A stretch of DNA of 63,591 nt from a virus. The notes under the pieces were generated by a model. It saw only the letters and a list, made by a program, of their open reading frames with translations, had not been told where the DNA came from and did not search any database. The position numbers were made by a program, and so were the translations under genes. This document shows positions 1 through 63,591 of this stretch, piece by piece. The stretch is taken from IMG/VR virus record IMGVR_UViG_3300044835_000051, positions 1 through 63,591 of that record. One strand, 5' to 3'. Position 1 is the first letter of the stretch. Each line of letters starts with the position of its first letter.

Positions 1-141
1 TACCGCGTCATCGGCGGCTCCGACTGGGCCTACGCTCGCTGCGAGCGCTGCGGCGACGAGGGTATCGTCACCCCGTTCGGTGGCCTCATGTGGCGGGAGA
101 TTCTCGGCACGTTCTTCAAGCGCTGGCGCTGTCATGGCTGA
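1..141 (+). CDS. C-terminal end of a small CxxC protein (partial)
   Basis: The reading frame is open from base 1 and ends at TGA 139-141. The visible 46 residues include CERCGDEG, half of a possible zinc site, and a basic C-terminus. The start lies outside the window. Its stop overlaps the terminase ATG at 134 (ATGGCTGA), so the two are probably translationally coupled. The position just before the large terminase is where a small terminase subunit or HNH gene often sits, but the visible part is too short to assign either. Confidence 0.5.
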   Translation, partial: YRVIGGSDWAYARCERCGDEGIVTPFGGLMWREILGTFFKRWRCHG

Positions 142-2923
142 GGGCACGCTGGGCATCATCGACAGGCAGTCCGACATACGCTCGCTCGAAGGCATGTGGA
201 TGCTGGACGATGATGACTGGAGTTTGATCGCCCAGCTCTGCGACCCGGTGTACCTGAGCGAGCTTCTCTTCAGCGACCCGAACAACGCCACGTACAGCGG
301 GTGTTACCATGTGCGCGACTACCAGTACGTCCTGTTTCGCACCACCACCAACTACGAGGTGCGTCCCTGTTCGAGAGACGTCGGGAAAACTGAAAGCATA
401 AAAGCACGCGCAGTCTCCCACACCTTCCGGCGCCTCGGCGAAGACATGCTCGTCACCGCGCCTGAGCTGCTTCACCTCGAAGGTGTCACGGTGCACATCG
501 AGAATCGCATCACCGAGACCAGGCTCACCCGAGACTTCCTGCGCACCGACGCCCAGAGAACCGGCATCACTCATAAGCCCTTCGCCGTCGTCTTCGCGGA
601 CGGCACCCGTATTCTCGGACGCATACCGCACATCACCGGCCTCGGAGTCAAGTCAATGCACGAGCCCGACCTCGTCATCGACGAAGCCCAGGACTACCCG
701 CAAGCCGGCTGGGTCGAAGTCCACCCGACCGTCATCAAGGACCACACCGGCCCGGACGGCAAATACGACTTCACCTACCTGGCCTACGGCGTCCACGTCG
801 GCGGCACGGGCGGACAGTTCGGCAAGATTTCGACCTCCGGCGCCTTCAAGGTAACGGCAGTTACGTGCTTACAGAAGCCGGGGTGGAACAAGGCCGAGAA
901 AGAGGCGGCCATTGCGATGTACGGCGGTGTCAACACCCCCGACTACCGACGCAACATTCTCGGCGAGAAAGGCCAGTCGCTCTCCCAGTTCTTCGTCACG
1001 TCACATTTGATGGCCTGCTTCCAAGGTGATACACTGGTGGCTACTAGCAATGGACCTCGACCGATCGCGGAGCTGCGAGCCGGCGATCGAGTGCTGAACG
1101 CGAGCGGGGAAGGACCCGTGCTCGCGGCGAGGGCCAGCGAGCACGGGAGGGTGGCCGTTGTCAAGCTCAACGGGGAAGAGATCGTCTGCTCGCCAGAGCA
1201 CCCCTTCTTCTCGGAAGGTGGCTGGTGCCGTGCCGACCAGCTCCGGCGAGGCCAGCGCATCTACCGACAGTCGGAGACAATGCGAGGTCTGCGGGGAGGT
1301 GCTGAAGACGCGCCAGGGCCGCTTCTGCTCCAAGACCTGCGCCGGGAGCTGGCTGGGGAGCACGCGCCGCGGCGGTCCGCCGACACGCAAGAACGCGACG
1401 ATGACACACGTCTGCGAAGCGTGCGGCAAGACGTTCGCGCGGTCGGGCGTGGCGAGGTTCTGTTCGAGGAAGTGCATGGGGAAGGTCTTTGGCGACAGCC
1501 GGCGGTTGGCCCCCAAGAACTGCTGGACGTGTGGGGTGGAGTTCCAGCCAAGGGCGAGCGCTTCACGATATTGCAGTCGCAAATGTCTGGGCGTGAAGGT
1601 GGCCGCAACCAACGCATCGAGACGGGGCATGACGACCCGGTCGATACAGCGCTGGGAGTATGGGGGTTTGCCGGAACCGCAGTATCGTCTCTGGATGGCG
1701 CTCGGCGGTCCGGAGGAGGGGTGGTACGCCCAGTTCTTTATTGCCCCCTTCGATGGGCGCCTTGGCGTTACGAGCTTCACACTCGACCTGGCGCTCCCCG
1801 TGCTGGCGCTTGCGGTGGAAGTGGACGGTCGCGGTCATGGTGTCGCCGCGCAGCGCAAGAAGGACGAGGTGCGCGACGCGTGGCTGGCGAACTCAGGGTG
1901 GACGGTGTTGAGATTTACGAACCGGGAAGTGATGGCTGGGCCGAGCATTGTGGTGAGGGAGATTTGGTCACGCTATACGACCTGACCGTAGGTGGGCACC
2001 CGTCCTTTGCCGTGGGCGACTCGCGTGCTCTGGTTCACAATTGCATGGACCAGGACAAGGAGTCGCGCTACAACACGATCACCTTCAAGGCACAGGAGAT
2101 ACAGTCCGAGGACGTACCGTCGATGATCGCGGAGGACGGCGACGTCGGCGACGTACTCGACCTGCCGGACGGCCTCGGCCAGCAGGTCTACGGCGGCATG
2201 GACGTCGGGCTCGTCACCGACCCGACCGTCATACAGGTATGGGCCGTGCTCCCCGACAGCGCGCGTAAGAGCAGACTCCAGTTGATTCGCATGTTCCACC
2301 TGTGGCGCTTCACCGAACGCCAGATTCGCCAGTGCACCTACCGCATCGCCCGCAAGTATGGGCTCACCCTGCGAGCGTTCGGCCAGGACATCACCGGGCT
2401 CGGTCTGCCGCTCTATCAGGCGATGGAGTCGGACGAGAAGTGCCCGGAGCATCTGAAGGAAGTGTCACGCGGGTACGTGTTCAACGCCAAGGTGCCGGTC
2501 TCGGTGGACAAGAACTACGTGTCCAAGGAAGGCACGAACATGGTCGACCAGTTCGGGCACATCGTCGAAGAGGTGCGTGACAAGTGGACAGGCCGCGTCG
2601 ACCTCGTGGCACGCATGACGATGATCGAAGCGTCGACCCGCTACCTGCGCGGGTTCGTCGACCCCGGTTTCCTCCTCCTGCCGTTCCACGCCGAGCTGAT
2701 CGACGACTTCCAAGGCGAGACCGAGCAGCGCGTGCGAGCGATGGGCGGGGTCAAGAAGAAGCCCAACGCCTTCCACATGCTCGACGCCGCACGAGCGATG
2801 GCGATGGCGTATAAATCGGGGGAGATGGAGGAGGCCGTCTACGCCAGGAACGTCGGGGCGCCAGTGTTTGATCGCGCGGTGGGTGGACCCGGCGTTCTTG
2901 CGGGCCAGGTGAGGCAGGGGTGA
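134..2923 (+). CDS. terL: Terminase large subunit, interrupted by an intein
   Basis: This is the ATP-driven DNA packaging motor and headful/cos nuclease, which docks on the portal. The Walker A variant CSRDVGKT is near residue 80 and Walker B LVIDEAQD near residue 180. YGGMDVGLVTDPT begins the nuclease domain near residue 686, with its metal-binding Asp. An intein fills residues 295-636, between the ATPase and nuclease domains; without it the protein is about 587 residues, a normal TerL size. ATG 134 is preferred over the upstream in-frame GTG at 80 because it overlaps the preceding stop and opens a natural-looking N-terminus (MAEGTLGIID). The stop overlaps the GTG of the next gene (GTGA). 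Activity depends on splicing, or on trans-splicing if the gene is expressed in pieces. Confidence 0.93.
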   Translation: MAEGTLGIIDRQSDIRSLEGMWMLDDDDWSLIAQLCDPVYLSELLFSDPNNATYSGCYHVRDYQYVLFRTTTNYEVRPCSRDVGKTESIKARAVSHTFRRLGEDMLVTAPELLHLEGVTVHIENRITETRLTRDFLRTDAQRTGITHKPFAVVFADGTRILGRIPHITGLGVKSMHEPDLVIDEAQDYPQAGWVEVHPTVIKDHTGPDGKYDFTYLAYGVHVGGTGGQFGKISTSGAFKVTAVTCLQKPGWNKAEKEAAIAMYGGVNTPDYRRNILGEKGQSLSQFFVTSHLMACFQGDTLVATSNGPRPIAELRAGDRVLNASGEGPVLAARASEHGRVAVVKLNGEEIVCSPEHPFFSEGGWCRADQLRRGQRIYRQSETMRGLRGGAEDAPGPLLLQDLRRELAGEHAPRRSADTQERDDDTRLRSVRQDVRAVGRGEVLFEEVHGEGLWRQPAVGPQELLDVWGGVPAKGERFTILQSQMSGREGGRNQRIETGHDDPVDTALGVWGFAGTAVSSLDGARRSGGGVVRPVLYCPLRWAPWRYELHTRPGAPRAGACGGSGRSRSWCRRAAQEGRGARRVAGELRVDGVEIYEPGSDGWAEHCGEGDLVTLYDLTVGGHPSFAVGDSRALVHNCMDQDKESRYNTITFKAQEIQSEDVPSMIAEDGDVGDVLDLPDGLGQQVYGGMDVGLVTDPTVIQVWAVLPDSARKSRLQLIRMFHLWRFTERQIRQCTYRIARKYGLTLRAFGQDITGLGLPLYQAMESDEKCPEHLKEVSRGYVFNAKVPVSVDKNYVSKEGTNMVDQFGHIVEEVRDKWTGRVDLVARMTMIEASTRYLRGFVDPGFLLLPFHAELIDDFQGETEQRVRAMGGVKKKPNAFHMLDAARAMAMAYKSGEMEEAVYARNVGAPVFDRAVGGPGVLAGQVRQG
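1016..2041 (+). other. Intein in the large terminase (342 codons)
   Basis: This is a protein-splicing element. Block A starts with the nucleophile Cys in CFQGDTLVATSNGPR. Block B carries the conserved His in CSPEHPFF. Block F is GDLVTLYDLTVGGHPSFAVG. Block G ends in VHN, followed by Cys as the +1 extein residue. The recognisable Hint parts are about 90 residues at the N-side and 36 at the C-side. The roughly 216 codons between them read as an arginine- and glycine-rich peptide typical of a shadow frame, because the real coding there is in another frame (see the endonuclease at 1158-1985). The junctions predicted here are A|CFQGD and VHN|CMDQD. Confidence 0.9.
1158..1985 (+). CDS. Zinc-finger Vsr-like (EDxHD/DUF559-type) homing endonuclease overprinted in the intein
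   Basis: This is a putative homing nuclease of the intein, in the +1 frame relative to the terminase. Three zinc modules follow one another: CEVCG...FCSKTC, CEACG...FCSRKC and CWTCG...YCSRKC, residues about 42-150. They are followed by a PD-(D/E)XK/Vsr-like domain with SFTLDLALP, AVEVDGRGHG, RDAWLANSGWTVLRFTNREV. The listed start is a TTG at 1158 that only extends through the shadow of the intein N-part. In-frame GTGs at 1218 and 1230 are alternatives, and frameshifting from the intein frame is possible. The C-terminus overlaps intein block F, so the gene ends inside splicing-domain code. Codon-position bias clearly favours this frame between about 1278 and 1955. Confidence 0.82.
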   Translation: MSSSTGKRSSARQSTPSSRKVAGAVPTSSGEASASTDSRRQCEVCGEVLKTRQGRFCSKTCAGSWLGSTRRGGPPTRKNATMTHVCEACGKTFARSGVARFCSRKCMGKVFGDSRRLAPKNCWTCGVEFQPRASASRYCSRKCLGVKVAATNASRRGMTTRSIQRWEYGGLPEPQYRLWMALGGPEEGWYAQFFIAPFDGRLGVTSFTLDLALPVLALAVEVDGRGHGVAAQRKKDEVRDAWLANSGWTVLRFTNREVMAGPSIVVREIWSRYTT

Positions 2924-3393
2924 AACTGTACGGCCGCCAAGGCGGACACGCGCTCGTTGACGACCACCTGTCCGAGTGGCTGGGCGAGTGGCGTTGGCAC
3001 GCCAACTCTCGTGGCTACGTTGTGCGCACTGTCCACGTGTATATCGACGGTCGGCGGAAGTCGCGCACGGTTCTCATGCACCGCGAAATCTTGGGGCTCG
3101 CCTACGGAGACCCGCGGCAGGGCGATCACGAGGACGGGAACAAGCTGGACAACCGCGGGTCCAATCTGCGCATCGCGCACCGCGGGCAGCTCGACAACCA
3201 ACAGAACCGGCAGGGACCGAACAGGAACGGCACCTCCGGCTATCGTGGTGTCACGTCGGACGGGCGGGGCCGGTGGCAGGCGCAGGTCGGGCTTGGCCGC
3301 CGCCTGCATCACCTTGGGCGCTTCGATACGCCCGAGGCCGCAGCAGCAGCCGCCGAAGCCTTCCGCGAGGCCCACATGGAGTTCGCCCGATGA
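2920..3393 (+). CDS. HNH endonuclease with AP2 DNA-binding domain
   Basis: This is a free-standing homing-type endonuclease of 157 residues. The HNH core is DHEDGNKLDNRGSNLRIAH. It is followed by an AP2-like module with GTSGYRGVTSDGRGRWQAQV and LGRFDTPEAAAAAAEAF. It starts with GTG overlapping the terminase TGA (GTGA), directly after an intein-bearing gene, a typical neighbourhood for such elements. It is a paralogue of the gene at 40875-41408. A direct role in packaging (HNH next to TerL, as in HK97) is possible, but the AP2 domain favours a mobile element. Confidence 0.85.
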   Translation: MKLYGRQGGHALVDDHLSEWLGEWRWHANSRGYVVRTVHVYIDGRRKSRTVLMHREILGLAYGDPRQGDHEDGNKLDNRGSNLRIAHRGQLDNQQNRQGPNRNGTSGYRGVTSDGRGRWQAQVGLGRRLHHLGRFDTPEAAAAAAEAFREAHMEFAR

Positions 3394-3548
3394 TCGCCCA
3401 CCTCTTCCAGTGGTGGTATGACATTCGCTTCTACCACAAGCACCGGGTCGAGCTGCACAACCTCATCGCCGCAGCACGGGACCTCGACCGAAGCTGCACC
3501 GAGGAACTCGCCCGTCGTGCCTACGAGCCGCTCCCCCTCGGTGACTGA
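3390..3548 (+). CDS. Small hypothetical protein, 52 aa
   Basis: ATG 3390 overlaps the preceding TGA (ATGA). The protein begins MIAHLFQWWYDIRFYHKHRV and is aromatic and amphipathic at the N-terminus. No family is recognised. It lies in a tightly overlapping run between terminase and portal, and its stop overlaps the next gene's GTG at 3541. Confidence 0.6.
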   Translation: MIAHLFQWWYDIRFYHKHRVELHNLIAAARDLDRSCTEELARRAYEPLPLGD

Positions 3549-3747
3549 CCGCCGGTCCCTCATCGTCTTCGGGGGGGGCGTCGCGGTCGGCCAGCTCGTG
3601 CACGTGGTCCCTAGCGGCATCGCTGCGGTGACCTGCGCCAAGATCGCGCGGCTGGTGGGGGAGGGAGGCGACGCGCGGCGGATCGTTCCCCTGACCCTGC
3701 TGCTGCTCGCCAACGCCGTGCTCGCGGTGGCGCTGGGGCTCGCGTGA
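3541..3747 (+). CDS. Small membrane protein, 68 aa
   Basis: Two hydrophobic stretches are visible: LIVFGGGVAVGQLVHVV near residues 7-25 and IVPLTLLLLANAVLAVALGLA at the C-terminus. They are separated by a polar segment. GTG 3541 overlaps the previous stop, and the frame's upstream extension has shadow-like composition. A two-span topology makes a holin conceivable, but no endolysin lies nearby, so this is not asserted. Confidence 0.55.
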   Translation: MTDRRSLIVFGGGVAVGQLVHVVPSGIAAVTCAKIARLVGEGGDARRIVPLTLLLLANAVLAVALGLA

Positions 3748-4160
3748 CCCTGGAGGAGATCAGGGCCGCGCTCGCGACCGCGCTCGCGCTGAAGCCGCCG
3801 CGATGGACCGAGGACACCCCGCCGGCCGTCAAGATCGGCCTGATCGAGACCTACCTCATGGAGTCCGCCTACTCCGGCGCCGAACTCGAAGAGGCCGTCC
3901 ACTACCTCGACTTCACGATGGCACAGTTACGCCAGAAGATCGAACAGATAACAGGCTACGAGGCAGTGCTGCCCAGCAAGGCGGCGGACCGCATCACCAA
4001 AGCCGACGTCATCGCCGCCAAGCGCACACTCGACCCCGTCACGTTCGACGCAGGCGCCGAAGCGAGACAGATACGCGAAAGCCTCGTCCGCCAGCTCGAC
4101 CGCTACGAACGGGAAGCCAAAGGGTATTCCCGCCTCTACACCGTCATTACCGGCTCGTAG
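3744..4160 (+). CDS. Hypothetical protein between terminase and portal, 138 aa
   Basis: GTG 3744 overlaps the preceding TGA. The protein is largely helical and acidic, with a coiled-coil-like middle (AQLRQKIEQITGYEAVL) and a charged C-terminal helix. No family is recognised. It is the last gene before a hairpin at 4172-4187, so it closes the terminase transcription block. Confidence 0.65.
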   Translation: MTLEEIRAALATALALKPPRWTEDTPPAVKIGLIETYLMESAYSGAELEEAVHYLDFTMAQLRQKIEQITGYEAVLPSKAADRITKADVIAAKRTLDPVTFDAGAEARQIRESLVRQLDRYEREAKGYSRLYTVITGS

Positions 4161-4171
4161 ACCCCCAAATC

Positions 4172-4187
4172 GGCCCGTTATCGGGCC
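4172..4187 (+). terminator. Hairpin, candidate terminator before the portal gene
   Basis: A perfect GGCCCG-TTAT-CGGGCC stem-loop lies in the only clear gap (4161-4229) of this part. The flanking AAT/ATT can extend the stem past one mismatch. There is no strong T-run. The gap also holds GGCGTATCTTA (about 4212-4222), a possible -10 region just before the portal ATG, so the site may separate two transcripts. Confidence 0.5.
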
Positions 4188-4229
4188 AATTCCGGTTGGT
4201 TCGTAGGCAAAGCGGCGTATCTTAGGGGC

Positions 4230-6728
4230 ATGACCGAGCCGGCGTTTCCCCCAGTGGCTCAGCCCGTTATGCGCCAGGGTCACAAGGGCGAGATGGTCAA
4301 CGCGGTGATCGACAACCGCACCGACCTGCCCGACGAGATGGTCCGCCAGGCCGTGCGCGACCAGTGGGTTGAGGCCGCCGGCCTCCAGTTCGCCCAGCCC
4401 AACAACTTCCAGCTCTACATCAACAACCAAGGGAGCATGCTGGCCCGGACGCCGTTCAGGACCCCCACCTCGGTTATCGACGAAATCAGGTTGGCCCGTA
4501 CGCTCGCGGACACGGACGACGACACCGGGGCGGCGATGGGGCAGATGATCGCCATCGCCTTCGGGGAGGGCGTCGTCAACCAGCACCGCGACGAGAAGAC
4601 GCTGGAGTTCTTCAACCAGATGACGGCTCCAAAGGCGATGGACCTCGAAGCCATCTTGGAGGAGCTGTACCGCGAGTACCTCATCGCCGCGTCCGTGACC
4701 ACGGTGACACTGTTCACCCGCAAGCGCATGCAGTACTGGCCGCTGAAGAGTGACGAGCCCGTGCAGGCCCAGCTTCAGGTGCCGAACGTCGGCATCTTGC
4801 CGGCCGAGAACGTCCGCGTCATCACCAACGACATCATCGGCGGCGGCCAGCTCGCCTACCACGTCGAGGACCAGAACCTCAAGGCGTGGCTCAACGAGTA
4901 CCTCGACCCGAAGACCAGCGGCCAGCGCAAGGCGTTCATGGCGATGGCCGAGCCCGTCGTCGCCGCTCTCTTCATCGGGAAGCTTCAGGTTCCCTACAAC
5001 GACGGCGACACCGCCTCGCGCGGGCTCACCCTCTACACGCTCAATCAGCGCATGGTCCACCGCACGACGATGCCGAAGGGCGCCACCCCCTACCCGCGCC
5101 CGCTGCTGACACGCAACTTCGCATTGATCGAGGCGAAGAGGTTGCTCAACATCATGGACTACGCGCTCCTCCAGGGCGGCACCAACTACATAGTGGTCGC
5201 TAAGAAGGGCTCGGACCTCCTCCCGGCACAGCAGGGTGAAGTGGACAACCTGATCGAGCAGGTGTCCTTCGCCTCCCGCTCCGGTGTCATGGTCGGCGAT
5301 CACCGGCTCCAGATCGAGATCATCACGCCGAAGCTCGACGAACTCCTCAACCCCGCCAAGCGGAAGCTGATCGGCCGCAAGCTGAAGATGGGCCTCATGC
5401 GCCAGACCGAGGAGGTGCCGAACGACACAGGCACCCAAGGTGGCGTGAACGAGATGGAGTTGACAGCTCGCGTGGTCTCTGCGGACCGACGCAAGTTGGT
5501 CCGTCACGTGCAGGCGACCTTCTACGACGAGACCGCCACGAGGAACCGCAACATCTTCAAGATGGGGGCACCGTCGATCTGGGCGCCGAAGATCGTGCTC
5601 TCCAACGTCGCCCTGTTCTGGACCAACGTCCTTCAGGCCCGCGACCGCGGTGACATTCCCCGCCGCTGGGTCGTCGAAGCGCTCGGCTATGACTATGACG
5701 CTGCACTCGCCGAGCGCGAGCGTGAGATCGCCCGCGGCGACGACGAGGTCCTCATGCCCGGCGCCGTTCCCTTCTCGAACCCCGGCGAGCCCCAGGACAA
5801 CTCACCCGGCCGTCCCGCGGGGAGCAGCACGAACAACGGCCGCGGTCAGGACCGCCCCGGCCAGGGCCGCGACGCCGCCGCCCCGCGGAAGGTCATTCAT
5901 CGCAATGCCGGGGAGACGATCAAGGCGATCGTCGAGGGCGAAGAGGTCCACTACATCGGCGAGACAACCGCGGCGATCTTGGACGAGTACGGCGACCACG
6001 CCGACTACAACGTCTACGTCACCTCGGCCGAGCGTGACTGCATCGACTTCAATCAGGTGCTCCGCTCCGGCCCGTCCGTGATCGTCCCCGTCAACGCCGG
6101 CTCGATCTGCGACGAGTTCGCGTGTGTCAAGCTGGAGGAGGGGCTGCGCATGGTCGTCGGCCGGCGCATCGGCGACGGCGCGATGGTCGCCCGCGCCCTG
6201 CGCTTCTCCGAGCCGCGCTGGGACCTCAAGGGCGCCACCGAACGCGCACTGCGGTGGGGCTTCATGTCCTCACCGCTGGTGGAGAACGCGGCCGGCAAGG
6301 CGACGTGCACCAACTGCGGCATGGCATTGGCGGACTGGCCGGCCAACACCGTCTGCGCGACGTGCGGCACCGACAACACGGTCGGGCAGTCGAACGCCGA
6401 AGGTGTCTCGGGCGGAGTCGAGATGGGCGCCCAGCTCGGCGCCCTGCGCGAGTCGCTCGACCGGCTCGCGCTCGACATCGCCCGCCCCCCGGCCCTTCCC
6501 GAAGTCGTGTGGCGCCCCATTGATGACTGGTCCGCCGAGACCTACCAGGCACCGTCGCAGGCCGAGCGCGAAGCGTTCCAGGGAGTTCACGGCAAGGACT
6601 CGGGCGTGTCACTGAAGAAGGACAAGGACGGCTTCTTCGTCCACACCCACCGCGCCCGGTCCAAGAGTCACGCCAAGCCCGAGGACATTCCCAAGGCGGA
6701 CGTCAAGTTCATCGAGAGCACGGGCTGA
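4230..6728 (+). CDS. Portal protein, extended C-terminus with zinc ribbon
   Basis: This is the dodecameric portal through which DNA is packaged, and the docking site for terminase and connectors. Its size, helical composition and position between TerL and protease/capsid support the call. Residues about 1-500 look like the portal body. At 832 residues it is much longer than common portals. After a Gly/Pro/Asn-rich linker near residues 515-550 comes an extra part containing CTNCGMALADWP...VCATCG, a four-Cys zinc ribbon near residue 695, and a basic tail ending FVHTHRARSKSHAKPEDIP. The extension could be an adhesin-like, MuF-like or ejected moiety, but no known domain is recognised. ATG 4230 follows the intergenic gap. 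Confidence 0.8.
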   Translation: MTEPAFPPVAQPVMRQGHKGEMVNAVIDNRTDLPDEMVRQAVRDQWVEAAGLQFAQPNNFQLYINNQGSMLARTPFRTPTSVIDEIRLARTLADTDDDTGAAMGQMIAIAFGEGVVNQHRDEKTLEFFNQMTAPKAMDLEAILEELYREYLIAASVTTVTLFTRKRMQYWPLKSDEPVQAQLQVPNVGILPAENVRVITNDIIGGGQLAYHVEDQNLKAWLNEYLDPKTSGQRKAFMAMAEPVVAALFIGKLQVPYNDGDTASRGLTLYTLNQRMVHRTTMPKGATPYPRPLLTRNFALIEAKRLLNIMDYALLQGGTNYIVVAKKGSDLLPAQQGEVDNLIEQVSFASRSGVMVGDHRLQIEIITPKLDELLNPAKRKLIGRKLKMGLMRQTEEVPNDTGTQGGVNEMELTARVVSADRRKLVRHVQATFYDETATRNRNIFKMGAPSIWAPKIVLSNVALFWTNVLQARDRGDIPRRWVVEALGYDYDAALAEREREIARGDDEVLMPGAVPFSNPGEPQDNSPGRPAGSSTNNGRGQDRPGQGRDAAAPRKVIHRNAGETIKAIVEGEEVHYIGETTAAILDEYGDHADYNVYVTSAERDCIDFNQVLRSGPSVIVPVNAGSICDEFACVKLEEGLRMVVGRRIGDGAMVARALRFSEPRWDLKGATERALRWGFMSSPLVENAAGKATCTNCGMALADWPANTVCATCGTDNTVGQSNAEGVSGGVEMGAQLGALRESLDRLALDIARPPALPEVVWRPIDDWSAETYQAPSQAEREAFQGVHGKDSGVSLKKDKDGFFVHTHRARSKSHAKPEDIPKADVKFIESTG

Positions 6729-6729
6729 G

Positions 6730-6942
6730 ATGCACCTAAAGCTCAGCGACCAGGAGGACGCCGCACCGTTCCAGGCCCATGTCGCGGTATGGCCTCGCAA
6801 CGAGGGTGGCTTCTGGTGGACCGTCAAGACGATGGTCCAGCCGACCGCCGCGAGGTCCGAGGGCGGCTGGGAGACCACGCGACTGAAGGCGTGGCGCCAT
6901 GCGTGTCGAGTCGCGCGCTCAGACTTCGGCCCCACGGGCTGA
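6730..6942 (+). CDS. Small hypothetical protein, 70 aa
   Basis: It starts one base after the portal stop. It is tryptophan-rich (GGFWWTVKTM, GGWETTRLKAWRHACRVARSDF), and the C-terminal WRHACRVA pattern resembles small phage proteins that end in a basic helix. No function is assigned. A weak ACGGG-N6-CCCGT hairpin at 6934-6949 overlaps its end. Confidence 0.6.
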   Translation: MHLKLSDQEDAAPFQAHVAVWPRNEGGFWWTVKTMVQPTAARSEGGWETTRLKAWRHACRVARSDFGPTG

Positions 6943-6975
6943 TTCCCGTTCTAGCGTAAGATCGAAGGAGAACGA

Positions 6976-8325
6976 ATGGAAATCTCACACCTAATGCGCC
7001 CGCAGGCATTCGAGCTGGGCGACAAGCTGTACCTGACCACGCCGCTCCTGCTGGCGACGCCGAGCGTGCAGCAGGTCGACGAGTACGCCTTCGCGAGCGC
7101 CGTCAAGAGCCAGGCGCCGAACGAGAACATCGGCTGGCTGTCGGGCAAGTACGTCGAAGGCGGTAAGCCGAACCTCAACGGAGCCATGTGGCTCAACGAC
7201 GAACTCGCACTGAAGTCGCTGACGCCGATGCTCATGCCCGTGACCGTCATGCACGACCCGCGGACCGCGGTGGGCGTCATCGCCGACTGCAAGCTCATCT
7301 CCGAGGGGTCGAACCGCATCGACAACATTCTCGCCGTGTGGCGCCACCGCTTCTCCGAAGTGTGGGCGGAGGCGGAGCACAATCTCGGCCAGGGGACGCT
7401 GGCCGAGAGCATGGAATGCTACGCGCCGAACTACGACTGCTCGTCCTGCGGGCAGCAGTACGTCAAGCTCCCGAACGGCGCCGAGAAGGCCGCCTGGTGC
7501 GAGCACTTACGGGCCGACGCCAGTTCGCCCTCACGCGGCTGGCGTATATTACGTGATGTCTGCTTCACCGGGACAGGACTGATCTTCGGGACTCGTGGTG
7601 GCCTGCCGGCATATTCGGAGGCCACGCTGGACTACTTCCAGAACGAGATCGCCGAAGCACACGACAAGTCCCATCACGACGGCACGTACCGACCGACGAA
7701 CAGGAGCGCGAGTCACATGGCATTGGTTCAGATCGAGGAGAGCGAACTGACCGCTCTGCGCGCCGAGCGCACTGCCGCGCTGGCTGCGGTCGAGACGGCG
7801 AAGGACGAGAAGCGCGAGCTGACCGGCAAGGTCGAGAAGGCCGAGGCCGAGAAGGTCGCCGCCGAGACCGCCAAGACCGCCGCCGAGACGAAGGTCGCCA
7901 CGCTGGAGACCGCCGCCCAGGCCGTCTCCCTGAAGGACAAGCGCCTGTCCACCCTCGGCGCCGGCTTCCTCGCGAAGCTCGGCGAGACGAGCAAGGCCAA
8001 CCTCAACGAGCTGGCCGGCACCGCGTCCGACGACGCATGGGACAAGGCCCTGATCGAGCGCGAGGAGTACGCCAGCGGCGCCGTTCCCGGCTCCGTCAAG
8101 CGCGACTTCGCGGGCGAGCCCGGCGCGGCCCCGGTGGCCCCCGGCGTCACGCCACCCGCCGCGCCCGCCGGCACGACGTTCGCCGACGACGAGGTCGCGG
8201 CCTTCGTGCGCGGCGGCGTCGCCACGCAGGGCGCCGCGCCCGTCCCCGACGGCGCATCGTCGGTCGGCAAGATCGCACGGTCGCTCGGCAAGAAGACTCC
8301 CGCTCCGGCCGGAGCTGCGAAGTAA
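6976..8325 (+). CDS. Capsid maturation protease fused to scaffold
   Basis: This is a prohead protease with a C-terminal scaffolding part, acting inside the procapsid. Residues about 1-230 form the enzymatic-looking part, with VTVMHDPRTAVGVIAD, WRHRFSEVWAEAEHNL and GTLAESMECYAP, and an inserted four-ligand site CSSCGQQY...WCEHL. Residues about 255-315 are an Ala/Lys/Glu coiled coil, followed by an Ala/Pro-rich tail typical of scaffold. It lies directly upstream of decoration and capsid genes, as expected. The catalytic residues are inferred from the conserved-looking His and Ser and were not proven by alignment. A strong internal start at 7717 could give the scaffold alone. Confidence 0.75.
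   Translation: MEISHLMRPQAFELGDKLYLTTPLLLATPSVQQVDEYAFASAVKSQAPNENIGWLSGKYVEGGKPNLNGAMWLNDELALKSLTPMLMPVTVMHDPRTAVGVIADCKLISEGSNRIDNILAVWRHRFSEVWAEAEHNLGQGTLAESMECYAPNYDCSSCGQQYVKLPNGAEKAAWCEHLRADASSPSRGWRILRDVCFTGTGLIFGTRGGLPAYSEATLDYFQNEIAEAHDKSHHDGTYRPTNRSASHMALVQIEESELTALRAERTAALAAVETAKDEKRELTGKVEKAEAEKVAAETAKTAAETKVATLETAAQAVSLKDKRLSTLGAGFLAKLGETSKANLNELAGTASDDAWDKALIEREEYASGAVPGSVKRDFAGEPGAAPVAPGVTPPAAPAGTTFADDEVAAFVRGGVATQGAAPVPDGASSVGKIARSLGKKTPAPAGAAK
7717..8325 (+). CDS. Candidate internally initiated scaffold protein
   Basis: In-frame ATG 7717 (MALVQIEESELTALRAER) begins exactly where the coiled-coil scaffold part begins. It is preceded by AGGAG at 7702-7706, ten bases upstream. 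The same layout is known for the lambda C/Nu3 pair, in which scaffold is made from an internal start of the protease gene. The product would be 202 residues. Internal initiation is inferred from the ribosome-binding site and domain border only. Confidence 0.5.
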   Translation: MALVQIEESELTALRAERTAALAAVETAKDEKRELTGKVEKAEAEKVAAETAKTAAETKVATLETAAQAVSLKDKRLSTLGAGFLAKLGETSKANLNELAGTASDDAWDKALIEREEYASGAVPGSVKRDFAGEPGAAPVAPGVTPPAAPAGTTFADDEVAAFVRGGVATQGAAPVPDGASSVGKIARSLGKKTPAPAGAAK

Positions 8326-8368
8326 GGGCTACGGCCCAACGAAAGTTCATCGAGAGGAGCCTGAGAAA

Positions 8369-8980
8369 ATGTCCCCCGTCGCTCTTACGCAGGTCGGCGC
8401 ATACCCGCTGCTCGGCGTCGGCCAACTGCCGAACGTCGATGTCGCGTCCCCCGGCGAGGTCTGGTCACACCGGGCCGCCAACGGCGTCATCGTGCCTGGC
8501 ACGCCACTCGTCCCCACGATCGTCGGCGGCGTCGAGTGCGTGCGCCCGATCGTCGGCGGGGACACCATCGTCCTCTCGGGCGACGGACTGCGCCGCGAGG
8601 CCATCTCGGTCGCGTTCCGCCAGATCATGATTCCGGACCAAAACTTCGGGAGTCAGTACAACCCGGCGTTGGGTCCGAACGAGATCGTCAACCTGCCGAT
8701 CGCCTCGGGCGACTACGTGCGCGAGTACCTGACGGGCGTGCTGAACCTGACGCTCGTCGTGCCCGACGCCACGTACGCTCCCGGTGACATCATCGGCTGG
8801 GACGCGACCGGCACCCGCCCGGCGGGCAAGACGGCCGGCACCGGGGCGTGGGCGAAGCACACCGACGACTCTTCGGTCGTCGCCAACACGGACATCTTCA
8901 TCGTCCACCGCATGCCGCGTTTCTACGGCGTCGCGGGCGAGTGTGTCCTGACCTGCCGATTCCTGCGGAGCAATCAGTAG
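8369..8980 (+). CDS. Probable capsid decoration/stabilisation protein
   Basis: The protein has 203 residues, is beta-rich and Gly/Val-rich, and has no long helices (for example VIVPGTPLVPTIVGGVE, GDTIVLSGDGL). It sits between scaffold and major capsid genes, where lambda gpD-like decoration genes lie. The ATG has a GAGAGGAG ribosome-binding site. No specific family motif is recognised, so the function rests on position and composition. Confidence 0.55.
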   Translation: MSPVALTQVGAYPLLGVGQLPNVDVASPGEVWSHRAANGVIVPGTPLVPTIVGGVECVRPIVGGDTIVLSGDGLRREAISVAFRQIMIPDQNFGSQYNPALGPNEIVNLPIASGDYVREYLTGVLNLTLVVPDATYAPGDIIGWDATGTRPAGKTAGTGAWAKHTDDSSVVANTDIFIVHRMPRFYGVAGECVLTCRFLRSNQ

Positions 8981-9013
8981 GCGCTAGGCGACTACGAGAG
9001 GAGCAAGACGAAC

Positions 9014-9952
9014 ATGGAAGCCATAGTCGAACGAGCGCTTGCCGAAGTGGCTGGGGTCGAGGACGACGATCGCCGGCAGGCGATGATGCGTGACTCGAAC
9101 GTCATGCTGGGTCGTCACTTCCGCCGTCACCCGCAGGAGATGGAGGAGGTCGCATTCCAGCTCTTCTCCCTCGCCTGGTCGGACATGATGGCCGAGTCGA
9201 TCGTTCCGAAGGTCATCGGCGTCAAGACCGTGGGCCTCGGCGACGTCGACTGGGTGGACGAGGACCTGCGCGGCATGACCGCGTACTTCCAGGGCAAGGG
9301 TGGCCAGATTTTGAGCGACATGCTCAGGTATCAGCGCACGCTCATGCCGCGTCAGGAGATGGCGGCTGCGATCGACCTTCACCGCGACGAGATTCTCCTC
9401 GACTTCTGGGGCACCTTCGGGAAGCTTCAGGAGCAGGCTCGCGAGAAGATCAACCAGCTCCCCGTCCGTCAGCTCATCTCGCTCGTGCAGTCGGGCATCA
9501 CTTCGGGGACGACCTACGGGACGTTCCCGGCGGTCACCCTGACGGCCAACAACATCGACCCGATTCTCGACTTCGTGGCGCAGCGCTCGAAGGGGCAGAT
9601 CACGCTCCTCGGCGCCCGCAACGCGGTCCGCATCTTGTCGAACATCGGCGCCCAGTTCGGCCCCAACGTGGCGGAGCGCATCTTCGTCGCCGGCCAGGTC
9701 GGCCAGTACAAGGGCTACCCGATCGTCGAGGTCGAGAACTTCGAGGACTTCGCGGGCAACCTCGTCGTCCCCGTCAACGAAATCTGGGTCGTCGGGCAGA
9801 ACGCCGGCCGGCTCACCTACTTCGGCCAGGAGCCGAAGGTCCAGCAGCTCCCCCGACCGGGCTTCTATGTCCGCTGGGAGACGGCGCTTGACAGTGGGAT
9901 GCTCCTCTATGGCATCGGCCGAGGACGCATCGGCAGGCTGGTGTTCACCTAG
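9014..9952 (+). CDS. Major capsid protein (HK97 fold expected)
   Basis: The 312 residues begin with a helical N-arm. Central segments such as ARNAVRILSNIGAQFGPNVAERIFVAGQVGQYKGYPIVEV match the peripheral-domain pattern of small actinophage capsid proteins, and the end is RPGFYVRWETALDSGM. The ATG is preceded by GAGAGGAG. The strong hairpin immediately downstream (10000-10025) fits a highly expressed gene with its own terminator. The call rests on position after protease/decoration and on this sequence pattern. Confidence 0.8.
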   Translation: MEAIVERALAEVAGVEDDDRRQAMMRDSNVMLGRHFRRHPQEMEEVAFQLFSLAWSDMMAESIVPKVIGVKTVGLGDVDWVDEDLRGMTAYFQGKGGQILSDMLRYQRTLMPRQEMAAAIDLHRDEILLDFWGTFGKLQEQAREKINQLPVRQLISLVQSGITSGTTYGTFPAVTLTANNIDPILDFVAQRSKGQITLLGARNAVRILSNIGAQFGPNVAERIFVAGQVGQYKGYPIVEVENFEDFAGNLVVPVNEIWVVGQNAGRLTYFGQEPKVQQLPRPGFYVRWETALDSGMLLYGIGRGRIGRLVFT

Positions 9953-9999
9953 TCGTATCGAAGCACCGCGAAGCACCTTGAACATGACACCCCAGAGCA

Positions 10000-10025
10000 G
10001 GCCGGCGGCTTCACGGCCGCCGGCC
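10000..10025 (+). terminator. Strong hairpin terminator after the capsid gene
   Basis: A 10-bp perfect stem, GGCCGGCGGC and GCCGCCGGCC, encloses the loop TTCACG and is followed by ATTTCTC. It lies in the 111-bp gap between the capsid gene and the next gene. It probably reduces transcription past the capsid gene, giving a high capsid-to-tail ratio. Confidence 0.75.
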
Positions 10026-10063
10026 ATTTCTCATTCACAGGACCACAGGAGGTTGTAACGGAG

Positions 10064-11086
10064 ATGGAAGCGGCAACGGTCCCAACTCAGCTCGTCGAGA
10101 AACGCGAGTACGTCAACAACACCGCCGGCTGGCTCGGCGTGTCAAAGATCAACCACGAGGGCAAGGAGGAGGGCTACAGCATCGAGCCTTACGGCACGGT
10201 GTTCCTCTCCGATGCCGAAGCGATCTTGACCTCGCGTGCTCCCCGCCGCGCGGAGGACAACCCCTTCGAGGAGCAGGTCTTCGTCATGCAGGACGCTCAG
10301 GGCACGCGCTCGGAGATGAGCTTCCGCCCGCTGACCCTCGTCGGCGAGGGCGAGAGCAAGGTGGAGACCAGTGACCGCTTCCTTCCTCACGCGATCTCTC
10401 AGCCTGGCGTTGTCGTGGGCGCCGCCACTCCTCCGGCCGCTACCGAGAAGGCCGCCGAGGTCCTCGGGCTCGGAGGGCCGCCGGTCAAGGCGCCGGACGC
10501 TCTCGTCGTCCCCGCCCAGGCCCCGCCGAGCACCGGCTCGCAGGACACCTCTCCGCCGGCCCCTGCCGCCCCCGACGTCCCCAGTGCCGCCCCGGTCCCG
10601 AAGCCCCGTCAAGAGGCCGCTCCGAAGCCGCCAGCGCCCCCTGTGGGCCTTACGGGCGAACCTGCGCCCGGCGATAGCCCGTTCGCGACGCCGTCGACCG
10701 ACGACGAGATCGAGGCCAAGACGCCGATGGTCGTCGACCCGGTCGCTCCCGGCCAGGTCCTCAGAGGCAACCTCGGCGGCGATGACCAGCTCTCCCCGGA
10801 GGCTCAGGCGCTCGCCGCGGCCGACCCGGTGAACGAGCCGCCGCCCTCCGCGCCGCCGTCGATCGCCGCTCAGGCAGCGCCCCCCTCCCCCGGTAGTGCT
10901 CCCCCGGCTGCCACCGTAACCGGGACGACCGAGGAGGAGCACGCCGGGGTCGTCGACCCTGAGGTCGGCGAGGAGACGGGGCAGGCCAAGCCTCCCGTGG
11001 GCGATGCGCCCGAGGGCGAGTTCGGCCAGGCGGAGGAGGTCGGCTCTCCCGACGCTCCCGAGCACGAGGGCTTCGTCGGCGCGTGA
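10064..11086 (+). CDS. Proline/alanine-rich virion-associated protein, 340 aa
   Basis: Residues about 1-100 are a compact globular region (EYVNNTAGWLGVSKI, YGTVFLSDAEAILTSRAPRR) that resembles a small capsid-associated beta domain. The remaining 240 residues are disordered Pro/Ala/Asp/Glu-rich sequence. The start has the ribosome-binding site AGGAGG plus a nearby GGAG. It lies between capsid and fiber-like genes, so a head vertex or surface role is plausible but not shown. Confidence 0.65.
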   Translation: MEAATVPTQLVEKREYVNNTAGWLGVSKINHEGKEEGYSIEPYGTVFLSDAEAILTSRAPRRAEDNPFEEQVFVMQDAQGTRSEMSFRPLTLVGEGESKVETSDRFLPHAISQPGVVVGAATPPAATEKAAEVLGLGGPPVKAPDALVVPAQAPPSTGSQDTSPPAPAAPDVPSAAPVPKPRQEAAPKPPAPPVGLTGEPAPGDSPFATPSTDDEIEAKTPMVVDPVAPGQVLRGNLGGDDQLSPEAQALAAADPVNEPPPSAPPSIAAQAAPPSPGSAPPAATVTGTTEEEHAGVVDPEVGEETGQAKPPVGDAPEGEFGQAEEVGSPDAPEHEGFVGA

Positions 11087-11089
11087 GTG

Positions 11090-11335
11090 ATGGCGGCCAC
11101 CTTCCCGAAGCCCGGTCCTCCGGGCACTGAGGAGACGCCGTTCGTTCACACGCAGGGCGCCCCGTCGTCGTCCTTCACGATCGACCACGGCCTGAACCGC
11201 GTGCTGGTGAGCGTGACGGCATACGACGCCCTCGGCAACGAGGTGCAGGTCGGCGTGCAGGTGCTTGACAACAACAACGTCCAGGTCACGACTGACAGTG
11301 GACTTCCATTCAGCGGAAAGTGCTTGGTGCTCTGA
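11090..11335 (+). CDS. Small fiber-type beta protein, 81 aa
   Basis: This is a single module with SFTIDHGLNRVLVSVTAYDA and VQVGVQVLDNNNVQVT, a pattern seen in phage fiber tips and repeated at the C-terminus of the next gene. ATG 11090 is chosen; a GTG at 11087 is one codon earlier. The stop overlaps the next ATG (TGATG). It is a likely virion surface component. Confidence 0.6.
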   Translation: MAATFPKPGPPGTEETPFVHTQGAPSSSFTIDHGLNRVLVSVTAYDALGNEVQVGVQVLDNNNVQVTTDSGLPFSGKCLVL

Positions 11336-12165
11336 TGTCCCAGAAGATCAATGAGTCAATGGACCTTCAGAGCGTGGCGCGCATTCTCAACCTGCCCGCG
11401 CCGGTCGCAGGAGCGGAGCCCGCGCGGCTCACCGATCTGAACGCGGCGGTCGCTACGCTCAACGCGGCGCTGGCGGGCTTCACGTTCATCGAGAACCCGG
11501 CGTTCGCGTGTGCGACGGCGAACATCAACGTGGCGTCGCCGGGTGCCACCATCGACGGTGTGGCCCCGGTGTCGGGCGACCCGCTCGACGGCCTGGTTCT
11601 CCTGACGGCGCAGACGACGACGTCGCAGAACGGGCTGTATATCTGGAACGGCGCTGCCGTTCCCATGACTCGCGCCGTGTATGTGTTCAACGGCGGGACG
11701 GTGGTGGTGGTGGGTCCGCTCGGCACGAGCAACAAGAACTCGCTGTGGCTTCAGACGACCGACGACCCGGTGATCGGCACCACGGCGATCACCTTCACTC
11801 AGTTCGGGACGACGGTCTCGGCGGGCACGGGCATTACCCTCACGGGTAGTGTCATTTCGCTCACGAGCCCGGTGGCGGTGGCGAACGGTGGTACCAACTC
11901 GACGACGGCGCCGGGGGCGCTGACGAACCTTGGCGCCGCCGGCCTGTACTCCACGACGTTCGGCGACGGCGCGTCCAGCTCGTTCACGATCACTCACGGG
12001 CTCGGGCGCAAGTACGTGCATGTCGCGGTCTACAACATCGCCACAGGGGCACGTGAGGACTGCACCGTCGTATGCAACTCGACGACCCAGTGCACGCTCT
12101 CCGCCGAGGCGTGGACGGCCGCGCCTCCGAGCGCCGCCGCCTACGAGGTAGTCGTAATCGGCTGA
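11335..12165 (+). CDS. Fiber protein next to capsid genes (head-fiber candidate)
   Basis: The 276 residues are Thr/Gly/Ala-rich and beta-structured. A helical N-terminus (MDLQSVARILNLPAPVAGAE) may be an attachment region. Phage-fiber patterns follow: GLVLLTAQTTTSQNGLYIWN, AGTGITLTGSVISLTSPVAVANGGT. The C-terminal module SSFTITHGLGRKYVHVAVYN is homologous in pattern to the whole of the preceding small gene. Its location among head genes rather than tail-tip genes suggests a capsid fiber. Confidence 0.65.
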   Translation: MSQKINESMDLQSVARILNLPAPVAGAEPARLTDLNAAVATLNAALAGFTFIENPAFACATANINVASPGATIDGVAPVSGDPLDGLVLLTAQTTTSQNGLYIWNGAAVPMTRAVYVFNGGTVVVVGPLGTSNKNSLWLQTTDDPVIGTTAITFTQFGTTVSAGTGITLTGSVISLTSPVAVANGGTNSTTAPGALTNLGAAGLYSTTFGDGASSSFTITHGLGRKYVHVAVYNIATGAREDCTVVCNSTTQCTLSAEAWTAAPPSAAAYEVVVIG

Positions 12166-12173
12166 TAAAGACC

Positions 12174-13061
12174 ATGACGGAGACGGTCAATGAGCTAAAG
12201 GTCTTCCAGGGCGGGGTGCGCCTTCCGGCTGCTGCTGCTGCTGGCCTAATGATGCAGTGCGATTCGGCGGGGAACATGACCTGGGTGAAGCCGCCCGGCA
12301 TCGCCTACTCCCAGTTGGTAGCTGCCGATGCGCCCGTGAACGGCTGGGACCTTCAGGACGCTGCGGGCGTCGGCAGTCTGGCCGCCACCTATGGTGCGCA
12401 GGCCCTGAGCGTCCTGAGCGGAGTCACCAGCGGGGGGGTGAGCAACCCGTTGTACCCTGGCGCGAAGTCCATTCACTTCGGAGGGACCACCGCCACGGAC
12501 AATGCCTCCACGGCAGCCGCTGGTGCTCTGACGACCTATCAGAACATGACTATGGAGATCTGGGTGTACGTGCCCGCCAAGAGCGTCATGGGCAGCATCA
12601 TGTTCATAGGCAAGGCCGCCGCCACGACTGAGGGGTTCGGGGCCTGGCTGGGCGACACGAACGGGTCCACGAACAGTGCTAGCTGGGTGTCGTGGGGTAC
12701 GCTCCAACCCGGCGTCTCCTACTACGGAGGCTCCGCTGGCGCCAGTCTCGGCAACGGGGCCATCGTCTCACAGCAACTGAGCGTAGGGTGGCACCACCTA
12801 TGCCTGCGCACGGGCGAGGGCTCTCTGACCTTGGCGGAATTATTCGTGGACGGTCTCCTGGTAGGCAACCTGCCCGCCGTGCAATCGGGCCACGACCACA
12901 CCAGTTCGGAGCGGACCACGATAGGCAACTACACTACGGCGGCGGGCGCCGGAATGAACAGTGCGGCCGTCCAATTCGCTCACGCCTACGTCTACAACAA
13001 GCGCCTTAGCAACGCCAAGATCAGGGCCAGGTCCGACCTCGTGACACTGCTAGGGCTCTGA
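12174..13061 (+). CDS. LamG/concanavalin-like jelly-roll protein, probable surface adhesin
   Basis: ATG 12174 begins MTETVNELKVFQGGVRLPAA, typical of a phage fiber N-terminus. Residues about 60-295 form a LamG-like fold: YPGAKSIHFGG, MTMEIWVYVPAKSVMGSIMF, GWHHLCLRTG, ELFVDGLLVGNLPA, and a final strand FAHAYVYNKRLSNAKIR. Such domains bind glycans. The gene is the third of the fiber-like set between capsid and connector genes, so the protein may decorate the head. The stop overlaps the next ATG. Confidence 0.7.
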   Translation: MTETVNELKVFQGGVRLPAAAAAGLMMQCDSAGNMTWVKPPGIAYSQLVAADAPVNGWDLQDAAGVGSLAATYGAQALSVLSGVTSGGVSNPLYPGAKSIHFGGTTATDNASTAAAGALTTYQNMTMEIWVYVPAKSVMGSIMFIGKAAATTEGFGAWLGDTNGSTNSASWVSWGTLQPGVSYYGGSAGASLGNGAIVSQQLSVGWHHLCLRTGEGSLTLAELFVDGLLVGNLPAVQSGHDHTSSERTTIGNYTTAAGAGMNSAAVQFAHAYVYNKRLSNAKIRARSDLVTLLGL

Positions 13062-13984
13062 TGATCGAAGCAATCGCCAGCGCACCGTTCCTCGCCTACG
13101 CCGAGGACGCGCCCGCCGGACTCGTAGGCACCATTGGCGTGCAGGTCCGAGACGACCATGACACCGTGGTGCTCGCGCGCACCACGGCGCACATCACCGA
13201 AGTGGTCGCCGGCTCGGGCCTGTATCAGTGGGCGGCGCCCGCAGCACCGGCCCTGCCTGGCCCGTACGTCATCATGTGGGACACGGGCGGAGGCTCGCCG
13301 AGTTATTCGAGCGAGCTTTTCCAGGTAACTCCCGGCAGCGCGTACGTGCCCTCGGGGGACATCACGACGGTCTCCGACCTGACGGACCTCGCCGTGCTCA
13401 TTCCGTGGGCGCGGCGCGCGTGCGAAGGTCCCTACGGGCCGCCGCAAGGGAAGGCCACCCTCGCCGACTCGACGGTGTACCCGATGCTCGCCGACGCCTG
13501 CTCGGAGATCATCTTGTTCTCCGGCAGCCTCTTCGGTCACACGCTCGACGTGACGGCCCGCGACCCGCTCATGGGCTACCCGACGCAATGGAAGACGAAG
13601 GGCTGCGTGCTCAACCAGTGGGAGGGCGCCGTCGTCATCTGCCAGGTCGCGCTCGACTACTGGCGCTTCCTGTTCCGCGACATGCCCGTGTCCCAGTCGA
13701 TCAAGAACGAAGGCACGGAATGGGCGTACTCGCTGTCGGCCAACGTCATACGCGACTACCTCGCCGGCCTGCGCTCCGACCGTGACAAGGCACTCGACGG
13801 CCTGCGGTACCACAACCCCGTGCTCGACCGTTACGCCTCGACCATTCGCGTCCGCGATCAGGCGACAGTAGCCACGCTCGAATGGTGGGCGCGAGACTCG
13901 ATCGGCGGCACGGGCGGCGGCGGCATACCCGGCGGCCAGGAAGCGGCCGTCGTCCCGTGGACGCCAGGGTGGTCGGGCCAGTGA
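13061..13984 (+). CDS. Head-tail adaptor protein with N-terminal beta domain
   Basis: Residues about 1-95 are a beta-sandwich-like domain (TTAHITEVVAGSGLYQW, GPYVIMWDTGGG). Residues about 100-300 are helical, like HK97 gp6-type connectors (DLTDLAVLIPWARRACEGP, YPMLADACSEIILFSG). The Gly-rich C-terminus (GGTGGGGIPGG) is flexible. It starts the connector gene series. The call is from order and fold pattern. Confidence 0.6.
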   Translation: MIEAIASAPFLAYAEDAPAGLVGTIGVQVRDDHDTVVLARTTAHITEVVAGSGLYQWAAPAAPALPGPYVIMWDTGGGSPSYSSELFQVTPGSAYVPSGDITTVSDLTDLAVLIPWARRACEGPYGPPQGKATLADSTVYPMLADACSEIILFSGSLFGHTLDVTARDPLMGYPTQWKTKGCVLNQWEGAVVICQVALDYWRFLFRDMPVSQSIKNEGTEWAYSLSANVIRDYLAGLRSDRDKALDGLRYHNPVLDRYASTIRVRDQATVATLEWWARDSIGGTGGGGIPGGQEAAVVPWTPGWSGQ

Positions 13985-14421
13985 CCCCCCTCGCCTTCAA
14001 CCCGGCACAGTTCATCGCCGCGCAGAAGCAGCTCCGCGAGGCCGCCGGGACGGACTGCGTGTTCTCCACGCCGGGCGAGCCCGTATGGCCAGGAGGGACG
14101 AAGATAAATGACGACACCGGGCTCCCTTACGACGCAACTGTAGTTCCGACGAACGAGCCGACCCTGGCCACTATCACGGTCCTCATCGTCGAGAAGCAAG
14201 CCTCTCCGCTGCGGCCGGGAGCGGACCCGTACAACTCCGCCGCGGGCATGATGCAGAATATGGACGTCATTCTCGACGTGGACCCGGCCGACTACACGGC
14301 CCATGTGGTCGACGCCAACGAGTTCCTCCTGAACACGTTGCACTATCGCGTCATCGAAGCCAAGCCCTTCTCGATCAGCAACACGATCTACCGGTGGCTT
14401 GTGTACGGTCAGGAGCTGTAG
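13981..14421 (+). CDS. Head-tail connector (stopper-type) protein, 146 aa
   Basis: GTG 13981 overlaps the previous TGA. The frame extends upstream but with shadow composition. The protein has features of small beta-barrel stoppers, such as TLATITVLIVEKQASPLRPG and LHYRVIEAKPFSISNTIYRW. It is the second gene in the connector series; the function is inferred from position. Confidence 0.6.
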   Translation: MTPLAFNPAQFIAAQKQLREAAGTDCVFSTPGEPVWPGGTKINDDTGLPYDATVVPTNEPTLATITVLIVEKQASPLRPGADPYNSAAGMMQNMDVILDVDPADYTAHVVDANEFLLNTLHYRVIEAKPFSISNTIYRWLVYGQEL

Positions 14422-14933
14422 TGACCGTCCCGTTGCTACGGGAGGAGTTGGTCGAGGCGTCGGTGCTGCGGTGCGTGCGCGCGGGCCTGCCGTCCTACGG
14501 GTTCACTCTCCAGCCGCTCGGCTTCGCCGGCCCGGCGCCGAACCTCGTGGTGCGGGAGACGTTCCCCACCCCCGACGAGCGCAACGGCGAGCTGCTGGTG
14601 ACGACGCTGGCCTTCGGCTTCTCGGTCGACGACGGCGGCGAGCCGGCGGAGATGGGCTCAACCCTGACGTCGTACATACACACGCTGACGTGCTGGGTGT
14701 TCGGCATCGAGCCGCGCTTCGCACGCAAGGTCGCCGACTCGATCAAGCACATCGCCCGTGTCGCCAACGACACCATACCGCTGCTCGACTTCAACCAGGA
14801 CGAGAACCCCCAGGTTGACACCATGAACGTCCTGAAGGTCCAGTCACAGCACCAGGGCAACAACTCGCCGCGACCGTGGGACCTCTACGTGTTCACCACG
14901 AGTATCAACGTGCGCGACGTAGCGTACCCCTGA
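14421..14933 (+). CDS. Tail terminator-like protein, 170 aa
   Basis: GTG 14421 overlaps the preceding TAG. The alpha/beta sequence with VLRCVRAGLPSYGF, a long basic helix FARKVADSIKHIARVA and a beta C-terminus (DLYVFTTSINVRDVAYP) fits proteins of the tail-terminator position. No direct family match can be claimed by eye. Confidence 0.5.
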   Translation: MTVPLLREELVEASVLRCVRAGLPSYGFTLQPLGFAGPAPNLVVRETFPTPDERNGELLVTTLAFGFSVDDGGEPAEMGSTLTSYIHTLTCWVFGIEPRFARKVADSIKHIARVANDTIPLLDFNQDENPQVDTMNVLKVQSQHQGNNSPRPWDLYVFTTSINVRDVAYP

Positions 14934-15589
14934 TGCCCGCCGAGTTTGCCTTCTACGTTCTCGTCAAGGACTGGGTGCCGACCGTCGCGGGGGTGCTTAG
15001 GGCCGAGCCGCACCTGCGCGCGATCGGCCGCCCGAAGGCCGCGGAGCTGCTCGAACGCGCCTTCGTCCAGCTCAAGACCGAGCTGGACGCGCTCGGCAAG
15101 GAGATGGCGGTCGTCGGCACGCTTGAGCTGCGCAAGATGGAGAAGGCCACGCGCGTGCGCCCCGACCACATCGGCCCCGCCTCCGACAAGTCACTCGGCG
15201 ACGCGCTGTTCGCCAGGACACTCACGCCCCACCTGACACCAGGAGCGATCGGCATCGCCGACGAAGCCACCCTCGACAAGGACGTCCCGTGGTGGATCAC
15301 CAACGAAATCGGCAGCTCGGCGCGCGTCGGCGGCGCCATCTACGGCACCTTCTACGGCGTCGCAAGCGCCGGACCGCCGGACATGGACCACTTCCGCGAG
15401 CACCCGCTGTTCGAGGCCGGCAACGCCTCCGGGCTCGCCGGCCTCGGCATCATTCAGAACCCGATACCCGCGAGACGCTTCATCAAGAAGTCGATACCCG
15501 TCATCGAGAGTCAGTTCAAAGCCCGCTTCGAGCCGATCGGACTGCGCTTCCGCGAGCGCCTGGCGGCCATCGCCAAGGTCCAGTACTGA
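14933..15589 (+). CDS. Neck/tail completion protein (HK97 gp10-like position), 218 aa
   Basis: ATG 14933 overlaps the preceding TGA. Helical N-terminal half, then a Gly-rich middle (SARVGGAIYGTFYGVASAG) and a C-terminal helix FIKKSIPVIESQFKARFEPI. The phrase PARRFIKKSI before a terminal helix resembles the end of gp10-like minor tail proteins. The assignment is tentative. Confidence 0.5.
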   Translation: MPAEFAFYVLVKDWVPTVAGVLRAEPHLRAIGRPKAAELLERAFVQLKTELDALGKEMAVVGTLELRKMEKATRVRPDHIGPASDKSLGDALFARTLTPHLTPGAIGIADEATLDKDVPWWITNEIGSSARVGGAIYGTFYGVASAGPPDMDHFREHPLFEAGNASGLAGLGIIQNPIPARRFIKKSIPVIESQFKARFEPIGLRFRERLAAIAKVQY

Positions 15590-15930
15590 TGACCGACCGC
15601 CTACGGGCCAACGGCAGTCGGCGTATATTACCTGGCAGCACGTCCACCCCGGACCGTGTTGACTGCGAGCAAGTGCTGCACGCCCGGCGCAAGTCGGCGA
15701 TGATCTCGCTCCTCAGCGAGTTCGAGCGCGAGATCGCACCTCACATGGGGCCGGGGCACCAGAAGGCCATTGAAGATTTCAAGAGGAGCTGCCGATCGAA
15801 GCTGAATGCTCTGACGTGGGAAGCCATCGAGCTGATGAGGCTCGAACCCGGCGAGACCCTGAACGAGTATTCAGTAGACCTGGCCAGCAAACTTGCGTTC
15901 GGCGATAACGACGGAGGACTGACAACATGA
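15589..15930 (+). CDS. Hypothetical protein before the tail tube, 113 aa
   Basis: ATG 15589 overlaps the preceding TGA. The helical C-terminal two thirds include SAMISLLSEFEREIAPHMGP and ALTWEAIELMRLEPGE. The early coding contains GGCGTATATTAC (15618-15629), an AT-rich 12-mer that recurs at 7541-7552. No function is recognised. Confidence 0.6.
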   Translation: MTDRLRANGSRRILPGSTSTPDRVDCEQVLHARRKSAMISLLSEFEREIAPHMGPGHQKAIEDFKRSCRSKLNALTWEAIELMRLEPGETLNEYSVDLASKLAFGDNDGGLTT

Positions 15931-17192
15931 GCGGCATTCCCAGCGGTGCAATTGTCCACGTCGGCGGCAAGACGGTCCTCAACCGACTCCAGACCGCGGG
16001 GCTTCAGGACCCGAAGGTGCCCGTTCAGACCGTCTACGAGACGGGCAACAACCTCGTCGTCGGCAAGGTCCTCACCGAGGCGGACTTCCGCTTCCAGCTC
16101 ACCTCATGGGACGTCGGGTGCGACCTCATGGCCCTCCTCAGCGGCGAGACCGCGGTGGCGATGGGCGACCAGATCAGCGCCGCCGACGCCGCCGGCACGG
16201 TCTACCACTGGGAGAACTGCGGCTTCATCAACGTGTGCTCGCCGTGGAAGTCCGACACGGGAACCCAGGGCGGCGACATCGCGGCCGGTGTCATCATTCC
16301 CAACCTGTACCCGACCGCCATCTCCTACAAGCTCGGTGTGACGGAGAACGCCGAGATGCAGGTGACGATGGCGACGGGCTCCTACTTCATGGGGGCGAAG
16401 GTGCCGCTTCAGGAGTACGCGACGGGCGACGGCACGGTCGTGGCCTTCGTCACGGCCCACACCGCCGGAACCTACCGCGTCGGCGGCCACGGCTCCGCTC
16501 TCTACACGCACGTCTTCGGTGTCATGGTCAACGGCATTCCGCAGATTCCGGGCATTGACTACGTGGAGTCGGGCGGCGCCGCGCCGGAGGTCACCGACAC
16601 GGCGGTCACCATCACCTTCGCGGTCGCGCCCCCCGCCGCAGCGAAGGTGACATGGTGCTACTTCTCCGACACCGCCGCGGCCATTCCGCAGGCGATGAAC
16701 CTGGACACCACGACGCTTCCGGCGTCGGTCCGCGGCCGGGACATCACCCTGCTCGTCGGCGACCCCGGCAGCTCGCCGCTGGCGCTCTACGGCATTCAGT
16801 CCTTCACCCTCGACGCGACGGTGACGGGCGCGCTCCAGCGCCAGATGGGGACGCAGGACCCGATCGGCTTCTCCAACACCGGCATCGACTGCAAGGGGAC
16901 GGTGACGGTCGAGCCCAAGGACATCGACCACCTCTTCACCTTCCTGGCGTCGGCGATGGGCATCGACAAGTCGGAGGTGTTCGGGTACGTCAACCAGTTC
17001 TCCTTCCCCCTCACCGCCGTCATTCACGACCCCAAGAACCCGGCGACCATCATCAAGTCGATCTACATCGCCGACGCCATCTTCCAGGCCCCCGGCGAGA
17101 CGGTGAAGGTCCAGACGGTGACGCAGTTCCCGGTCTCCTGGGAGTCCAACACCGGCACCTTCTCCGAGGTGAAGGGCCAGCTCCCCGCGTAA
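15927..17192 (+). CDS. Major tail tube protein
   Basis: The 421 residues are beta-rich. The first part (VGKVLTEADFRFQLTSWDVGCDLMALL) and the end (QTVTQFPVSWESNTGTFSEVKGQ) have the pattern of tube proteins: repeated hexameric-ring beta sandwiches and a final strand. It is followed by the chaperone pair and tape measure, the expected order. It is larger than minimal tube proteins, so the middle part (AFVTAHTAGTYRVGGHG to VTWCYFSDTA) may be an inserted surface domain. Confidence 0.8.
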   Translation: MSGIPSGAIVHVGGKTVLNRLQTAGLQDPKVPVQTVYETGNNLVVGKVLTEADFRFQLTSWDVGCDLMALLSGETAVAMGDQISAADAAGTVYHWENCGFINVCSPWKSDTGTQGGDIAAGVIIPNLYPTAISYKLGVTENAEMQVTMATGSYFMGAKVPLQEYATGDGTVVAFVTAHTAGTYRVGGHGSALYTHVFGVMVNGIPQIPGIDYVESGGAAPEVTDTAVTITFAVAPPAAAKVTWCYFSDTAAAIPQAMNLDTTTLPASVRGRDITLLVGDPGSSPLALYGIQSFTLDATVTGALQRQMGTQDPIGFSNTGIDCKGTVTVEPKDIDHLFTFLASAMGIDKSEVFGYVNQFSFPLTAVIHDPKNPATIIKSIYIADAIFQAPGETVKVQTVTQFPVSWESNTGTFSEVKGQLPA

Positions 17193-17602
17193 TGGCCGAC
17201 CAGGTCATCATCGTCCCGGCCGCCGATACCGTGGCGTCGTCGGGCACGCATGCACCCGCGGCGAACACGAGCGTGCTCATCGCCGCCGCGAACCCGCTGC
17301 GCAACACGCTCATCGTCAGCCCCGAGACGGCCGACGTGTGGCTGTTCTACGGCGCCGGCCCGGCCGTCGTCGGAGTGGGCGTGTGCGTGCACGCGACCGA
17401 CGACCCGTGGGTCGAGTCCGAATGGAAGGGCGCCGTCTACGCGATCTCCGCCGGCTCCGCCGTCATCGGCACCGTCGAGACCGAGATCAGCATCACGAGC
17501 CTGGGCGGAGAGGACACCGGCTACACCCCGTCCGGGCCGAGCGACACGCCGATTCCCGCGCCGACGCTCTGGCCCAACGCGACACCCTTCCCGCCGCAGT
17601 AG
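17192..17602 (+). CDS. Small beta-rich tail or decoration protein, 136 aa
   Basis: ATG 17192 overlaps the tube-protein TAA. The pattern RNTLIVSPETADVWLFYG, WKGAVYAISAGSAVIGTVETEI and a Pro-rich tail resembles small phage beta-barrel proteins that attach to tube or capsid. The tail-tube decoration role is inferred from context. Confidence 0.55.
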   Translation: MADQVIIVPAADTVASSGTHAPAANTSVLIAAANPLRNTLIVSPETADVWLFYGAGPAVVGVGVCVHATDDPWVESEWKGAVYAISAGSAVIGTVETEISITSLGGEDTGYTPSGPSDTPIPAPTLWPNATPFPPQ

Positions 17603-17651
17603 CACCCAACTGAAGTTCAAGGCAACTGGGCGCGAGCCCGAGGAGGAAGTA

Positions 17652-18533
17652 ATGGAGACTGTCGTTGCCACCCCGCCGAAGGCGGAGCCCACTCACGACG
17701 GCGACGCCGAGGCCACCCGCCCGACGTCACACCTGTTCCAGTGGTCCACCTTCGTGAACGTCGGCCCCGGCGCCGAGAAGTGCGAGCACGCACGCGACGG
17801 CGCGTGCGAGGACGCCGAGCACTTCCACTGCTGGCTGTGCCTCCCCAACGTCTTCCAGAACCGCGACATACGTGACAAGGCGCTGGCGGCAAAGGCGCGC
17901 AAGCGCCGCGCGCTCATGCTCGACGGCAGCGTCGCCGGGACCGAGCCCTCCGACGCCAGCCTGATCTTGGAGGAGCAGATCGACGCCTGGACCCTGACCG
18001 ACGAGACCTACGGCGTCCTCATCGAGCGCATCGCCCAGCGCAACGTCGAGCGCGGCTACTCCGACATCGTCGAGGAGCTGAACAAGACCGAGCGCTACGA
18101 GCACCGCGGGCAGGACCTGGAGGAATGGCGCCGGCAGTCGGCGCTCGCCGAGGAGCAGCGCACCGAGGAGTACGCGCGCCTGGAGAAGGACATGGAGGAC
18201 TACCGCGAGGAGTTCGAGGTGCTCTGCCTCGCCCGTCACGAGCGCGAGGTGACAGTGCTCCGCCACGAGCCCCGCGACGCGGTGCTGGAGATCGAGCGCC
18301 GCTTCCAGATCGACGGCCTCTCCTCCGAGTCCTTCACACACATCTACTACACCTGGGCCTACTACACCTGCGCGCGCGTTCCCGACGCGGACGACCCGTT
18401 CCCGACCAAGCGGGTGTTCGCCACCCCCGAGGCGCTGAAGGGCTCGCCCCCCGAGGTCATCGAGGCATTAGCAGATAACTTCCGTTCGCTCGAAACCAGG
18501 ACGAAGGGCCGTGGTGAAGCTGCGGGAAACTGA
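17652..18533 (+). CDS. Tail assembly chaperone (gpG-like) with programmed -1 frameshift end
   Basis: This helper for tape-measure folding and tail polymerisation sits between tube and tape measure, as in lambda G/T. ATG 17652 has a strong AGGAGG. The 293 residues are longer than lambda gpG. An early cysteine/histidine cluster, KCEHARDGACEDAEHFHC followed by WLC, could bind zinc. A long charged helical centre follows. The last codons are GGA-AAC-TGA, with a G-GGA-AAC slippery heptamer, so a fraction of ribosomes can move to the -1 frame and make a fusion with the next ORF. Confidence 0.75.
   Translation: METVVATPPKAEPTHDGDAEATRPTSHLFQWSTFVNVGPGAEKCEHARDGACEDAEHFHCWLCLPNVFQNRDIRDKALAAKARKRRALMLDGSVAGTEPSDASLILEEQIDAWTLTDETYGVLIERIAQRNVERGYSDIVEELNKTERYEHRGQDLEEWRRQSALAEEQRTEEYARLEKDMEDYREEFEVLCLARHEREVTVLRHEPRDAVLEIERRFQIDGLSSESFTHIYYTWAYYTCARVPDADDPFPTKRVFATPEALKGSPPEVIEALADNFRSLETRTKGRGEAAGN
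18524..18530 (+). promoter_or_regulatory. GGGAAAC slippery site for -1 frameshift
   Basis: The heptamer G-GGA-AAC is in the zero frame of the upstream gene and directly followed by its TGA stop. A -1 slip continues as CTG-ATG-GTG in the frame of the next ORF. Lambda uses GGGAAAG in the same gene pair. Confidence 0.75.
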
Positions 18534-18868
18534 TGGTGGACGATGCGTGGCTCGGCCTCGTGCGCGTTGCGCAGGACGCCGGGGACGTGTCGTCCCTGCT
18601 TCCGCCCGGCCTGACGTCGCTGTACGACGCGCCCTACACGGTCATCGAGGCGATTCGCATGGCGATGTTCTACAACTCGTTCTCCGCGCTGCCGGAGAAC
18701 GAGCGTCCGCCGCGCTCGATCTGGGAGGACGGGGAGAAGATGGAGGCGTGGTGGCGCGAGGTGAAGTTCAACCGCAAGAACGGCACGAAGGACAACGCGA
18801 ACTACTCGGACATGGCGCGCAACGAGCTGCTCGACAAGATGTTCGCCGGCAGCAAGAGGCCGGGGTGA
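18533..18868 (+). CDS. Tail assembly chaperone, gpT-like frameshift extension
   Basis: The 111-codon ORF is in the -1 frame relative to the upstream chaperone. It begins at an ATG that overlaps the upstream TGA, so it may be made by reinitiation, as the tail of a fusion protein, or both. IWEDGEKMEAWWREVKF and MARNELLDKMF are typical helical segments for this position. The tape measure GTG follows four bases after the stop. Confidence 0.7.
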   Translation: MVDDAWLGLVRVAQDAGDVSSLLPPGLTSLYDAPYTVIEAIRMAMFYNSFSALPENERPPRSIWEDGEKMEAWWREVKFNRKNGTKDNANYSDMARNELLDKMFAGSKRPG

Positions 18869-18872
18869 TGAC

Positions 18873-21800
18873 GTGGGCTTAGGCTACGGGTCCTCAGACG
18901 AGTACCTCCGATCGCTGGAGCAGCTCGGCGAGCTGTATGACGCCGAGAAGAAGGTCGAGGAGGAGGACGTTCGCCTGAAGGGCTCGACCGAGCGTACGAG
19001 CACGGCGATCTTGGACTACAGCGTCCAGGTCGGCCGCGCGGTCGAGCAGACGAACGCGCTGGCGCAATCGGTCGAGCGCGCGTCGGGCGTCATGCGGCTT
19101 GAGACCGATGCGGTGCTCGCCAACACGAAGGCGTGGGAGGCGAACGTCGCCGCGCAGCTCGCCGCGGCCGATGCAACGAGCAGGGTCGGGCATGGCACGG
19201 CGGTTGGGGGCGCCGAGCGCCTGGCCGTGTCGGGCGCGAGCGCGCCGATCGTCGAGCGGGCCAGAACGGTCGAGCGCCAGGCTTACAGCGCCGCTCCGGT
19301 TGCTCGGGAGGCTCCGCATAGCGCGTACCCGAACGAGGCTCCGGCGCGCTACGAGAGCGCCCTCCAGGGTCAGGCCGCCGCCGAGGCCAGGGCGAAGGCC
19401 GACGCTGCCGCCTACACGGCCTCGGTACGGCCGGGGAGCGGCAAGAGCACTGGGGAGCAGGCTGGGCTCCTCGGAGCCCGCGAGGCGTCCGCGCAGGCGG
19501 CCCAGGCGGCCAAGGTCGAGACGCAGGCCGCCCAGGCGAACCTCCAGGCGCAGAAGGCGGCGCTGGCCGCCGCCGAGAAGCAGGTTCAGGCCGAGGCCGA
19601 GCTGGCCGCCGCCCAGCAGCGCGATGCCGCGGCGATCAGCGCGGCGTCCACGCGCACCCAGGCACGGCGGGTGGGCGAGGCCGGCGCCGCGGTGGGCGCG
19701 ACGAGCGCCGCGCCCAGGCAGCTCGGGCCGGGACGCCCGACGACCCATCTCGGTCCCGCCACCGGCACGGTCGAGTCGGCCGGCACGACCGCCGCCCCGC
19801 AGGGCGCCGTCTTCGAGCGCGAGCAGCGCGCCGCGCAGCAGGCCGCGGTCGCCGAGCGTGAGGCCGCCGACGCGCTCGCCGTGTACCGCGCCGAGGCCCA
19901 GAGCGCCGGGGCAGCGGTCACCGAGCTGGCCGCCGCCCAGGGCAAGGCGAACCTCGCCTACAACCAGTCCGTCGCCGCCTACGCCGGCTCATCTTCGGTC
20001 CTGACGCGCAACGGTGCGCTGACGACCGAGTTCATTCAGGCATTCGCCCGCGGTGACGTGACACTCAAGGAGTTCTCTTCGCAGATGGTGTCGACCATCG
20101 GCAAGTTCGGCGGCTGGGTAGTCGCGGCGGCGGCGGTGTACGGCGTGTTCGATGCTGTCAAGAAGCTCGGCGAGGGCGCCGCCCAAACCCAGCAAGGCGT
20201 CCAGCAGCTTTCGCGTTTCATACCGGGAGCCACGACAGGGTCGACGCGCGGGCAACTGGAGGGCACCTTCCGCGACATCTCCCAGCAGATGAACGTCCCG
20301 ATCTCCGAGGTGACGTCGGCGATGGGCATTATGGCGCGCGTCTTCCACAACGTCGCCGACGCCGGGGAGGCCACTCGCGCCGTCCTGTTGGCATCGCGCC
20401 TTGACCAGATTCCCCAGGCGCAGTCCGAGCAGTACTTCACGGGCATCGCGCAGTCCGAGGGCTTTACGCACGGATCGCAGTTGGTCGATGTCGTCAATTC
20501 GCTGAACGCGCTTCAGAACGTCGCCGGGGCGAGAGTGTCACAGACCCTCCCCGCGCTGGCGCGGACGGCGCCGATCGCCGAGGCGTCCGGCATACCCCTG
20601 AACCAGCTCGAAGCGCTGATCGCCATCGGCGTGCGCGCGGGCGTTCCCGGCCTTCAGTTGGCGACCGCCATCACTCAGTCCGCGGCGACCTACGCCTACC
20701 GTCCCCAGTCGGTCGCCACCTTGCGCTCCTATGGCCTTGACCCGGTACGCGGGCAGTACGGCAACCTGATCGGGCAGGTCGAGCAGAAGATCACCAACCC
20801 CAAGCCGGGCAAGGAGCTTTCCTACACTGACGTCGGTGCCATCGCGACGGCGCTCGGCGGTCAGCGAGGCAACCGCTTCCTCCTGCCCCTGCTGGAGCAC
20901 TTGAACCAGTTGCCGAAGCTGGAGGGGGTGGCAGGCAAGCCCCCGTCGGCCCAGGCCGAGCTTGACAAGGTCCTCGGCGGCGTCGGGGAGAAGTTCAAGC
21001 ATCTCGGCATCGAGCTTGAGTACATCGGCTCGGAGCTTGAGTCTTCGGGCCTGTTGTCGCCGATCGAGACGCTGCTGTCGGCCTTCGGGCTACTCGCCCA
21101 GGTCGTCGAGGTGGCCGTCAAGCCGTTCTCCGCGGTGGCGGGTGTCCTCAACGAAGTCCCCGGTCCGGTGAAGGACATGATCGGCGCCTTCGCGCTGTTC
21201 AAGGGGGGCCAGGCACTCGCGGCATCGCGCTTCGGCCTGACCGCGGGTAACTTCATCGGCCGCCTCCCCGGCGTCGGCGACCTCGGGCTGGAGGGCCGCA
21301 ACGTCATCTCCGACACGGTGTCACGTTACCGCACCCGCTTCACGCCTGAGACCGAGCGGCGGCTGGAGAACGCGCAGGGCACGCTCGCGGACTCGCGGGG
21401 TAATGTCCGGGCGGCGTCCGCGGCGTCACTGGCCGCCGCGGGGAACGTCGAGACCGCCATCATCGGCGGCACGGGCGGCGCGAAGCTGGAGGCACTTCAG
21501 GAGGAGGCCGCCGCCGCCGAGGACGCGAGGGCGCAGGCGATCAGGAGGGCCGCAGCGGACGAAGTGAAGGTCACCGACCTGACGGCGCGTCTGGTGTCCG
21601 AGAAGGCGCTCATCGAGGTGCTGACGAGCAACCAGCTCTCCACCCAGGAGAAGCTGAACCTGATCTACTCCGAGCAGTATGCGGTAGCGGGGGAGACGCT
21701 CGACGCGCAGAAGGCGAGCCTGAAGGCGGAGGTTGACAGGCTGACGACGATCGGCGCCGCGCCCGAAGCGGCACTGGCACGCTCGGCGGGAGCGGCGGCG

Positions 21801-24800
21801 GTGACATCGGCGGCGCCCGTGGTGGCGGCGGAGCGGGAGACGACGACGGCGCTCCGCTCGGGCGGCGAGGGTGGCGTTATCTTGCCGGCCGGGCTCGGGG
21901 ACGCGAGCGGCCGGGTGGCATCGGACTTCCAGGCGGCGAGCCCCGCCGAGCAGCTTGCCGTCGCGGGCGCACTCGCCGAGGCCGAGCAGGGTGGCGTCGT
22001 GGGCAGCGCCCTCACCTCCCAGGCCCCCCCAGGGTTCTCGGAGCCCGGCGCCGCTACGGGCCGACTTCCGTTGTTCGCCCCTGGCGGGTTCAAGGAGACC
22101 GCCGTCAGCAGGGCGCAGGGCGCGCTGTGGGCAACTCCCGGCGGAGCGGGGGGCGGGTTCGCCGGTCCGCTCGGGCTCGCGTTCGGCGCGAGCGTCGCCG
22201 GGTCGGTCGCCCCCGGCTTGAGCCCGGTCACCAAAGCGGTCGAGTATGGCGCGGGCGCCGTCGCCGCCGGACGCTTCCTCGCCCCCAAGCTCACCGGCTT
22301 CGCCGCCGACGCGCTCAGCGGCTCCGAGGCCGCGGGAGGGGCGATAGCGGGCGCCGTCGAAGGTGGCGCGGGGGCCGCCGCGGGCGTGGCCGGCGCGGGC
22401 CTCGCCGCGCTCGGGACGGCCGGGCTCGCAGGGCTCGCGGGAGTGGGACTCGGCGCCACCACAGGCGGGGCGGGCGGCCTTGCCGAAGGTGTCGCGGGCG
22501 GCGCGCTGACCGGAGCCACCGTCGGCTCGATCTTCCCGGTCGTCGGCACCGCAGCCGGCGCGGTGATCGGCGGCGTCGTCGGAGGCGCATCGCACTTCAT
22601 CGGCAACCAGGTACTCGGTGTCGGCGACTCCCCCGGCCTCCAGGCGGCGAAGGAGAGGGCTAACGCCCTAACTTCAATTCAGGCGAAGATCAGCGGCATC
22701 GCTGCGAACCCCGGCGCGGTGAACGACTACCAGCAGGTGTTCGGCGAGCAGTTGACAAGCGCCTTCACTAACGTGGGGTCGCAGCAGGACCAGCAGACGG
22801 CGCAGGCTTCGGTCCAGGCCGCCGTGCGCAAGACCTCGCAGCTCCTCAAGGAGACGGGGGCGACGACCGAGCCGGGACAGACCGCCAACGCCCGGCTGTC
22901 GGACGCGGTGTCCGCTGCCGTGGGGTCGACGACCTTCGCCTCGGACCCCTATGACGTCGGCCAGATCGTCGACACGGCGACGACCGCGCAGAACGCGGCG
23001 ACCGACACGCAGTTCAAGTACCAGACGGCGACCGCCGCGAGCCCGGCCGGCAACGAGAAGGCACTCGCCGATCAGGTCGCCGCCGATCAGGCCAACTACC
23101 AGGCGGACTTCAACACTGCGATCGGCAGCGCAAAGGCGAGCATCGAGGACACCCAGAACGCGCTGAAGACGGCGACGAACCCTCAAAACATCGCCAAGCT
23201 GAAGTCCGACCTCGCGGGCTACCAGCAGACGCTCAGGCTCGCCTCCGGCGCCGCACAGCAGGCCAAGCAGGCGAGCACCGAGGCCGAGCAGGCCAACGCC
23301 GCCACCACCTATCAGGCGGTCTCCCAGTCGCTTACCAACACCTCCAGTCTCGCCATCGCGCAGGCCGGCGGCAACAAGGTCCTCGCCGACGCCGCCACCC
23401 TGGCCGGCGCGCGAGCCCAGCTCGCCAGCACCACCACCTCCCCAGCGTTCCAGGCACAGTCACCGGCCGACCAGCAGAAGCTGCTCGCGGCCGACCAGGC
23501 GGCAGTACTGAACGCTCAGGTGGCGCAAGCGCAGCAGGGCGCCACCGAACTTCAGTCCAAGGGCACGCTGGCCTCCAGCACCATACCGAGCTTCACGCCC
23601 GTACAGCAGGCCAGGCAGGCGCTCACCAACGCGACGAAGTACTACGACTATGTCAGGGCCAACGCCAACGCCTTCGACCCGGCCGACATCACGGCCGCGC
23701 TGGCCGCCAGGAACACCGCCTACCTGGCAGTGTCAGACGCCAACTACCAGTACAACACCTCACTGTTCTCCGCCCGCGAGCAGCTCACCGTCGCCCAACA
23801 CCCCAACGACGCGCTGGCGGCAGCGCAGGCGCAGGTCACACAAGGCCAGCAGGACCTCGGCGCCGCGCGCAGCACACCGGAGCGCCTCGCCGCGCAGACC
23901 CAGATACAGACGGGCCTGAACGCCGCCCACGACGCCCGCCTCTCCCGCGTCAAGGAGCAAGGAGACCTGGCGCAGGCACTCGACGCGGGAAATAGCGTCG
24001 CCATCGCCCAGTCGGCCCAGAATACGGCTAGGGCCGAACTTGCGGCAGCCCGTAACATCGGCGAGCAGCTCGTGGCCGAGAAGGACCTTGCGGCGGCGAA
24101 CACGCAATACCACCTGGCACTCGTGGCGCGAGCCGACGTCGGCTTCCAGACCTCCCAGATCGAAGCTACGGGCAACGCGCGCAGGCAGGCGTCCATCGCT
24201 GGACAGGCGGCGTCCTATGACGTGTCGCAGGCCAGGGGACCAGACGTTCGCGCCGCCGCCTTGGAGGCGCAGGCGCAGGCCGCTGTGCAGGCGCACCAGG
24301 CGGACCTACAGTACATCGCGGCGCAGGGTCAGTTGGGGCAGGCGCGGGCCGGCGGCAATCAGGTGGCGCAGGCGCAGATCGCCGTGCAGACGGCCGAGAA
24401 GACGTTGGCGGCGGCGCGCGGTGTCGACGAGCAGATCGCCGCCGAGACTCAACTCGCGACCGCCAACACGCAGCTTCGCCAGGCCGAGATCAGCCGCACG
24501 CAGGCGCTGGCTCAGCTCGGGGAGACGGGGGCGACGGGCAACGCCGTCGCGCAGGCGCAGATCGCTCTCGCCGCCGCTCATCATGACGCGGGCATCGCCA
24601 AGGGGCCGGACGAGAAGATCGCCGCCGCGCAGCAGGTCGCCGCCGCGCAGGTACAGCTTCACCAGGCCACCCTTCAGAGCATCGGCGCCTACGGGGGACT
24701 GGTGGAGGCGGTGGACCAGGGTGACCCTGTCGCCGCCGCGGCCGTGGCCATTCAGGTCGCCCAGGTGACACTGGCCAACTCCAAGGGCATCGACGAGCAG

Positions 24801-25439
24801 GTGGCGGCAGCGACGACGCTCGCGAACGCCCAGTACCAGTACCACCAGGCCCTTGAGGCCGCGATCGGAAACTATGGCGCCCTGGCGGCGTCCACTACAC
24901 GCGACCCGCTGCTTCAGCTTCAGGACCAGATCAGCGCGGCGAGGCGGCAGCTCGCGAGTGCGACCACGGGCGCCGAGGTCGTGCAGTACCAGACCTCGCT
25001 GAACGGCCTGCTGAACCAGTACGCGGACGCTTCACTGAGTCAGTCCGAGGCGACGGTGAACTTCCAGCTCCAGATGCGCCAGATCACCACGCAGCAGGCG
25101 ATCACGCAGTTGCAGGGCCTGCTAAGGCAGACGGGCAACGTGGCGGAGCAGCAGCAGCTTTTGGAGCAGATTCGCACCCTTCAGCTCGGGACCAGCGGCA
25201 CCGGGGGTTTTGACCTGGCGCCGGGTAACATCAAGCTCCCGACCGTGTACGATGCCTCACGTATCGCTGGCGCGCTGGGGGGGACGGGCACGATCGCACC
25301 GAATGTCGCCGATCACAGCCAAACTCAAATCAACGTGTACGTAGCTAACGGTGGCGATGTGCCGGCCGTGGCCGACGCTATCGACCGGGCGACGTCGAGC
25401 ACCCTGGCGGCCCAACTGCGAGCGGCGGGAGTGACATGA
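18873..25439 (+). CDS. Tape measure protein, 2188 aa
   Basis: This protein determines tail length and is probably ejected with the DNA. Long Ala/Gln/Glu-rich coiled-coil parts cover residues about 10-360. A membrane-prone region is near residue 410 (FGGWVVAAAAVYGVFDAV). Gly/Ala-rich hydrophobic segments lie near residues 1090-1250. A C-terminal half has exactly spaced 61-residue repeats (23874-24971). GTG 18873 is used. No lysozyme or peptidase motif was recognised, although tape measures often carry one. Nearly one tenth of the window is this gene. Confidence 0.9.
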   Translation: MGLGYGSSDEYLRSLEQLGELYDAEKKVEEEDVRLKGSTERTSTAILDYSVQVGRAVEQTNALAQSVERASGVMRLETDAVLANTKAWEANVAAQLAAADATSRVGHGTAVGGAERLAVSGASAPIVERARTVERQAYSAAPVAREAPHSAYPNEAPARYESALQGQAAAEARAKADAAAYTASVRPGSGKSTGEQAGLLGAREASAQAAQAAKVETQAAQANLQAQKAALAAAEKQVQAEAELAAAQQRDAAAISAASTRTQARRVGEAGAAVGATSAAPRQLGPGRPTTHLGPATGTVESAGTTAAPQGAVFEREQRAAQQAAVAEREAADALAVYRAEAQSAGAAVTELAAAQGKANLAYNQSVAAYAGSSSVLTRNGALTTEFIQAFARGDVTLKEFSSQMVSTIGKFGGWVVAAAAVYGVFDAVKKLGEGAAQTQQGVQQLSRFIPGATTGSTRGQLEGTFRDISQQMNVPISEVTSAMGIMARVFHNVADAGEATRAVLLASRLDQIPQAQSEQYFTGIAQSEGFTHGSQLVDVVNSLNALQNVAGARVSQTLPALARTAPIAEASGIPLNQLEALIAIGVRAGVPGLQLATAITQSAATYAYRPQSVATLRSYGLDPVRGQYGNLIGQVEQKITNPKPGKELSYTDVGAIATALGGQRGNRFLLPLLEHLNQLPKLEGVAGKPPSAQAELDKVLGGVGEKFKHLGIELEYIGSELESSGLLSPIETLLSAFGLLAQVVEVAVKPFSAVAGVLNEVPGPVKDMIGAFALFKGGQALAASRFGLTAGNFIGRLPGVGDLGLEGRNVISDTVSRYRTRFTPETERRLENAQGTLADSRGNVRAASAASLAAAGNVETAIIGGTGGAKLEALQEEAAAAEDARAQAIRRAAADEVKVTDLTARLVSEKALIEVLTSNQLSTQEKLNLIYSEQYAVAGETLDAQKASLKAEVDRLTTIGAAPEAALARSAGAAAVTSAAPVVAAERETTTALRSGGEGGVILPAGLGDASGRVASDFQAASPAEQLAVAGALAEAEQGGVVGSALTSQAPPGFSEPGAATGRLPLFAPGGFKETAVSRAQGALWATPGGAGGGFAGPLGLAFGASVAGSVAPGLSPVTKAVEYGAGAVAAGRFLAPKLTGFAADALSGSEAAGGAIAGAVEGGAGAAAGVAGAGLAALGTAGLAGLAGVGLGATTGGAGGLAEGVAGGALTGATVGSIFPVVGTAAGAVIGGVVGGASHFIGNQVLGVGDSPGLQAAKERANALTSIQAKISGIAANPGAVNDYQQVFGEQLTSAFTNVGSQQDQQTAQASVQAAVRKTSQLLKETGATTEPGQTANARLSDAVSAAVGSTTFASDPYDVGQIVDTATTAQNAATDTQFKYQTATAASPAGNEKALADQVAADQANYQADFNTAIGSAKASIEDTQNALKTATNPQNIAKLKSDLAGYQQTLRLASGAAQQAKQASTEAEQANAATTYQAVSQSLTNTSSLAIAQAGGNKVLADAATLAGARAQLASTTTSPAFQAQSPADQQKLLAADQAAVLNAQVAQAQQGATELQSKGTLASSTIPSFTPVQQARQALTNATKYYDYVRANANAFDPADITAALAARNTAYLAVSDANYQYNTSLFSAREQLTVAQHPNDALAAAQAQVTQGQQDLGAARSTPERLAAQTQIQTGLNAAHDARLSRVKEQGDLAQALDAGNSVAIAQSAQNTARAELAAARNIGEQLVAEKDLAAANTQYHLALVARADVGFQTSQIEATGNARRQASIAGQAASYDVSQARGPDVRAAALEAQAQAAVQAHQADLQYIAAQGQLGQARAGGNQVAQAQIAVQTAEKTLAAARGVDEQIAAETQLATANTQLRQAEISRTQALAQLGETGATGNAVAQAQIALAAAHHDAGIAKGPDEKIAAAQQVAAAQVQLHQATLQSIGAYGGLVEAVDQGDPVAAAAVAIQVAQVTLANSKGIDEQVAAATTLANAQYQYHQALEAAIGNYGALAASTTRDPLLQLQDQISAARRQLASATTGAEVVQYQTSLNGLLNQYADASLSQSEATVNFQLQMRQITTQQAITQLQGLLRQTGNVAEQQQLLEQIRTLQLGTSGTGGFDLAPGNIKLPTVYDASRIAGALGGTGTIAPNVADHSQTQINVYVANGGDVPAVADAIDRATSSTLAAQLRAAGVT
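23874..24971 (+). repeat. Six tandem 61-residue repeats within the tape measure
   Basis: Units start at 23874, 24057, 24240, 24423, 24606 and 24789, each 183 bp. Each begins with a turn such as TPERLAAQ, IGEQLVAE, PDVRAAAL, VDEQIAAE, PDEKIAAA or IDEQVAAA and ends with a helix closing in ARG, AKG or SKG. A seventh, weaker copy lies upstream. DNA identity between units is moderate, so they are old duplications kept in register. Confidence 0.8.
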
Positions 25440-25885
25440 TGCACCGAGTTTCGTTCTTCAACCCGGCTGATGCGTCGGAATACGTGTGGCCGGTCAACCC
25501 GGACTTCGCGGCGGCGAATCAGTATGCGCAGAAGCAGCGTCAGATCACGCGGACGTCGAACACGGGTAACGTGGGCGCCACCAAGCAACAGGGCGACGAT
25601 GGCGACTATGTCATTCACTGGGAGCCGCTGGTGTGGCATCTGGCGCACGAGGAGGCGCTGTTCGCGTGGTATCAGATTTGCAAGACGCAGAGCATTTACC
25701 TGACGGACATGGGCGGCGAGCAGTTCGAGGGGCAGATCACCACCTGCGGACGTAAGCAGATCGGCGCCCTGAAGGGACCGGGAGACATGATCGCGGCACG
25801 CGGGTACTACTGCCAGTTCGTATTTGAGTTCGACTGTTACCGCTTCATTTCGGGTCCGATGTATTCTGCGGGTGTGACGCCGTGA
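25436..25885 (+). CDS. Distal tail/minor tail protein, 149 aa
   Basis: Two consecutive ATGs (25436, 25439) overlap the tape measure stop. The beta-rich sequence (VSFFNPADASEYVWPVNP, DYVIHWEPLVWHLAHEE) is the first gene after the tape measure, where Dit-like proteins lie. An aromatic patch ends in ARGYYCQFVFEFDCYRF. The family is inferred from position. Confidence 0.65.
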   Translation: MMHRVSFFNPADASEYVWPVNPDFAAANQYAQKQRQITRTSNTGNVGATKQQGDDGDYVIHWEPLVWHLAHEEALFAWYQICKTQSIYLTDMGGEQFEGQITTCGRKQIGALKGPGDMIAARGYYCQFVFEFDCYRFISGPMYSAGVTP

Positions 25886-26385
25886 GCTGTACGACGATGG
25901 AGCGGCGTGTATTCGCGTGTCAGTGTGGGCGCCGCATGGAATACGAATGCAATGCCGGCGGTCGGTCGCGCGAGTTGTGTGACGAATGTAGACGTGAGGC
26001 GAATCGCATCTCGGCTCGGGCGTCCGCAGCGCGACGGACGCCCGAGGAGCAGCGCAAGACAAATGCCGACTGGACGGCCCGCAACCTGGAGCTTCGCCGT
26101 CGCATCGCTCGCGAGTGGGCCAAGCGCAATCGCGATAGCGTGACGGCTAACACGCAGGCATACCGGGCTCGGAAGGCCGGCCTGTTTAGGCATCACGTGG
26201 ACCGTGGCGTGCTCTACGAAATCGACCGAGGGCTATGCGGCATCTGCGGCGAGCCCGTAGAACGCGACTCCAGTTGGCACGTAGACCATATCGTCCCGCT
26301 CTCGAAGGGCGGCGAGCATAGTTACCTGAATTGTCAAGTCTCGCATGGGCCATGCAATCAGCGCAAGAACGCGAAGCTCCCATGA
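25882..26385 (+). CDS. HNH homing endonuclease with zinc knuckles
   Basis: GTG 25882 overlaps the preceding stop. N-terminal cysteines (CQCGRRMEYEC, LCDECRRE) form a zinc ribbon, a basic helix follows, and the HNH core is near residues 115-160: CGICGEPV, WHVDHIVPLSKGG, CNQRKN. It splits two tail genes without disrupting either and is a likely mobile element. Its own stop overlaps the next ATG. Confidence 0.85.
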   Translation: MSCTTMERRVFACQCGRRMEYECNAGGRSRELCDECRREANRISARASAARRTPEEQRKTNADWTARNLELRRRIAREWAKRNRDSVTANTQAYRARKAGLFRHHVDRGVLYEIDRGLCGICGEPVERDSSWHVDHIVPLSKGGEHSYLNCQVSHGPCNQRKNAKLP

Positions 26386-28814
26386 CTACGCTCACTGATC
26401 GCTGGGAGACGCGCGAGCTGGTCGGCGCCAACCAGCATGCACTCGTCGTTCGCGTGCGGCTCGGCTACTTCGCCCGCGGCTACCTTGCGGCGGACCGCAT
26501 CGACACGGGCGAGCCGATTGTCCCCCCGCTCATCTACCAGGGCGTCAATCATGACTGCTGGAAGGCGGTGTGGACGCCGACGACGGACTGGATGACGGTC
26601 CCCGAAGTGCAGCAGGCGCAGTGGACGCGGAGCTTCGTGCAGAACGGGTCCTCGACCATGACGTTCACGATGGACAACGTCGCCTTCGAGGACACGGAGG
26701 GCGACGGCGGTCTCTACCACGTCATCAAGCGCGGCCACTTCTCTCCGATGCAGGGCGTCACCGTCCTGTCGCGGCCGGCGGTGTGGACGGACCCGTCGCC
26801 GTGGGCGAACGTGCTGAACGGAGGCTGTCAGGTCGAGTTGTGGGAGGGTTACGGAACGGGTGCCGAGGTCGTCCCGCTGGCTACGCCCGTCTCCCAGGTC
26901 ATCGACGGTGTGACGATGATGTCATGCTCACCGGGCGATGCTATCGCGAGGACGTGGACGGGACTGATCGAGGACGCCCACCTGGAGTCTCACCCCGATC
27001 AGATCGCTGTCACGGCCAGGGACTTCGGAGTGGCCATCACCGATCAGCGGCTAGTAGGCGATAACCACGCCCACGAGATCGTCTCACCGGTGATCTTTGG
27101 CGACCGCAAAGCATCGCTCGGGGAGGAGAAAGTGCCGCTTTACTCGACTTACTATGACGGCGGAAGCACCGAAGCCGTGGGAGAAGGCACAATCTACCAG
27201 GTCTCCGACGTCCCCGTTTCCAATAACCATTACGACCTCGTCAGCGGAGCGCACGACCACGCCACCGACCACTGGTGGGCGCAGTTCAAACTCAACGGCT
27301 ACACCGAGGAGCTGCTGCTCGCCCCGGTCCCCAGCGGCTACGTGAAGGACGCCAGCGGCCTCTACGAAGCGGTCAGCAGCTTCGAGGCTTGGATCAGTGT
27401 GTACGTGGGCGGACCGGCGGACTGGCCGTTCTCGTGGGCGGAGACGGACCTGAACGACGGAACCCAGCAGAAGCAGGGGCCGATGATGGACGGAGCCGTC
27501 CCCCTGACGGCCGGCGCATGGGTGGACTTGGGCCTCGGTTCCACACCTGACGGCATTCCATACGTCCGCCACTTCCCGACGCTCCCCGGCCCGCCCGGCG
27601 TCTACGAATTGGGCCACGGGCTTGACCTGCCCTTCGGTTCACGCCTACGGGTAACGATTACCAACCTCAACCTCAACCCGAACCCCGGACAACCCCTCGA
27701 CGCGGGCTTCTACGCCGGCCTGTATACCTTCGCGGCGCTCGTGTACGGCCACGGCGGAGCCGACGATGCGGCGGCGCCCGTGTACGACCCGAATGGAAGT
27801 GGGGTGGAGGGCAACCCCTTCGGTGGGACCGGGGTCAACCCGTACCATTGGGTGCTGGTCGAGGACGCCTCGGACGTTGTGGTCATGCTGCTGATCTGGG
27901 CGGGCTTCCCCGAATGGGACGTCGAACCGTTCGGCTGGTCGCTGTATCAGCCGCTCCAGTTCGGGGAGGACAAGTTCTTCCAGGACGTGATGAGCCAGAT
28001 ACTCGACCAGGGCAACTTCACGTTCGTCATGGGAGCACCAACGGCCGACGACAGAAGCATCGGCGTGCCGCACTTCAACTACCAGCGCGCCCTCAACGCG
28101 CCGCCGCCGGACATGGTCGAGGTGACGCACGAGGACCTACTGGAGACCGCACAGGTCGAGTGGAACCTGGCGAGCCTGCCGGACGAGATTCGCTACCGCG
28201 GCAACCCGACACCCGATGGGGCGACATTCGACGAGGACCTCGTGGCGTGCTTCCAGGCCGTGTACTACCCACCGTGGTCGTCGCAGCGCGCCGCTCAGAT
28301 CGTCGGCGACCTGACCACGCCGCAGCGCACGGCCGGCATACGCCGCAACTTCCTTCAGTCCGTAGGGGTGGGCGTGGCGATCGGGCTCAACTCAAACGAG
28401 GAGTGCGCCTTCGCCTGCGTTCTCGCGGCGATTCAGTACGCCCTCGCCATGTGTACGGGCCAATTCCAGATTCCCGGTAGGCCCGACATCGACCTCAACG
28501 ATCAGGTGAGCCTCATCGACATGGGGACCGCGCTCAACTCGCGCATGTGGGTGGCGTCCGTGCAGAGCACGCACAAGATGGGTCCGCAGGGCTCCTGGGA
28601 GATGGTGATCGGTGGCAGCTATGTCGACATGTCGGACTTCGATGCGATTCGCGCCGACTACGGCCTCTACTACACCAAGTATGTGATTCAGCAAGGGCCG
28701 GGCCACACCCTCCCGGCGCCGCCGTCCACCTACAACCTCGACAACCTCACGATCGACGACATGACAGTCCCATCGTACGGCGACCGGCCTTGGTCGTACT
28801 ACTGGAACTCATGA
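26382..28814 (+). CDS. Tail hub / tip protein, 810 aa
   Basis: ATG 26382 overlaps the HNH stop. N-terminal beta domains (WTRSFVQNGSSTMTFTMDN) and an RTWTGLIEDAHLESHPDQ pattern resemble hub proteins at the tape-measure end of the tail. A central Pro/Gly-rich beta domain is near residues 350-500. The C-terminal part (LNDQVSLIDMGTALNSRMWV) looks like a baseplate core. The role as hub or second minor tail protein is inferred from order, length and these patterns. Confidence 0.7.
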   Translation: MTTLTDRWETRELVGANQHALVVRVRLGYFARGYLAADRIDTGEPIVPPLIYQGVNHDCWKAVWTPTTDWMTVPEVQQAQWTRSFVQNGSSTMTFTMDNVAFEDTEGDGGLYHVIKRGHFSPMQGVTVLSRPAVWTDPSPWANVLNGGCQVELWEGYGTGAEVVPLATPVSQVIDGVTMMSCSPGDAIARTWTGLIEDAHLESHPDQIAVTARDFGVAITDQRLVGDNHAHEIVSPVIFGDRKASLGEEKVPLYSTYYDGGSTEAVGEGTIYQVSDVPVSNNHYDLVSGAHDHATDHWWAQFKLNGYTEELLLAPVPSGYVKDASGLYEAVSSFEAWISVYVGGPADWPFSWAETDLNDGTQQKQGPMMDGAVPLTAGAWVDLGLGSTPDGIPYVRHFPTLPGPPGVYELGHGLDLPFGSRLRVTITNLNLNPNPGQPLDAGFYAGLYTFAALVYGHGGADDAAAPVYDPNGSGVEGNPFGGTGVNPYHWVLVEDASDVVVMLLIWAGFPEWDVEPFGWSLYQPLQFGEDKFFQDVMSQILDQGNFTFVMGAPTADDRSIGVPHFNYQRALNAPPPDMVEVTHEDLLETAQVEWNLASLPDEIRYRGNPTPDGATFDEDLVACFQAVYYPPWSSQRAAQIVGDLTTPQRTAGIRRNFLQSVGVGVAIGLNSNEECAFACVLAAIQYALAMCTGQFQIPGRPDIDLNDQVSLIDMGTALNSRMWVASVQSTHKMGPQGSWEMVIGGSYVDMSDFDAIRADYGLYYTKYVIQQGPGHTLPAPPSTYNLDNLTIDDMTVPSYGDRPWSYYWNS

Positions 28815-29287
28815 CCAGCGGACGCCCCCCGGCGGGACAGCTACAGGCATCGCTCGCGGCGCTCACGATCGGCGTGGCCAAGGCAACGGCGGCCCGCGCC
28901 CAGGCGGGCTCGGCCTCGACCGGCGAGTACGACCAGCAGGTCAGGGTGCCGCTGACGGGCGTCGCGGCGCTCGCCCCGTCGATCATCGACAAGAACGTCA
29001 CGTGGCAACTCCCGTTCATCGCCGCCCCGGCGCAGAGGGCGCTTCCCTTCCTCACGCCGCAGTTCACGCCGGGCATCGAGTTCACCGCCCCCACGTCCCA
29101 GCTCGTTGTCATCACCGCGCACGTGATGGGCTGGACAACGAACCCGCAGAGCTGGTTCGTTGGCGCTGCGATCAGGTTCGCCGTGCAGGCGCCGGCCGCC
29201 GGGTCCGCCGATCAGGTCCCCTTCGCCGCCCTGGCGCACCTGACCTTTCAAGGCTACGCCACCTACCCAGGAGCGCCGACAACATGA
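28811..29287 (+). CDS. Minor tail protein, 158 aa
   Basis: ATG 28811 overlaps the hub stop. Beta-rich, with QLPFIAAPAQRALPFLTPQF and QLVVITAHVMGWT. It lies between hub and fiber. No family is recognised. Confidence 0.6.
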   Translation: MTSGRPPAGQLQASLAALTIGVAKATAARAQAGSASTGEYDQQVRVPLTGVAALAPSIIDKNVTWQLPFIAAPAQRALPFLTPQFTPGIEFTAPTSQLVVITAHVMGWTTNPQSWFVGAAIRFAVQAPAAGSADQVPFAALAHLTFQGYATYPGAPTT

Positions 29288-30849
29288 CCCCCATACGAAC
29301 GCCCTTCGCCGGCTATGAGGTGCTAGGCCCCGGTGACCCGCTGTCCTCCGACGGGTACGCCTTCCAGAAGCGCGACCCGCAGGTAGCCGACCGGCTCGGC
29401 CAGATCGGCGCGGTGCTTCACCGCCACGACGCTCACGCCGCCTTGGTGGACCCAACCCTTGCGGCGGTGCTGGGGACGGCCAGCTCCGGCGGGTCGATCG
29501 CTGCGGGACTTCGGCTCTACCTCACCTACACGCTGCTCGACGCGGACGGCGGGGAGACGCTGCCGGTGGCCGTGCAGAACATCGTCATGGCCCCCGGCTT
29601 CCTGACGCCCGCCGGGGCGCCCACGCTGGCGCCCACCTTCTCGACGGGGGCGTTGCAGAAGGGCAGCTATGGCTATGCGATGAGCGTGGCCGATGGTGCC
29701 GGCGGGGAAACGACGATCGGTCCGAGCGCACAGGTCCTGCTGCCGGGGGGGCACCCGAACGCGACGATCGGCATAAGCGGCCTGGCTGCCGTCCTGGCGG
29801 CATCGTCGGGCGGGTCGCTGACGGCGAGCTGGCGTCTGTGGCGTAAGCGCAACGGCGGCCCGTGGTACCTGATTGGCACCGGGACTGGCGACACCTTCAG
29901 CGACAACGGGGTGGCGGGCGACTGCTCGGTGGCGCCGCTGCTTCAGAGCACCACCAAGGGAACGAACACGCTGACCGTTGAGGTGCCCACGGGGCAGCCC
30001 TCGGGCACGACGGACTTCAACGTCTACGTGTCGCAGAACGGCAGCTTCACGGCGCCGTGCCTGATCGGCGGTCCGTACCCCGCTTCGGACCTGGGGACCA
30101 CCAAGACGTTCACGGCGCTCACGTTCACTGGGGGGGCGCCGCCGCCGATCTCCACGAGCTACCCCGGCGCCGATCAGATCGACCCGGACACGGACATTCT
30201 CTTCTGGACGTGGAAGCGCACGCAGCTTACCTATGCGGCGCTGATCGCGTTGACGGGCAACACGACCGGCGACGTTCGCGTGGCGCTTGACACCGCGCTC
30301 ATGTATACGTGGGACGGCACCGGCTGGGAGCGGCTGCCGTGGCGTTACGCGGTGGCGGACTTCGCGAGCTTGCCGACGCTCGACCTGCGCGACGGCGACG
30401 TGTGCCAGACGCTTGACACGCATGTCCTCTGGACGTATGACCTGGGGCTCACCGCCTGGCGTCCCCCGAGCCTTCAGCGGCAGACGGCGGCGACGGCCGT
30501 GACCGCGCTGGTGGCGGCGACGGAGACTGCCGAGGCGTTGAACATGGTCGGGTTCGGCATGACCATTTACGCCGTGACTGTAGATGCGGCGTGCCGGGTG
30601 AGAATCTACCCGACGGCCGCCCTCGCCCTCGCCGACGTCGCCCGAGGCGCGTCGGCCGACCCGGACGTCGCCGCGCAGAACGGCTGCTACTGCGAGCTGA
30701 CGTTCGCCGGGGCGGGAACGGTCAGCCTGACGCCCACTGTCGTCGCGATCATGCAGGAGGGGACGCTGGCGCACGACATAGCGGCCAACGTAAGCTCGCC
30801 CGCAGGCGGCGATGTCAACTTCACGCTGTTCGGCTACCGGCTCGACTGA
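29284..30849 (+). CDS. Tail fiber protein, 521 aa
   Basis: ATG 29284 overlaps the preceding stop. The N-terminal 70 residues are helical, then Gly/Thr-rich beta modules (GSYGYAMSVADGAGGETTIG, TLTVEVPTGQPSGTTDFNVY) resemble fibronectin-like repeats of phage fibers. The C-terminal domain includes LPTLDLRDGDVCQTLDTHV and a final beta module. It is probably part of the receptor-binding apparatus. Confidence 0.7.
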   Translation: MTPIRTPFAGYEVLGPGDPLSSDGYAFQKRDPQVADRLGQIGAVLHRHDAHAALVDPTLAAVLGTASSGGSIAAGLRLYLTYTLLDADGGETLPVAVQNIVMAPGFLTPAGAPTLAPTFSTGALQKGSYGYAMSVADGAGGETTIGPSAQVLLPGGHPNATIGISGLAAVLAASSGGSLTASWRLWRKRNGGPWYLIGTGTGDTFSDNGVAGDCSVAPLLQSTTKGTNTLTVEVPTGQPSGTTDFNVYVSQNGSFTAPCLIGGPYPASDLGTTKTFTALTFTGGAPPPISTSYPGADQIDPDTDILFWTWKRTQLTYAALIALTGNTTGDVRVALDTALMYTWDGTGWERLPWRYAVADFASLPTLDLRDGDVCQTLDTHVLWTYDLGLTAWRPPSLQRQTAATAVTALVAATETAEALNMVGFGMTIYAVTVDAACRVRIYPTAALALADVARGASADPDVAAQNGCYCELTFAGAGTVSLTPTVVAIMQEGTLAHDIAANVSSPAGGDVNFTLFGYRLD

Positions 30850-31553
30850 TGCCGACCCGGACGGACGACTTCTCCACCGACACACTTGCCTCGCGGTACT
30901 CCCTGTTCGTAGGCAGTATCGGGACGACCTACGGGTGGGCACCCGGCCTAATCAGCTCCGTGTACCGGCCCAGTGGTGGAATCACGACGCTGTGGCTGGA
31001 TGAGGCGGCTGGAGTCACGGCACTGACGGCGGCGACCGTGGACCTGACCATCTTGCAGGCGATCGTAACCCCCACCATGCAGGCCGACATGTTCGTCGGG
31101 GTGGTGGCGCCGGGCTTGACGGACGGCATCTATGGCTGGCTCACGGACGGTGGTGACGCGAATATCGTGGCGATGTCCTCCACCGACCCGGCGGACAACT
31201 TCACAGACACCTCCCCCTACTCGCCCCCGGTCGGGTTGGACTCCACGACCGGCTCAACGCCCGCCATTATGCACCTAGAGTTCGACGCCAGTTCAGGCGT
31301 AGCGACACTCACCTTCGGTGGTACTGTCCTCGTCACGAGCACCGTGCCGCCCGCGATGGTGACGGCATGGCAGGCCGTCGAGTTGTTCGCGGCGGGTGGC
31401 GTTGGCTGCCCGAGCCTGGTCGACGAGCCCTCCTTTTCGCCGTGGGCCTACGACCTGAGCGGGACCACGCCTCCGCCGCCCCCACCACCGCCACCACCAC
31501 CCGTAGCGTCGGGTTTGATCGTCGCCGGCCCGCACCTGACGGGTTACCTATGA
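30849..31553 (+). CDS. Tail-tip protein A with poly-proline hinge, 234 aa
   Basis: The N-terminal motif DDFSTDTLASRYSLF is followed by a beta sandwich. A run of eleven prolines near residues 207-217 precedes the C-terminal tag SGLIVAGPHLTGYL. The same N-motif, hinge and tag recur in the next gene, so the two are tandem paralogues. A role as receptor-binding or accessory tip protein is inferred from position at the end of the tail block. Confidence 0.65.
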   Translation: MPTRTDDFSTDTLASRYSLFVGSIGTTYGWAPGLISSVYRPSGGITTLWLDEAAGVTALTAATVDLTILQAIVTPTMQADMFVGVVAPGLTDGIYGWLTDGGDANIVAMSSTDPADNFTDTSPYSPPVGLDSTTGSTPAIMHLEFDASSGVATLTFGGTVLVTSTVPPAMVTAWQAVELFAAGGVGCPSLVDEPSFSPWAYDLSGTTPPPPPPPPPPPVASGLIVAGPHLTGYL

Positions 31554-32188
31554 CCTACATCGACAACTTCAGTACTGACCGCTTCACGAGCGGCGACTAC
31601 ACGCTCGATTTGGGTTCCCCGCCGCCCGCATCTGTCGTGCCGCACGCCATGACGGTCCTGGGAACCAGTTACGTACGATGGTTGGACGAGCGTTCGGTGC
31701 TAACGGTGCCGTTTAGCTGCGAGATGGACGTGTTGGCGATGCCATTGGCGCCAACCCTGATCGCCGTGGGCGTCGCAACTCCCGACATATTGAACGGAAT
31801 AGACGTGGGCTTTGCGAGCGGTAGCTTCATAGCGAACGTCAACGATCAGGCCGACACCGGCGATCTGGTAAGCGGAACCACGGCGATGACATGGCCCACG
31901 GGCGACATTACCCTCGCCGTGTCACTGGCAGCGGACGGGTCCTATGTGGCTTCGCTGGGCGTCAACACCTTTACCGCGACCGTGGCTCCGGCGTTGATGG
32001 CCGCGCTGGCGGCACGCACGCTCTACCCCTTCGGCTATATCGTCGGCGACTCGCTCTCCGGCCACGACGTCGTGGCGAGCGAATGGCGGCACAGCGAGGC
32101 CGCACCGCCACCACCGCCGCCCGCTGCCGTGGGTTCGATCGTCGCCGGCCCGCACCTGACGGGCTTCAGGCCAAGCCGAGGCAGATGA
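31550..32188 (+). CDS. Tail-tip protein B, paralogue of the preceding gene, 212 aa
   Basis: It begins MTYIDNFSTDRFTSGDYTLD and ends after a shorter poly-proline run with GSIVAGPHLTGFRPSRGR. Outside these shared ends the beta domain is strongly diverged from the upstream copy. It is the last gene of the structural block. The 84-bp gap that follows carries the palindrome at 32235 and the ribosome-binding site of the recombination block. Confidence 0.65.
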   Translation: MTYIDNFSTDRFTSGDYTLDLGSPPPASVVPHAMTVLGTSYVRWLDERSVLTVPFSCEMDVLAMPLAPTLIAVGVATPDILNGIDVGFASGSFIANVNDQADTGDLVSGTTAMTWPTGDITLAVSLAADGSYVASLGVNTFTATVAPALMAALAARTLYPFGYIVGDSLSGHDVVASEWRHSEAAPPPPPPAAVGSIVAGPHLTGFRPSRGR

Positions 32189-32234
32189 TTCCCGCAGCAC
32201 GCGAGAACGAACACGGGTTCCGTCCGAAGGTATC

Positions 32235-32251
32235 TGTAGCCTGGTGCTACA
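32235..32251. promoter_or_regulatory. Palindromic operator candidate, copy 1
   Basis: TGTAGCC-TGG-TGCTACA lies in the gap before the annealing-protein gene, 21 bases from its ATG and just upstream of CCAGGAGG. It matches the palindromes at 47510, 53736 and 58208 (TGTRGYA-N3-TRCYACA). Confidence 0.55.
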
Positions 32252-32272
32252 CAGCCAGGAGGTCACGAGAAG

Positions 32273-33241
32273 ATGCCGCAAGAGAGCCCATTCCCGCCGA
32301 TACCGGACGCCCCCGCGCAGGAAGGCGCACGCTGGCGCCACCACAAGCCGACCTCCGAGCAGGTCGCCGAATGGTTCAAGACCGTGCCGATGGACGAAGG
32401 CATGGAGCACGGACACTACGTCGGCGGGGTTGTCATCATACCCCAGTCCGAGAAAGTGAAGTACGCAACCGAGCGCGGCACGATCGAACGTCACGAGATG
32501 GTGTTCACCCCGTACATTCAGATCGCCACCCGCGTCGCCTACTTCCGCCGGCTCGCCGAGTCCCGCGGACTGATACCGCGCATCGGCGCCGCACAGGTGC
32601 CGCGCAACGCCCAGGTGAACTCACCCTACTTCAACGCCAACATGCCCGAGGGCTTCTGGTTCCACGTCATTCCCTCAGAACTCGCGCCGGCCCGGTTCCT
32701 GTGCTGCACGATGGTCGCGCAAATGTTCGAGCCCCAGTCCTACGGGTCACGGGTCGCCGGCTCTGAGCCGATGCCGGTGCTCGAAGGCGTTGGCGTCAAG
32801 CAAGGCTCCGCCGGCAGCGACGCCAACGGAATAATGAAGGTGATGACCGGCGCCATCGGGAGAGCCCTCGCCGCCGCCGGCATCTTGGTCGCCGGCACCG
32901 GCTTCGCCTCCGCCGACGACATGCAGGAGTACACCTCCCAGCCCGAGGCCGGCCCCGCCGCTGCGCAGCTCCCTGACACCGACATTCCCGCAGGGGTGGT
33001 GGAGGTGCCGACCGACCCCGCCGAGGCGCTCACGGCGCTGCGCAGGCGGGCCGTAGCCCTCCACGCCCGCATGCAGGGGACCACCGCCTCCGCCGAATGG
33101 AGCCCCTGGTGGCAGGAGCGCTCGACGAACGAGGGCTGGGGCGGGCTCAACGACATTCCCGCCGACCAGCTCACGGGCGTCGTCGCGAAACTGGAGCGGC
33201 TCGTCCAAGCCGCCAAGCCGCTAACTGGAGTGGAGGCGTAA
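32273..33241 (+). CDS. Probable single-strand annealing protein (ERF/Rad52-like)
   Basis: It anneals complementary single strands in phage recombination. The supporting pattern is MTGAIGRALAAAGILVAGTG followed by FASADDMQEY, near residues 190-220, typical of the ERF/Sak families (T-x-A-x-GRA...S-A-x-x-M). The N-terminal half has MVFTPYIQIATRVAYFRRLA. The C-terminal region after an Ala/Pro/Asp linker has WSPWWQERSTNEGWGGLN and a closing helix. It opens an operon that also holds RusA and a Cas4-like nuclease. The ATG has AGGAGG 11 bases upstream. The family call is by motif only. Confidence 0.6.
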   Translation: MPQESPFPPIPDAPAQEGARWRHHKPTSEQVAEWFKTVPMDEGMEHGHYVGGVVIIPQSEKVKYATERGTIERHEMVFTPYIQIATRVAYFRRLAESRGLIPRIGAAQVPRNAQVNSPYFNANMPEGFWFHVIPSELAPARFLCCTMVAQMFEPQSYGSRVAGSEPMPVLEGVGVKQGSAGSDANGIMKVMTGAIGRALAAAGILVAGTGFASADDMQEYTSQPEAGPAAAQLPDTDIPAGVVEVPTDPAEALTALRRRAVALHARMQGTTASAEWSPWWQERSTNEGWGGLNDIPADQLTGVVAKLERLVQAAKPLTGVEA

Positions 33242-33669
33242 TGCGCAGTGAGAGATTGGCAGCGTTCATCTTCCGCCTGGCCCGCGATGAAATACCCACC
33301 GGCAAGATCGAGGAGCACGTCCGCGTCGTCTGCAAGGCCCACACACACGGCGGCCGACATGCCGAGACGGGCGAGGGGGTGGTCTACGAGCCCGAGTGCG
33401 CGCACATCGGCGAGTGGGCGCAAGAGGTAGCCGACCGGCTGCTCGACGGGCTCGGCGAGGAGCACTCCGATCGCGATAAACTTGCCAAGGTCCGCGAGAT
33501 CATTCTCGCGCCGTATACCATCGGCGGCCAGCCGGGACAGGAGGACGACACCGGGGTTCAGCGTGACGCGATAGTCGAGCAGAACCATGAGCGCATCACC
33601 AAGGTCGCGAAGGTGCTGGGCCTACGAGGCATCGCCACCCCCGTCGAATGGCGAGGCCCCCCGCGATGA
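33241..33669 (+). CDS. Hypothetical protein, 142 aa
   Basis: ATG 33241 overlaps the preceding TAA (TAATG). The helical protein has a Cys/His-containing middle (VCKAHTHGGRHAETGEG, ECAHIGEWAQEVADRLL) and a C-terminal helix. It is part of the recombination operon; no function is recognised. Confidence 0.6.
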   Translation: MRSERLAAFIFRLARDEIPTGKIEEHVRVVCKAHTHGGRHAETGEGVVYEPECAHIGEWAQEVADRLLDGLGEEHSDRDKLAKVREIILAPYTIGGQPGQEDDTGVQRDAIVEQNHERITKVAKVLGLRGIATPVEWRGPPR

Positions 33670-34100
33670 CCTTCACTAAGACCGTCGCCGCCTACCTGAC
33701 AGGCTGGCTGATCGTCCAGCCGCTCTACAACCGGCTGCTGAACGCCTACCGCAAGCGGGAGATGGAGCACCCGAGCGAAGAGACACTCGTCTACTTCGAG
33801 CGTCAGGCCAAGGCGATCGTCAACTGCATGGAGTACCGCAACTCCTGGCCGCCGCGCGTCTGCCCACGGTGCCTGCGCCCGTACGGCGAGCACGGCCGCA
33901 ACCAAGCGCACGGCCCCGGCTTCTGCATCGAGCGCAAGTACGCCGACGCCGACGCCTTCGTCCTCTCCACGGAACAGGCCGGCGCCGTCCTGGCTTACAT
34001 TCAAGGCGACCACTTCGAGGCGCACGACATCGACGCCGCCGTCAGGGTGCTGGCGCCACCCGACAAGGAAGAGGGCATGGGGACGAAGGGCTACCGATGA
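33666..34100 (+). CDS. Hypothetical zinc-site protein, 144 aa
   Basis: ATG 33666 overlaps the preceding TGA. A hydrophobic N-terminal segment (VAAYLTGWLIVQPLY) is followed by a likely zinc site, VCPRCLRPYGEHGR...GFC. The C-terminus is acidic. It could be membrane-anchored. The function is unknown. Confidence 0.6.
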   Translation: MTFTKTVAAYLTGWLIVQPLYNRLLNAYRKREMEHPSEETLVYFERQAKAIVNCMEYRNSWPPRVCPRCLRPYGEHGRNQAHGPGFCIERKYADADAFVLSTEQAGAVLAYIQGDHFEAHDIDAAVRVLAPPDKEEGMGTKGYR

Positions 34101-34297
34101 TTCACGGCGACCCCCTGAAGCTGGAGCCCTACCGCGTCGAGTGGCGTAGCGACCTGACGACGAGCTGGGTGGTGATGGCGAGCTGCGAATCGCACGACGA
34201 GGCGCGCGAACTCCTGCTCGTGAACCTCAGGGCGTACGGGGGTCAGGTCCGCATCGTCGTCCAGCACGTGACCGAGGCGAAGGGACTCGGCGCATGA
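34097..34297 (+). CDS. Small hypothetical protein, 66 aa
   Basis: ATGA overlaps at both ends. It has a single alpha/beta fold pattern (YRVEWRSDLTTSWVVMASC, DEARELLLVNLRAYG). No function is recognised. Confidence 0.55.
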   Translation: MIHGDPLKLEPYRVEWRSDLTTSWVVMASCESHDEARELLLVNLRAYGGQVRIVVQHVTEAKGLGA

Positions 34298-34479
34298 AGC
34301 GACTGCTGCGCCGGGCCTTCGACGTGGAGATTCAGTCGTACGGCTGGGACCTCAGGCTCTGGCCTATCGGCCGACTGTACTTCAAGCGTAAGGGCACAAC
34401 GTCCGGCGTCGAGAGGACGGTGGGCCTCTATCGCATGGCGCAGTGGGAGTACTCGATTATGTGGTGGGTGGCGGGGTGA
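34294..34479 (+). CDS. Small hypothetical protein, 61 aa
   Basis: ATG 34294 overlaps the preceding stop. It is basic and Trp-rich (YGWDLRLWPIGRLYF, WEYSIMWWVAG). The stop overlaps the next GTG. No function is recognised. Confidence 0.5.
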   Translation: MKRLLRRAFDVEIQSYGWDLRLWPIGRLYFKRKGTTSGVERTVGLYRMAQWEYSIMWWVAG

Positions 34480-34679
34480 CACGCCCGGCCGACCTGCGGC
34501 GCGGCGACGAGATCATCGTGCCGTCTACGCATGAGCTTGCGGGCCAGACCGTGTGCGTCAACGACGTGAGCGTGGCCGTGGACGACGACGACCGCTGGAC
34601 GCTCTGGACAAAGGGCGAGCGTCCCAGCACCATCGCGATCGTGTGCGCGGCCGACGATGAGATCGAGCGGCTGCCATGA
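34476..34679 (+). CDS. Small beta-rich hypothetical protein, 67 aa
   Basis: GTG 34476 overlaps the preceding TGA. RRGDEIIVPSTHELAGQTV and DDRWTLWTKGERPSTIAIVC suggest an SH3-like barrel. It immediately precedes and overlaps the RusA gene. Confidence 0.55.
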   Translation: MTRPADLRRGDEIIVPSTHELAGQTVCVNDVSVAVDDDDRWTLWTKGERPSTIAIVCAADDEIERLP

Positions 34680-35074
34680 CGCGCACCTACGTGCTCACCC
34701 TGCGCGAGATGCCGCGCAGCTCGAACCGGCAGTCCGCCAACCGACTCATCGCCCACCGAGAAAAGAAGGAGTGGCAGCAGAGGTTCCTCGCCGAGATGAT
34801 GGTATCGAAGGTCAAGCGGGGCATGACTCACTGCAACGTCTCGATTGAAGTTCGCTGGAAGACGAGGAACCATCGCGACTGGCATAATTATTTTCATGGC
34901 GTGATAAAGCCACTTGCCGACGCCCTGGTCTCCGGTAACTACTTGCCCGACGACACGGGCGACGAGCTGAGCATCGACACCCCATTCGTACTTGTGACAC
35001 CCGAGACGTGGGGCTCGACCTTGTCCAAGGTGGAACTGGTCATCAAACTCGAAGCAACCTACCCCGAGGAGTGA
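34676..35074 (+). CDS. rusA: RusA-family Holliday junction resolvase
   Basis: It cleaves four-way junctions during phage recombination. The N-terminal LTLREMPRSSNRQSANRLI and the central HRDWHNYFHGVIKPLADAL, then DDTGDELSID, are the RusA signature: substrate-binding strand, D/N-x2-N-x3-K-x2-D helix and final acidic residues. The length of 132 fits. It lies in the same operon as the annealing protein and the Cas4-like nuclease. The AT-rich stretch at about 34885-34900 is unusual for the genome. Confidence 0.8.
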   Translation: MTRTYVLTLREMPRSSNRQSANRLIAHREKKEWQQRFLAEMMVSKVKRGMTHCNVSIEVRWKTRNHRDWHNYFHGVIKPLADALVSGNYLPDDTGDELSIDTPFVLVTPETWGSTLSKVELVIKLEATYPEE

Positions 35075-35076
35075 AC

Positions 35077-35289
35077 ATGGCTCTACAGGTCGTCAACTAC
35101 ACAGTCCAGGCCCAGCTCCAAGTGCAGGCGACCGACCCGGCAAGTGCCGGCGCCGCCCTCGACGCCGCCCTCGCCGCCCTCCAGGCAGTCCTGGCCGGAA
35201 GCAACTCCGCCACACCTCCCAGCTTCGGAGCGCCCATCGCCCTCCAGGTAGAGGAGGAGGCCGGACAATATGTCTACGACATCGCCTGA
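35077..35289 (+). CDS. Small hypothetical protein, 70 aa
   Basis: The ATG lies two bases after the RusA stop with CCGAGGAG upstream. A beta segment (VVNYTVQAQLQVQATDP) is followed by an Ala-rich helix. It overlaps the next small gene in another frame. The function is unknown. Confidence 0.5.
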   Translation: MALQVVNYTVQAQLQVQATDPASAGAALDAALAALQAVLAGSNSATPPSFGAPIALQVEEEAGQYVYDIA

Positions 35290-35410
35290 CACCCTCACCG
35301 ACGCGCAGGTCAAAGCGGCCGGCATCACCATCACCGCCAAGACGCACCTCGTCATCGTCGGCGAGATCGCCTACGCGCGCGACGGTCGACTGTGGGTGCG
35401 CCTTGACTGA
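35270..35410 (+). CDS. Small hypothetical protein, 46 aa
   Basis: ATG 35270 follows GAGGAGGAGG within the end of the preceding gene. The product begins MSTTSPDTLTDAQVKAAGI and ends ARDGRLWVRLD. Its stop overlaps the TTG of the next gene. The strong ribosome-binding site and overlaps at both ends support it despite its size. Confidence 0.5.
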   Translation: MSTTSPDTLTDAQVKAAGITITAKTHLVIVGEIAYARDGRLWVRLD

Positions 35411-36128
35411 CGGCCCCTTCGACCCCGTGAACCTGCGCGTCCTCGGCGAACACCTGCGCGACGGCACCTGGCTCGACATGGAGGTGTGCGCGATCGACTA
35501 CGTAGGCAAGCCGCCCGCAGCGATCGTCCTTGAGCGCGTGAAGATCGTCAAGATCATCGTGCGAACTCTCGGCGAGGACCTCTTCCTCACTCAGCAGTGG
35601 GTGAACGAGAACGACCGGCGGGTCGAAGACGAGCTGACGTTCGACGCGGAGGCGATCAGGCGTTGCGAGCCAACTTCAGTTAGCCTGTTAGATGTGAGGC
35701 CGCACAAAACCGTCGTCGTCGCCCTCCCGCCGCTAACCGACGAGGACCAGCTCGGTGTCGCGCGGGTGGCGATCGAGGAGGGCGCCCTGATGTTCGCGCA
35801 GGAGATCGACCACCTGGCAAGTAGCTTCGGCGGCAGGGGGACGTGGGACCTCGTGCACTCCCGGCACAAGGTCATCGTCGTGATCTACGAGACGACCGAC
35901 CTCTCGCCCGAGCGCATCTGCAACAACCTCTTCGGCTACAGGTCGGCCGGGCCGTTCCTCCTCGCTGTCAGCAAGGCGCGGCGCTACCCCAGCCGCGGCC
36001 AGGACACGGCCACCGAGGCGTTCCGCGCCGACGTCGCCGTCCTCGGCACGCGCGTGGCTCTGCGCCGCGGAGTGACACGACGCAGGCAGTTGCCTCACGA
36101 CTACCAGCCGTGCCTGAGCCGGCCATGA
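35403..36128 (+). CDS. Hypothetical protein, 241 aa
   Basis: TTG 35403 overlaps the preceding TGA (TTGACTGA). Two halves are visible: an N-terminal part with VERVKIVKIIV-like strands (AIVLERVKIVKIIVRTLG), and a C-terminal alpha/beta part (WDLVHSRHKVIVVIYETTD, ICNNLFGYRSAGPFLLAVSK) ending in a basic tail. No family is recognised. Confidence 0.55.
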   Translation: MTDGPFDPVNLRVLGEHLRDGTWLDMEVCAIDYVGKPPAAIVLERVKIVKIIVRTLGEDLFLTQQWVNENDRRVEDELTFDAEAIRRCEPTSVSLLDVRPHKTVVVALPPLTDEDQLGVARVAIEEGALMFAQEIDHLASSFGGRGTWDLVHSRHKVIVVIYETTDLSPERICNNLFGYRSAGPFLLAVSKARRYPSRGQDTATEAFRADVAVLGTRVALRRGVTRRRQLPHDYQPCLSRP

Positions 36129-36529
36129 AGCGACTCAAGCTCCGCCCCGAGGAGCCCGCCGAGCGTCACCTGACTCTCGTCCCACCAGCGAAGCGCAAGA
36201 GGCGCAAGCGGTGGAAGCTGCCACGCAACCTCCGCACCAGCCGCAAGCTGAAGTACGGGCAGAACCCCGAGCTGCTCAAGTACGAGGAGACGCTGGTCAT
36301 GGCCGCCGTGCGCGAGCAGGGCGGCCGGGTGAGCGTGTGGGAGATGATGGAGCGCGAGCCTGACCGCTGGAACGAGAAGTACCTGTGGCTCACACTGCGA
36401 CGGCTGGCCCGGCAAGGGAGGCTCGTGGGGAAGTCTTGGCAACCCGCCGACCGGAAGGTCAGGCCGCGGGAGGGGTACTCGACGCCCGACTGGCGGGCGG
36501 GCCGCGGGCTCGAAGGGAGCCAACAGTGA
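36125..36529 (+). CDS. Basic winged-helix-like protein, 134 aa
   Basis: ATG 36125 overlaps the preceding TGA. A very basic N-terminus (PPAKRKRRKRWKLPRNL) precedes a helical part that looks like a small winged helix: ETLVMAAVREQGGRVSVWEM, WLTLRRLARQGRLVGKSW. It may bind DNA. A regulatory or replication role is inferred. Confidence 0.5.
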   Translation: MKRLKLRPEEPAERHLTLVPPAKRKRRKRWKLPRNLRTSRKLKYGQNPELLKYEETLVMAAVREQGGRVSVWEMMEREPDRWNEKYLWLTLRRLARQGRLVGKSWQPADRKVRPREGYSTPDWRAGRGLEGSQQ

Positions 36530-36699
36530 ACCGGGTACTCATCATCGCCGTGATGAAGGCTCGCGGGCTCGTCGAGCGCGACGCTACCGGCGAACTCAAG
36601 TTGACACCCAAGGGGCGTGAAGAGTTGGACGTCCAGGCCATGCTCGCCGAGCTGGGCCGCGAGAGGAAGCCACCGAGGGGGAAGCCTCGTGTTCGTTGA
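36526..36699 (+). CDS. Small helical protein, 57 aa
   Basis: GTG 36526 overlaps the preceding TGA. KARGLVERDATGELKLTPKG resembles the wing of a winged helix, and the C-terminus is basic. It may act with the preceding protein. Confidence 0.45.
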   Translation: MNRVLIIAVMKARGLVERDATGELKLTPKGREELDVQAMLAELGRERKPPRGKPRVR

Positions 36700-36871
36700 C
36701 CTCGACGCCTATGAGCTAAGAGCCCTGCACTTCGCCTCCGCCTTCTCCCGCGAAATCTTCAACAGTGGGGAGCTGGTGCCCGAGTTGCCCGACGGTCGGA
36801 GCGTCTCCCCGCTCGACTCGGCGCTGATGAAGCTAGAGACGGCACTGATCGCTAGCGGGGGGTCGATGTGA
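36689..36871 (+). CDS. Small hypothetical protein, 60 aa
   Basis: GTG 36689 follows GAGGGG. Acidic, helical (DLDAYELRALHFASAFSREI). It precedes the nuclease gene by 18 bases. No function is recognised. Confidence 0.45.
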   Translation: MFVDLDAYELRALHFASAFSREIFNSGELVPELPDGRSVSPLDSALMKLETALIASGGSM

Positions 36872-36889
36872 ACTCGGAGGACGCGCGCA

Positions 36890-38122
36890 ATGGACCTTGA
36901 TCTCTTCGACTGGTCGATCGGAATCAGCGATGTGCTCCAGTGGCGCGACTGCCCCGCCAGGTTCGCTTACGGTATGCGACGCCACGTGACACTGCCGCCG
37001 CACATACAGGTCGCGCCCGATGAGAAGGACGAGCCCCCCGAGTCGCGCAACTGGACAAACGTACGTGGCTCGGCGATTCACCACGCTATACATCTAGTCG
37101 ACAAGGAGGGGCTCTCCCACGACGCGGCGATTGAGGCGGCGATGAGCGAGTACGGAGCGTGGCTTACCATTGAGGACGCCGCGCTGATGCGTGAAGACCT
37201 CGCCATCTTCGAGCGCCGCCGGCTGCTCGGCGTGCAACTCATCGCGTCCGAGGCCGACATGCGCGTGCCGCTATTCATGTACGGAGACCGGCAGGTGTTC
37301 TTTCGTTTCAAGATCGACGCACTCTACAGGCTGATCGCCGCCCCCGACGTGTTCGTCTCGGTGGACTACAAGTCCTCGAAGCACCGCAAGACACCGGCCG
37401 AGGTGCACAGCGATCTTCAGCAATGGCTATACAACTTCGGCGTCCACGAGTATTACCCCGAGTGTCGACATCTGATACAGCGCTATGACCAACTGCGCTT
37501 CGGCGTCGAGCAGACTTCCAAGAGTCCCGAGCAGCGCGCCGAGGCAAAGGACTGGCTGATCTCCCAAGTCAAGGCGATCATCGCCGACCAAACGTACGCC
37601 CCCAAGCGCAACGAGTGGTGTCGCTGGTGCCCGATGGTGACAACTTGCAGAGAAACCTACCGCGCCACCAAGGCGGCACGGGCGGAGCTGGCGATCTCTG
37701 CGCCACTCACCAGGGAGGGGAGGAAGGTCAAGGCGGTGTTCATCGAGGACCTGGAGGAGTTCGAGCGCCTGATCTCCGACGAGTTGCCGAAGCTCATCGA
37801 GGTGCGCAAACACATCGAGGTGGTCGAGAAGGAGTTGAAGCGCGTTCTCGAAGACATGCCGATCGAGGAGCGCGAGCGTTTAGGGTGGGCAGTTCGCGAG
37901 CGTAGGTCTAAGGAGTTGAGTGCCGACGGGCTACGTGCACTCTACGAGATGATGGGCGAAGAGTTCTGGCAGATCATCACACTGTCAATGACCCGGTTCG
38001 AGGAGATCGTCCCGAAGCCGGGGAAGGGCGACCCCGTTCCGCCTCAACTTCAGTTGATTCGAGACCACCAGACAGAGACCGTGTCTGGGTCTCTTGTCGT
38101 TCCCGCAAAGTCGTCGAATTGA
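36890..38122 (+). CDS. Cas4/RecB-like PD-(D/E)XK nuclease with Fe-S cysteines
   Basis: This is a DNA end-resecting exonuclease candidate, a partner of the annealing protein. The motif order fits Cas4/RecB nucleases: Cys in WRDCPARFAYG near residue 23, RGSAIHHAIH near 60, FFRFKIDALY near 140, SVDYKSSK near 160, the helix DLQQWLYNFGVHEYYP, and CRWCPMVTTC near 245 supplying three more cysteines for a 4Fe-4S cluster. A long C-terminal helical extension (about residues 265-410) has VEKELKRVLEDMPIEERERL. ATG 36890 has GGAGGA upstream. Confidence 0.8.
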   Translation: MDLDLFDWSIGISDVLQWRDCPARFAYGMRRHVTLPPHIQVAPDEKDEPPESRNWTNVRGSAIHHAIHLVDKEGLSHDAAIEAAMSEYGAWLTIEDAALMREDLAIFERRRLLGVQLIASEADMRVPLFMYGDRQVFFRFKIDALYRLIAAPDVFVSVDYKSSKHRKTPAEVHSDLQQWLYNFGVHEYYPECRHLIQRYDQLRFGVEQTSKSPEQRAEAKDWLISQVKAIIADQTYAPKRNEWCRWCPMVTTCRETYRATKAARAELAISAPLTREGRKVKAVFIEDLEEFERLISDELPKLIEVRKHIEVVEKELKRVLEDMPIEERERLGWAVRERRSKELSADGLRALYEMMGEEFWQIITLSMTRFEEIVPKPGKGDPVPPQLQLIRDHQTETVSGSLVVPAKSSN

Positions 38123-38149
38123 ACGAACCGCGCCCGCTCCCTCGGAGTG

Positions 38150-38155
38150 TAGTGT
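38150..38155 (+). promoter_or_regulatory. Candidate -10 box (TAGTGT) with near-leaderless start
   Basis: TAGTGT ends nine bases before ATG 38165, so transcription would start at or within a few bases of the ATG. No ribosome-binding site lies at normal spacing. Leaderless mRNAs are common in actinobacteria. No convincing -35 box was found. Confidence 0.3.
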
Positions 38156-38164
38156 GACACTGTC

Positions 38165-38875
38165 ATGACAAAGCATCGACTGACACTCAACGAGCATGGA
38201 GAGTTGCTCAAACGTGACGGAACTGTTGTCGGTCGCATTTCCGCTATTAGCGTAGAAATCGACGACGAAACGTGGGGGACTATGGGGGAGGTAGTTGCTG
38301 TTGGAGAGACAGCGAACGTCAAAGACACCACCCCCCACCCCTCCAAGCCCGGCGAGCAGACGACCCTTATGCCCGACGCGGTGGTCGAGCTGTACGCGCA
38401 CTACCAGTCGAAAGTCAAAGGCGCCGAGCGTCGTCCCCTTGATGCCAAGCGCCGCCGCTGCTGCGCCGCCGCCCTCAAGGTCAGGGACATCGAGGTCTGC
38501 AAGCGAGCGATCGACTGGCTCGCCGTCTCGCCGCATCACAACGGGAAGAACGATCGCATGCAGGAGTACCTCGACATCAAGTACGCCCTGGGCCTGCCGA
38601 GCGAGAGTCCCGACGAGCGCATCGACAAAATGGCCGCACAAGCCGGGAGTTCCAACGAGCCGACGTCAGTCGGAGCGTTGATCGCACACATGCCGTCCGA
38701 CACCCACGGTTACATTCGCAACGAGATGAGATCAGCGAGCGCCGCGTACAAGACGGGACGCCGAGACCTCTCGGCCGAGACGATGCTCCGAGAGAAGGTC
38801 GGCATCGAGCCGATCTTGGAGACCGCGCTCGGCCCGACACGCCCTCGCGTCTCCGGCTGGAAGCGGTGCGGATGA
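38165..38875 (+). CDS. Replication-associated adapter protein (candidate), 236 aa
   Basis: After a short N-terminal part, residues about 75-140 read AVVELYAHYQSKV, RRRCCAAALKVRDIEVCKRA, IDWLAVSPHHNGKNDRMQEY, LDIKYALG. This resembles the conserved C-terminal domain of phage replisome organisers (R...A.ID....S..H.G.ND...Y.DI). The gene precedes a DnaB-like helicase by two small genes, consistent with helicase loading. The start is ATG 38165. Confidence 0.5.
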   Translation: MTKHRLTLNEHGELLKRDGTVVGRISAISVEIDDETWGTMGEVVAVGETANVKDTTPHPSKPGEQTTLMPDAVVELYAHYQSKVKGAERRPLDAKRRRCCAAALKVRDIEVCKRAIDWLAVSPHHNGKNDRMQEYLDIKYALGLPSESPDERIDKMAAQAGSSNEPTSVGALIAHMPSDTHGYIRNEMRSASAAYKTGRRDLSAETMLREKVGIEPILETALGPTRPRVSGWKRCG

Positions 38876-39300
38876 GCCCCGAGCCCGAAGACGTCGGCCA
38901 AAGGGCGCAGGCGGCAGCAGAAGCGCACCTGGCGGCCTGTGAGGAGGCGATGTGCGAGGCGGACTGTCTCGGCGAGGCCGAAGTCGACTCCCCGGCCAGC
39001 GCTCCGTTCTGTGGCTGCACCACCTGCCAGGTCCGCGAGACCCTCCACGCCGCATGGCCGATCTTCGAGGAGGACGCCGAGGAGTGGAAGCTGAGGCTCG
39101 CCGATATCGCCGAGGTCGTGGAGGCCGCCTGGGTCGACGAGGACACCGGAGAGCTACGGGACGCGGGTGGCTTCCTTTCCGCGCTCGACTACGCACTCCG
39201 CGGCGACCCCGGCTGCATCGAGCCCGAAGAGTGGGAGCAGGGCCGCCGTCGAGCGCTGGCGACCGCGATCTCCAGGGAGCAGGCGCGGCATGGTCGCTAA
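38872..39300 (+). CDS. Cys-containing acidic hypothetical protein, 142 aa
   Basis: ATG 38872 overlaps the preceding TGA. Cysteines cluster (CEEAMCEADC, FCGCTTCQV) and the rest is acidic and helical (LRLADIAEVVEAAWVDED). It is in the replication block, with no assigned role. Confidence 0.55.
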   Translation: MSPEPEDVGQRAQAAAEAHLAACEEAMCEADCLGEAEVDSPASAPFCGCTTCQVRETLHAAWPIFEEDAEEWKLRLADIAEVVEAAWVDEDTGELRDAGGFLSALDYALRGDPGCIEPEEWEQGRRRALATAISREQARHGR

Positions 39301-39481
39301 GCGCTTCTCCCGCTGCGTCGTCTGCACCGCCACGATCGCGCCGGGCGACGAGATCGAGCCGCTCCCCGAGAACCACTTTCGCCACGCCGACTGCACAGGC
39401 CCCGTCGCCAAGGTCGCCACGGAGGTAGGCCGCGAGGTGCAACGCAGGGCATGGTCGAAGCGCCGGGAGGAGCAGTCATGA
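39290..39481 (+). CDS. Small zinc-binding protein, 63 aa
   Basis: ATG 39290 lies inside the end of the preceding gene. RCVVCTATIAPGDEIEPL followed by FRHADC forms a C-x2-C...H-x2-C zinc site like a truncated PARP/HNH-associated finger. The basic C-terminal helix may bind nucleic acid. It overlaps the helicase ATG. Confidence 0.55.
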   Translation: MVAKRFSRCVVCTATIAPGDEIEPLPENHFRHADCTGPVAKVATEVGREVQRRAWSKRREEQS

Positions 39482-40875
39482 CAGGCACCTCCCTCATGGC
39501 GATGCCCGTCAACGCCGCCGCCGAATGGTCGGTGCTCGCCTCGATGCTCCGCACTCCCGCCGTCATCGGCGAACTCGTCGGCGCCCAACTCGAAGCCAAG
39601 GACTTCTCGATGCCCGACACGAGGCTTCTCTACTCAACTTGCGTCGAGTCGTACTACGCCCAGAGGGCCGTCGACCCGCTCGTCGTCGGCGAGGCGTGCA
39701 GAGAAGAACTCACGCGGTACTGGCAGCTCGCCGACCCGTCGTCCGCGGCGCAGGAGTTGGTCGACCGCGTCATTCGCGGTCTCGTCCCCGGCGAGATCTT
39801 GGAGCACGTCGCGATCGTCAAGAAGCTCTCGACCGCCAGGCAGCTCATGGCGGTGTGCACCGACGCCCTCGCCGCGATTCAGGAAGGCACCCAGTCACCC
39901 GAAGAGGTCGGCGACGTCATGTCCACCGCCGCGCTCCAGATCACCAGCGGTCACGTCAAGCGCTCGGAGCTGCTCGGGTGGATGGACACCGGGCGTGAGT
40001 ATGCCCGCCACCTCCAGCGCATCATCGCCGCCCGTGAGCAGGGCATCGAGATCGGCGTCTACACCAGCCTGAAGTGCATCGACGACTACACCGCGGGTAT
40101 CGGCCCCGGCGAGGTGTGCTTCCTGGCCGGCGAAGCGGGCGTCGGCAAGTCGGCGTTGGCTTGGACGGCGCTGATGGGCTTCGTAGCCAAGCAGATGAAA
40201 CGCCCGCCCGAGCTGCGCGTCGGCACTCTCGTCCTCTCACTGGAGATGGGCCTGTACGGCTCAACCCAGCGCGTAGTCCAGTCGCTCACCGGCATCGACG
40301 GTGTCAGGCTGCGCGAAGGCAATGTGTCAAAGGCGGAGTATCACCGAGTCTTGACAGAGTGGAAGAACCGGGAGAACCTGCCTGTCGTGTGGAACTTCGC
40401 GTCGAACTTCCGCCTGTCACAGATGCGAGCGCTGATCGCCGAGGCCATTCGCCGCCATCACGTCGGCTTCGTCGTGCTCGACCACTTCCGCATGGTGGAC
40501 ACCGACCGCAAGTACAACAACCCACTACAGGAGGACGAGGCCAAGGTCCGCTTCATCTCCGAGAACATCGCCAAAGACCTGAACGTCGCCGTCCTCGTTC
40601 TCGCCCACTCGATCAAGGTGGGGCGCGGCAGCTCCGGCGACTCACCCAGGCCACGCCTCGCCGACCTGCGCGGCTCGGGACAGATCGCCGCGGCAGCAGA
40701 CTTCGTAGGCTTCCTCTACAGTCCGGCGAAGCACATGAGTGACGACGCCCGCGAAGAGATGGGCGGCGACCTGACAGACATGGAGGTCGCGTGGGAAAAG
40801 AACCGATGGGGATCAATGGACAGCGCGAAGTGCAAGCTCTTACCCGGCACCATGACATTCGTAGATCGCTACTGA
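39478..40875 (+). CDS. DnaB-like replicative helicase
   Basis: This is the hexameric replication helicase. The N-terminal domain (residues 10-110) has AAEWSVLASMLRTPAVIGEL. A linker helix region follows, then a RecA-like domain with Walker A GEAGVGKSALAW near residue 218, LVLSLEMGLYGSTQRVVQ, Walker B GFVVLDHFRMV near 340, and AVLVLAHSIKVGRGS...RLADLRGSGQIAAAADFVGF. The length of 465 fits the family. ATG 39478 overlaps the preceding stop. An HNH-AP2 gene is inserted directly after it. Confidence 0.9.
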   Translation: MTGTSLMAMPVNAAAEWSVLASMLRTPAVIGELVGAQLEAKDFSMPDTRLLYSTCVESYYAQRAVDPLVVGEACREELTRYWQLADPSSAAQELVDRVIRGLVPGEILEHVAIVKKLSTARQLMAVCTDALAAIQEGTQSPEEVGDVMSTAALQITSGHVKRSELLGWMDTGREYARHLQRIIAAREQGIEIGVYTSLKCIDDYTAGIGPGEVCFLAGEAGVGKSALAWTALMGFVAKQMKRPPELRVGTLVLSLEMGLYGSTQRVVQSLTGIDGVRLREGNVSKAEYHRVLTEWKNRENLPVVWNFASNFRLSQMRALIAEAIRRHHVGFVVLDHFRMVDTDRKYNNPLQEDEAKVRFISENIAKDLNVAVLVLAHSIKVGRGSSGDSPRPRLADLRGSGQIAAAADFVGFLYSPAKHMSDDAREEMGGDLTDMEVAWEKNRWGSMDSAKCKLLPGTMTFVDRY

Positions 40876-41408
40876 TGACGCAGGTGCCGATCTACCACGG
40901 CCACGCGCGGAAGCGGAGGAAGGCGGTCGTTGGGTGGGCGCTCGTCTCGGACGACGATGCCTCACTGGTTCGGGGCTACTGTTGGCACCTGAAGGTGAAT
41001 CGCTCTGGCATTCTGTACGCTGTCGCCTATGGGCCGTACGATGCCGACGGCAAGCGCAAGGTCGTCCGCATGCACCGACTGGTAGCCGGACTCGGCGACG
41101 ATGACCCGCGCGAGCCCGACCACATCGACGGGAACGGGCTCAACAACCAGCGGTTCAACTTGCGCATCGCTACCCATGCGCAGAACCAGCAGAATCGACA
41201 CGGCGGGCGCGGTAGCTCTCGCCACCGGGGCGTGTCGTGGGACCGGGACAGAGGCAAGTGGAAGGCGGCAGTAGGGCTGGACGGGCGCACGCACAACCTC
41301 GGCCGCTTCGACGACGAAGCGGCGGCTGCCGACGCCGCAGCAAACTTCAGAGCAGCACACATGCCGTACTCACAAGAGGCGGCCGAACTGACGAGGAGTA
41401 CACGATGA
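40875..41408 (+). CDS. HNH endonuclease with AP2 domain, second copy
   Basis: ATG 40875 overlaps the helicase TGA. HNH core DHIDGNGLNNQRFNLRIAT followed by an AP2-like module, RHRGVSWDRDRGKWKAAVG and LGRFDDEAAAADAAANFRAA. It is a paralogue of the gene at 2920 with the same domain order. It lies beside conserved replication genes, as expected of a homing element. Its stop overlaps the next ATG. Confidence 0.85.
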   Translation: MTQVPIYHGHARKRRKAVVGWALVSDDDASLVRGYCWHLKVNRSGILYAVAYGPYDADGKRKVVRMHRLVAGLGDDDPREPDHIDGNGLNNQRFNLRIATHAQNQQNRHGGRGSSRHRGVSWDRDRGKWKAAVGLDGRTHNLGRFDDEAAAADAAANFRAAHMPYSQEAAELTRSTR

Positions 41409-42451
41409 GTGAAGGTACGGACGCATTTGTGGCCGGCGTAGAGATCGGCGACGATGACCCATTTCTGAACACCGACTTCGGCGATTTCTCCGACGACAAG
41501 CCAACTGAAGTTCAGCCGGAGCCGCCCGACGACGTCCCCTCGGTCGACGCCGACATTCCGATCGTCAACGCCGAGGGCGAGCACATCTCCCCCGAGGCAG
41601 CCGAGGCGGCACGCAAGGCGATGGAGGCTGTCGAGCGCGAGAGGGCCGAGCAGGCAGCAGCGGAGGCCGCGATGGCCGCCAACCCGATCGAGCCCGTAGA
41701 CGGACACGACCTGGCCAACGCTATCGCCGCTACTACCTCGCTTGAGCCCGCCGCAGAGGCCCCAGCGCCCGCGCAGGCGCCCGTGGACCCTACCCCAGCC
41801 GTGGACGGTGGGACGACTGGTTCGATTACTGAGCCCGCCGAGCGCTTCAACCCGGTGAGTCAGACGATGGAGGCGCCGGCCCCGGCCCCCGTCGAGCTGG
41901 GCGGCGCGATGATGAAGCCCGACCGCGTCCCCACCCAGGTCCCCGAAGCGCTGCGGGTGCCGGTCGGCGAGGCAGCCGTCATCGAGGAGGAAGAAGAGGC
42001 CGCCGTTCCCGAGGTCGAGACCGCGCCGCCACCGCCACCACCACCGGCCGAGCCGCCCGCCCCGCCGACCGCACCCGAAGGCATCGCCGCTCTCGAAGTC
42101 CCCGAGAACCCTGACCACGCGCCCGAGCCCGAGGAACTCAAGAACAACGCCGGCAAGGTCGTCAAGCGCCGGTACGTCGTCTTGCAGGTCGACGGCCCCG
42201 GCAAGTTCTCACAGATCGCATGGCATGTCGACAAGGCCGGCAAGATCGTGGCGAAGGGAACGCCCGGCGCCAGGAGGCAGACAGTAGCGTTGGCGCGCGG
42301 CACCGACGAGGCGCTGAAGATCGGGTATGCCGCGGTCGGCTCGCCGGCCAAGGGCGTGACACTCATCGCATGCGCCCAGCTTCACTTCCAGCCCCGCAAG
42401 ATCGAGCCGATAGAGCCCGAGCCGGAGAAGCAAAGGCTGAAGATCACCTGA
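41405..42451 (+). CDS. Acidic proline-rich protein with C-terminal domain, 348 aa
   Basis: ATG 41405 overlaps the HNH stop. About 240 residues of Glu/Pro/Ala-rich disordered sequence, including EEEEEAAVPEVETA and a run of prolines, precede a C-terminal folded part (KRRYVVLQVDGPGKFSQIA, TVALARGTDEALKIGYAAVG). It may be an accessory of the replisome or single-strand binding; no family is recognised. Confidence 0.55.
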   Translation: MSEGTDAFVAGVEIGDDDPFLNTDFGDFSDDKPTEVQPEPPDDVPSVDADIPIVNAEGEHISPEAAEAARKAMEAVERERAEQAAAEAAMAANPIEPVDGHDLANAIAATTSLEPAAEAPAPAQAPVDPTPAVDGGTTGSITEPAERFNPVSQTMEAPAPAPVELGGAMMKPDRVPTQVPEALRVPVGEAAVIEEEEEAAVPEVETAPPPPPPPAEPPAPPTAPEGIAALEVPENPDHAPEPEELKNNAGKVVKRRYVVLQVDGPGKFSQIAWHVDKAGKIVAKGTPGARRQTVALARGTDEALKIGYAAVGSPAKGVTLIACAQLHFQPRKIEPIEPEPEKQRLKIT

Positions 42452-42452
42452 C

Positions 42453-42896
42453 ATGGCTGAGCGTGCCGGCAGCGGTCGGAAGATGACGCTGACGATCACC
42501 GACTGTCGTCATGTGTACTCGGGCGTCAACAAGAAGGGTGACACCTACGAGATATACGAGATCGACGCCACCAAGGACGGCGCGAAAATCAACGAGAAGC
42601 TGCGAGCGTTCGCATCGCTGGCGATCGGACAGCCGATAGCGGTCAACGTCGTTCCGTTCGAGTCCGAACAGTACGGAAAGTCCTTCACTCTCTACGAGGT
42701 CGGCGCCAGCAAGGCGACCAGCACCGCCGAAGGTCTGAACGAGCTGCGGCGGGAGGTCACCGAGTTGGCGACACGGCAGCGCGACCTGCTCGCCAGGGTC
42801 GACGGCCTCCAGCAGATGATGCGGCCGGCGGTTGCGGCGCCGGCCGCCGACGGGGCGAAGCTCGACGAGGAGTTCGGGAAAGACGCCCCTTGGTAG
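42453..42896 (+). CDS. SSB-like OB-fold protein
   Basis: A single-stranded-DNA binding candidate. N-terminal beta strands (KMTLTITDCRHVYSGVN, TYEIYEIDATKDGAKINEKL, GQPIAVNVVPFESEQYGKSF) suggest an OB fold. A coiled coil and a linker follow. The acidic, aromatic end DEEFGKDAPW resembles the SSB C-terminal tip that recruits partners. It lies after the helicase block. The assignment is by pattern. Confidence 0.5.
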   Translation: MAERAGSGRKMTLTITDCRHVYSGVNKKGDTYEIYEIDATKDGAKINEKLRAFASLAIGQPIAVNVVPFESEQYGKSFTLYEVGASKATSTAEGLNELRREVTELATRQRDLLARVDGLQQMMRPAVAAPAADGAKLDEEFGKDAPW

Positions 42897-42903
42897 TGAC
42901 GAT

Positions 42904-42917
42904 CGAACGCCAGTTCG
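42904..42917. promoter_or_regulatory. LexA-type half-site palindrome upstream of the sigma gene
   Basis: CGAAC-GCCA-GTTCG carries perfect half-sites of the LexA/DinR box known from Gram-positive bacteria (CGAAC-N4-GTTCG), 28 bases before the sigma-like ATG. The four central bases deviate from the usual purine/pyrimidine pattern. Just downstream, TGCTACCCT could be an extended -10. Confidence 0.4.
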
Positions 42918-42945
42918 CTCCTTGGCGTGCTACCCTCGTTCACCG

Positions 42946-43482
42946 ATGACAGCCTACGGCGAGCTTGGACCGTTCGAGGGTCTCGTGTACACGACGGCTC
43001 GCATGTTCGCAGCGGGCGCGAACATGGAATGCGAGGACATGAGACAGGAGCTTCGCGTCGCGGTGTGGCAGGCGATCGGGAAGCACGACCCCTCGAAGAT
43101 GCCACTCAACCGCTTCGTCTTCGCTCTCGTCAGCAACCGGGCGTCGACCCTGCGGCGTGGCGCCATGCGCAGAACCAATCGCGAGGGCCGGCCATGCGAC
43201 GGAGACGTGGTCGGTCGCGCGGATGCCCGCACCTACGTCACTCGTGACGAGGTGTACGGCAAGATCGACGGAGGCTTGCTCACCCTGCCGGCAACGGTCA
43301 CCCAGCGGGAGGCCGACGTGCTCGTGATGCTGATGATGGAAATGGGCAAGATGGAGATCGCCCGGCGCCTGGAGGTCGGGCGACGCGAGGTGGACACCTT
43401 GACCGAGGCCCTCCGGATAAAGTTTGCCGACTGGCGCCCACTACAGGGCGACGCCAGTCGGATCGTAGCTCTAGCCGCCTGA
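42946..43482 (+). CDS. Sigma-70-family-like factor (ECF type), 178 aa
   Basis: It probably redirects host RNA polymerase. Region 2-like part: FEGLVYTTARMFAAGANMEC, EDMRQELRVAVWQAIGKHDP, FVFALVSNRASTLRRG (residues about 8-75). Region 4-like HTH: VTQREADVLVMLMMEMGKME, IARRLEVGRREVDTLTEAL (about 120-165). ATG 42946 is chosen because the region upstream is intergenic with a promoter and palindrome. It is the last rightward gene and overlaps the end of a leftward gene by 12 bp. Confidence 0.65.
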   Translation: MTAYGELGPFEGLVYTTARMFAAGANMECEDMRQELRVAVWQAIGKHDPSKMPLNRFVFALVSNRASTLRRGAMRRTNREGRPCDGDVVGRADARTYVTRDEVYGKIDGGLLTLPATVTQREADVLVMLMMEMGKMEIARRLEVGRREVDTLTEALRIKFADWRPLQGDASRIVALAA

Positions 43483-43851
43483 CGACAAGAACTTCCGCAG
43501 CGGATAGTCGTTGTCGTAGCCGGTGGTGTTCCACTTCTCGATACCGGCCTCGATCTCCGGGGTGACCGACTGCGCCTTGAGCCGGACCGCCTGCGCGACC
43601 ATCCATGCAGGCACGTCGAGAACGTCGACACGTCGCCTGCGGCCGAAGTTGATTGGGGCCAGCTCGCCGCGACTGTCCTCGGCGAGATCGGCTTCGGTGG
43701 TGAACCCCGGAGTCTTCTCGTTGCCGAAGGGACAGAAGACGCCGGAGTAGTTCTCCCAGTGCATGTCGACCGCGTCGGCGGCGGAGATGGCGAGCGCGTA
43801 GGCGGTGTCGGTGACCCGGAAGGTGCGTGTGTAGCTGTACCACCTCATCAT
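43471..43851 (-). CDS. Hypothetical protein, 126 aa
   Basis: The first of two ATGs at 43851 overlaps the upstream gene's stop. The sequence opens with MMRWYSYTRTFRVTDTAYAL and has a mid-region HWENYSGVFCPFGNEKTPGF and a C-terminal helix. It is the last gene of the leftward arm and converges with the sigma gene. No family is recognised. Confidence 0.6.
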   Translation of the reverse strand: MMRWYSYTRTFRVTDTAYALAISAADAVDMHWENYSGVFCPFGNEKTPGFTTEADLAEDSRGELAPINFGRRRRVDVLDVPAWMVAQAVRLKAQSVTPEIEAGIEKWNTTGYDNDYPLRKFLSSGG

Positions 43852-44093
43852 GCGAGCGGGGGAAGGTTGCGCCGTTCGTTGCCGACGACGATGTCCTCCG
43901 GGTCGTGCTCCCCGATGATGTCGACGCACACCTTCTTCAGCGTGATCGTGGCGATGCTGAGCCCTGCTGGGGTGTCGGGGCCGGGCGTGGCGCATGACCA
44001 CACGACCGAGACGATGCCCTCGATTCGGTGGCCGGTGTCGGTGTAGACGTGCGTCGTCGCCGAGTTCCCGTCACTGACGATACGCAGTCTCAT
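43848..44093 (-). CDS. Small beta-rich hypothetical protein, 81 aa
   Basis: MRLRIVSDGNSATTHVYTDT and GIVSVVWSCATPG suggest a compact beta sandwich. The ATG overlaps the preceding stop and its stop overlaps the next ATG. No function is recognised. Confidence 0.6.
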   Translation of the reverse strand: MRLRIVSDGNSATTHVYTDTGHRIEGIVSVVWSCATPGPDTPAGLSIATITLKKVCVDIIGEHDPEDIVVGNERRNLPPLA

Positions 44094-44608
44094 GTGCCCG
44101 GCCGATAATCGGGGCCGGTCGAGATGCCGGGCTGCCAGTCGCGCTGGCGGGCCTTGCCTGGGTCGATGCCGCGCTCACGCAGCTCGGCCTCCAGCTCGGC
44201 CTGGGTGCCAACGGCTCGCCGGAAGTAGCCGATGCCGGCTTTCTCGCCGGCCGGCAGGACCCACAGGTGTATCTGGTTGGCGCCGTCCAGGAGCCGGCTT
44301 TCGGCGGGGAACAGCTCGACCGCCTCGCGCTCCCAGCCGACGACCTCGTTCTTGATCGCCTGGAGGTGACGCCAGTCGCGTTCGGGTCCGCGGGTGTGGA
44401 GCTTGATCGACAGGTGTAGCGTTCCGCCGCGATGCTCGCCGAGATACCGGACCTGGCACTCATAGAGGTCGTTGAACCACACTTCGGCCATCGGTAGCTC
44501 GCCGAGCGCCACCAGCGCTGCCTGTGCGTCGGGGTTGATCGTCCCCTCGCGCATCGGCGTCCACGGCTTCTGGTCGCCGGAAGGCAACCCACGTTTGACC
44601 TCGCTCAT
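44090..44608 (-). CDS. Hypothetical protein, 172 aa
   Basis: It begins MSEVKRGLPSGDQKPW, then PMAEVWFNDLYECQVRYLGE, LHLSIKLHTRGPERDWRHLQ, AIKNEVVGWEREAVELFPAE, and LWVLPAGEKAGIGYFRRA. This pattern (hydrolase-free, alpha/beta) is common in actinophage hypothetical proteins. Its first 149 bases overlap the end of the next upstream gene in a different frame. Confidence 0.65.
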   Translation of the reverse strand: MSEVKRGLPSGDQKPWTPMREGTINPDAQAALVALGELPMAEVWFNDLYECQVRYLGEHRGGTLHLSIKLHTRGPERDWRHLQAIKNEVVGWEREAVELFPAESRLLDGANQIHLWVLPAGEKAGIGYFRRAVGTQAELEAELRERGIDPGKARQRDWQPGISTGPDYRPGT

Positions 44609-44999
44609 TGCTCTCGATGACACAGAGTATCTCCCGTTCGTTGGTAAGTTGTTCGAGTACGGATGCGACCCACCTTCTCTCTCTCCGTTCGCGCTTGGTG
44701 ATCGACTTCTTCGAGTGGACCTTGGCGTAGCGCCGCCAGATTTCCGTCGCCGTCCTGGGTGTCGAGTCGACGCAGGCGAGTATCTTGCGGACGCGAGCCC
44801 GGCGCGGCGGTGTCATGGCGCTGCTGTCGCGGTCGTCCAGCGCGCCCTCGATCGCCTCGATGATGGTCGGGGCAGAGCCCTCCCCGAAATCGTCCCGACC
44901 GGAGTAGAGATGACAGCGATACCCACTGCCCTCATGGTTGACCTCCAGCGAGGTGATGTCCGCGCCCTCCAGCCGTTCGATGAGATCGTCGGCGATCAT
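44460..44999 (-). CDS. Winged-helix-like hypothetical protein, 179 aa
   Basis: The N-terminal part has DITSLEVNHEGSGYRCHLYS, then a possible winged helix: TATEIWRRYAKVHSKKSITK, RWVASVLEQLTNEREILCVI, GQTWVAFRR. The last 50 codons look like a shadow of the overlapping gene. The natural protein may end functionally near the WVAFRR segment, but no stop is present there. ATG 44999 overlaps the integrase stop. Confidence 0.55.
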   Translation of the reverse strand: MIADDLIERLEGADITSLEVNHEGSGYRCHLYSGRDDFGEGSAPTIIEAIEGALDDRDSSAMTPPRRARVRKILACVDSTPRTATEIWRRYAKVHSKKSITKRERRERRWVASVLEQLTNEREILCVIESNERGQTWVAFRRPEAVDADARGDDQPRRTGSAGGARRATDGRSVVQRPL

Positions 45000-46057
45000 G
45001 CGAGCTTCAGCCGCGCGGCAAAGGCGGCCTCGGCCGCCTCGAACGCTTCGTCAATGTCCCCTTTCAGCAACTCGGCATACATGAGTGTGGTTTCGAGTGA
45101 ACTATGACCCATGTAAACCCGGAGCTTCTCCAGTGGGACCCCGGCGCGGAGCCATTCGGTCGCGGCGGTGTGACGTAGGCGGTGGAGGCACCAGCCCGGC
45201 CCGAAGGGCTTGAGGAAGTCCCGCATCTGCCTGAAGCTCATCGGTTCGAGCTGGCGGTGGGTGTCGCCCTGCCTTGTCATCATCACCCACGGCGAGTCGT
45301 GGTCGGGCCGCAGGACGGTGCGGAAGTCCAACCACTCCTGTACGCATGTTCGGGCGTGCTGGGTGTAGGGGACGGCCCTGACCTTCTCGCGTCCGGGCTG
45401 CTGCTTCGCTGACTTCACGACTATCTGGTCGTTGTCGTAGTGCAGCGCGGGGATGCTCATGTTGAGTATCTCGATGCGCCTGAGCCCTTGCTCCAGCGCC
45501 AACGCGATGATCGCTTCGTACTGGAGTCTCCTGCCGTGACGCCACAACTGGCGCCGCAGGCCCGTGTTGGTGCCCTGCCCCTGGAGGTGGAACTTGAGCA
45601 GATGCGAGCCCTTGCCGACCGAGGGCATCGGCGGGTACTTGGCGGAGACGATCGCGTGCAGCTCATGGATTTGCGCTGCCGTATACGGTCGAGGCTTGCT
45701 TCGCCCCCCCGACCCACGAGGACTACGGACCAACTTGAGTCGGTCCGAACGGGCGTCGTCGATAAGGCCCGCCTCGTTAGCCCAAAAGACGAAGCCGCGA
45801 ACCATGTTCATCTCCTTGAGCGCGGTTGTCGGCTTGAGCCCGCGCTTGAGGAGAGAGCCGACATAGACGGCCATGTCCTCCGCGGTGATCTCGTCGAGTG
45901 GCCTGCGCATCTGCGCGGTGAGTTGGCGCAGGGTGGAGTTCTGCTGTAGCCGGCGCCCTTCGGTGATGCTGTTCGTGTCGTAGTACTCCCGCTCGAACCT
46001 GGCCAGTATCGCCTCGGTCCGTTCGTCCTGCGTTACGCTCATCGCTACTCGGCCCAT
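44996..46057 (-). CDS. int: Tyrosine recombinase / integrase
   Basis: It catalyses site-specific integration or dimer resolution. The SAM-like core-binding domain covers residues about 15-110. In the catalytic domain, GLRRIEIL gives Arg I, IVVKSAKQQ the Lys, LHRLRHTAATEWL the H-x-x-R box, GHSSLETTLMYAEL the GHxS and the nucleophile Tyr near residue 327. The 353-residue length is complete. ATG 46057 has GGAG six bases upstream; an alternative Met is five codons later. No attP core could be identified beside it. It shares the minus-strand block with HTH and MoxR genes. Confidence 0.9.
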   Translation of the reverse strand: MGRVAMSVTQDERTEAILARFEREYYDTNSITEGRRLQQNSTLRQLTAQMRRPLDEITAEDMAVYVGSLLKRGLKPTTALKEMNMVRGFVFWANEAGLIDDARSDRLKLVRSPRGSGGRSKPRPYTAAQIHELHAIVSAKYPPMPSVGKGSHLLKFHLQGQGTNTGLRRQLWRHGRRLQYEAIIALALEQGLRRIEILNMSIPALHYDNDQIVVKSAKQQPGREKVRAVPYTQHARTCVQEWLDFRTVLRPDHDSPWVMMTRQGDTHRQLEPMSFRQMRDFLKPFGPGWCLHRLRHTAATEWLRAGVPLEKLRVYMGHSSLETTLMYAELLKGDIDEAFEAAEAAFAARLKLA

Positions 46058-46076
46058 GTTGGTCTCCGATCGGTGG

Positions 46077-46397
46077 TTAGTTGTTGTCGAGCAAGCTGAC
46101 GACGTCGTCGTAAGCCATGTCGGCCGCCGCCGCGAGCCCCTCGTTCTGGGAGCGCAGCTTCGCGTTCTCGACGGTGAGCTTCGTCGCCTCGGCGGTGACG
46201 ATCTCCACGACGGACTTCAGGCGGGCGATCTCGTCACGGTAGGACTTGCACTGCGCGGACTGGTCGACCTCCTCGGCGGTGGATGCGAGATGTTCCACGG
46301 CCGTCGCCGTGTACATCATGGCCTGCTCGGGGGTCACGTCGAAGCGCTCGTGAATCGCGACGGCGGCACGTCGTAGCCTGGTCTGTTCGGTGGTCAT
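46077..46397 (-). CDS. Coiled-coil hypothetical protein, 106 aa
   Basis: N-terminal helix MTTEQTRLRRAAVAIHERFD, then a long coiled coil with DEIARLKSVVEIVTAEATKL and ENAKLRSQNEGLAAAA. It ends 19 bases before the integrase start. No function is recognised. Confidence 0.6.
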   Translation of the reverse strand: MTTEQTRLRRAAVAIHERFDVTPEQAMMYTATAVEHLASTAEEVDQSAQCKSYRDEIARLKSVVEIVTAEATKLTVENAKLRSQNEGLAAAADMAYDDVVSLLDNN

Positions 46398-46729
46398 TGG
46401 AGTGCAACCCTCGCCCTGAGGAAGGACGGATTCGACCAGCCGTTCTCGCGGATGACGACAAGGTGTCCGGCCTTGATGCCGTGTGGGCCGCGGACGTGGC
46501 TGCCGTACTCGTCGAGGAACTCAACCTGCCACGCCTCGCCGCTCTCGGTCTGCGCGATCTCGACAATCGAGTCCGGGTGCAGGCTCGTCAGGCGCGCGAG
46601 CTTGCGCACCGCCGCGGGCGTCATCTGGATCGTCTCCAGCACCGCGTCAGTGATGATGGGGATCTTCTCGCGGCCGGGTGACGTGTCGCCACCCGGCCTC
46701 GTGTCTTCGTTACTCGCCGACGAAGGCAT
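46394..46729 (-). CDS. Hypothetical protein, 111 aa
   Basis: It opens with a Ser/Gly/Asp-rich region, then ITDAVLETIQMTPAAVRKLA and a small beta domain (GEAWQVEFLDEYG, GIKAGHLVVIRENGW). Start and stop overlap neighbours. It overlaps the end of the HTH gene by 20 bases. It could be a small partner of that regulator. Confidence 0.55.
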   Translation of the reverse strand: MPSSASNEDTRPGGDTSPGREKIPIITDAVLETIQMTPAAVRKLARLTSLHPDSIVEIAQTESGEAWQVEFLDEYGSHVRGPHGIKAGHLVVIRENGWSNPSFLRARVALQ

Positions 46730-47480
46730 CTTCGCCCTCTTGCGAGAACTCCGCCCCGGCGTCCTGGTCGGCTACGGCCTGACTGCCGTTCGGCGGCACC
46801 GCGCGATGCGCGACCTCGGGTGCCGGAGTCGGGTCGGACTTGGGCGGCACGGTCGCGACTGGGGCCGGCGTGGGCTCCGGCTTGGCGTCCGGACGTGCGT
46901 TCGGCTCCGGCGCCGGGGGCGGCACGGGGGGCTGCCCGTTGGTGGACGCAGCGGGGCGCTGACGCTTCGGCGCGGGCTTGACGATCTTGCCCTGAAGCGC
47001 CTGCTCGGCGATGTCCAGCCGGCGCAGCTCCTCCTTGTTCTTGGTCACGAGCGTCTCGTGGCGCTCCTTGGACGTCAGGTAGCCCTTCTCGTCTTCGGCC
47101 ACCACGGCCGCCGAGTGCTTCACCGCCGCCTCGATCTCGTCCTTGCGGTTGCGGATCACCTGAAGCGGCGTGTGTGGCTTCAGGAGCGTGCCCGAGGCGA
47201 GGACCGCCGTCCCCCGCTCGCCGAGCGCGGGCGCCCTGGCGGTCGTCCGCTTAGCCCGTGAAGGCCGCTTACGGGCCGCTGCCCGGCGGGTGCCAGGCTT
47301 GCGCGGCGACGTCCGCGCCTTCGACGCCTTCGGAGCCTTCTTCATGCGGCGTAGGTGCTGATAGATCGCGTTCGAGGACACGCCGAGCTTGTCGGCGACC
47401 TCGGTCGGCGTGAAGTCCTTGTCGAGCAGCGCCTTGATTTCCTTCTGGCGCGGCGTGAGGTCTGTCGTTGCCGTGGCCAT
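46710..47480 (-). CDS. GerE/LuxR-type HTH protein with long Pro/Ala-rich tail, 256 aa
   Basis: A DNA-binding regulator candidate. MATATTDLTPRQKEIKALLD followed by FTPTEVADKLGVSSNAIYQH LRR is a canonical LuxR/GerE-type helix-turn-helix at residues about 7-45. A very basic hinge (RKPGTRRAAARKRPSRAKRT) and a helical middle (residues 95-170) follow, and the last 80 residues are Pro/Ala-rich and acidic. ATG 47480 with GGAGG is preferred over an in-frame GTG near 47525 that lies inside the palindrome at 47510. That palindrome sits just upstream and suggests autoregulation. Confidence 0.7.
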   Translation of the reverse strand: MATATTDLTPRQKEIKALLDKDFTPTEVADKLGVSSNAIYQHLRRMKKAPKASKARTSPRKPGTRRAAARKRPSRAKRTTARAPALGERGTAVLASGTLLKPHTPLQVIRNRKDEIEAAVKHSAAVVAEDEKGYLTSKERHETLVTKNKEELRRLDIAEQALQGKIVKPAPKRQRPAASTNGQPPVPPPAPEPNARPDAKPEPTPAPVATVPPKSDPTPAPEVAHRAVPPNGSQAVADQDAGAEFSQEGEDAFVGE

Positions 47481-47509
47481 GCGTTCCTCCAGTGTAGGTA
47501 AGTGTTTGG

Positions 47510-47526
47510 CGTGGCAGGTTACCACA
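47510..47526. promoter_or_regulatory. Palindromic operator candidate, copy 2
   Basis: Plus-strand CGTGGCA-GGT-TACCACA lies 29 bases upstream of the HTH gene's ATG, in the gap 47481-47532. It is related to the copies at 32235, 53736 and 58208. Confidence 0.55.
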
Positions 47527-47532
47527 CGAGCG

Positions 47533-47724
47533 TCACTGCAGTGAAGCCCTCTCCGTCCACGGCCGACTAACCTCGGCGACGAGGGCTTCGGCCGCCTCGG
47601 TGGTCATCGCGTACTGGTCAGCGATCGTCTGAACGACCTCCTTCCTCGGGTACTCCAGCAGCAGCAGCAGCCTGGTCATCGCTGACGGCGTCCGTAGCTT
47701 CTCGGGCAGCTTGTGCGGCGGCAT
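47533..47724 (-). CDS. Small hypothetical protein, 63 aa
   Basis: ATG 47724 is preceded by AGGAGG. MPPHKLPEKLRTPSAMTRLL, then helices LEYPRKEVVQTIADQYAMTT and EAAEALVAEVSRPW. The first 107 bases overlap the gene at 47618 in another frame. Confidence 0.5.
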   Translation of the reverse strand: MPPHKLPEKLRTPSAMTRLLLLLEYPRKEVVQTIADQYAMTTEAAEALVAEVSRPWTERASLQ

Positions 47725-48043
47725 CTATGGCCTCCTGTAGTCGTGCCTCATGGTCACGTTCGGCTCGCTCAAACGGGCGAGCCCTCTCCTGAAGCGCGAC
47801 GTTGTACGGCGCGAGGACTTCGCGCAGCACGTGGCGCCCATTGATCGCGCCGGGAAGCATCCACGACCCGAATCGGCGATGGACGTAGAACGCCTCCTCG
47901 CCGATCAGGACCCTGGCGTGCAGATACCCGTCACGGTGCCGGCCGAACTTGTCGACCGTAAACTGCTTCATCGCCCACTCATCACGGAGCAGGCGCCCTA
48001 CGGTGGACGCGGCCTCCTGCGCCGCGCGGTCCAGGCGGCTCAT
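47618..48043 (-). CDS. Hypothetical protein, 141 aa
   Basis: ATG 48043 (MSRLDRAAQEAASTVGRLLR) overlaps the previous gene's stop. The central alpha/beta part is KQFTVDKFGRHRDGYLHARV, FYVHRRFGSWMLPGAINGRH; an Ala/Glu-rich helix follows. Its end overlaps the start of the 63-aa gene. Confidence 0.55.
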   Translation of the reverse strand: MSRLDRAAQEAASTVGRLLRDEWAMKQFTVDKFGRHRDGYLHARVLIGEEAFYVHRRFGSWMLPGAINGRHVLREVLAPYNVALQERARPFERAERDHEARLQEAIDAAAQAAREATDAVSDDQAAAAAGVPEEGGRSDDR

Positions 48044-48267
48044 GTCTCGGCGAGCGTGAGCGGCCCGCGGGCGGTCGACCACCCGCGGTCGCCGATTCGG
48101 GTCGTGGATGCTATGCCCGCGCTGTTGAGCGCGGTGTTGATCTCGTTGATGATCTCCTCGGCGCTCGCACCCGCCCTCCACAGCCTCTCGAACATCTCGG
48201 TCGCGTTGCCCTGGAACTCGTTGCTGGCGTCGGTGAAGGCGTCGTCGTCGTACTCGTTCGGGTTCAT
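48040..48267 (-). CDS. Small acidic hypothetical protein, 75 aa
   Basis: The ATG at 48267 has GGAGGAG upstream, so the ATG five codons earlier is less likely. MNPNEYDDDAFTDASNEFQG is acidic; then EMFERLWRAGASAEEIINEI. No function is recognised. Confidence 0.55.
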   Translation of the reverse strand: MNPNEYDDDAFTDASNEFQGNATEMFERLWRAGASAEEIINEINTALNSAGIASTTRIGDRGWSTARGPLTLAET

Positions 48268-48488
48268 GGGTATCTCCTCCATAGGGTCGGTGGGACTTCG
48301 ACGTGCTCTGCCGCGACGGCGAGACCGTGCCGGGCGGGTCCTTCGGTGCGGTACGTCAACGGGAACGCCTTGCCGGCCCGATGGCGTTGCACGAGCCGTC
48401 CGTCCGAGACGATCGCGAAGTCGTGTCCCATCGGGACATCGTCCTCAGAGAAAACCCCCTTCGCGAGCGAGTAGGCCACCTCGGTCAT
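48264..48488 (-). CDS. Small beta-rich hypothetical protein, 74 aa
   Basis: MTEVAYSLAKGVFSEDDVPM, then GHDFAIVSDGRLVQRHRAGK. ATG/stop overlaps link it to both neighbours. No function is recognised. Confidence 0.55.
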   Translation of the reverse strand: MTEVAYSLAKGVFSEDDVPMGHDFAIVSDGRLVQRHRAGKAFPLTYRTEGPARHGLAVAAEHVEVPPTLWRRYP

Positions 48489-48874
48489 TTCGCTCCCCCG
48501 GAGAAATCGTCCTTACGAGTGAACTCCCGTTGCTCCGTATAGTCGGCTCTGAGCTTTTCGATCACCTCGGCGAACGTCTCGTGGGTTTCCGGCCAGTCGT
48601 CGAGTTCGGCGGCGTTGAGCTGATCGGCGGTGAATCTGCCGTCTGCGAGCCCGAAGCGGACGGCGATGCTGTCCCACCCGTACCGGGCGAGCCAGCCGAC
48701 GCAGACGACCTCCTCGCCCTCGACCGACTGGTGACACCCGAACATCGGTGCGCCCAGCCCCGTCGCGGTGGTGGTGACGAGACCCTCCGCCATCTCCATC
48801 GAGAAGCCGGGGATGCCGCCGTGGGCGTCGACCCGCCACGGGCACGACGCGCACGGCCCGCGAATGGCGGTCAT
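48485..48874 (-). CDS. PCASCPWR-motif protein (DUF6283-like), 129 aa
   Basis: ATG 48874 overlaps the stop of the upstream gene. The N-terminal RGPCASCPWRVDAHG...PGF and GAPMFGCHQSVEGEEVVCVG match a conserved actinophage/actinobacterial small family with a Cys-based, probably metal-binding site. The function is unknown. The family name is from memory of the motif, not a search. Confidence 0.6.
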   Translation of the reverse strand: MTAIRGPCASCPWRVDAHGGIPGFSMEMAEGLVTTTATGLGAPMFGCHQSVEGEEVVCVGWLARYGWDSIAVRFGLADGRFTADQLNAAELDDWPETHETFAEVIEKLRADYTEQREFTRKDDFSGGAK

Positions 48875-49242
48875 GTCTTGACCTCCGCGAAGGCGAACAC
48901 GGGGACCGGCTTGGCAGGTCCGTGAGCCCGCTCGTGTGCCCGACTCGCCGGAGCGTCGATGTGAACAGTGCAGATGTCGATCAGCCCGAACGCCGCCCAC
49001 GTGCAGTCAGGCAGCGGCGCCCACGGGACGAGCGGGTGGACGGTGCCTTTGGACGGGTCGAGCACCCGTTCCAGCGCGAGCCGGCCGATGCACTCAGACG
49101 GCGCTCGCTGGAAGTCGGCATCGCGTCGCCGGAAGTCATTGGGTGACGCCTCGTTGCCGCACGCCGGGCACACGAACTTACAGTCGAGCTTGCCGCGGCG
49201 CTCCATCTCCCTCTGCCATTCGCCGAGCGGAATCGCGCTCAT
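48871..49242 (-). CDS. Zinc-finger hypothetical protein with CIGR motif, 123 aa
   Basis: ATG 49242 (MSAIPLGEWQREMERRGKLD). CKFVCPACGNEASPNDFR, then APSECIGRLALERV, and a C-terminal part with PLPDCTWAAFGLIDICTVHI. This arrangement is widespread in phages; the function is unknown. It overlaps both neighbours. Confidence 0.6.
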   Translation of the reverse strand: MSAIPLGEWQREMERRGKLDCKFVCPACGNEASPNDFRRRDADFQRAPSECIGRLALERVLDPSKGTVHPLVPWAPLPDCTWAAFGLIDICTVHIDAPASRAHERAHGPAKPVPVFAFAEVKT

Positions 49243-49910
49243 GTCGGCATCAGCCCTCTGGCCCGCGCCACCGACCACTCCAACGCGGCGAGGTGCCGCC
49301 CCTCGGTGGTTTCCACGAGCGTGGGCAGCCCGGTGTCGATCGCCTCTGAGACCTCTTCGCGGGTGGCGCTACGGCCCTCGCGATACCACTCGCAATGGTC
49401 GGCCTCGCCGATGTTGAACAGCAGCCCGCCGTCGGCCGGCCTGAACGCGCGGTACTTCAATGTTGTCCAGCACAACGTCACGCCGGGGTTGCGCTCGATC
49501 ATCATGCCGGTCACGTTCTCCTTCAGCGGCCCGGTCACCTCGTCGATGCGTCGCCGGGCATGCGGGCGCGACAGGAACGGGCACGCCATCGCCGACCATG
49601 TAGCGCAGTCCAGATGCGACGGCGGCTCGGCGGAGATGCGATTGACCGCGCACATCGGGCCGATCACGAACGTCTTGTAAGCGCCGAGCCGCTGACCGCA
49701 TACCCAGCATAGGCTCCGCTTGACGCAGGCGACGAGGTGACGGTCGTCCATGATGCGGAAGTCGGGCGTCCCCACACCGAACTCAGCCCCCTCCCCGTCG
49801 TCCATCCATTGCACGAAGCGAGGCACCGGGTAGCCGCGGGGTGAGAGCGGCAGGCGCTTCATGCGGTCGGGCATTGGCGGCAGCTCGGGCCGCAGCTTCA
49901 CATCGGTCAT
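49239..49910 (-). CDS. Conserved phage hypothetical protein, Cys-rich, 223 aa
   Basis: A conserved-looking centre, CWVCGQRLGAYKTFVIGPMC, AVNRISAEPPSHLDCATWSA, ACPFL, is followed by VTLCWTTLKYRAFRPADGGL and ADHCEWYREGRSAT. Regular Cys pairs suggest metal binding. Similar proteins occur in many phages and plasmids without assigned function. Confidence 0.6.
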   Translation of the reverse strand: MTDVKLRPELPPMPDRMKRLPLSPRGYPVPRFVQWMDDGEGAEFGVGTPDFRIMDDRHLVACVKRSLCWVCGQRLGAYKTFVIGPMCAVNRISAEPPSHLDCATWSAMACPFLSRPHARRRIDEVTGPLKENVTGMMIERNPGVTLCWTTLKYRAFRPADGGLLFNIGEADHCEWYREGRSATREEVSEAIDTGLPTLVETTEGRHLAALEWSVARARGLMPT

Positions 49911-50104
49911 CGCGCACGCTCGGCCCGGTGCTTGGCGCGTACGCGCCTCCCCGTTCGGCGACTCAGGGCGGCGATGGTCGCGGGTGAGTCGCCGAGCGCC
50001 TCACGGGCGGCGCGAATCTGGCGAAGCTCCGCTACGAGCTTCTCTTCGGCCCGGTTGAGGTCGGCGCGAGTCTCCTCGACGGGACTGCTGACAACTGTAC
50101 TCAT
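49907..50104 (-). CDS. Small coiled-coil protein, 65 aa
   Basis: MSTVVSSPVEETRADLNRAE, then EKLVAELRQIRAAREALGD and a basic C-terminus. It overlaps both neighbours. No function is recognised. Confidence 0.5.
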   Translation of the reverse strand: MSTVVSSPVEETRADLNRAEEKLVAELRQIRAAREALGDSPATIAALSRRTGRRVRAKHRAERAR

Positions 50105-50709
50105 GGCATGTCCTTCCGTTGGGGGTCGTACGGTACGGTCAAGATCGGCCAGTCGTCATCGTTGCGCATGTCCAGATGCGGGGCGCGCCTGGCTCCGTGC
50201 GCGATTTCCCTGGCGGAACGGTCGAGCATCGGCAGCCCCGCCCCGTCTTCGTTATAGGCAAGCGCCAGTTCGGTCGTGAACATGACACCCCAGTATGCCC
50301 AGCCGGCGACCGGGAGGAACGGCAGCAACGTCTCGTGAACGTACTGGTCGACGTCCACGGTCGGTAGCGTCACCTCGACCACGCCGCCGTCCGGTGCGAC
50401 GCACCAGCCGTGCGTGATCGCGTGACCCTGACCCGACCAGAAGTACCCTTCGCAGTAGGTCAGCGACGGGTCGGTCATCGTCGCCCGCAGCGCGTTCGCG
50501 AAGCACTCCGACTCGGCGCCAACCGCCCACTCGTACTGGTCGGGGAGTTTGCGCCCCGTGTAGAACTTGCCATGCCGAAGGACGAGATCGGCGCCACCCC
50601 GGTAATGATAGTCGAGGTGAGCCCACCTCTCACGGCGCAACTCCAGATCGGCCCTAAGCGCCTGGCGGTTACGATCGGCCGGCTTGGGGAGACTATCGAA
50701 GATGCTCAC
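50101..50709 (-). CDS. Cys/His-containing conserved phage protein, 202 aa
   Basis: GTG 50709 has GGAGGG upstream; the frame's further extension is shadow-like. ESECFANALRATMTDPSLTY, CEGYFWSGQGHAITHGWCVA, PDGGVVEVTL, and WAYWGVMFTTELALAYNEDG. The Cys (ECFANA), His (HAITHGW) and acidic residue are placed as in papain-like or transglutaminase-like folds. That enzymatic reading is inference. It is a widespread phage family with no assigned role. Confidence 0.6.
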   Translation of the reverse strand: MSIFDSLPKPADRNRQALRADLELRRERWAHLDYHYRGGADLVLRHGKFYTGRKLPDQYEWAVGAESECFANALRATMTDPSLTYCEGYFWSGQGHAITHGWCVAPDGGVVEVTLPTVDVDQYVHETLLPFLPVAGWAYWGVMFTTELALAYNEDGAGLPMLDRSAREIAHGARRAPHLDMRNDDDWPILTVPYDPQRKDMP

Positions 50710-50999
50710 ATGCCCTCCACCGGGTTCTCGCCCGGCCCGTCGATCAGCCTGATGCATCGAATCGCGACAGCCGCGACCTGTAGTAATTCCTCGCGCGTGT
50801 GGCGCCAGCCCCGAGGCCGTGCGTGCCCCCGCTCCTCGCGCCATGCGTTACGAGCCTCCTCGACCTCGTCTTCGAGGCACGCGATGCCCAACCTCAGCTT
50901 CCCCAGGTCGGTCTCGGCAGAGAACGTCCCGTGCTTGTGGTCCTGGCGGGCGATCTCGTCGCCGAGTTCGTTGAACTTGTAGCTCGTGTAGCTCTTCAC
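50706..50999 (-). CDS. MazG-like nucleotide pyrophosphohydrolase
   Basis: 97 residues. KFNELGDEIARQDHKHGTFS, LGKLRLGIACLEDEVEEARN AW and REELLQVAAVAIRCIRLID form the all-alpha MazG/dUTPase-type pattern, with the E-x2-E-E metal-binding helix and a second helix. It may hydrolyse nucleotides or alarmones during infection. Its stop overlaps the next gene's GTG. Confidence 0.65.
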   Translation of the reverse strand: MKSYTSYKFNELGDEIARQDHKHGTFSAETDLGKLRLGIACLEDEVEEARNAWREERGHARPRGWRHTREELLQVAAVAIRCIRLIDGPGENPVEGM

Positions 51000-51577
51000 G
51001 GTGTCAGCTCCGGCTTCTCGGTGGGCATGGGCAGGAGCACATCGACGGTCGGTATCTCGTCAAGGAAGGCACGCGCCTCGTCTGACTGCACGTCGCCGAG
51101 GAGCAGCTTCTCTTGAAGGTCAAGGCGGATCGCGTCGAGCGACCGGCCGCCCTGACCGCGCTCCACCACCAGCCGGCGAATCTCCGCAGCGATCTGTTCC
51201 TCCAGGTTGACCGGCGCCCACGCATTTGTGACATCGAAGGTGAGCGGGTCGACTGCGTGTGTCTCGATGACCTGGGGGCCGACAAAGGCCGACTTCTTGG
51301 GATTGTAGCGATGGAAGGTGTGTATCTCGCCGGGGATAACGCCCGTCTCCGCGATTGCCTCGACCTCCGCCAGTACGTCGGCCTGGAGCGCTTTAGCACG
51401 GTTGACGAGCTTCAGCATGCGCTTTTCCGCCGCCGCGCACGCCCGCGTGGACTCGGCGATCAGCCGGTCGCGAATCTCCTCCTCGACCTGCTCGCGGCGA
51501 GTGTCAAGCTCTGCCTGTAGGGCCTTGAAGCGCTGGTCGATGATCTTCGCCAGCGCACGGCGCTCTGTGCTGTTCAT
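50996..51577 (-). CDS. Coiled-coil hypothetical protein, 193 aa
   Basis: MNSTERRALAKIIDQRFKAL, then a charged coiled coil (TRREQVEEEIRDRLIAES), a beta middle (EIHTFHRYNPKKSAFVGPQV) and a helical C-terminus (LDLQEKLLLGDVQSDEARAF). No family is recognised. Confidence 0.6.
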   Translation of the reverse strand: MNSTERRALAKIIDQRFKALQAELDTRREQVEEEIRDRLIAESTRACAAAEKRMLKLVNRAKALQADVLAEVEAIAETGVIPGEIHTFHRYNPKKSAFVGPQVIETHAVDPLTFDVTNAWAPVNLEEQIAAEIRRLVVERGQGGRSLDAIRLDLQEKLLLGDVQSDEARAFLDEIPTVDVLLPMPTEKPELTP

Positions 51578-51996
51578 CTTGTCGGGTCCTCCGTGGGTCG
51601 TGAGTCGTGATGTACGGGTGGTCCGTCGCGGTTGGCCCAGAACTGGTCGTGCAGCCGCCGGACGTGCTCGGTGGCGTTCGAGAGCACCAGCGGTATGTCC
51701 GGGTTGTTGCGGATCATGCGCTTGGCGGAGCGCCTCGCGAGACGGTCACGGTCACCGCGCTGAATCAGCGCATGACATGCAGAGCATGCAGCCCAGCCGC
51801 CGTGGGAGAACCCCTCGATGTCCATCTCCTCTACGCGGAGACTGCCGTCCGGGCGTTGGATCAGGGCCTCGGCGTGCGCCTGGCGGTTGTGGTCGCGGCA
51901 CGGATAGCTCCAGCGGACGTCGGGCGAGGAACAGAAGTCACAAATCGGCCCCTCAGCCGGCGCGGTCAGCATGAAAAGATGGTCGGGCGCGCTCAC
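51574..51996 (-). CDS. Zinc-ribbon hypothetical protein, 140 aa
   Basis: CDFCSSPDVRWSYPCRDHNR and GWAACSACHALIQRGDRDRL provide a double Cys/His site. The pattern (ICDFCSSPDV..W.Y.C) is frequent in mycobacteriophage and actinobacterial hypothetical proteins. The function is unknown. Confidence 0.65.
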   Translation of the reverse strand: MSAPDHLFMLTAPAEGPICDFCSSPDVRWSYPCRDHNRQAHAEALIQRPDGSLRVEEMDIEGFSHGGWAACSACHALIQRGDRDRLARRSAKRMIRNNPDIPLVLSNATEHVRRLHDQFWANRDGPPVHHDSRPTEDPTR

Positions 51997-52136
51997 GCCG
52001 GCACCTCGTTGATCTCGCCGTCACGCATCGACAGCATCAGGTCCTCCGCCGTGCGGACGGTGATGGTGCGGTGGTGCGCAGAACTCTCACTCGTAACTCC
52101 AGTAGATTGAATGGTTGAAGCTGCGGCTGACGACAC
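51993..52136 (-). CDS. Small hypothetical protein, about 47 aa
   Basis: The frame ends HHRTITVRTAEDLMLSMRDG then EINEVPA and overlaps the next gene's start. It looks like genuine coding, but the start is uncertain: GTG 52136 lies inside the upstream gene and has no clear ribosome-binding site. Confidence 0.4.
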   Translation of the reverse strand: MSSAAASTIQSTGVTSESSAHHRTITVRTAEDLMLSMRDGEINEVPA

Positions 52137-52275
52137 GCCCGTGTTTACTCACGTGAAAGCTGGTGCCGTTGGGCACTGTCAGCTCAACGTGCCCGTCGGT
52201 GAAGCCCTCGTTTACGTGGACGCGACCGTGCGCCTGGGCTAGTAGTCCGCACAGGTCCTCCTGCTGGCGTGTCAT
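52087..52275 (-). CDS. Small hypothetical protein, 62 aa
   Basis: MTRQQEDLCGLLAQAHGRVH, then VNEGFTDGHVELTVPNGTSF. Alpha then beta. The ATG overlaps the upstream stop. No function is recognised. Confidence 0.55.
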   Translation of the reverse strand: MTRQQEDLCGLLAQAHGRVHVNEGFTDGHVELTVPNGTSFHVSKHGRVVSRSFNHSIYWSYE

Positions 52276-52523
52276 GTCCTGACCACGATTGTCTGGTCGT
52301 GACGCTCAAAGCGCATGGTGAAGCCCTCGCCGGCCCGGAGGGACTGAAGTAGCTCGGCGACGACCTCCAGCGCTGCGGTGCGACTGTAGGTCTGCTCGAT
52401 GCACTTGCCCTCCTGCGCGAACAGGCGGGCATGCGAACCGCGCCGGCTGTCGGTCGTCGCGACGGTGAAGCGGTGCACCTCGTTGGGGTGATGCTCACCG
52501 TTGGTGTTGGTCTGTCTGGTCAT
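52272..52523 (-). CDS. Small hypothetical protein, 83 aa
   Basis: ATG 52523 has GGAGG; upstream in-frame codons overlap the next gene and are rejected. HRFTVATTDSRRGSHARLFA, SRTAALEVVAELLQSLRAG, then a beta end (FTMRFERHDQTIVVRT). The function is unknown. Confidence 0.55.
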   Translation of the reverse strand: MTRQTNTNGEHHPNEVHRFTVATTDSRRGSHARLFAQEGKCIEQTYSRTAALEVVAELLQSLRAGEGFTMRFERHDQTIVVRT

Positions 52524-52539
52524 AGGTGCCTCCAGGGTT

Positions 52540-53718
52540 TTACGCTTGACGATTTTGTCGATCGTGCTCCAGCTCCCTCGCACGGGTGATGCCGGCTTCA
52601 CTCAACTGCCTGCCGCCATGCGTCACACACACGAGCCCTTCGGCGATCAGGAACGGCTCGACGAAGAGCGCAATCGCCTTCGTGTCGCGGCCATGCCCCA
52701 GCGCCGTCGCCACGGTGTTGACGGAGGCTTGGTGGACTACGTGGCCATCGCGCGACTCGCGACGTGAGCGCAGGAGCACTGTGAGCATCATCTGCATGTC
52801 TCGCGTGAGGCCGTCCCACGTGCAGCCGTTGAGGTCGTGGATGACCTCGCGTGCTAGGTCGTCGGTGACGACGATCGAGCCGAGCGACCTGGCGTTCTTG
52901 ACAAAAGTGTTCAGTTGCCTCGGACTACGGCGCGACGCCCGTCCGAGCGTAGCTGCCGCGCTGACCTCGATGCGAAGCCCGAGGGAGCGAGCGTTGGCTT
53001 GCGCCAGCACCGCCATGTCGTCCCACGTGTAGGGGTCGAGGGTGATGTCCAGTGGGAAGCGGTTTATCATCGCCTCGGGCAGAAGGCCCGAATCGGTGGT
53101 GCAGCCGACGAACGTCACCGCGGGAAAGTCGACCATGCCGCCCGGTGTCGGCAGGCGCCGGTCTTCGAGCGCGTGGTAGAAATCTTCCGGTTTGGCGGCC
53201 TGCGTGACGCCACGCCGGTCGGCCTGGACGATCATGTGCACCTCGTCAACGATCACCACGTCGCCGGCCTTGCAGGTGACGCGCATCGCCTCCAGCACGT
53301 CGAGACCGACCGGAGCCTCGACTTGGTATACGGTGCGACCGAGTCGGTGCGCCACGCACTGCGCGAACGTCGTCTTGCCCGACCCCGAGGCGCCCGTGAG
53401 GAGCATGTGGTCGAGCGGCTGGCCCGTCCGCTGGGCGTTGTCGATGATGCGCGCGAACAGCGCCTTGAGACGTGCCTGGCCTACGAGTTGGTCGAACGTC
53501 TGCGGTCGAAGCTCGTTTCCCGACCTCTCATCGAAGCTGAGCGGCTTCAGCTCGATCTTCGGGCCGGCACTCTTGGCGACCCTGCGCGCAGCGATGCGCG
53601 CCTCGGCTTCGCGGCCCGCCCGGACCGCGGCGGTGCGATGGTCAGACAGGGCGCTGTAGGCGCTGCGGCGCAGAGCGTGGTCGAAGCCGTGGCGCAGTGG
53701 GTTGTCATCGTGGGACAT
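52540..53718 (-). CDS. RuvB-like Holliday junction AAA+ ATPase
   Basis: A branch-migration motor candidate. LRPQTFDQLVGQARLKALFA, PLDHMLLTGASGSGKTTFAQ (Walker A, residues 109-117), VVIVDEVHMI (Walker B), VTFVGCTTDSGLLPEAMINR (sensor 1 and the Arg region) and a C-terminal winged helix, TVATALGHGRDTKAIALFVE, PFLIAEGLVCVTHGGRQLSE, follow RuvB order closely. The N-terminal 60 residues are an extra basic extension. ATG 53718 has GGAG at good spacing; the longer GTG start would lie inside the palindrome at 53736. No RuvA or RuvC homologue was seen, but RusA is encoded in the other arm. Confidence 0.85.
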   Translation of the reverse strand: MSHDDNPLRHGFDHALRRSAYSALSDHRTAAVRAGREAEARIAARRVAKSAGPKIELKPLSFDERSGNELRPQTFDQLVGQARLKALFARIIDNAQRTGQPLDHMLLTGASGSGKTTFAQCVAHRLGRTVYQVEAPVGLDVLEAMRVTCKAGDVVIVDEVHMIVQADRRGVTQAAKPEDFYHALEDRRLPTPGGMVDFPAVTFVGCTTDSGLLPEAMINRFPLDITLDPYTWDDMAVLAQANARSLGLRIEVSAAATLGRASRRSPRQLNTFVKNARSLGSIVVTDDLAREVIHDLNGCTWDGLTRDMQMMLTVLLRSRRESRDGHVVHQASVNTVATALGHGRDTKAIALFVEPFLIAEGLVCVTHGGRQLSEAGITRARELEHDRQNRQA

Positions 53719-53735
53719 CTGTCTCCAGTCGTGGG

Positions 53736-53752
53736 TGTGGCAGTATGCCACA
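53736..53752. promoter_or_regulatory. Palindromic operator candidate, copy 3
   Basis: TGTGGCA-GTA-TGCCACA, a perfect 7-bp inverted repeat, sits in the 42-bp gap before the RuvB-like gene, 17 bases from its ATG. On the gene's strand it contains CATACT, a possible -10 box, so binding would block initiation. Confidence 0.6.
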
Positions 53753-53760
53753 GTTTGCCA

Positions 53761-54747
53761 TCAGCCGGTGAGCTTGCGCAACTGCTTGTTTAGCAGCCCC
53801 AACTTGGCGTTGACCTCGTCCTGCTCCTCCTTCAGCACGTCGGCGTACTGGGCGGCGCGGCGGCGGAACTGCGCGAGGCGGTTCCAGTGGAACTCTTCCA
53901 CGTTGGTGCGGACGTCACGCTTACGCTCGCCTTGCAGGAGCTTCGCCGCGTCCACGATCGCCGCCTCCATCTCCTCGACGCAGTTGGCGGTGTGAGCAGC
54001 GCGGACCATCTCACGCTCCGAGCGGCCGTCCGCCATCGCCGTCGTGCGCAGGTAGGCGCGGCCCTCGGGCTCGTAGAGCTTCTCCAGCAGCATCGACAGC
54101 GACTCCAGCTCGGCCTCGAACTTGACGAGGACGAAATAGGGCGCCCCGCGCCGGCCGTCAGCCCCGCCGAGCGGCTCGCCCGACAGGCCGTGGACGCCCA
54201 TCTGCTCGTCGAACTCGCCCTTGATGTAATTGCGCACGATCGAACGTACCTTGGCGCCCGTCACCGTCTTGCCCTTGGCCTCGAACTCCTCGTCGATCTC
54301 TTGCATGATCGGCAGCACTTCGGACTTCGGGACGTCGCCGAGCGGCTTATAGCCGATCTCGCCCGTCACCTTCGAGAACCAGACACGCAACGCCGCTTCG
54401 TAGATGACCACGCGCTCCTCGGCGTCGCGTACCACGCGGGTCACCTGGTAGATGATGTCCTCGGAGTTCTCCAACACGTCACGCACGTCGGTCTCGGTGA
54501 CGACCGAACCGTCGCGCTTGATGCCCGCCTGCCCGCGCACCGTCCTCTTGAAGGCGTCGGCGGCGCGAATGTCCTTGGGGAACATCTCGACCGGCAGGCC
54601 GGCGAGCCCACCGAGGCGCCGCAGCCGGCGCAGCGACACGTCCTGGTCGGGCGTCGAGTACCACGTGATGAAGCCGAGCTTCTTGACCTTCGAGTCTTTG
54701 GACACCGCCATCATGTCCTTCAGCCTGGGTGCGGTTGCGGTGGCCAT
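53761..54747 (-). CDS. Conserved hypothetical partner of the MoxR/VWA genes, 328 aa
   Basis: It begins MATATAPRLKDMMAVSKDSK, then VKKLGFITWYSTPDQDVSLR, LRRLGGLAGLPVEMFPKDIR, ADAFKRTVR, YEAALRVWFSKVTGEIGYKP, and a long C-terminal coiled coil (VEEFHWNRLAQFRRRAAQYA). The ATG has GGAG upstream. No enzyme family is recognised. It lies between the RuvB-like gene and VWA/MoxR, all on one strand, and an HNH gene separates it from VWA. Confidence 0.65.
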   Translation of the reverse strand: MATATAPRLKDMMAVSKDSKVKKLGFITWYSTPDQDVSLRRLRRLGGLAGLPVEMFPKDIRAADAFKRTVRGQAGIKRDGSVVTETDVRDVLENSEDIIYQVTRVVRDAEERVVIYEAALRVWFSKVTGEIGYKPLGDVPKSEVLPIMQEIDEEFEAKGKTVTGAKVRSIVRNYIKGEFDEQMGVHGLSGEPLGGADGRRGAPYFVLVKFEAELESLSMLLEKLYEPEGRAYLRTTAMADGRSEREMVRAAHTANCVEEMEAAIVDAAKLLQGERKRDVRTNVEEFHWNRLAQFRRRAAQYADVLKEEQDEVNAKLGLLNKQLRKLTG

Positions 54748-54757
54748 GCGTACTCCT

Positions 54758-55288
54758 TTACAGTTGATCGGAAGTTAGATGGTAGAGCTTGTGGCAGCTA
54801 GCGCAGAGCCACTCGATGTCGAGCGGCCTGCCGTAGTCGGGGTGGTGAGCTTGCACGACGCACTTGCGGCCACATTTGGGGCAGCGCTCGGGGCGCACGA
54901 GATCACCGCGCTTCACGGCGTCTCGCACCTTGCGGCGCGCGGCTACTGCCTCCGGCGACTCGGCCGCACGCCTACGCGCCTCGGAGCGGGCGACCTCGGC
55001 GTTGCGCTCGTACGTCCCCTTGGCGGACTTGCGGTAGATGTCGCGGTTCTTGGCGCGATACTGCCGTTGGTACTCGTCGGTCCGCTCCGGGTGGCGAGCC
55101 CGGTACTTTCGTGCCGCCTCGCGCCCGGTGTCCCGACGCTCCTCGGGGGTCTTCGCCGCTCGGTTGCGAGCCGTGCGGTCACGGACGCACTGCTTGCATT
55201 CGGATTGCAGACCGTCTGGCCTCCGCCCGTCGGCGTAGAACTCACCGACCTCCTTCAACCCTCCGCAATTCGTGCAGCGATGCAACAT
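54758..55288 (-). CDS. HNH endonuclease inserted between VWA and its neighbour
   Basis: The N-terminal zinc ribbon is CTNCGGLKEV...CKQCVRD. A long basic helix region covers residues 40-120, and the HNH-type core is CPKCGRKCVVQAHHPDYGRP followed by WLCASCHKLYH. It is a mobile-type gene with its own start four bases after the VWA stop. It appears to interrupt an otherwise contiguous operon. Confidence 0.8.
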   Translation of the reverse strand: MLHRCTNCGGLKEVGEFYADGRRPDGLQSECKQCVRDRTARNRAAKTPEERRDTGREAARKYRARHPERTDEYQRQYRAKNRDIYRKSAKGTYERNAEVARSEARRRAAESPEAVAARRKVRDAVKRGDLVRPERCPKCGRKCVVQAHHPDYGRPLDIEWLCASCHKLYHLTSDQL

Positions 55289-55292
55289 TGAC

Positions 55293-56984
55293 TTACGATA
55301 CGTGCGTCGCGAGTTCTGCTACTGCCTTGCCGGGGTCCTGCAACTCGAATTGGTGCACGTCGACGACGCTGTCGCAATACCTTGCGAGATAGTCGAAGGG
55401 GCCACCTATGCCCAGACCAAACAGTCGCACGCCCTTCTCGACGAGGTGCGTGCGCAGCCGCTCGTCCTCGGGTCCATAGCCGGCATTCCCGTCGCCGACC
55501 ATGACGAGGTCCGCCATCTTGAAGGGCGCGGAGTCGTCCATTAGCTTCACTGCGGCGGTCACGCCGTTGATGGGTGTCGTGCCGCCGCCGAAAAAGTGGG
55601 AGCAAACATCTACGATGTCCTCGGCCTTTAGTGCGGCCTTGGCCCGGAACTCCCATGTCTTCGTCTGACCGCCGCTAGAGAACTCAACCACGCCGAAGTC
55701 GCGCTTCTCGATGCGCGCAATGTTCAGCAAGCAGAGCGTGATCGCACGCGCCCAGATATTGGGAGTTCCTTGCATTGAACCTGAGCCGTCGAGCACGATC
55801 ACGATCGGCCCCCGGCCGCTGTGCGCCTCGCCTTCGGTCGTGAACACGAGCAGCTCGCCCGCGGCGTACCGTGTGAGGAAGTCTAACTCTGTCTCGTCAT
55901 CGCCGAACAGTGCCAGCTCGCTCGGCAACACTCGGGCGAGATTGTCTCCGTAGGCGATGTCTACCAACTCATCGTTCCCGCCGACGACTCTCGTGGCGCG
56001 CAGGAAGCGGAACTCCCTGTCGCAGCGCCCGAATAACTCCGCGATCTTACGGAGCGATTCGTTCTCCGACCACATCTCCGCAATCGACAGCGCTTGCTCG
56101 GGCGATTCGTACGTCGGCTCGCCCGCGCCGAAGCCGGCGCCGAAGGACGGCATGCAGCCTGCGGCGTCAGCAGCCGCCTGACCCGCCTGCGCGGCCGTCT
56201 CGATCGCTTCGAGGGCCTGGCCGGACATCGGGGTCTGCTGAGCGGCAGCGGCGGCAGCGGCGGCCTGAGCGGCCCGCTTGTCCTTGACCGCCTGGCGAAT
56301 CTGGCCGACGAGATCACCGGGGACCGGCTGGCCGGCATCGCGGTAGCCCTGCGCCTGGCCGCGCAGGTCCACGAGGTTCTGGTAGTGCTGGCCGGCCTGC
56401 TCGGCGTGCTCGCGGTACTCCTCGGCCTCCTGGGCCTGAGTGACCAGCTCGTCGCCGAGCATGTCTTTCAGCACGTTGACCGCGGCGGTGGTCGCCATCG
56501 CGGCCATCGTCGCGTCGTCGCGGGTCGCATTGCGCGACTTCGCGTGCTCGTCCTGGTGCAGGAGCTTGGGCAATATGCGCTGGTGGAGCGCCACGCTCGG
56601 GTCGACCGCGTCGATGACGTCGGGCTGGTCGTGCGTGTGATAGCTCGTGAACACGTCGCGCGCCAGCTTTGTCCAGTTTGCGTACGGCGGCGCTGCGTCA
56701 CGCGCCGCCTTCGCCGCCTGAGCTTCGGCCTGCCACGCGACGATCTCCTCCCGCGTGGCAGTGGTGAAGTCGATGTCCGGCGGGTCGGGCACGTTCGGCG
56801 GAATCGCGGGCGCGTCCTCGACCGCGACCTTCTTGAAACGCGGGCTGTCGTCCACGAAGTTCTTGAACTCCATGTCGTCGATCGAGTCGTGGGTCACCGT
56901 CCAATCGGTCAACTTCAGTTTCGGCGTACCGATGTGCTTTCCCGTCTTGCCGCCGAGCAGGTCGGCGAGGTTGGTCATGGGCAT
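55293..56984 (-). CDS. VWA-domain protein, 563 aa
   Basis: Partner of the upstream MoxR AAA+ gene. The N-terminal 350 residues are helical, with Ala/Gln-rich segments. The C-terminal von Willebrand A domain has the MIDAS sequence IVIVLDGSGSMQGTPNIWAR near residue 395, then FGGGTTPINGVTAAVKLMDD (conserved Thr), LVMVGDGNAGYGPEDERLRT (second Asp), and VRLFGLGIGG. The start is ATG 56984 (MPMTNL), one base after the MoxR stop. VWA/MoxR pairs usually act as metal-dependent chaperones inserting cofactors or assembling complexes. Confidence 0.85.
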   Translation of the reverse strand: MPMTNLADLLGGKTGKHIGTPKLKLTDWTVTHDSIDDMEFKNFVDDSPRFKKVAVEDAPAIPPNVPDPPDIDFTTATREEIVAWQAEAQAAKAARDAAPPYANWTKLARDVFTSYHTHDQPDVIDAVDPSVALHQRILPKLLHQDEHAKSRNATRDDATMAAMATTAAVNVLKDMLGDELVTQAQEAEEYREHAEQAGQHYQNLVDLRGQAQGYRDAGQPVPGDLVGQIRQAVKDKRAAQAAAAAAAAQQTPMSGQALEAIETAAQAGQAAADAAGCMPSFGAGFGAGEPTYESPEQALSIAEMWSENESLRKIAELFGRCDREFRFLRATRVVGGNDELVDIAYGDNLARVLPSELALFGDDETELDFLTRYAAGELLVFTTEGEAHSGRGPIVIVLDGSGSMQGTPNIWARAITLCLLNIARIEKRDFGVVEFSSGGQTKTWEFRAKAALKAEDIVDVCSHFFGGGTTPINGVTAAVKLMDDSAPFKMADLVMVGDGNAGYGPEDERLRTHLVEKGVRLFGLGIGGPFDYLARYCDSVVDVHQFELQDPGKAVAELATHVS

Positions 56985-56985
56985 C

Positions 56986-58173
56986 TCAGTCCTTTCCGAT
57001 GAACGTGGCTTCGGCCCAGTCGTACAGCTTGCCGAGTTCTCCGTGGACCTCGTCGAGCAGGCCGGTGTCTTCACCCTGGCTCTTGCCGTCCGCGATCTGT
57101 GCCTCGGCTTCGCGCTGGAGCTTCTTGACCTGGCGCATGAGGCCGAAGGTCTCCTTGAGCAACTCTTCGCGCTCGGCCTCGTCGGACGTCGCCTCGAACT
57201 TCGAGCGCTGGACCTCGATTGCCGCGACGACCGGCTCCATCGTGTCACGCAACCGCTGCGCCTTGCGAGTGAAGACGCTGGCGATTTCGAGCACGACCTC
57301 GCGAGCGGTCTCGCGGTTGTCGGGGTGGTTCCACCAAACATTCTGGCAGGGCAGGAAGTCGTCCGAGGCGACCATCGCGCGGCCCTGTGACCACGCCCGA
57401 GCCTTGATGAGCTTCCATGACTGGCCGATGCGACGCTGCGACGGCGGGTGACCATGCTCCAGCAGCTTCTGCTGGGCCTCGACCATCTTCTCGCGCATCG
57501 CGTCGGGCACCTCCACCTGACGCACCTCGTCGCGAATAGCGTGAATCTCCGCCAGCGTCAGCGGGACGAGACCATCGGTGTTGATGCCGTTCGTCTGGAA
57601 GTCCAACTGAATGTCGGTGACGGCACGCCGGCCCTCCGGCGTCCTGACCGGCTGCACGAACAGCGTGGCGCCGATACGATCGCGGAACGCCTGCAAGTCC
57701 TCGCGGTCGGGCAGCTCGTTCGAGGACATGACGATCGAGATGAGCTGACCACAGTCCACGACCTTGCCGCCGATCTTCAGCACCCGGTTCGCGGTGATGT
57801 CGAGCAGCGGGTTCAGCAGCGGCGGCGAGGACTTGAAAATCTCGTCGAGGTAGGCGAGGTTCGCCTTCGGCAGGTAGCCGTCCATGAGCCGGGCGATCTT
57901 GCCGGACTTCATCGCCATGATGTCACGCGGGCCGAGGAGTTCGTCGGCGCTCATGTCCTTGGCGAGTAGGTGGGTGAACAGCTCGGCGTCGGTGATGCAG
58001 TAGTTGGTGAGCAGTTCGAGCAGCCACGTCTTGCCGGTGCCCGGATCGCCGAGGAGGAGCACGTCGATGCCTGAGATGACGGACAGGCCGACGAGGTCGA
58101 CCGCTTCGGCGCGCTCGACGTTCTGCCGGTTCAGGAATGCGACGATGTCGGTGTACTTCGACAAGAGGGTCAC
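56986..58173 (-). CDS. MoxR-family AAA+ ATPase, 395 aa
   Basis: The opening segment is VTLLSKYTDIVAFLNRQNVE. VLLLGDPGTGKTWLLELLTN (Walker A, residues 42-49), LAYLDEIFKSSPPLLNPLLD (Walker B and the MoxR helix), VMSSNELPDREDLQAFRDRI (sensor 1/Arg finger), then a lid domain and a long C-terminal coiled coil. GTG 58173 with GGAG is used; an in-frame GTG at 58215 lies in the palindrome. It forms a one-base-spaced pair with VWA. The palindrome at 58208 lies 34 bases upstream. Confidence 0.85.
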   Translation of the reverse strand: MTLLSKYTDIVAFLNRQNVERAEAVDLVGLSVISGIDVLLLGDPGTGKTWLLELLTNYCITDAELFTHLLAKDMSADELLGPRDIMAMKSGKIARLMDGYLPKANLAYLDEIFKSSPPLLNPLLDITANRVLKIGGKVVDCGQLISIVMSSNELPDREDLQAFRDRIGATLFVQPVRTPEGRRAVTDIQLDFQTNGINTDGLVPLTLAEIHAIRDEVRQVEVPDAMREKMVEAQQKLLEHGHPPSQRRIGQSWKLIKARAWSQGRAMVASDDFLPCQNVWWNHPDNRETAREVVLEIASVFTRKAQRLRDTMEPVVAAIEVQRSKFEATSDEAEREELLKETFGLMRQVKKLQREAEAQIADGKSQGEDTGLLDEVHGELGKLYDWAEATFIGKD

Positions 58174-58349
58174 GAAGGGTCTCCAGTTGATTCGTAGGGA
58201 GCCGGGGTGTAGCACGATACCACACCGCCGAGGACGACATCACTGCCGAGTATCTCCGACAGGTTCGTTGCGAGGTTCATACCCGCCTGGCGGCCCTCCT
58301 CCGGGTCGTCACATTCGATGGGCACGTGCATGATGAGTACGCAGATCAC
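58170..58349 (-). CDS. Small hypothetical protein, 59 aa
   Basis: GTG 58349 overlaps the preceding TGA. VICVLIMHVPIECDDPEEGR and MNLATNLSEILGSDVVLGGV suggest an alpha/beta fold. The stop overlaps the MoxR GTG. The palindrome at 58208-58224 lies within its last codons. Confidence 0.5.
   Translation of the reverse strand: MICVLIMHVPIECDDPEEGRQAGMNLATNLSEILGSDVVLGGVVSCYTPAPYESTGDPS
58208..58224. promoter_or_regulatory. Palindromic operator candidate, copy 4
   Basis: Plus-strand TGTAGCA-CGA-TACCACA, 34 bases upstream of the MoxR GTG. It matches the consensus TGTRGYA-N3-TRCYACA. Being inside a small coding region makes the functional claim weaker than for the three intergenic copies. Confidence 0.45.
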
Positions 58350-58708
58350 TCGGCTTCGGCCCTGAGTCGGAGATTGTGTTCGAGGTTCGTCTCTTCCGCG
58401 GGCGCCTCGATGAAGTCCCTGACCGTTTCGTCGGTGTGCTTGGCGAGCCTGCGGAATGAGTGAAGGAACCTGAGCACCTCGCCGGCCTCCTCGTCGGCCT
58501 CCTTGTCGCCGGGGAGCAGGTACCCGACGATGCGGTCGAACTCGCCGTCGAGGGCTTCCTTCAGTCGCGAGAGCTTGCGAACCTCGACGCCGGCCGTGTC
58601 CAGCTCGATCTCGTGGGCGATGTCCCATAGGGTCGCGCTCAGTTCGGGTGGCGTGTCGACGGCCTTCGCGATTTCATACAGCCGGTGAACTTCGTCGCGG
58701 GTGGCCAT
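58346..58708 (-). CDS. Helical hypothetical protein, 120 aa
   Basis: MATRDEVHRLYEIAKAVDTP, RKLSRLKEALDGEFDRIVGY, FLHSFRRLAKHTDETVRDFI. All-helical and acidic at the C-terminus. Its ATG overlaps the stop of the small membrane protein upstream (TAATG). Confidence 0.6.
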   Translation of the reverse strand: MATRDEVHRLYEIAKAVDTPPELSATLWDIAHEIELDTAGVEVRKLSRLKEALDGEFDRIVGYLLPGDKEADEEAGEVLRFLHSFRRLAKHTDETVRDFIEAPAEETNLEHNLRLRAEAE

Positions 58709-58791
58709 TACCTCTTGTCCTCCTTGTCCTTGTTGTCCATGAGCGTCATGGCGATGATGAACAGAATCACGATGATGAAGAGGGTGGTCAT
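58708..58791 (-). CDS. Single-span membrane micropeptide, 27 aa
   Basis: MTTLFIIVILFIIAMTLMDN is a transmembrane helix, followed by a charged KDKEDKR tail. The start overlaps the upstream TGA and the stop overlaps the next ATG, so it is in the translation chain. It could anchor or regulate a partner; a holin or antiholin role cannot be decided. Confidence 0.55.
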   Translation of the reverse strand: MTTLFIIVILFIIAMTLMDNKDKEDKR

Positions 58792-59051
58792 GCGGTCTCC
58801 TCGGCGTAGACGAACGCCACGTAGTCGGGGTTGATGTAGGCGCTCTGAGTGCGCTGGAGGTAGGGGTCGACGGGCGGCCCGGTGCGCGGGACCGTGGCCT
58901 TGCGATGGTCGTTCCTGTCGCCCCACACGCCGAACAGAATCTCGCCGGCCTTCAGGAGATCGCGCGTGGCGTTGATGGCTTCGATCGCGGTGAAGTCGGT
59001 GTCGCCCACTTCGAGCGTGAAGCGGCCCCCCTGGCTGAGCGCTATCGTCAC
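58788..59051 (-). CDS. Small hypothetical protein, 87 aa
   Basis: GTG 59051. TIALSQGGRFTLEVGDTDFT, AIEAINATRDLLKAGEILFG, then SAYINPDYVAFVYAEE. Beta-alpha-beta. A GGAG (in CTGGAGTTAC) lies upstream at long spacing. No function is recognised. Confidence 0.55.
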   Translation of the reverse strand: MTIALSQGGRFTLEVGDTDFTAIEAINATRDLLKAGEILFGVWGDRNDHRKATVPRTGPPVDPYLQRTQSAYINPDYVAFVYAEETA

Positions 59052-59056
59052 GAGCG

Positions 59057-59773
59057 TTACGGTGTAACTCCAGTCGGTTCGATAGTGATGACGTCGGCGC
59101 AGGCCCAGTACTCGGCCTCGGCTTTCTCGCGGGCGATCTCTTCGGCGCAGCCTTCGGCCATCGCGTTGCCTTCGGACACGAGGTACTCGCGGTCCTTCGG
59201 GTCGAACGGGTCGGCGATGAAGCCCCAGACCGAGTCGAGGAGGACGCCGGGGATGCCGTCACTCATCGTCGGTTCGCGGATGACGATGCCGACCACGTCG
59301 CCTTGCAGCCACTTGTCCAGCTCACCGATGCGAGCCTCGGCGTACTTGGTGGCGTCGTCAACGCTGCCGGACCATTCGGTGCCAAGGTCCTTCCGGGTGA
59401 AGCAGATCGCGGCGTTCGGGTCGTCGTTGTTCATGCGGAGACGGCAGCCGTTCGAGCCGTGGTCCTCGAAGCGCAGCCCGATCGTCAGCACGGCGCCGTA
59501 CCCGTGGCGCATGTACTGCGGCAGGTCGCAGTCGACATAGCCACCGCCGCCGCACTTCTCGCAGCTCGACAGGTCCTCATAGCCTTCGCAGTCCGGGCAG
59601 TCCAGTGTGAGGTCCGGTTCGCCGATCGTCTCGTCGCCGTCGAAGTCGCGCGTCCACGAGTAGATCGTGCCGGCGTTGTCATTCTGCTGCGGATCGGCGT
59701 AGGAGCCGTCCTCGTCGTGCACGAACTCGACTACGAGCCCGGCATGTTCGTAGCTGTCGGCCACCTCAGTCAT
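59057..59773 (-). CDS. DnaJ-type zinc-motif protein, 238 aa
   Basis: The N-terminal HAGLVVEFVHDEDGSYADPQ part precedes a zinc centre: LDCPDCEGYEDLSSCEKCGG, GGYVDC. A beta domain (MRHGYGAVLTIGLRFEDHGS) and a helical C-terminus (EEIAREKAEAEYWACADVIT) follow. The CxxCxGxx repeats resemble DnaJ zinc domains, but there is no J domain. ATG 59773 is used. Confidence 0.6.
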   Translation of the reverse strand: MTEVADSYEHAGLVVEFVHDEDGSYADPQQNDNAGTIYSWTRDFDGDETIGEPDLTLDCPDCEGYEDLSSCEKCGGGGYVDCDLPQYMRHGYGAVLTIGLRFEDHGSNGCRLRMNNDDPNAAICFTRKDLGTEWSGSVDDATKYAEARIGELDKWLQGDVVGIVIREPTMSDGIPGVLLDSVWGFIADPFDPKDREYLVSEGNAMAEGCAEEIAREKAEAEYWACADVITIEPTGVTP

Positions 59774-60039
59774 TGCCCTTCCTCCCAAATGTTGCGGGCG
59801 ACACGCTCCCAATCGGCAGCGTTCTCGGGGTCGCCTCCGATGATCTGCCGGGCGGCCTGCTCGAACGTCATGCTGGAGTCGAGTTCGATGACGAGCTTGG
59901 CGAGTTCGATGGCGTCGTCCTCGATGATGTTCGCGAGCGCGTCTGTGACGTCGTCCTCGATGTCGGTGCCGTCGTTGATGTCGAGAATGCGCCGCGCGAC
60001 AACGCGCAGTCGTGCCAGTTCGTTGGTGTGGTCGGTCAT
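59770..60039 (-). CDS. Small acidic helical protein, 89 aa
   Basis: MTDHTNELARLRVVARRILD, INDGTDIEDDVTDALANIIE, FEQAARQIIGGDPENAADWE. The DVTDALANI segment is encoded by a 30-bp stretch that recurs exactly in the gene at 60890. Confidence 0.55.
   Translation of the reverse strand: MTDHTNELARLRVVARRILDINDGTDIEDDVTDALANIIEDDAIELAKLVIELDSSMTFEQAARQIIGGDPENAADWERVARNIWEEGQ
59924..59953. repeat. 30-bp direct repeat, copy 1
   Basis: The 30 bases beginning ATGATGTTCGCGAGC are identical to those at 60994-61023. Both encode DVTDALANI on the minus strand in different small genes. Confidence 0.6.
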
Positions 60040-60416
60040 TACGATTGAACCTCCGTTGAGCCGTGGCCGTCGCCGGTGTGTTCGGGGTACTCGCTTTCCA
60101 GTCCGGCGAGCGTGCTCTCACACAACTTCGCCCAGTCGTTGTAAAGGTCACTAAGGTTGGCTTCGATCTGCGTGTCCGTGAAGCGGTCGGCCGCGCCATC
60201 GTGGAACTCGCGGAACGCCTGGACGCTTGTGTCGATGATCGAATCGCTCGCGCCGTAAGGGTCAAACCCACCCTTGAGTCGCCATTCGTCGAGTGCCTGC
60301 ACCAACTCGGCGAGTTCTACGGCGGCCTCGACGACGGAGACTTGGTCCTTCCACGCTCCGTCGATGATCTCTTTGGCCAGCTCACGCTGGCGCTTGAGGT
60401 TCTCGTTCGGGTCCAT
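60039..60416 (-). CDS. Helical acidic hypothetical protein, 125 aa
   Basis: MDPNENLKRQRELAKEIIDG, VSVVEAAVELAELVQALDEW, TQIEANLSDLYNDWAKLCES. The C-terminal EHTGDGHGST resembles PHTGDGHAGN in the next upstream gene, a short shared motif. No function is recognised. Confidence 0.55.
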   Translation of the reverse strand: MDPNENLKRQRELAKEIIDGAWKDQVSVVEAAVELAELVQALDEWRLKGGFDPYGASDSIIDTSVQAFREFHDGAADRFTDTQIEANLSDLYNDWAKLCESTLAGLESEYPEHTGDGHGSTEVQS

Positions 60417-60890
60417 CTAGCACCACTCCCAGGTCCGGTTCAGTAGGGTCGGGTCGTCTGCCTTGGTGATCGTGGCCGTGTAGCAAGAGTTCCCGGCATG
60501 GCCGTCGCCCGTGTGCGGCCACACGATCTCCTGCCACCAGTCCTCGTCGATCACGTCACGCGCGGGCAGTTCGATGTCAAGCTCGGAGTGGTGCCCGTCC
60601 TCGTAGTCGTTCTCGATGTGGACAGTGACCTGCGGTCCGAGGAGTTCGCGCATCAGGTTCTCGACCGCCTGGCGCACCTCCGAGGTCTCCGGCAGGTGGG
60701 CAACCTCCGCGATGTGGTTGCATGCCCAGTCGGTCATCTCCGGGTCTTCGCGGTCGAAGTCCTTGGGACCGTTGAACGATGAGCCGAGGTCGATCTCGAA
60801 GCGCTCGACCGTCACGTCACCTTCAGTTTCGGTGACGTAGGTGTTCTCGAAGTCCGGGTCGCGGATCACCAGTTCGATTACGCGCGCCAT
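60417..60890 (-). CDS. Hypothetical protein, 157 aa
   Basis: MARVIELVIRDPDFENTYVT is beta-rich, followed by MTDWACNHIAEVAHLPETSE and VTVHIENDYEDGHHSELDIE, then IVWPHTGDGHAGNSCYTATI. No family is recognised. Confidence 0.55.
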   Translation of the reverse strand: MARVIELVIRDPDFENTYVTETEGDVTVERFEIDLGSSFNGPKDFDREDPEMTDWACNHIAEVAHLPETSEVRQAVENLMRELLGPQVTVHIENDYEDGHHSELDIELPARDVIDEDWWQEIVWPHTGDGHAGNSCYTATITKADDPTLLNRTWEWC

Positions 60891-61108
60891 CAGTCGTCCT
60901 CTCTCGCTTTCCAGAGCAACTCGGCGCTGAAGTGACCTTCGGCGGACCCGACGGCCATGTCGAAGTCAAGCCCCTTGCTCTCGCAGTAGTGCATGATGTT
61001 CGCGAGCGCGTCTGTGACGTCGGTCTGGTCGTCGTTCATGCCGATGTCAGGCGAGCCGGCCACGATCGCTCGATAGCCGAAGCCTGCGCGGTCCTCGTTC
61101 GTCTGCAT
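60890..61108 (-). CDS. Small hypothetical protein, 72 aa
   Basis: ATG 61108 (MQTNEDRAGFGYRAIVAGSP). It contains DVTDALANIMHYCESKGLDF, encoded partly by the second copy of the 30-bp repeat. GGAGGAG lies just upstream, within the end of the preceding frame. Confidence 0.5.
   Translation of the reverse strand: MQTNEDRAGFGYRAIVAGSPDIGMNDDQTDVTDALANIMHYCESKGLDFDMAVGSAEGHFSAELLWKAREDD
60994..61023. repeat. 30-bp direct repeat, copy 2
   Basis: Identical to 59924-59953. Flanking sequence is not similar, so the shared stretch is either a gene-conversion tract or a recently duplicated segment. Confidence 0.6.
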
Positions 61109-61110
61109 GG

Positions 61111-61263
61111 TCACTCCTCCTCGTAGCCGTCGAACCACCGGCCGCCGTGCTCGGCGTCGTCGCCCCTGGTCGAGTCGTCGTTGCAGTGCGCCCGCGCCCG
61201 TTCGAGCGTAAGGCCAGTCTCGATGACCTCGTGGTTGTGCTCGTTCGCTTCGTCGGCATTCGG
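61111..61263 (-). pseudogene. Start-less conserved-looking ORF, possibly frameshifted near its ATG
   Basis: Fifty codons read NADEANEHNHEVIETGLTLE, then RARAHCNDDSTRGDD and GRWFDGYEEE, a composition and ending typical of small actinophage proteins (GLTLxxARAHC...WFDGY). The frame has no ATG, GTG or TTG after the in-frame TGA that closes the preceding gene. An ATG with GGAG upstream exists at the right place but one frame off. A one-base change near the start, real or a sequencing error, would restore a complete gene. Readthrough of the TGA is another possibility. Confidence 0.5.
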
Positions 61264-61632
61264 TCAGACTCCAGTTCGTTCGTAGGAGCGCGGGAGGTGG
61301 CGCAGGAACTCGACATTCTCGCCCTTCGGCATGTACTCGCGGCATTGCCGCTTGAAGTCCTCGACGCCCTTGTACTGACCGACGATCGCGTTCGGGTCGC
61401 GCTTGAGCAGGTCGGCGATCAGCCAACCCCACGCGGTCCACGATGCGGCCCTCTCGCCGGGACGACCGTTCGCGGCGCGCTTCCCGTACATGCTGGAGCA
61501 GTAGAAGGTGATGCCACCGCGAGGTGCCGTGATGATGCTCGCGACGTCGATGTCATGGCCCTTCGAGCGCGCGTAACGCGCAGCGGCGTACACGTCAGCT
61601 TCCTTGAGCGTGGTTCGAGACTGGATTCGCAT
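61264..61632 (-). CDS. Hypothetical protein, 122 aa
   Basis: MRIQSRTTLKEADVYAAARY, then HDIDVASIITAPRGGITFYC, SWTAWGWLIADLLKRDPNAI and FKRQCREYMPKGENVEFLRH. The ATG follows AACGAACGGACATC. It ends in frame with the start-less ORF downstream. No function is recognised. Confidence 0.6.
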   Translation of the reverse strand: MRIQSRTTLKEADVYAAARYARSKGHDIDVASIITAPRGGITFYCSSMYGKRAANGRPGERAASWTAWGWLIADLLKRDPNAIVGQYKGVEDFKRQCREYMPKGENVEFLRHLPRSYERTGV

Positions 61633-61644
61633 GATGTCCGTTCG

Positions 61645-62049
61645 TTAGACGTCCGCGGTTCCGTCGCCGCAGTCGTAAGGGTGGTGATCGTCGGGCTCGC
61701 CGTAGACCTTCGCAGCGGCCGTGAGCCGTTCGCCCAGCTCACCGAGCCCGCGGTCCCAGAAGCCGCCGCCGTGGCCGCAGCGCGTCAGCCAGAAGTCGTG
61801 GCCGGCGTAGGAATCGACCGACCCTTGGCTCGGGTCGTAAGCGCATCGTTCGCAGTAGAGCAGTAGGTCGGCTTCGTTCGCCTCGCAAAACGCGCGACAG
61901 TCAACACTCATCTTCTCGCGCGCGCCTTCGCGCAGTTGGAGGTGCTCACGACCACCGAACTCGCCATCGGGGTCATTCTCGGGCGGCATGCAGTCCGCCC
62001 ACAGCGCACACTCGACGTAGCCGTCTATGAACCGTTCGATGTCGATCAC
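61645..62049 (-). CDS. Cys-rich hypothetical protein, 134 aa
   Basis: GTG 62049. MIDIERFIDGYVECALWADC, FCEANEADLLLYCERCAYDP, HDFWLTRCGHGGGFWDRGLG. The FWLTRxGHGxGFWDR phrase is frequent in actinophage proteins of unknown function. Start and stop are close to both neighbours. Confidence 0.65.
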   Translation of the reverse strand: MIDIERFIDGYVECALWADCMPPENDPDGEFGGREHLQLREGAREKMSVDCRAFCEANEADLLLYCERCAYDPSQGSVDSYAGHDFWLTRCGHGGGFWDRGLGELGERLTAAAKVYGEPDDHHPYDCGDGTADV

Positions 62050-62384
62050 GAGTCACACCGAATGCAGTTGCAGTCGTGTACGCCATCAGGAACTCCGTCG
62101 TAGTAGGTGGCGCAGACGATACGTTCGCCGTTGTCGACGTAGCGAAACAGCACGCCAGAGAAGAACGAGTCGTGGGCGATTCCGTCCCAGCCGGGTATGG
62201 GCGACAGCATGATGTCGCCGAGGTGGTAGACCCAGCGCTTGTAGCGCACGAACGACGCAGAGTCTTCGCCGCGTTCGAGCTTGTCCCAGTCCAGGTAGTC
62301 GAACTCTTCACGCTCTTTCGCGGTCAGTTCGTAGCTGTCGAGAATGTCGCGCGGCACGTTGTTCGTCGTGATCTCCAGCGCCAT
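62046..62384 (-). CDS. Hypothetical protein, 112 aa
   Basis: ATG 62384 overlaps the preceding TGA. MALEITTNNVPRDILDSYEL, EFDYLDWDKLERGEDSASFV, KRWVYHLGDIMLSPIPGWDG, then a Cys pair at the end (HDCNCIRCDS). Alpha/beta. Similar proteins occur in mycobacteriophages. No function is known. Confidence 0.6.
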   Translation of the reverse strand: MALEITTNNVPRDILDSYELTAKEREEFDYLDWDKLERGEDSASFVRYKRWVYHLGDIMLSPIPGWDGIAHDSFFSGVLFRYVDNGERIVCATYYDGVPDGVHDCNCIRCDS

Positions 62385-62617
62385 CAGGAACTCTGTTCGT
62401 TCGGCGTGAACCGTTCGATAGTGGTGCGAAGCGCCGAGGTGATCGCAGACGTGGCTTCGAGGTCTTCGAGGTCTTTGAGCCTCACGACCGCGCAAATCTG
62501 GCGCCCGTGATAGGCGTTATACGCCACCGGAACCTCCGCCATGACCTTGCCGCGAGTGTCCGGGTCGAGGTGGTACATCAGCGCATCGAGGAGCTGGTTC
62601 TTCTCGTGGTCGGTCAT
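62384..62617 (-). CDS. Small hypothetical protein, 77 aa
   Basis: MTDHEKNQLLDALMYHLDPD, then VPVAYNAYHGRQICAVVRLK and a C-terminal helix. GGAGG lies upstream of the ATG at 62617. No function is recognised. Confidence 0.6.
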   Translation of the reverse strand: MTDHEKNQLLDALMYHLDPDTRGKVMAEVPVAYNAYHGRQICAVVRLKDLEDLEATSAITSALRTTIERFTPNEQSS

Positions 62618-62970
62618 CAGTCCTCCAGTAGTGGGCAGTCGTCATGCAGGCGCACGATCACGTAGCCGTCGTTGGCGTACACGCGCACGTGGTCGGGCAG
62701 ACCGCCCTCGGCGTGATCGGCGAGATCGAAGGCGGCCTCCTGGTCGTCGGGGTTCGCGAACCACCCGCCGGCACGCTCCGCCCCTTCGAGCCGCTTCAGC
62801 TCCGCGACATCGCGTGAGGACAGCACGGCGCCGCATTCGGTGCAGTCGTTGACCCTCACCAGCGCCAGCCCGTCGGCCGTTCGCAGGCTTGCGCCCTCGC
62901 GAACCACCAGCACCGTGCCGTGCTCGTAGCATGGGCCAGTCTCATGGCTGCAATCGCAGGTTTCGGGCAT
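62617..62970 (-). CDS. Cys-rich hypothetical protein, 117 aa
   Basis: ATG 62970 with GGGAG. CDCSHETGPCYEHGTVLVVR, NDCTECGAVLSSRDVAELKR, then HVRVYANDGYVIVRLHDDCP. It is the first gene of the leftward arm, directly downstream of the promoter at 62997-63025, so it is probably an early gene. The function is unknown. Confidence 0.65.
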   Translation of the reverse strand: MPETCDCSHETGPCYEHGTVLVVREGASLRTADGLALVRVNDCTECGAVLSSRDVAELKRLEGAERAGGWFANPDDQEAAFDLADHAEGGLPDHVRVYANDGYVIVRLHDDCPLLED

Positions 62971-62996
62971 TCTGGCTCCCAAGGTCGAAAATGTGC

Positions 62997-63025
62997 ACTG
63001 TAGCGTGCCGTTCGTTACGGTTCAA
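62997..63025 (-). promoter_or_regulatory. Leftward consensus promoter TTGAAC-17-TACAGT
   Basis: On the minus strand, TTGAAC (63025-63020), a 17-base spacer and TACAGT (63002-62997) form a sigma-70-like promoter. It lies 27 bases before the first leftward gene's ATG. It is the best promoter match in the window. Confidence 0.6.
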
Positions 63026-63339
63026 CGGTCGTTCGCACGGATATGCGCGGTTAGCGCGATAGTCGAGATCGCGAACGAGCGGGTGCGGCTTTGCCCCGCG
63101 ACCCTGCGCAACAGAGCGTCCAGGTCACGGGGCTAAGCTCTCGCAGAGCCACGGATATGTCTTCGCGATCGTGGTCGCGCACACTGCCGTTCGTGCTTCT
63201 CGTGTGTTCGCGGGCGCATACGCACAGTGCCGGAGTTTCGCCGTTGGTCTAACCGCTCGCTCGTGCGCGAGACTGACTGCCGTTGTAACTGTGCTGCGCT
63301 GGCCGCTATTTGCTCCGGCCGAAGATGTGGGACAGCTCG

Positions 63340-63379
63340 GCTACTGAGCGCGTGCGATCTCTCACACGCGCTCAGTAGC
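63340..63379. repeat. Perfect 15-bp inverted repeat with 10-nt loop
   Basis: GCTACTGAGCGCGTG and its exact complement CACGCGCTCAGTAGC enclose CGATCTCTCA. No T-run follows on either strand. It may act as a terminator, a small RNA fold, or a protein-binding site. Confidence 0.7.
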
Positions 63380-63591
63380 AGCGCGGGTCGGGTATATGTG
63401 TGCGCGGTCGCTAAGGCACGCCGCGTGATCGACTTCGTAGAGCTAGCTACTCATACGGTCGCTCCTGTTCGAGTGAGCCGCAGTGCGCCACCGCTGACGC
63501 ACGTTCGCACGGAAATTGGGACGACATTCGCACGTTCGAGATACGCGCGGCCGGCGAAGGGCGAGCGCGGGCGCCGGCACCCTTGCGGGTG

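Follow-up and report, generated by a model that had tools for sequence, protein, structure and literature searches.

A probable homing endonuclease gene in the +1 frame of a continuous terminase intein, with relatives in phages and bacteria

In the window, by which we mean the whole 63,591-nucleotide stretch of viral DNA analysed (IMG/VR record IMGVR_UViG_3300044835_000051), the terminase large-subunit gene contains an intein, and between the two Hint halves of this intein the same strand also encodes, in the +1 frame, a zinc-module nuclease of the Vsr-like DUF559/EDxHD kind. We suggest, with a probability of roughly 0.83, that two proteins are overprinted here: a spliceable precursor made by read-through, and a separately made homing endonuclease. 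Inteins are defined as in-frame elements, in which the nuclease, if any, belongs to the spliced protein. Measured against such textbook inteins the arrangement is indeed unusual, as an earlier note made from the sequence alone had held; that note treated it as a single oddity, however, while the window proves to be one member of a large class.

Anatomy of the intein and of the nested nuclease

The features of the locus are as follows.

134 to 1015, + strand: N-extein, ATPase domain of the terminase large subunit (homology to L002-L008)
1016 to 2041, + strand: intein of 342 codons in the terminase frame (intein-less L002 allele, Pfam PT-HINT, Hint fold)
1016 to 1279, + strand: N-terminal Hint half, with block A (Cys1) and block B (His62, at ~1172-1210)
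1145 to 1151, + strand: Shine-Dalgarno-like GGGAGGG ahead of candidate start TTG 1158 (putative, from sequence)
1158 to 1985, + strand: nested putative homing endonuclease ORF in the +1 frame, maximal extent; likely start 1230 or 1158, TGA at 1983-1985 within block F
1213 to 1221, + strand: Shine-Dalgarno-like GGAAGGTGG ahead of candidate start GTG 1230 (putative, from sequence)
1281 to 1340, + strand: zinc module 1 in the +1 frame, CEVCG...CSKTC
1289 to 1882, + strand: shadow spacer in the intein frame, predicted disordered (pLDDT <50 over most of it)
1413 to 1475, + strand: zinc module 2 in the +1 frame, CEACG...CSRKC
1521 to 1586, + strand: zinc module 3 in the +1 frame, CWTCG...CSRKC
1764 to 1982, + strand: DUF559/EDxHD-like nuclease core in the +1 frame, with D, ExDGxxH, D and GWxVxRFxN (Pfam, invariant residues, fold)
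1895 to 1921, + strand: dual-coded segment, intein strand RVDGVEIYE and nuclease strand GWTVLRFTN
1964 to 2041, + strand: C-terminal Hint half, with block F and block G (HN)
2042 to 2923, + strand: C-extein of the terminase, with C+1 and the nuclease domain (homology to relatives)

The terminase frame runs without a stop from upstream of the gene start (probable ATG at 134) to the stop at 2923. Within it the intein begins with the Cys1 codon at 1016-1018 and ends with the Asn342 codon at 2039-2041, and is followed by the C+1 Cys codon at 2042-2044, giving the junction C1...HN/C (a slash marks a splice or insertion point). An empty site is provided by the homologue L002, whose C-extein is 75% identical: it reads LMA/CMDQDKES where the window has LMA/CFQGDT...LVHN/CMDQDKES, so that the joining is exact, and six more distant terminases among the homologues compared (L002-L008) also have no insert. 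PHROGs gave no strong match by which to name the terminase. The intein frame matches Pfam PT-HINT (E 6e-8), and the splicing residues C1, H62, H341-N342 and C+1 are present in the window and invariant across 20 inteins, with Cys replacing the usual Thr in block B. AlphaFold predicts a confident Hint fold (pLDDT 92-97) for residues 1-88 and 290-342 and disorder (pLDDT <50) over most of residues 92-289; Foldseek top matches of the model include gp41-1, MchDnaB and other inteins (E ~1e-6). Judged by its residues, its empty allele and its predicted fold, the insert is an intein, presumably one that splices. No nuclease domain was matched by Pfam in the window's intein frame, which sets the element apart from a canonical large intein.

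The nuclease is out of frame (+1) in a joined, terminase-frame intein and ends inside block F, and the coordinates given beforehand for the intein proved exact. Its identification as a Vsr/DUF559-type enzyme was likewise upheld. The ORF at 1158-1985 matches Pfam DUF559 (E 1.7e-11) and phage zinc-module/HNH families of PHROGs (E 6e-12), and has three zinc modules of the pattern CxxC...C...C. The D, ExDGxxH and D of its core are invariant in 36 relatives, and the core is modelled mostly at pLDDT >90. The comparison with I-Bth0305I-type enzymes proposed earlier returned a fold match: in Foldseek the modelled core matched 3HRL (TM-score by target 0.74) and I-Bth0305I, 3R3P (0.69), with probability 1.0 and an E value of only ~0.01. 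On Pfam, catalytic residues and predicted fold taken together, the nested ORF is a Vsr-like DUF559/EDxHD nuclease of the PD-(D/E)XK type.

The intein-frame spacer, which the earlier note had read as a shadow peptide throughout, is open and predicted to be mostly disordered. Its last ~50 residues (290-342), however, are part of the predicted Hint fold despite overlapping nuclease coding. Bases 1895-1921 encode both intein strand 292-301 and nuclease strand 225-230, and the nuclease motif G-W-x-V-L-R-F-x-N reads in the intein frame as R-V-[DE]-x-V-E-[VI], the strand before block F. The motif Leu is TTR in 44 of 51 loci, against 265 of 674 elsewhere in the nucleases (p 4e-11), and the motif Arg is AGR in 47 of 60, against 266 of 779 (p 3e-11), which argues that codon choice at the motif serves the intein frame. 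At GWxVLRFxN, then, the models place a beta-strand of both proteins on the same bases, and for part of the overlap residues predicted to be functional lie in both frames.

Distribution of nested loci and selection on the two frames

Single-sequence scans with the window nuclease returned no relatives; these emerged after a loose tblastn search had led to the phages phi673 and Clown. A scan of viral contigs with an alignment of the nuclease then yielded 273 DUF559 relatives, the best 80 of which were examined, a locus being called nested when the Hint N and C halves lie in one stop-free frame and the nuclease in another. Among these best 80 of 273, 72 loci were nested in a continuous intein, all in +1, and eight had no intein; an in-frame nuclease was found in none of the 80, and no locus among them with both Hint halves was excluded for stops. 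Four of the loci without an intein (L030, L033, L051, L073) were inspected for missed in-frame inteins and are freestanding or non-intein nucleases. Clustering at 85% left 60 non-redundant nested loci. Most of them (56/60) sit at the Walker B DE/C site of ATPases, the window and L026 being outliers. Two loci, L029 and L032, have one gene with both a canonical LAGLIDADG-type intein and a nested DUF559 intein.

The arrangement extends to other nucleases and to bacteria. For the unrelated HNH_3 nucleases, 80 of ~190 viral loci comprised 53 nested in +2, three nested in +1, seven split or shifted, and 17 without one or both halves; a further HNH scan with A3 added a single nested locus (L187). In bacterial genome assemblies, 80 DUF559 matches included 19 nested in +1 and one split. 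These genome-contig loci partly duplicate the viral set (e.g. L219 with L037, L203 with L045). The nested locus of Ktedonobacter racemifer DSM 44963 (L220) has an intein frame above the Pfam Intein_splicing cut-off. Two Ruminococcus candidates (L022, L023) were dropped as HINT-toxin-like proteins rather than inteins.

Cultured phages are represented as well. Corynebacterium phi673, Pseudomonas MR14 and Vibrio phages including CP-T1 have helicase inteins at DEC/HH with a +1 Zn-DUF559 nuclease; the phi673 nuclease was matched by 40 phage records, of which eight were inspected. HNH genes lie in +1 within terminase inteins of Gordonia Clown and Synechococcus S-EIVl, and in +2 within those of Rhodobacteraceae LS06, MT838676, Acinetobacter Highwayman and Tetrasphaera TJE1, while in EBPR siphovirus 2 and Vibrio phage 97.13 the intein lies in a DNA polymerase and the +2 nuclease belongs to a third, HNH-like family. 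In each annotated record among the phages inspected, the overlap bears the host gene annotation only and the nuclease is unannotated. The nested arrangement is a stable and widespread state: besides the window, considerably more than a hundred viral and bacterial sequences show it. Trees of nuclease and intein are correlated (Mantel rho 0.46, p 0.001), indicating that the two largely travel together.

These relatives bear directly on whether the out-of-frame state is real. Two small indels would suffice to shift an ordinary in-frame intein nuclease out of frame and back, so that an assembly error or paired indels could mimic what we see. However, L026, a viral contig from another sample, carries counterparts of both the intein (36% identical along its length) and the +1 nuclease (43%), with the nuclease stop at the homologous position; its host is a gene for a long tail-like protein, not a terminase, and the recurrence of the cassette in a different gene of a different phage argues against sequencing error. 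The +1 relation was found independently in L026 and in the 60 non-redundant loci, including the cultured phi673, MR14 and CP-T1. No in-frame relative, the observation that the earlier note had named as decisive against it, was seen among those examined, nor does the nuclease lack homologues, which are abundant. These comparisons refute the indel reading, whose probability we consider negligible.

A second possibility is that the nuclease is a decaying relic and that nothing but chance or base composition leaves the intein frame open. Stops are rarer at high GC, and the window taken singly gives a P of only ~0.01 (0.004-0.03): if the nuclease protein is held constant and synonymous codons are sampled according to phage usage, 4.35 terminase-frame stops are expected, and none is seen. 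The high GC of the genome accounts for this modest P, and it is the relatives that supply the strong statistics. In the window, 48 codon pairs would yield a stop if their third-position base were T; T is used in 0/48, versus 28/232 overall, and the third frame has seven stops. When synonymous codons were permuted within each nuclease, the 60 non-redundant DUF559 loci had 0 intein-frame stops against 517.6 expected, and 815 against 737 in the third frame. The 40 HNH loci had 0 against 102.3 (third frame, 761 against 755), a figure slightly favoured by the fact that nested HNH loci are partly defined as stop-free, which does not apply to the DUF559 figure. Eleven loci taken one by one also speak for stop avoidance, and for DUF559 it holds in AT-rich genomes too. 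We conclude from these counts that the intein frame is kept open by selection.

The nuclease frame can be judged from a pair of Vibrio phages, 1.088.O and K391, which supplied the two-frame substitution comparison called for earlier. In the nested region 34 of 40 substitutions fall at nuclease third positions, and the ratio of synonymous to non-synonymous changes is 32/6 in the nuclease frame versus 5/32 for the intein frame; in the N block alongside, the intein frame is constrained in the ordinary way. For this pair the substitution pattern indicates that the nuclease frame is under purifying selection. The window and L026 share 95, 65 and 65 identical residues in the three frames, a pair too diverged for a clear substitution contrast. 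With zinc and catalytic residues intact, a synonymous bias in the nuclease frame, and 0 stops versus 518 expected with AT-rich genomes included and the third frame as control, decay is contradicted for the family, and we regard it as very unlikely.

The same stop counts speak to removal at the RNA level. Phage nucleases are often located in group I introns, and an intron or a ribosomal bypass could take out the nuclease region and leave the intein frame untranslated there. A skipped segment, however, would have no need of a stop-free sequence, and the Hint halves and the conserved HN/C junction are present; we hold this explanation to be extremely improbable.

Proposed expression and mobility, and the choice of frame

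With read-through favoured, ribosomes in the terminase frame would produce a precursor with a long disordered spacer between the folded Hint halves; the intein would then excise itself and the terminase exteins would be ligated. Other ribosomes would initiate internally in +1, close to where block B ends, and produce the zinc-module/EDxHD nuclease as a separate protein. The target of this nuclease would be the joined site in alleles that have no intein, and repair of the cut would copy the element in. We infer splicing, cleavage and homing from knowledge of these families, and internal initiation along with them. In Vibrio relatives the nested region has diverged less than the extein (1.5% versus ~17% for K391 and 1.194.O, 5.6% versus ~20% for 1.088.O and K391), as would be expected of a recently transferred element.

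The internal start itself is uncertain, the window's putative candidates being only GTG or TTG. Among the 60 loci the nuclease frame has an open start codon in 58, with none near block B in the other two. Shine-Dalgarno matches of at least 5 nt occur in 27 of 100 cases in the nuclease frame versus 8 of 100 in the intein frame, a modest enrichment (p 6e-4). Helicase inteins have an ATG preceded at 6-9 nt by GAGG, which the block B codons GAC GAG GTT supply. A programmed frameshift close to where block B ends would instead take ribosomes from the terminase frame into that of the nuclease and yield a fusion to the N-extein and N-intein. This is geometrically possible, as block B and the nuclease ORF overlap in many loci, and the start and Shine-Dalgarno signals do vary between loci. 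Against it, starts open into the nuclease frame are almost always present, with Shine-Dalgarno-like matches enriched there, the ATG with GAGG recurs in helicase inteins, and the nuclease of split relatives must be started separately. Of the two routes raised beforehand, internal initiation therefore fits better, and frameshifting, which we think unlikely, keeps a lower weight.

Why the frame is +1 or +2 we infer from the genetic code, and one test was made of this. With the nuclease in +1, a stop can arise in the intein frame only from a nuclease codon ending in T, and since a synonymous codon ending in C is always available, every nuclease sequence is permissible. With the nuclease in +2, a Met codon creates an intein-frame stop whenever the next residue is Ile, Met, Thr, Asn or Lys. 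Such pairs are absent from nested +2 HNH nucleases (0 in 95 Met), as they must be in a group defined as stop-free; what carries information is their presence in relatives outside that group (5/27 without a full intein, 3/21 in split loci, 6/20 in +1). The DUF559 nucleases, all in +1, have 143 stop-forcing Met pairs in 60 proteins, with at least one in 55 of the 60.

Relation to known elements and significance

Fractured genes, described by Dassa et al. in 2009, reportedly combine split inteins with Vsr-like (EDxHD) homing endonucleases. As in those loci, found mainly in phages and in DNA-metabolism genes, intein halves flank a Vsr-like nuclease gene with its own frame; in the window, however, host gene and intein form one continuous ORF (134-2923), and the nuclease overlaps it with no inter-gene gap. 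Loci related to both states exist. In four HNH relatives (L129, L150, L152, L155) a stop follows block B, the nuclease lies between, and the C-half has its own ATG; in Pectobacterium Amona a LAGLIDADG gene overlaps both halves of a split intein, and the N half of a split locus in Streptococcus GXN1 (L196) bears an in-frame fusion to a DUF559-like domain. Nested and split states are connected, and passage between them, in one direction or the other, is plausible. The suggestion that the window represents a stage between continuous and split inteins stands to that extent, but the nested state is itself stable and widespread (72/80 best viral loci and 19/80 genome-contig matches).

Canonical LAGLIDADG inteins (PI-PfuI; L197) are likewise mobile, occupy conserved sites and have Hint halves flanking a homing nuclease, which there lies within the spliced polypeptide, whereas in the window it would be a separate protein from another frame. 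I-Bth0305I (3R3P) is an EDxHD homing endonuclease with a matching predicted fold, but 3R3P is a catalytic domain with 17% identity, while the window nuclease has zinc modules and is nested in an intein. Out-of-frame HNH insertions without a detectable splicing domain have been described in phage methylases, their persistence and translation being posed as a question (ShiLan; PMC11855218). Both systems have an out-of-frame homing-endonuclease ORF in an open host frame, zinc fingers and a disjunct distribution, and both were missed by annotation; the ShiLan nuclease, however, is an HNH enzyme without a splicing domain, and the DUF559/EDxHD nuclease of the window lies within a complete Hint domain, which explains how the host protein would survive. 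In the literature searched, which did not take in a 2025 preprint on actinobacteriophage inteins (10.1101/2025.01.02.630785), we found no paper on an out-of-frame nuclease inside a true intein.

We lean towards regarding frame-overprinted inteins as a mobile-element class of their own, widespread yet hitherto undescribed, with separate origins in three or more families of nuclease (DUF559 in +1; HNH in +2, some in +1; a third, HNH-like family in +2), a frame limited by stop-codon logic, and a core strand that doubles as an intein strand. The overprinted state may be a common one between freestanding nucleases, continuous inteins and split inteins. Among the best matches located in inteins, overprinting is apparently usual for Zn-DUF559 nucleases. 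It shows a route by which a non-LAGLIDADG nuclease can occupy an intein unfused, and offers both a concrete step toward fractured genes and natural split inteins and a splicing-based counterpart to the ShiLan puzzle. Surveys that score nucleases in the host frame only would miss overprinted ones and call their inteins nuclease-free. Cultured phages with long dual-frame overlaps, finally, make the evolution of such overlaps testable.

Third nuclease family and HINT look-alikes

The third, HNH-like family of nested nucleases lies in the DNA polymerase inteins of EBPR siphovirus 2 and Vibrio phage 97.13 (loci L198 and L199). Its members are of the YGGRGI...LDRVxTDGxYEPGN type, for which Pfam gave a weak bZIP match and no other.

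2272-3024 (L198), third-family nuclease, +2 frame, in DNA polymerase intein
2257-3051 (L199), third-family nuclease, +2 frame, in DNA polymerase intein

Two Ruminococcus phages (L022, L023) encode toxin-like proteins whose HINT domains resemble the intein query and are probably not inteins.

Split and paired inteins

Nucleases also accompany split inteins. A LAGLIDADG ORF in Pectobacterium phage Amona overlaps both halves of the split helicase intein. In Streptococcus phage GXN1 the N half of the terminase intein is fused in frame to a DUF559-like nuclease, within a region where the record annotates no gene.

1575-4282 (Amona, L024), split helicase intein
941-3559 (GXN1, L196), split terminase intein

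Two inteins per helicase gene were seen in viral contigs L029 and L032, each with one intein carrying an in-frame LAGLIDADG and the other an overprinted DUF559 nuclease, and in Ktedonobacter racemifer (L220), where the second was seen by its start.

Nuclease genes and host-gene boundaries

Directly 3' of the window terminase, a freestanding gene overlaps the terminase stop by 4 bases.

2920-3393 (window), + strand, HNH_3-AP2 homing-endonuclease-like gene

In Gordonia phage Clown, the stop of the nested HNH ORF lies 25 bases beyond the intein, in the C-extein.

3456-3480 (Clown, L009), nested HNH ORF tail in C-extein

Host-gene sequence thus encodes part of the Clown nuclease.
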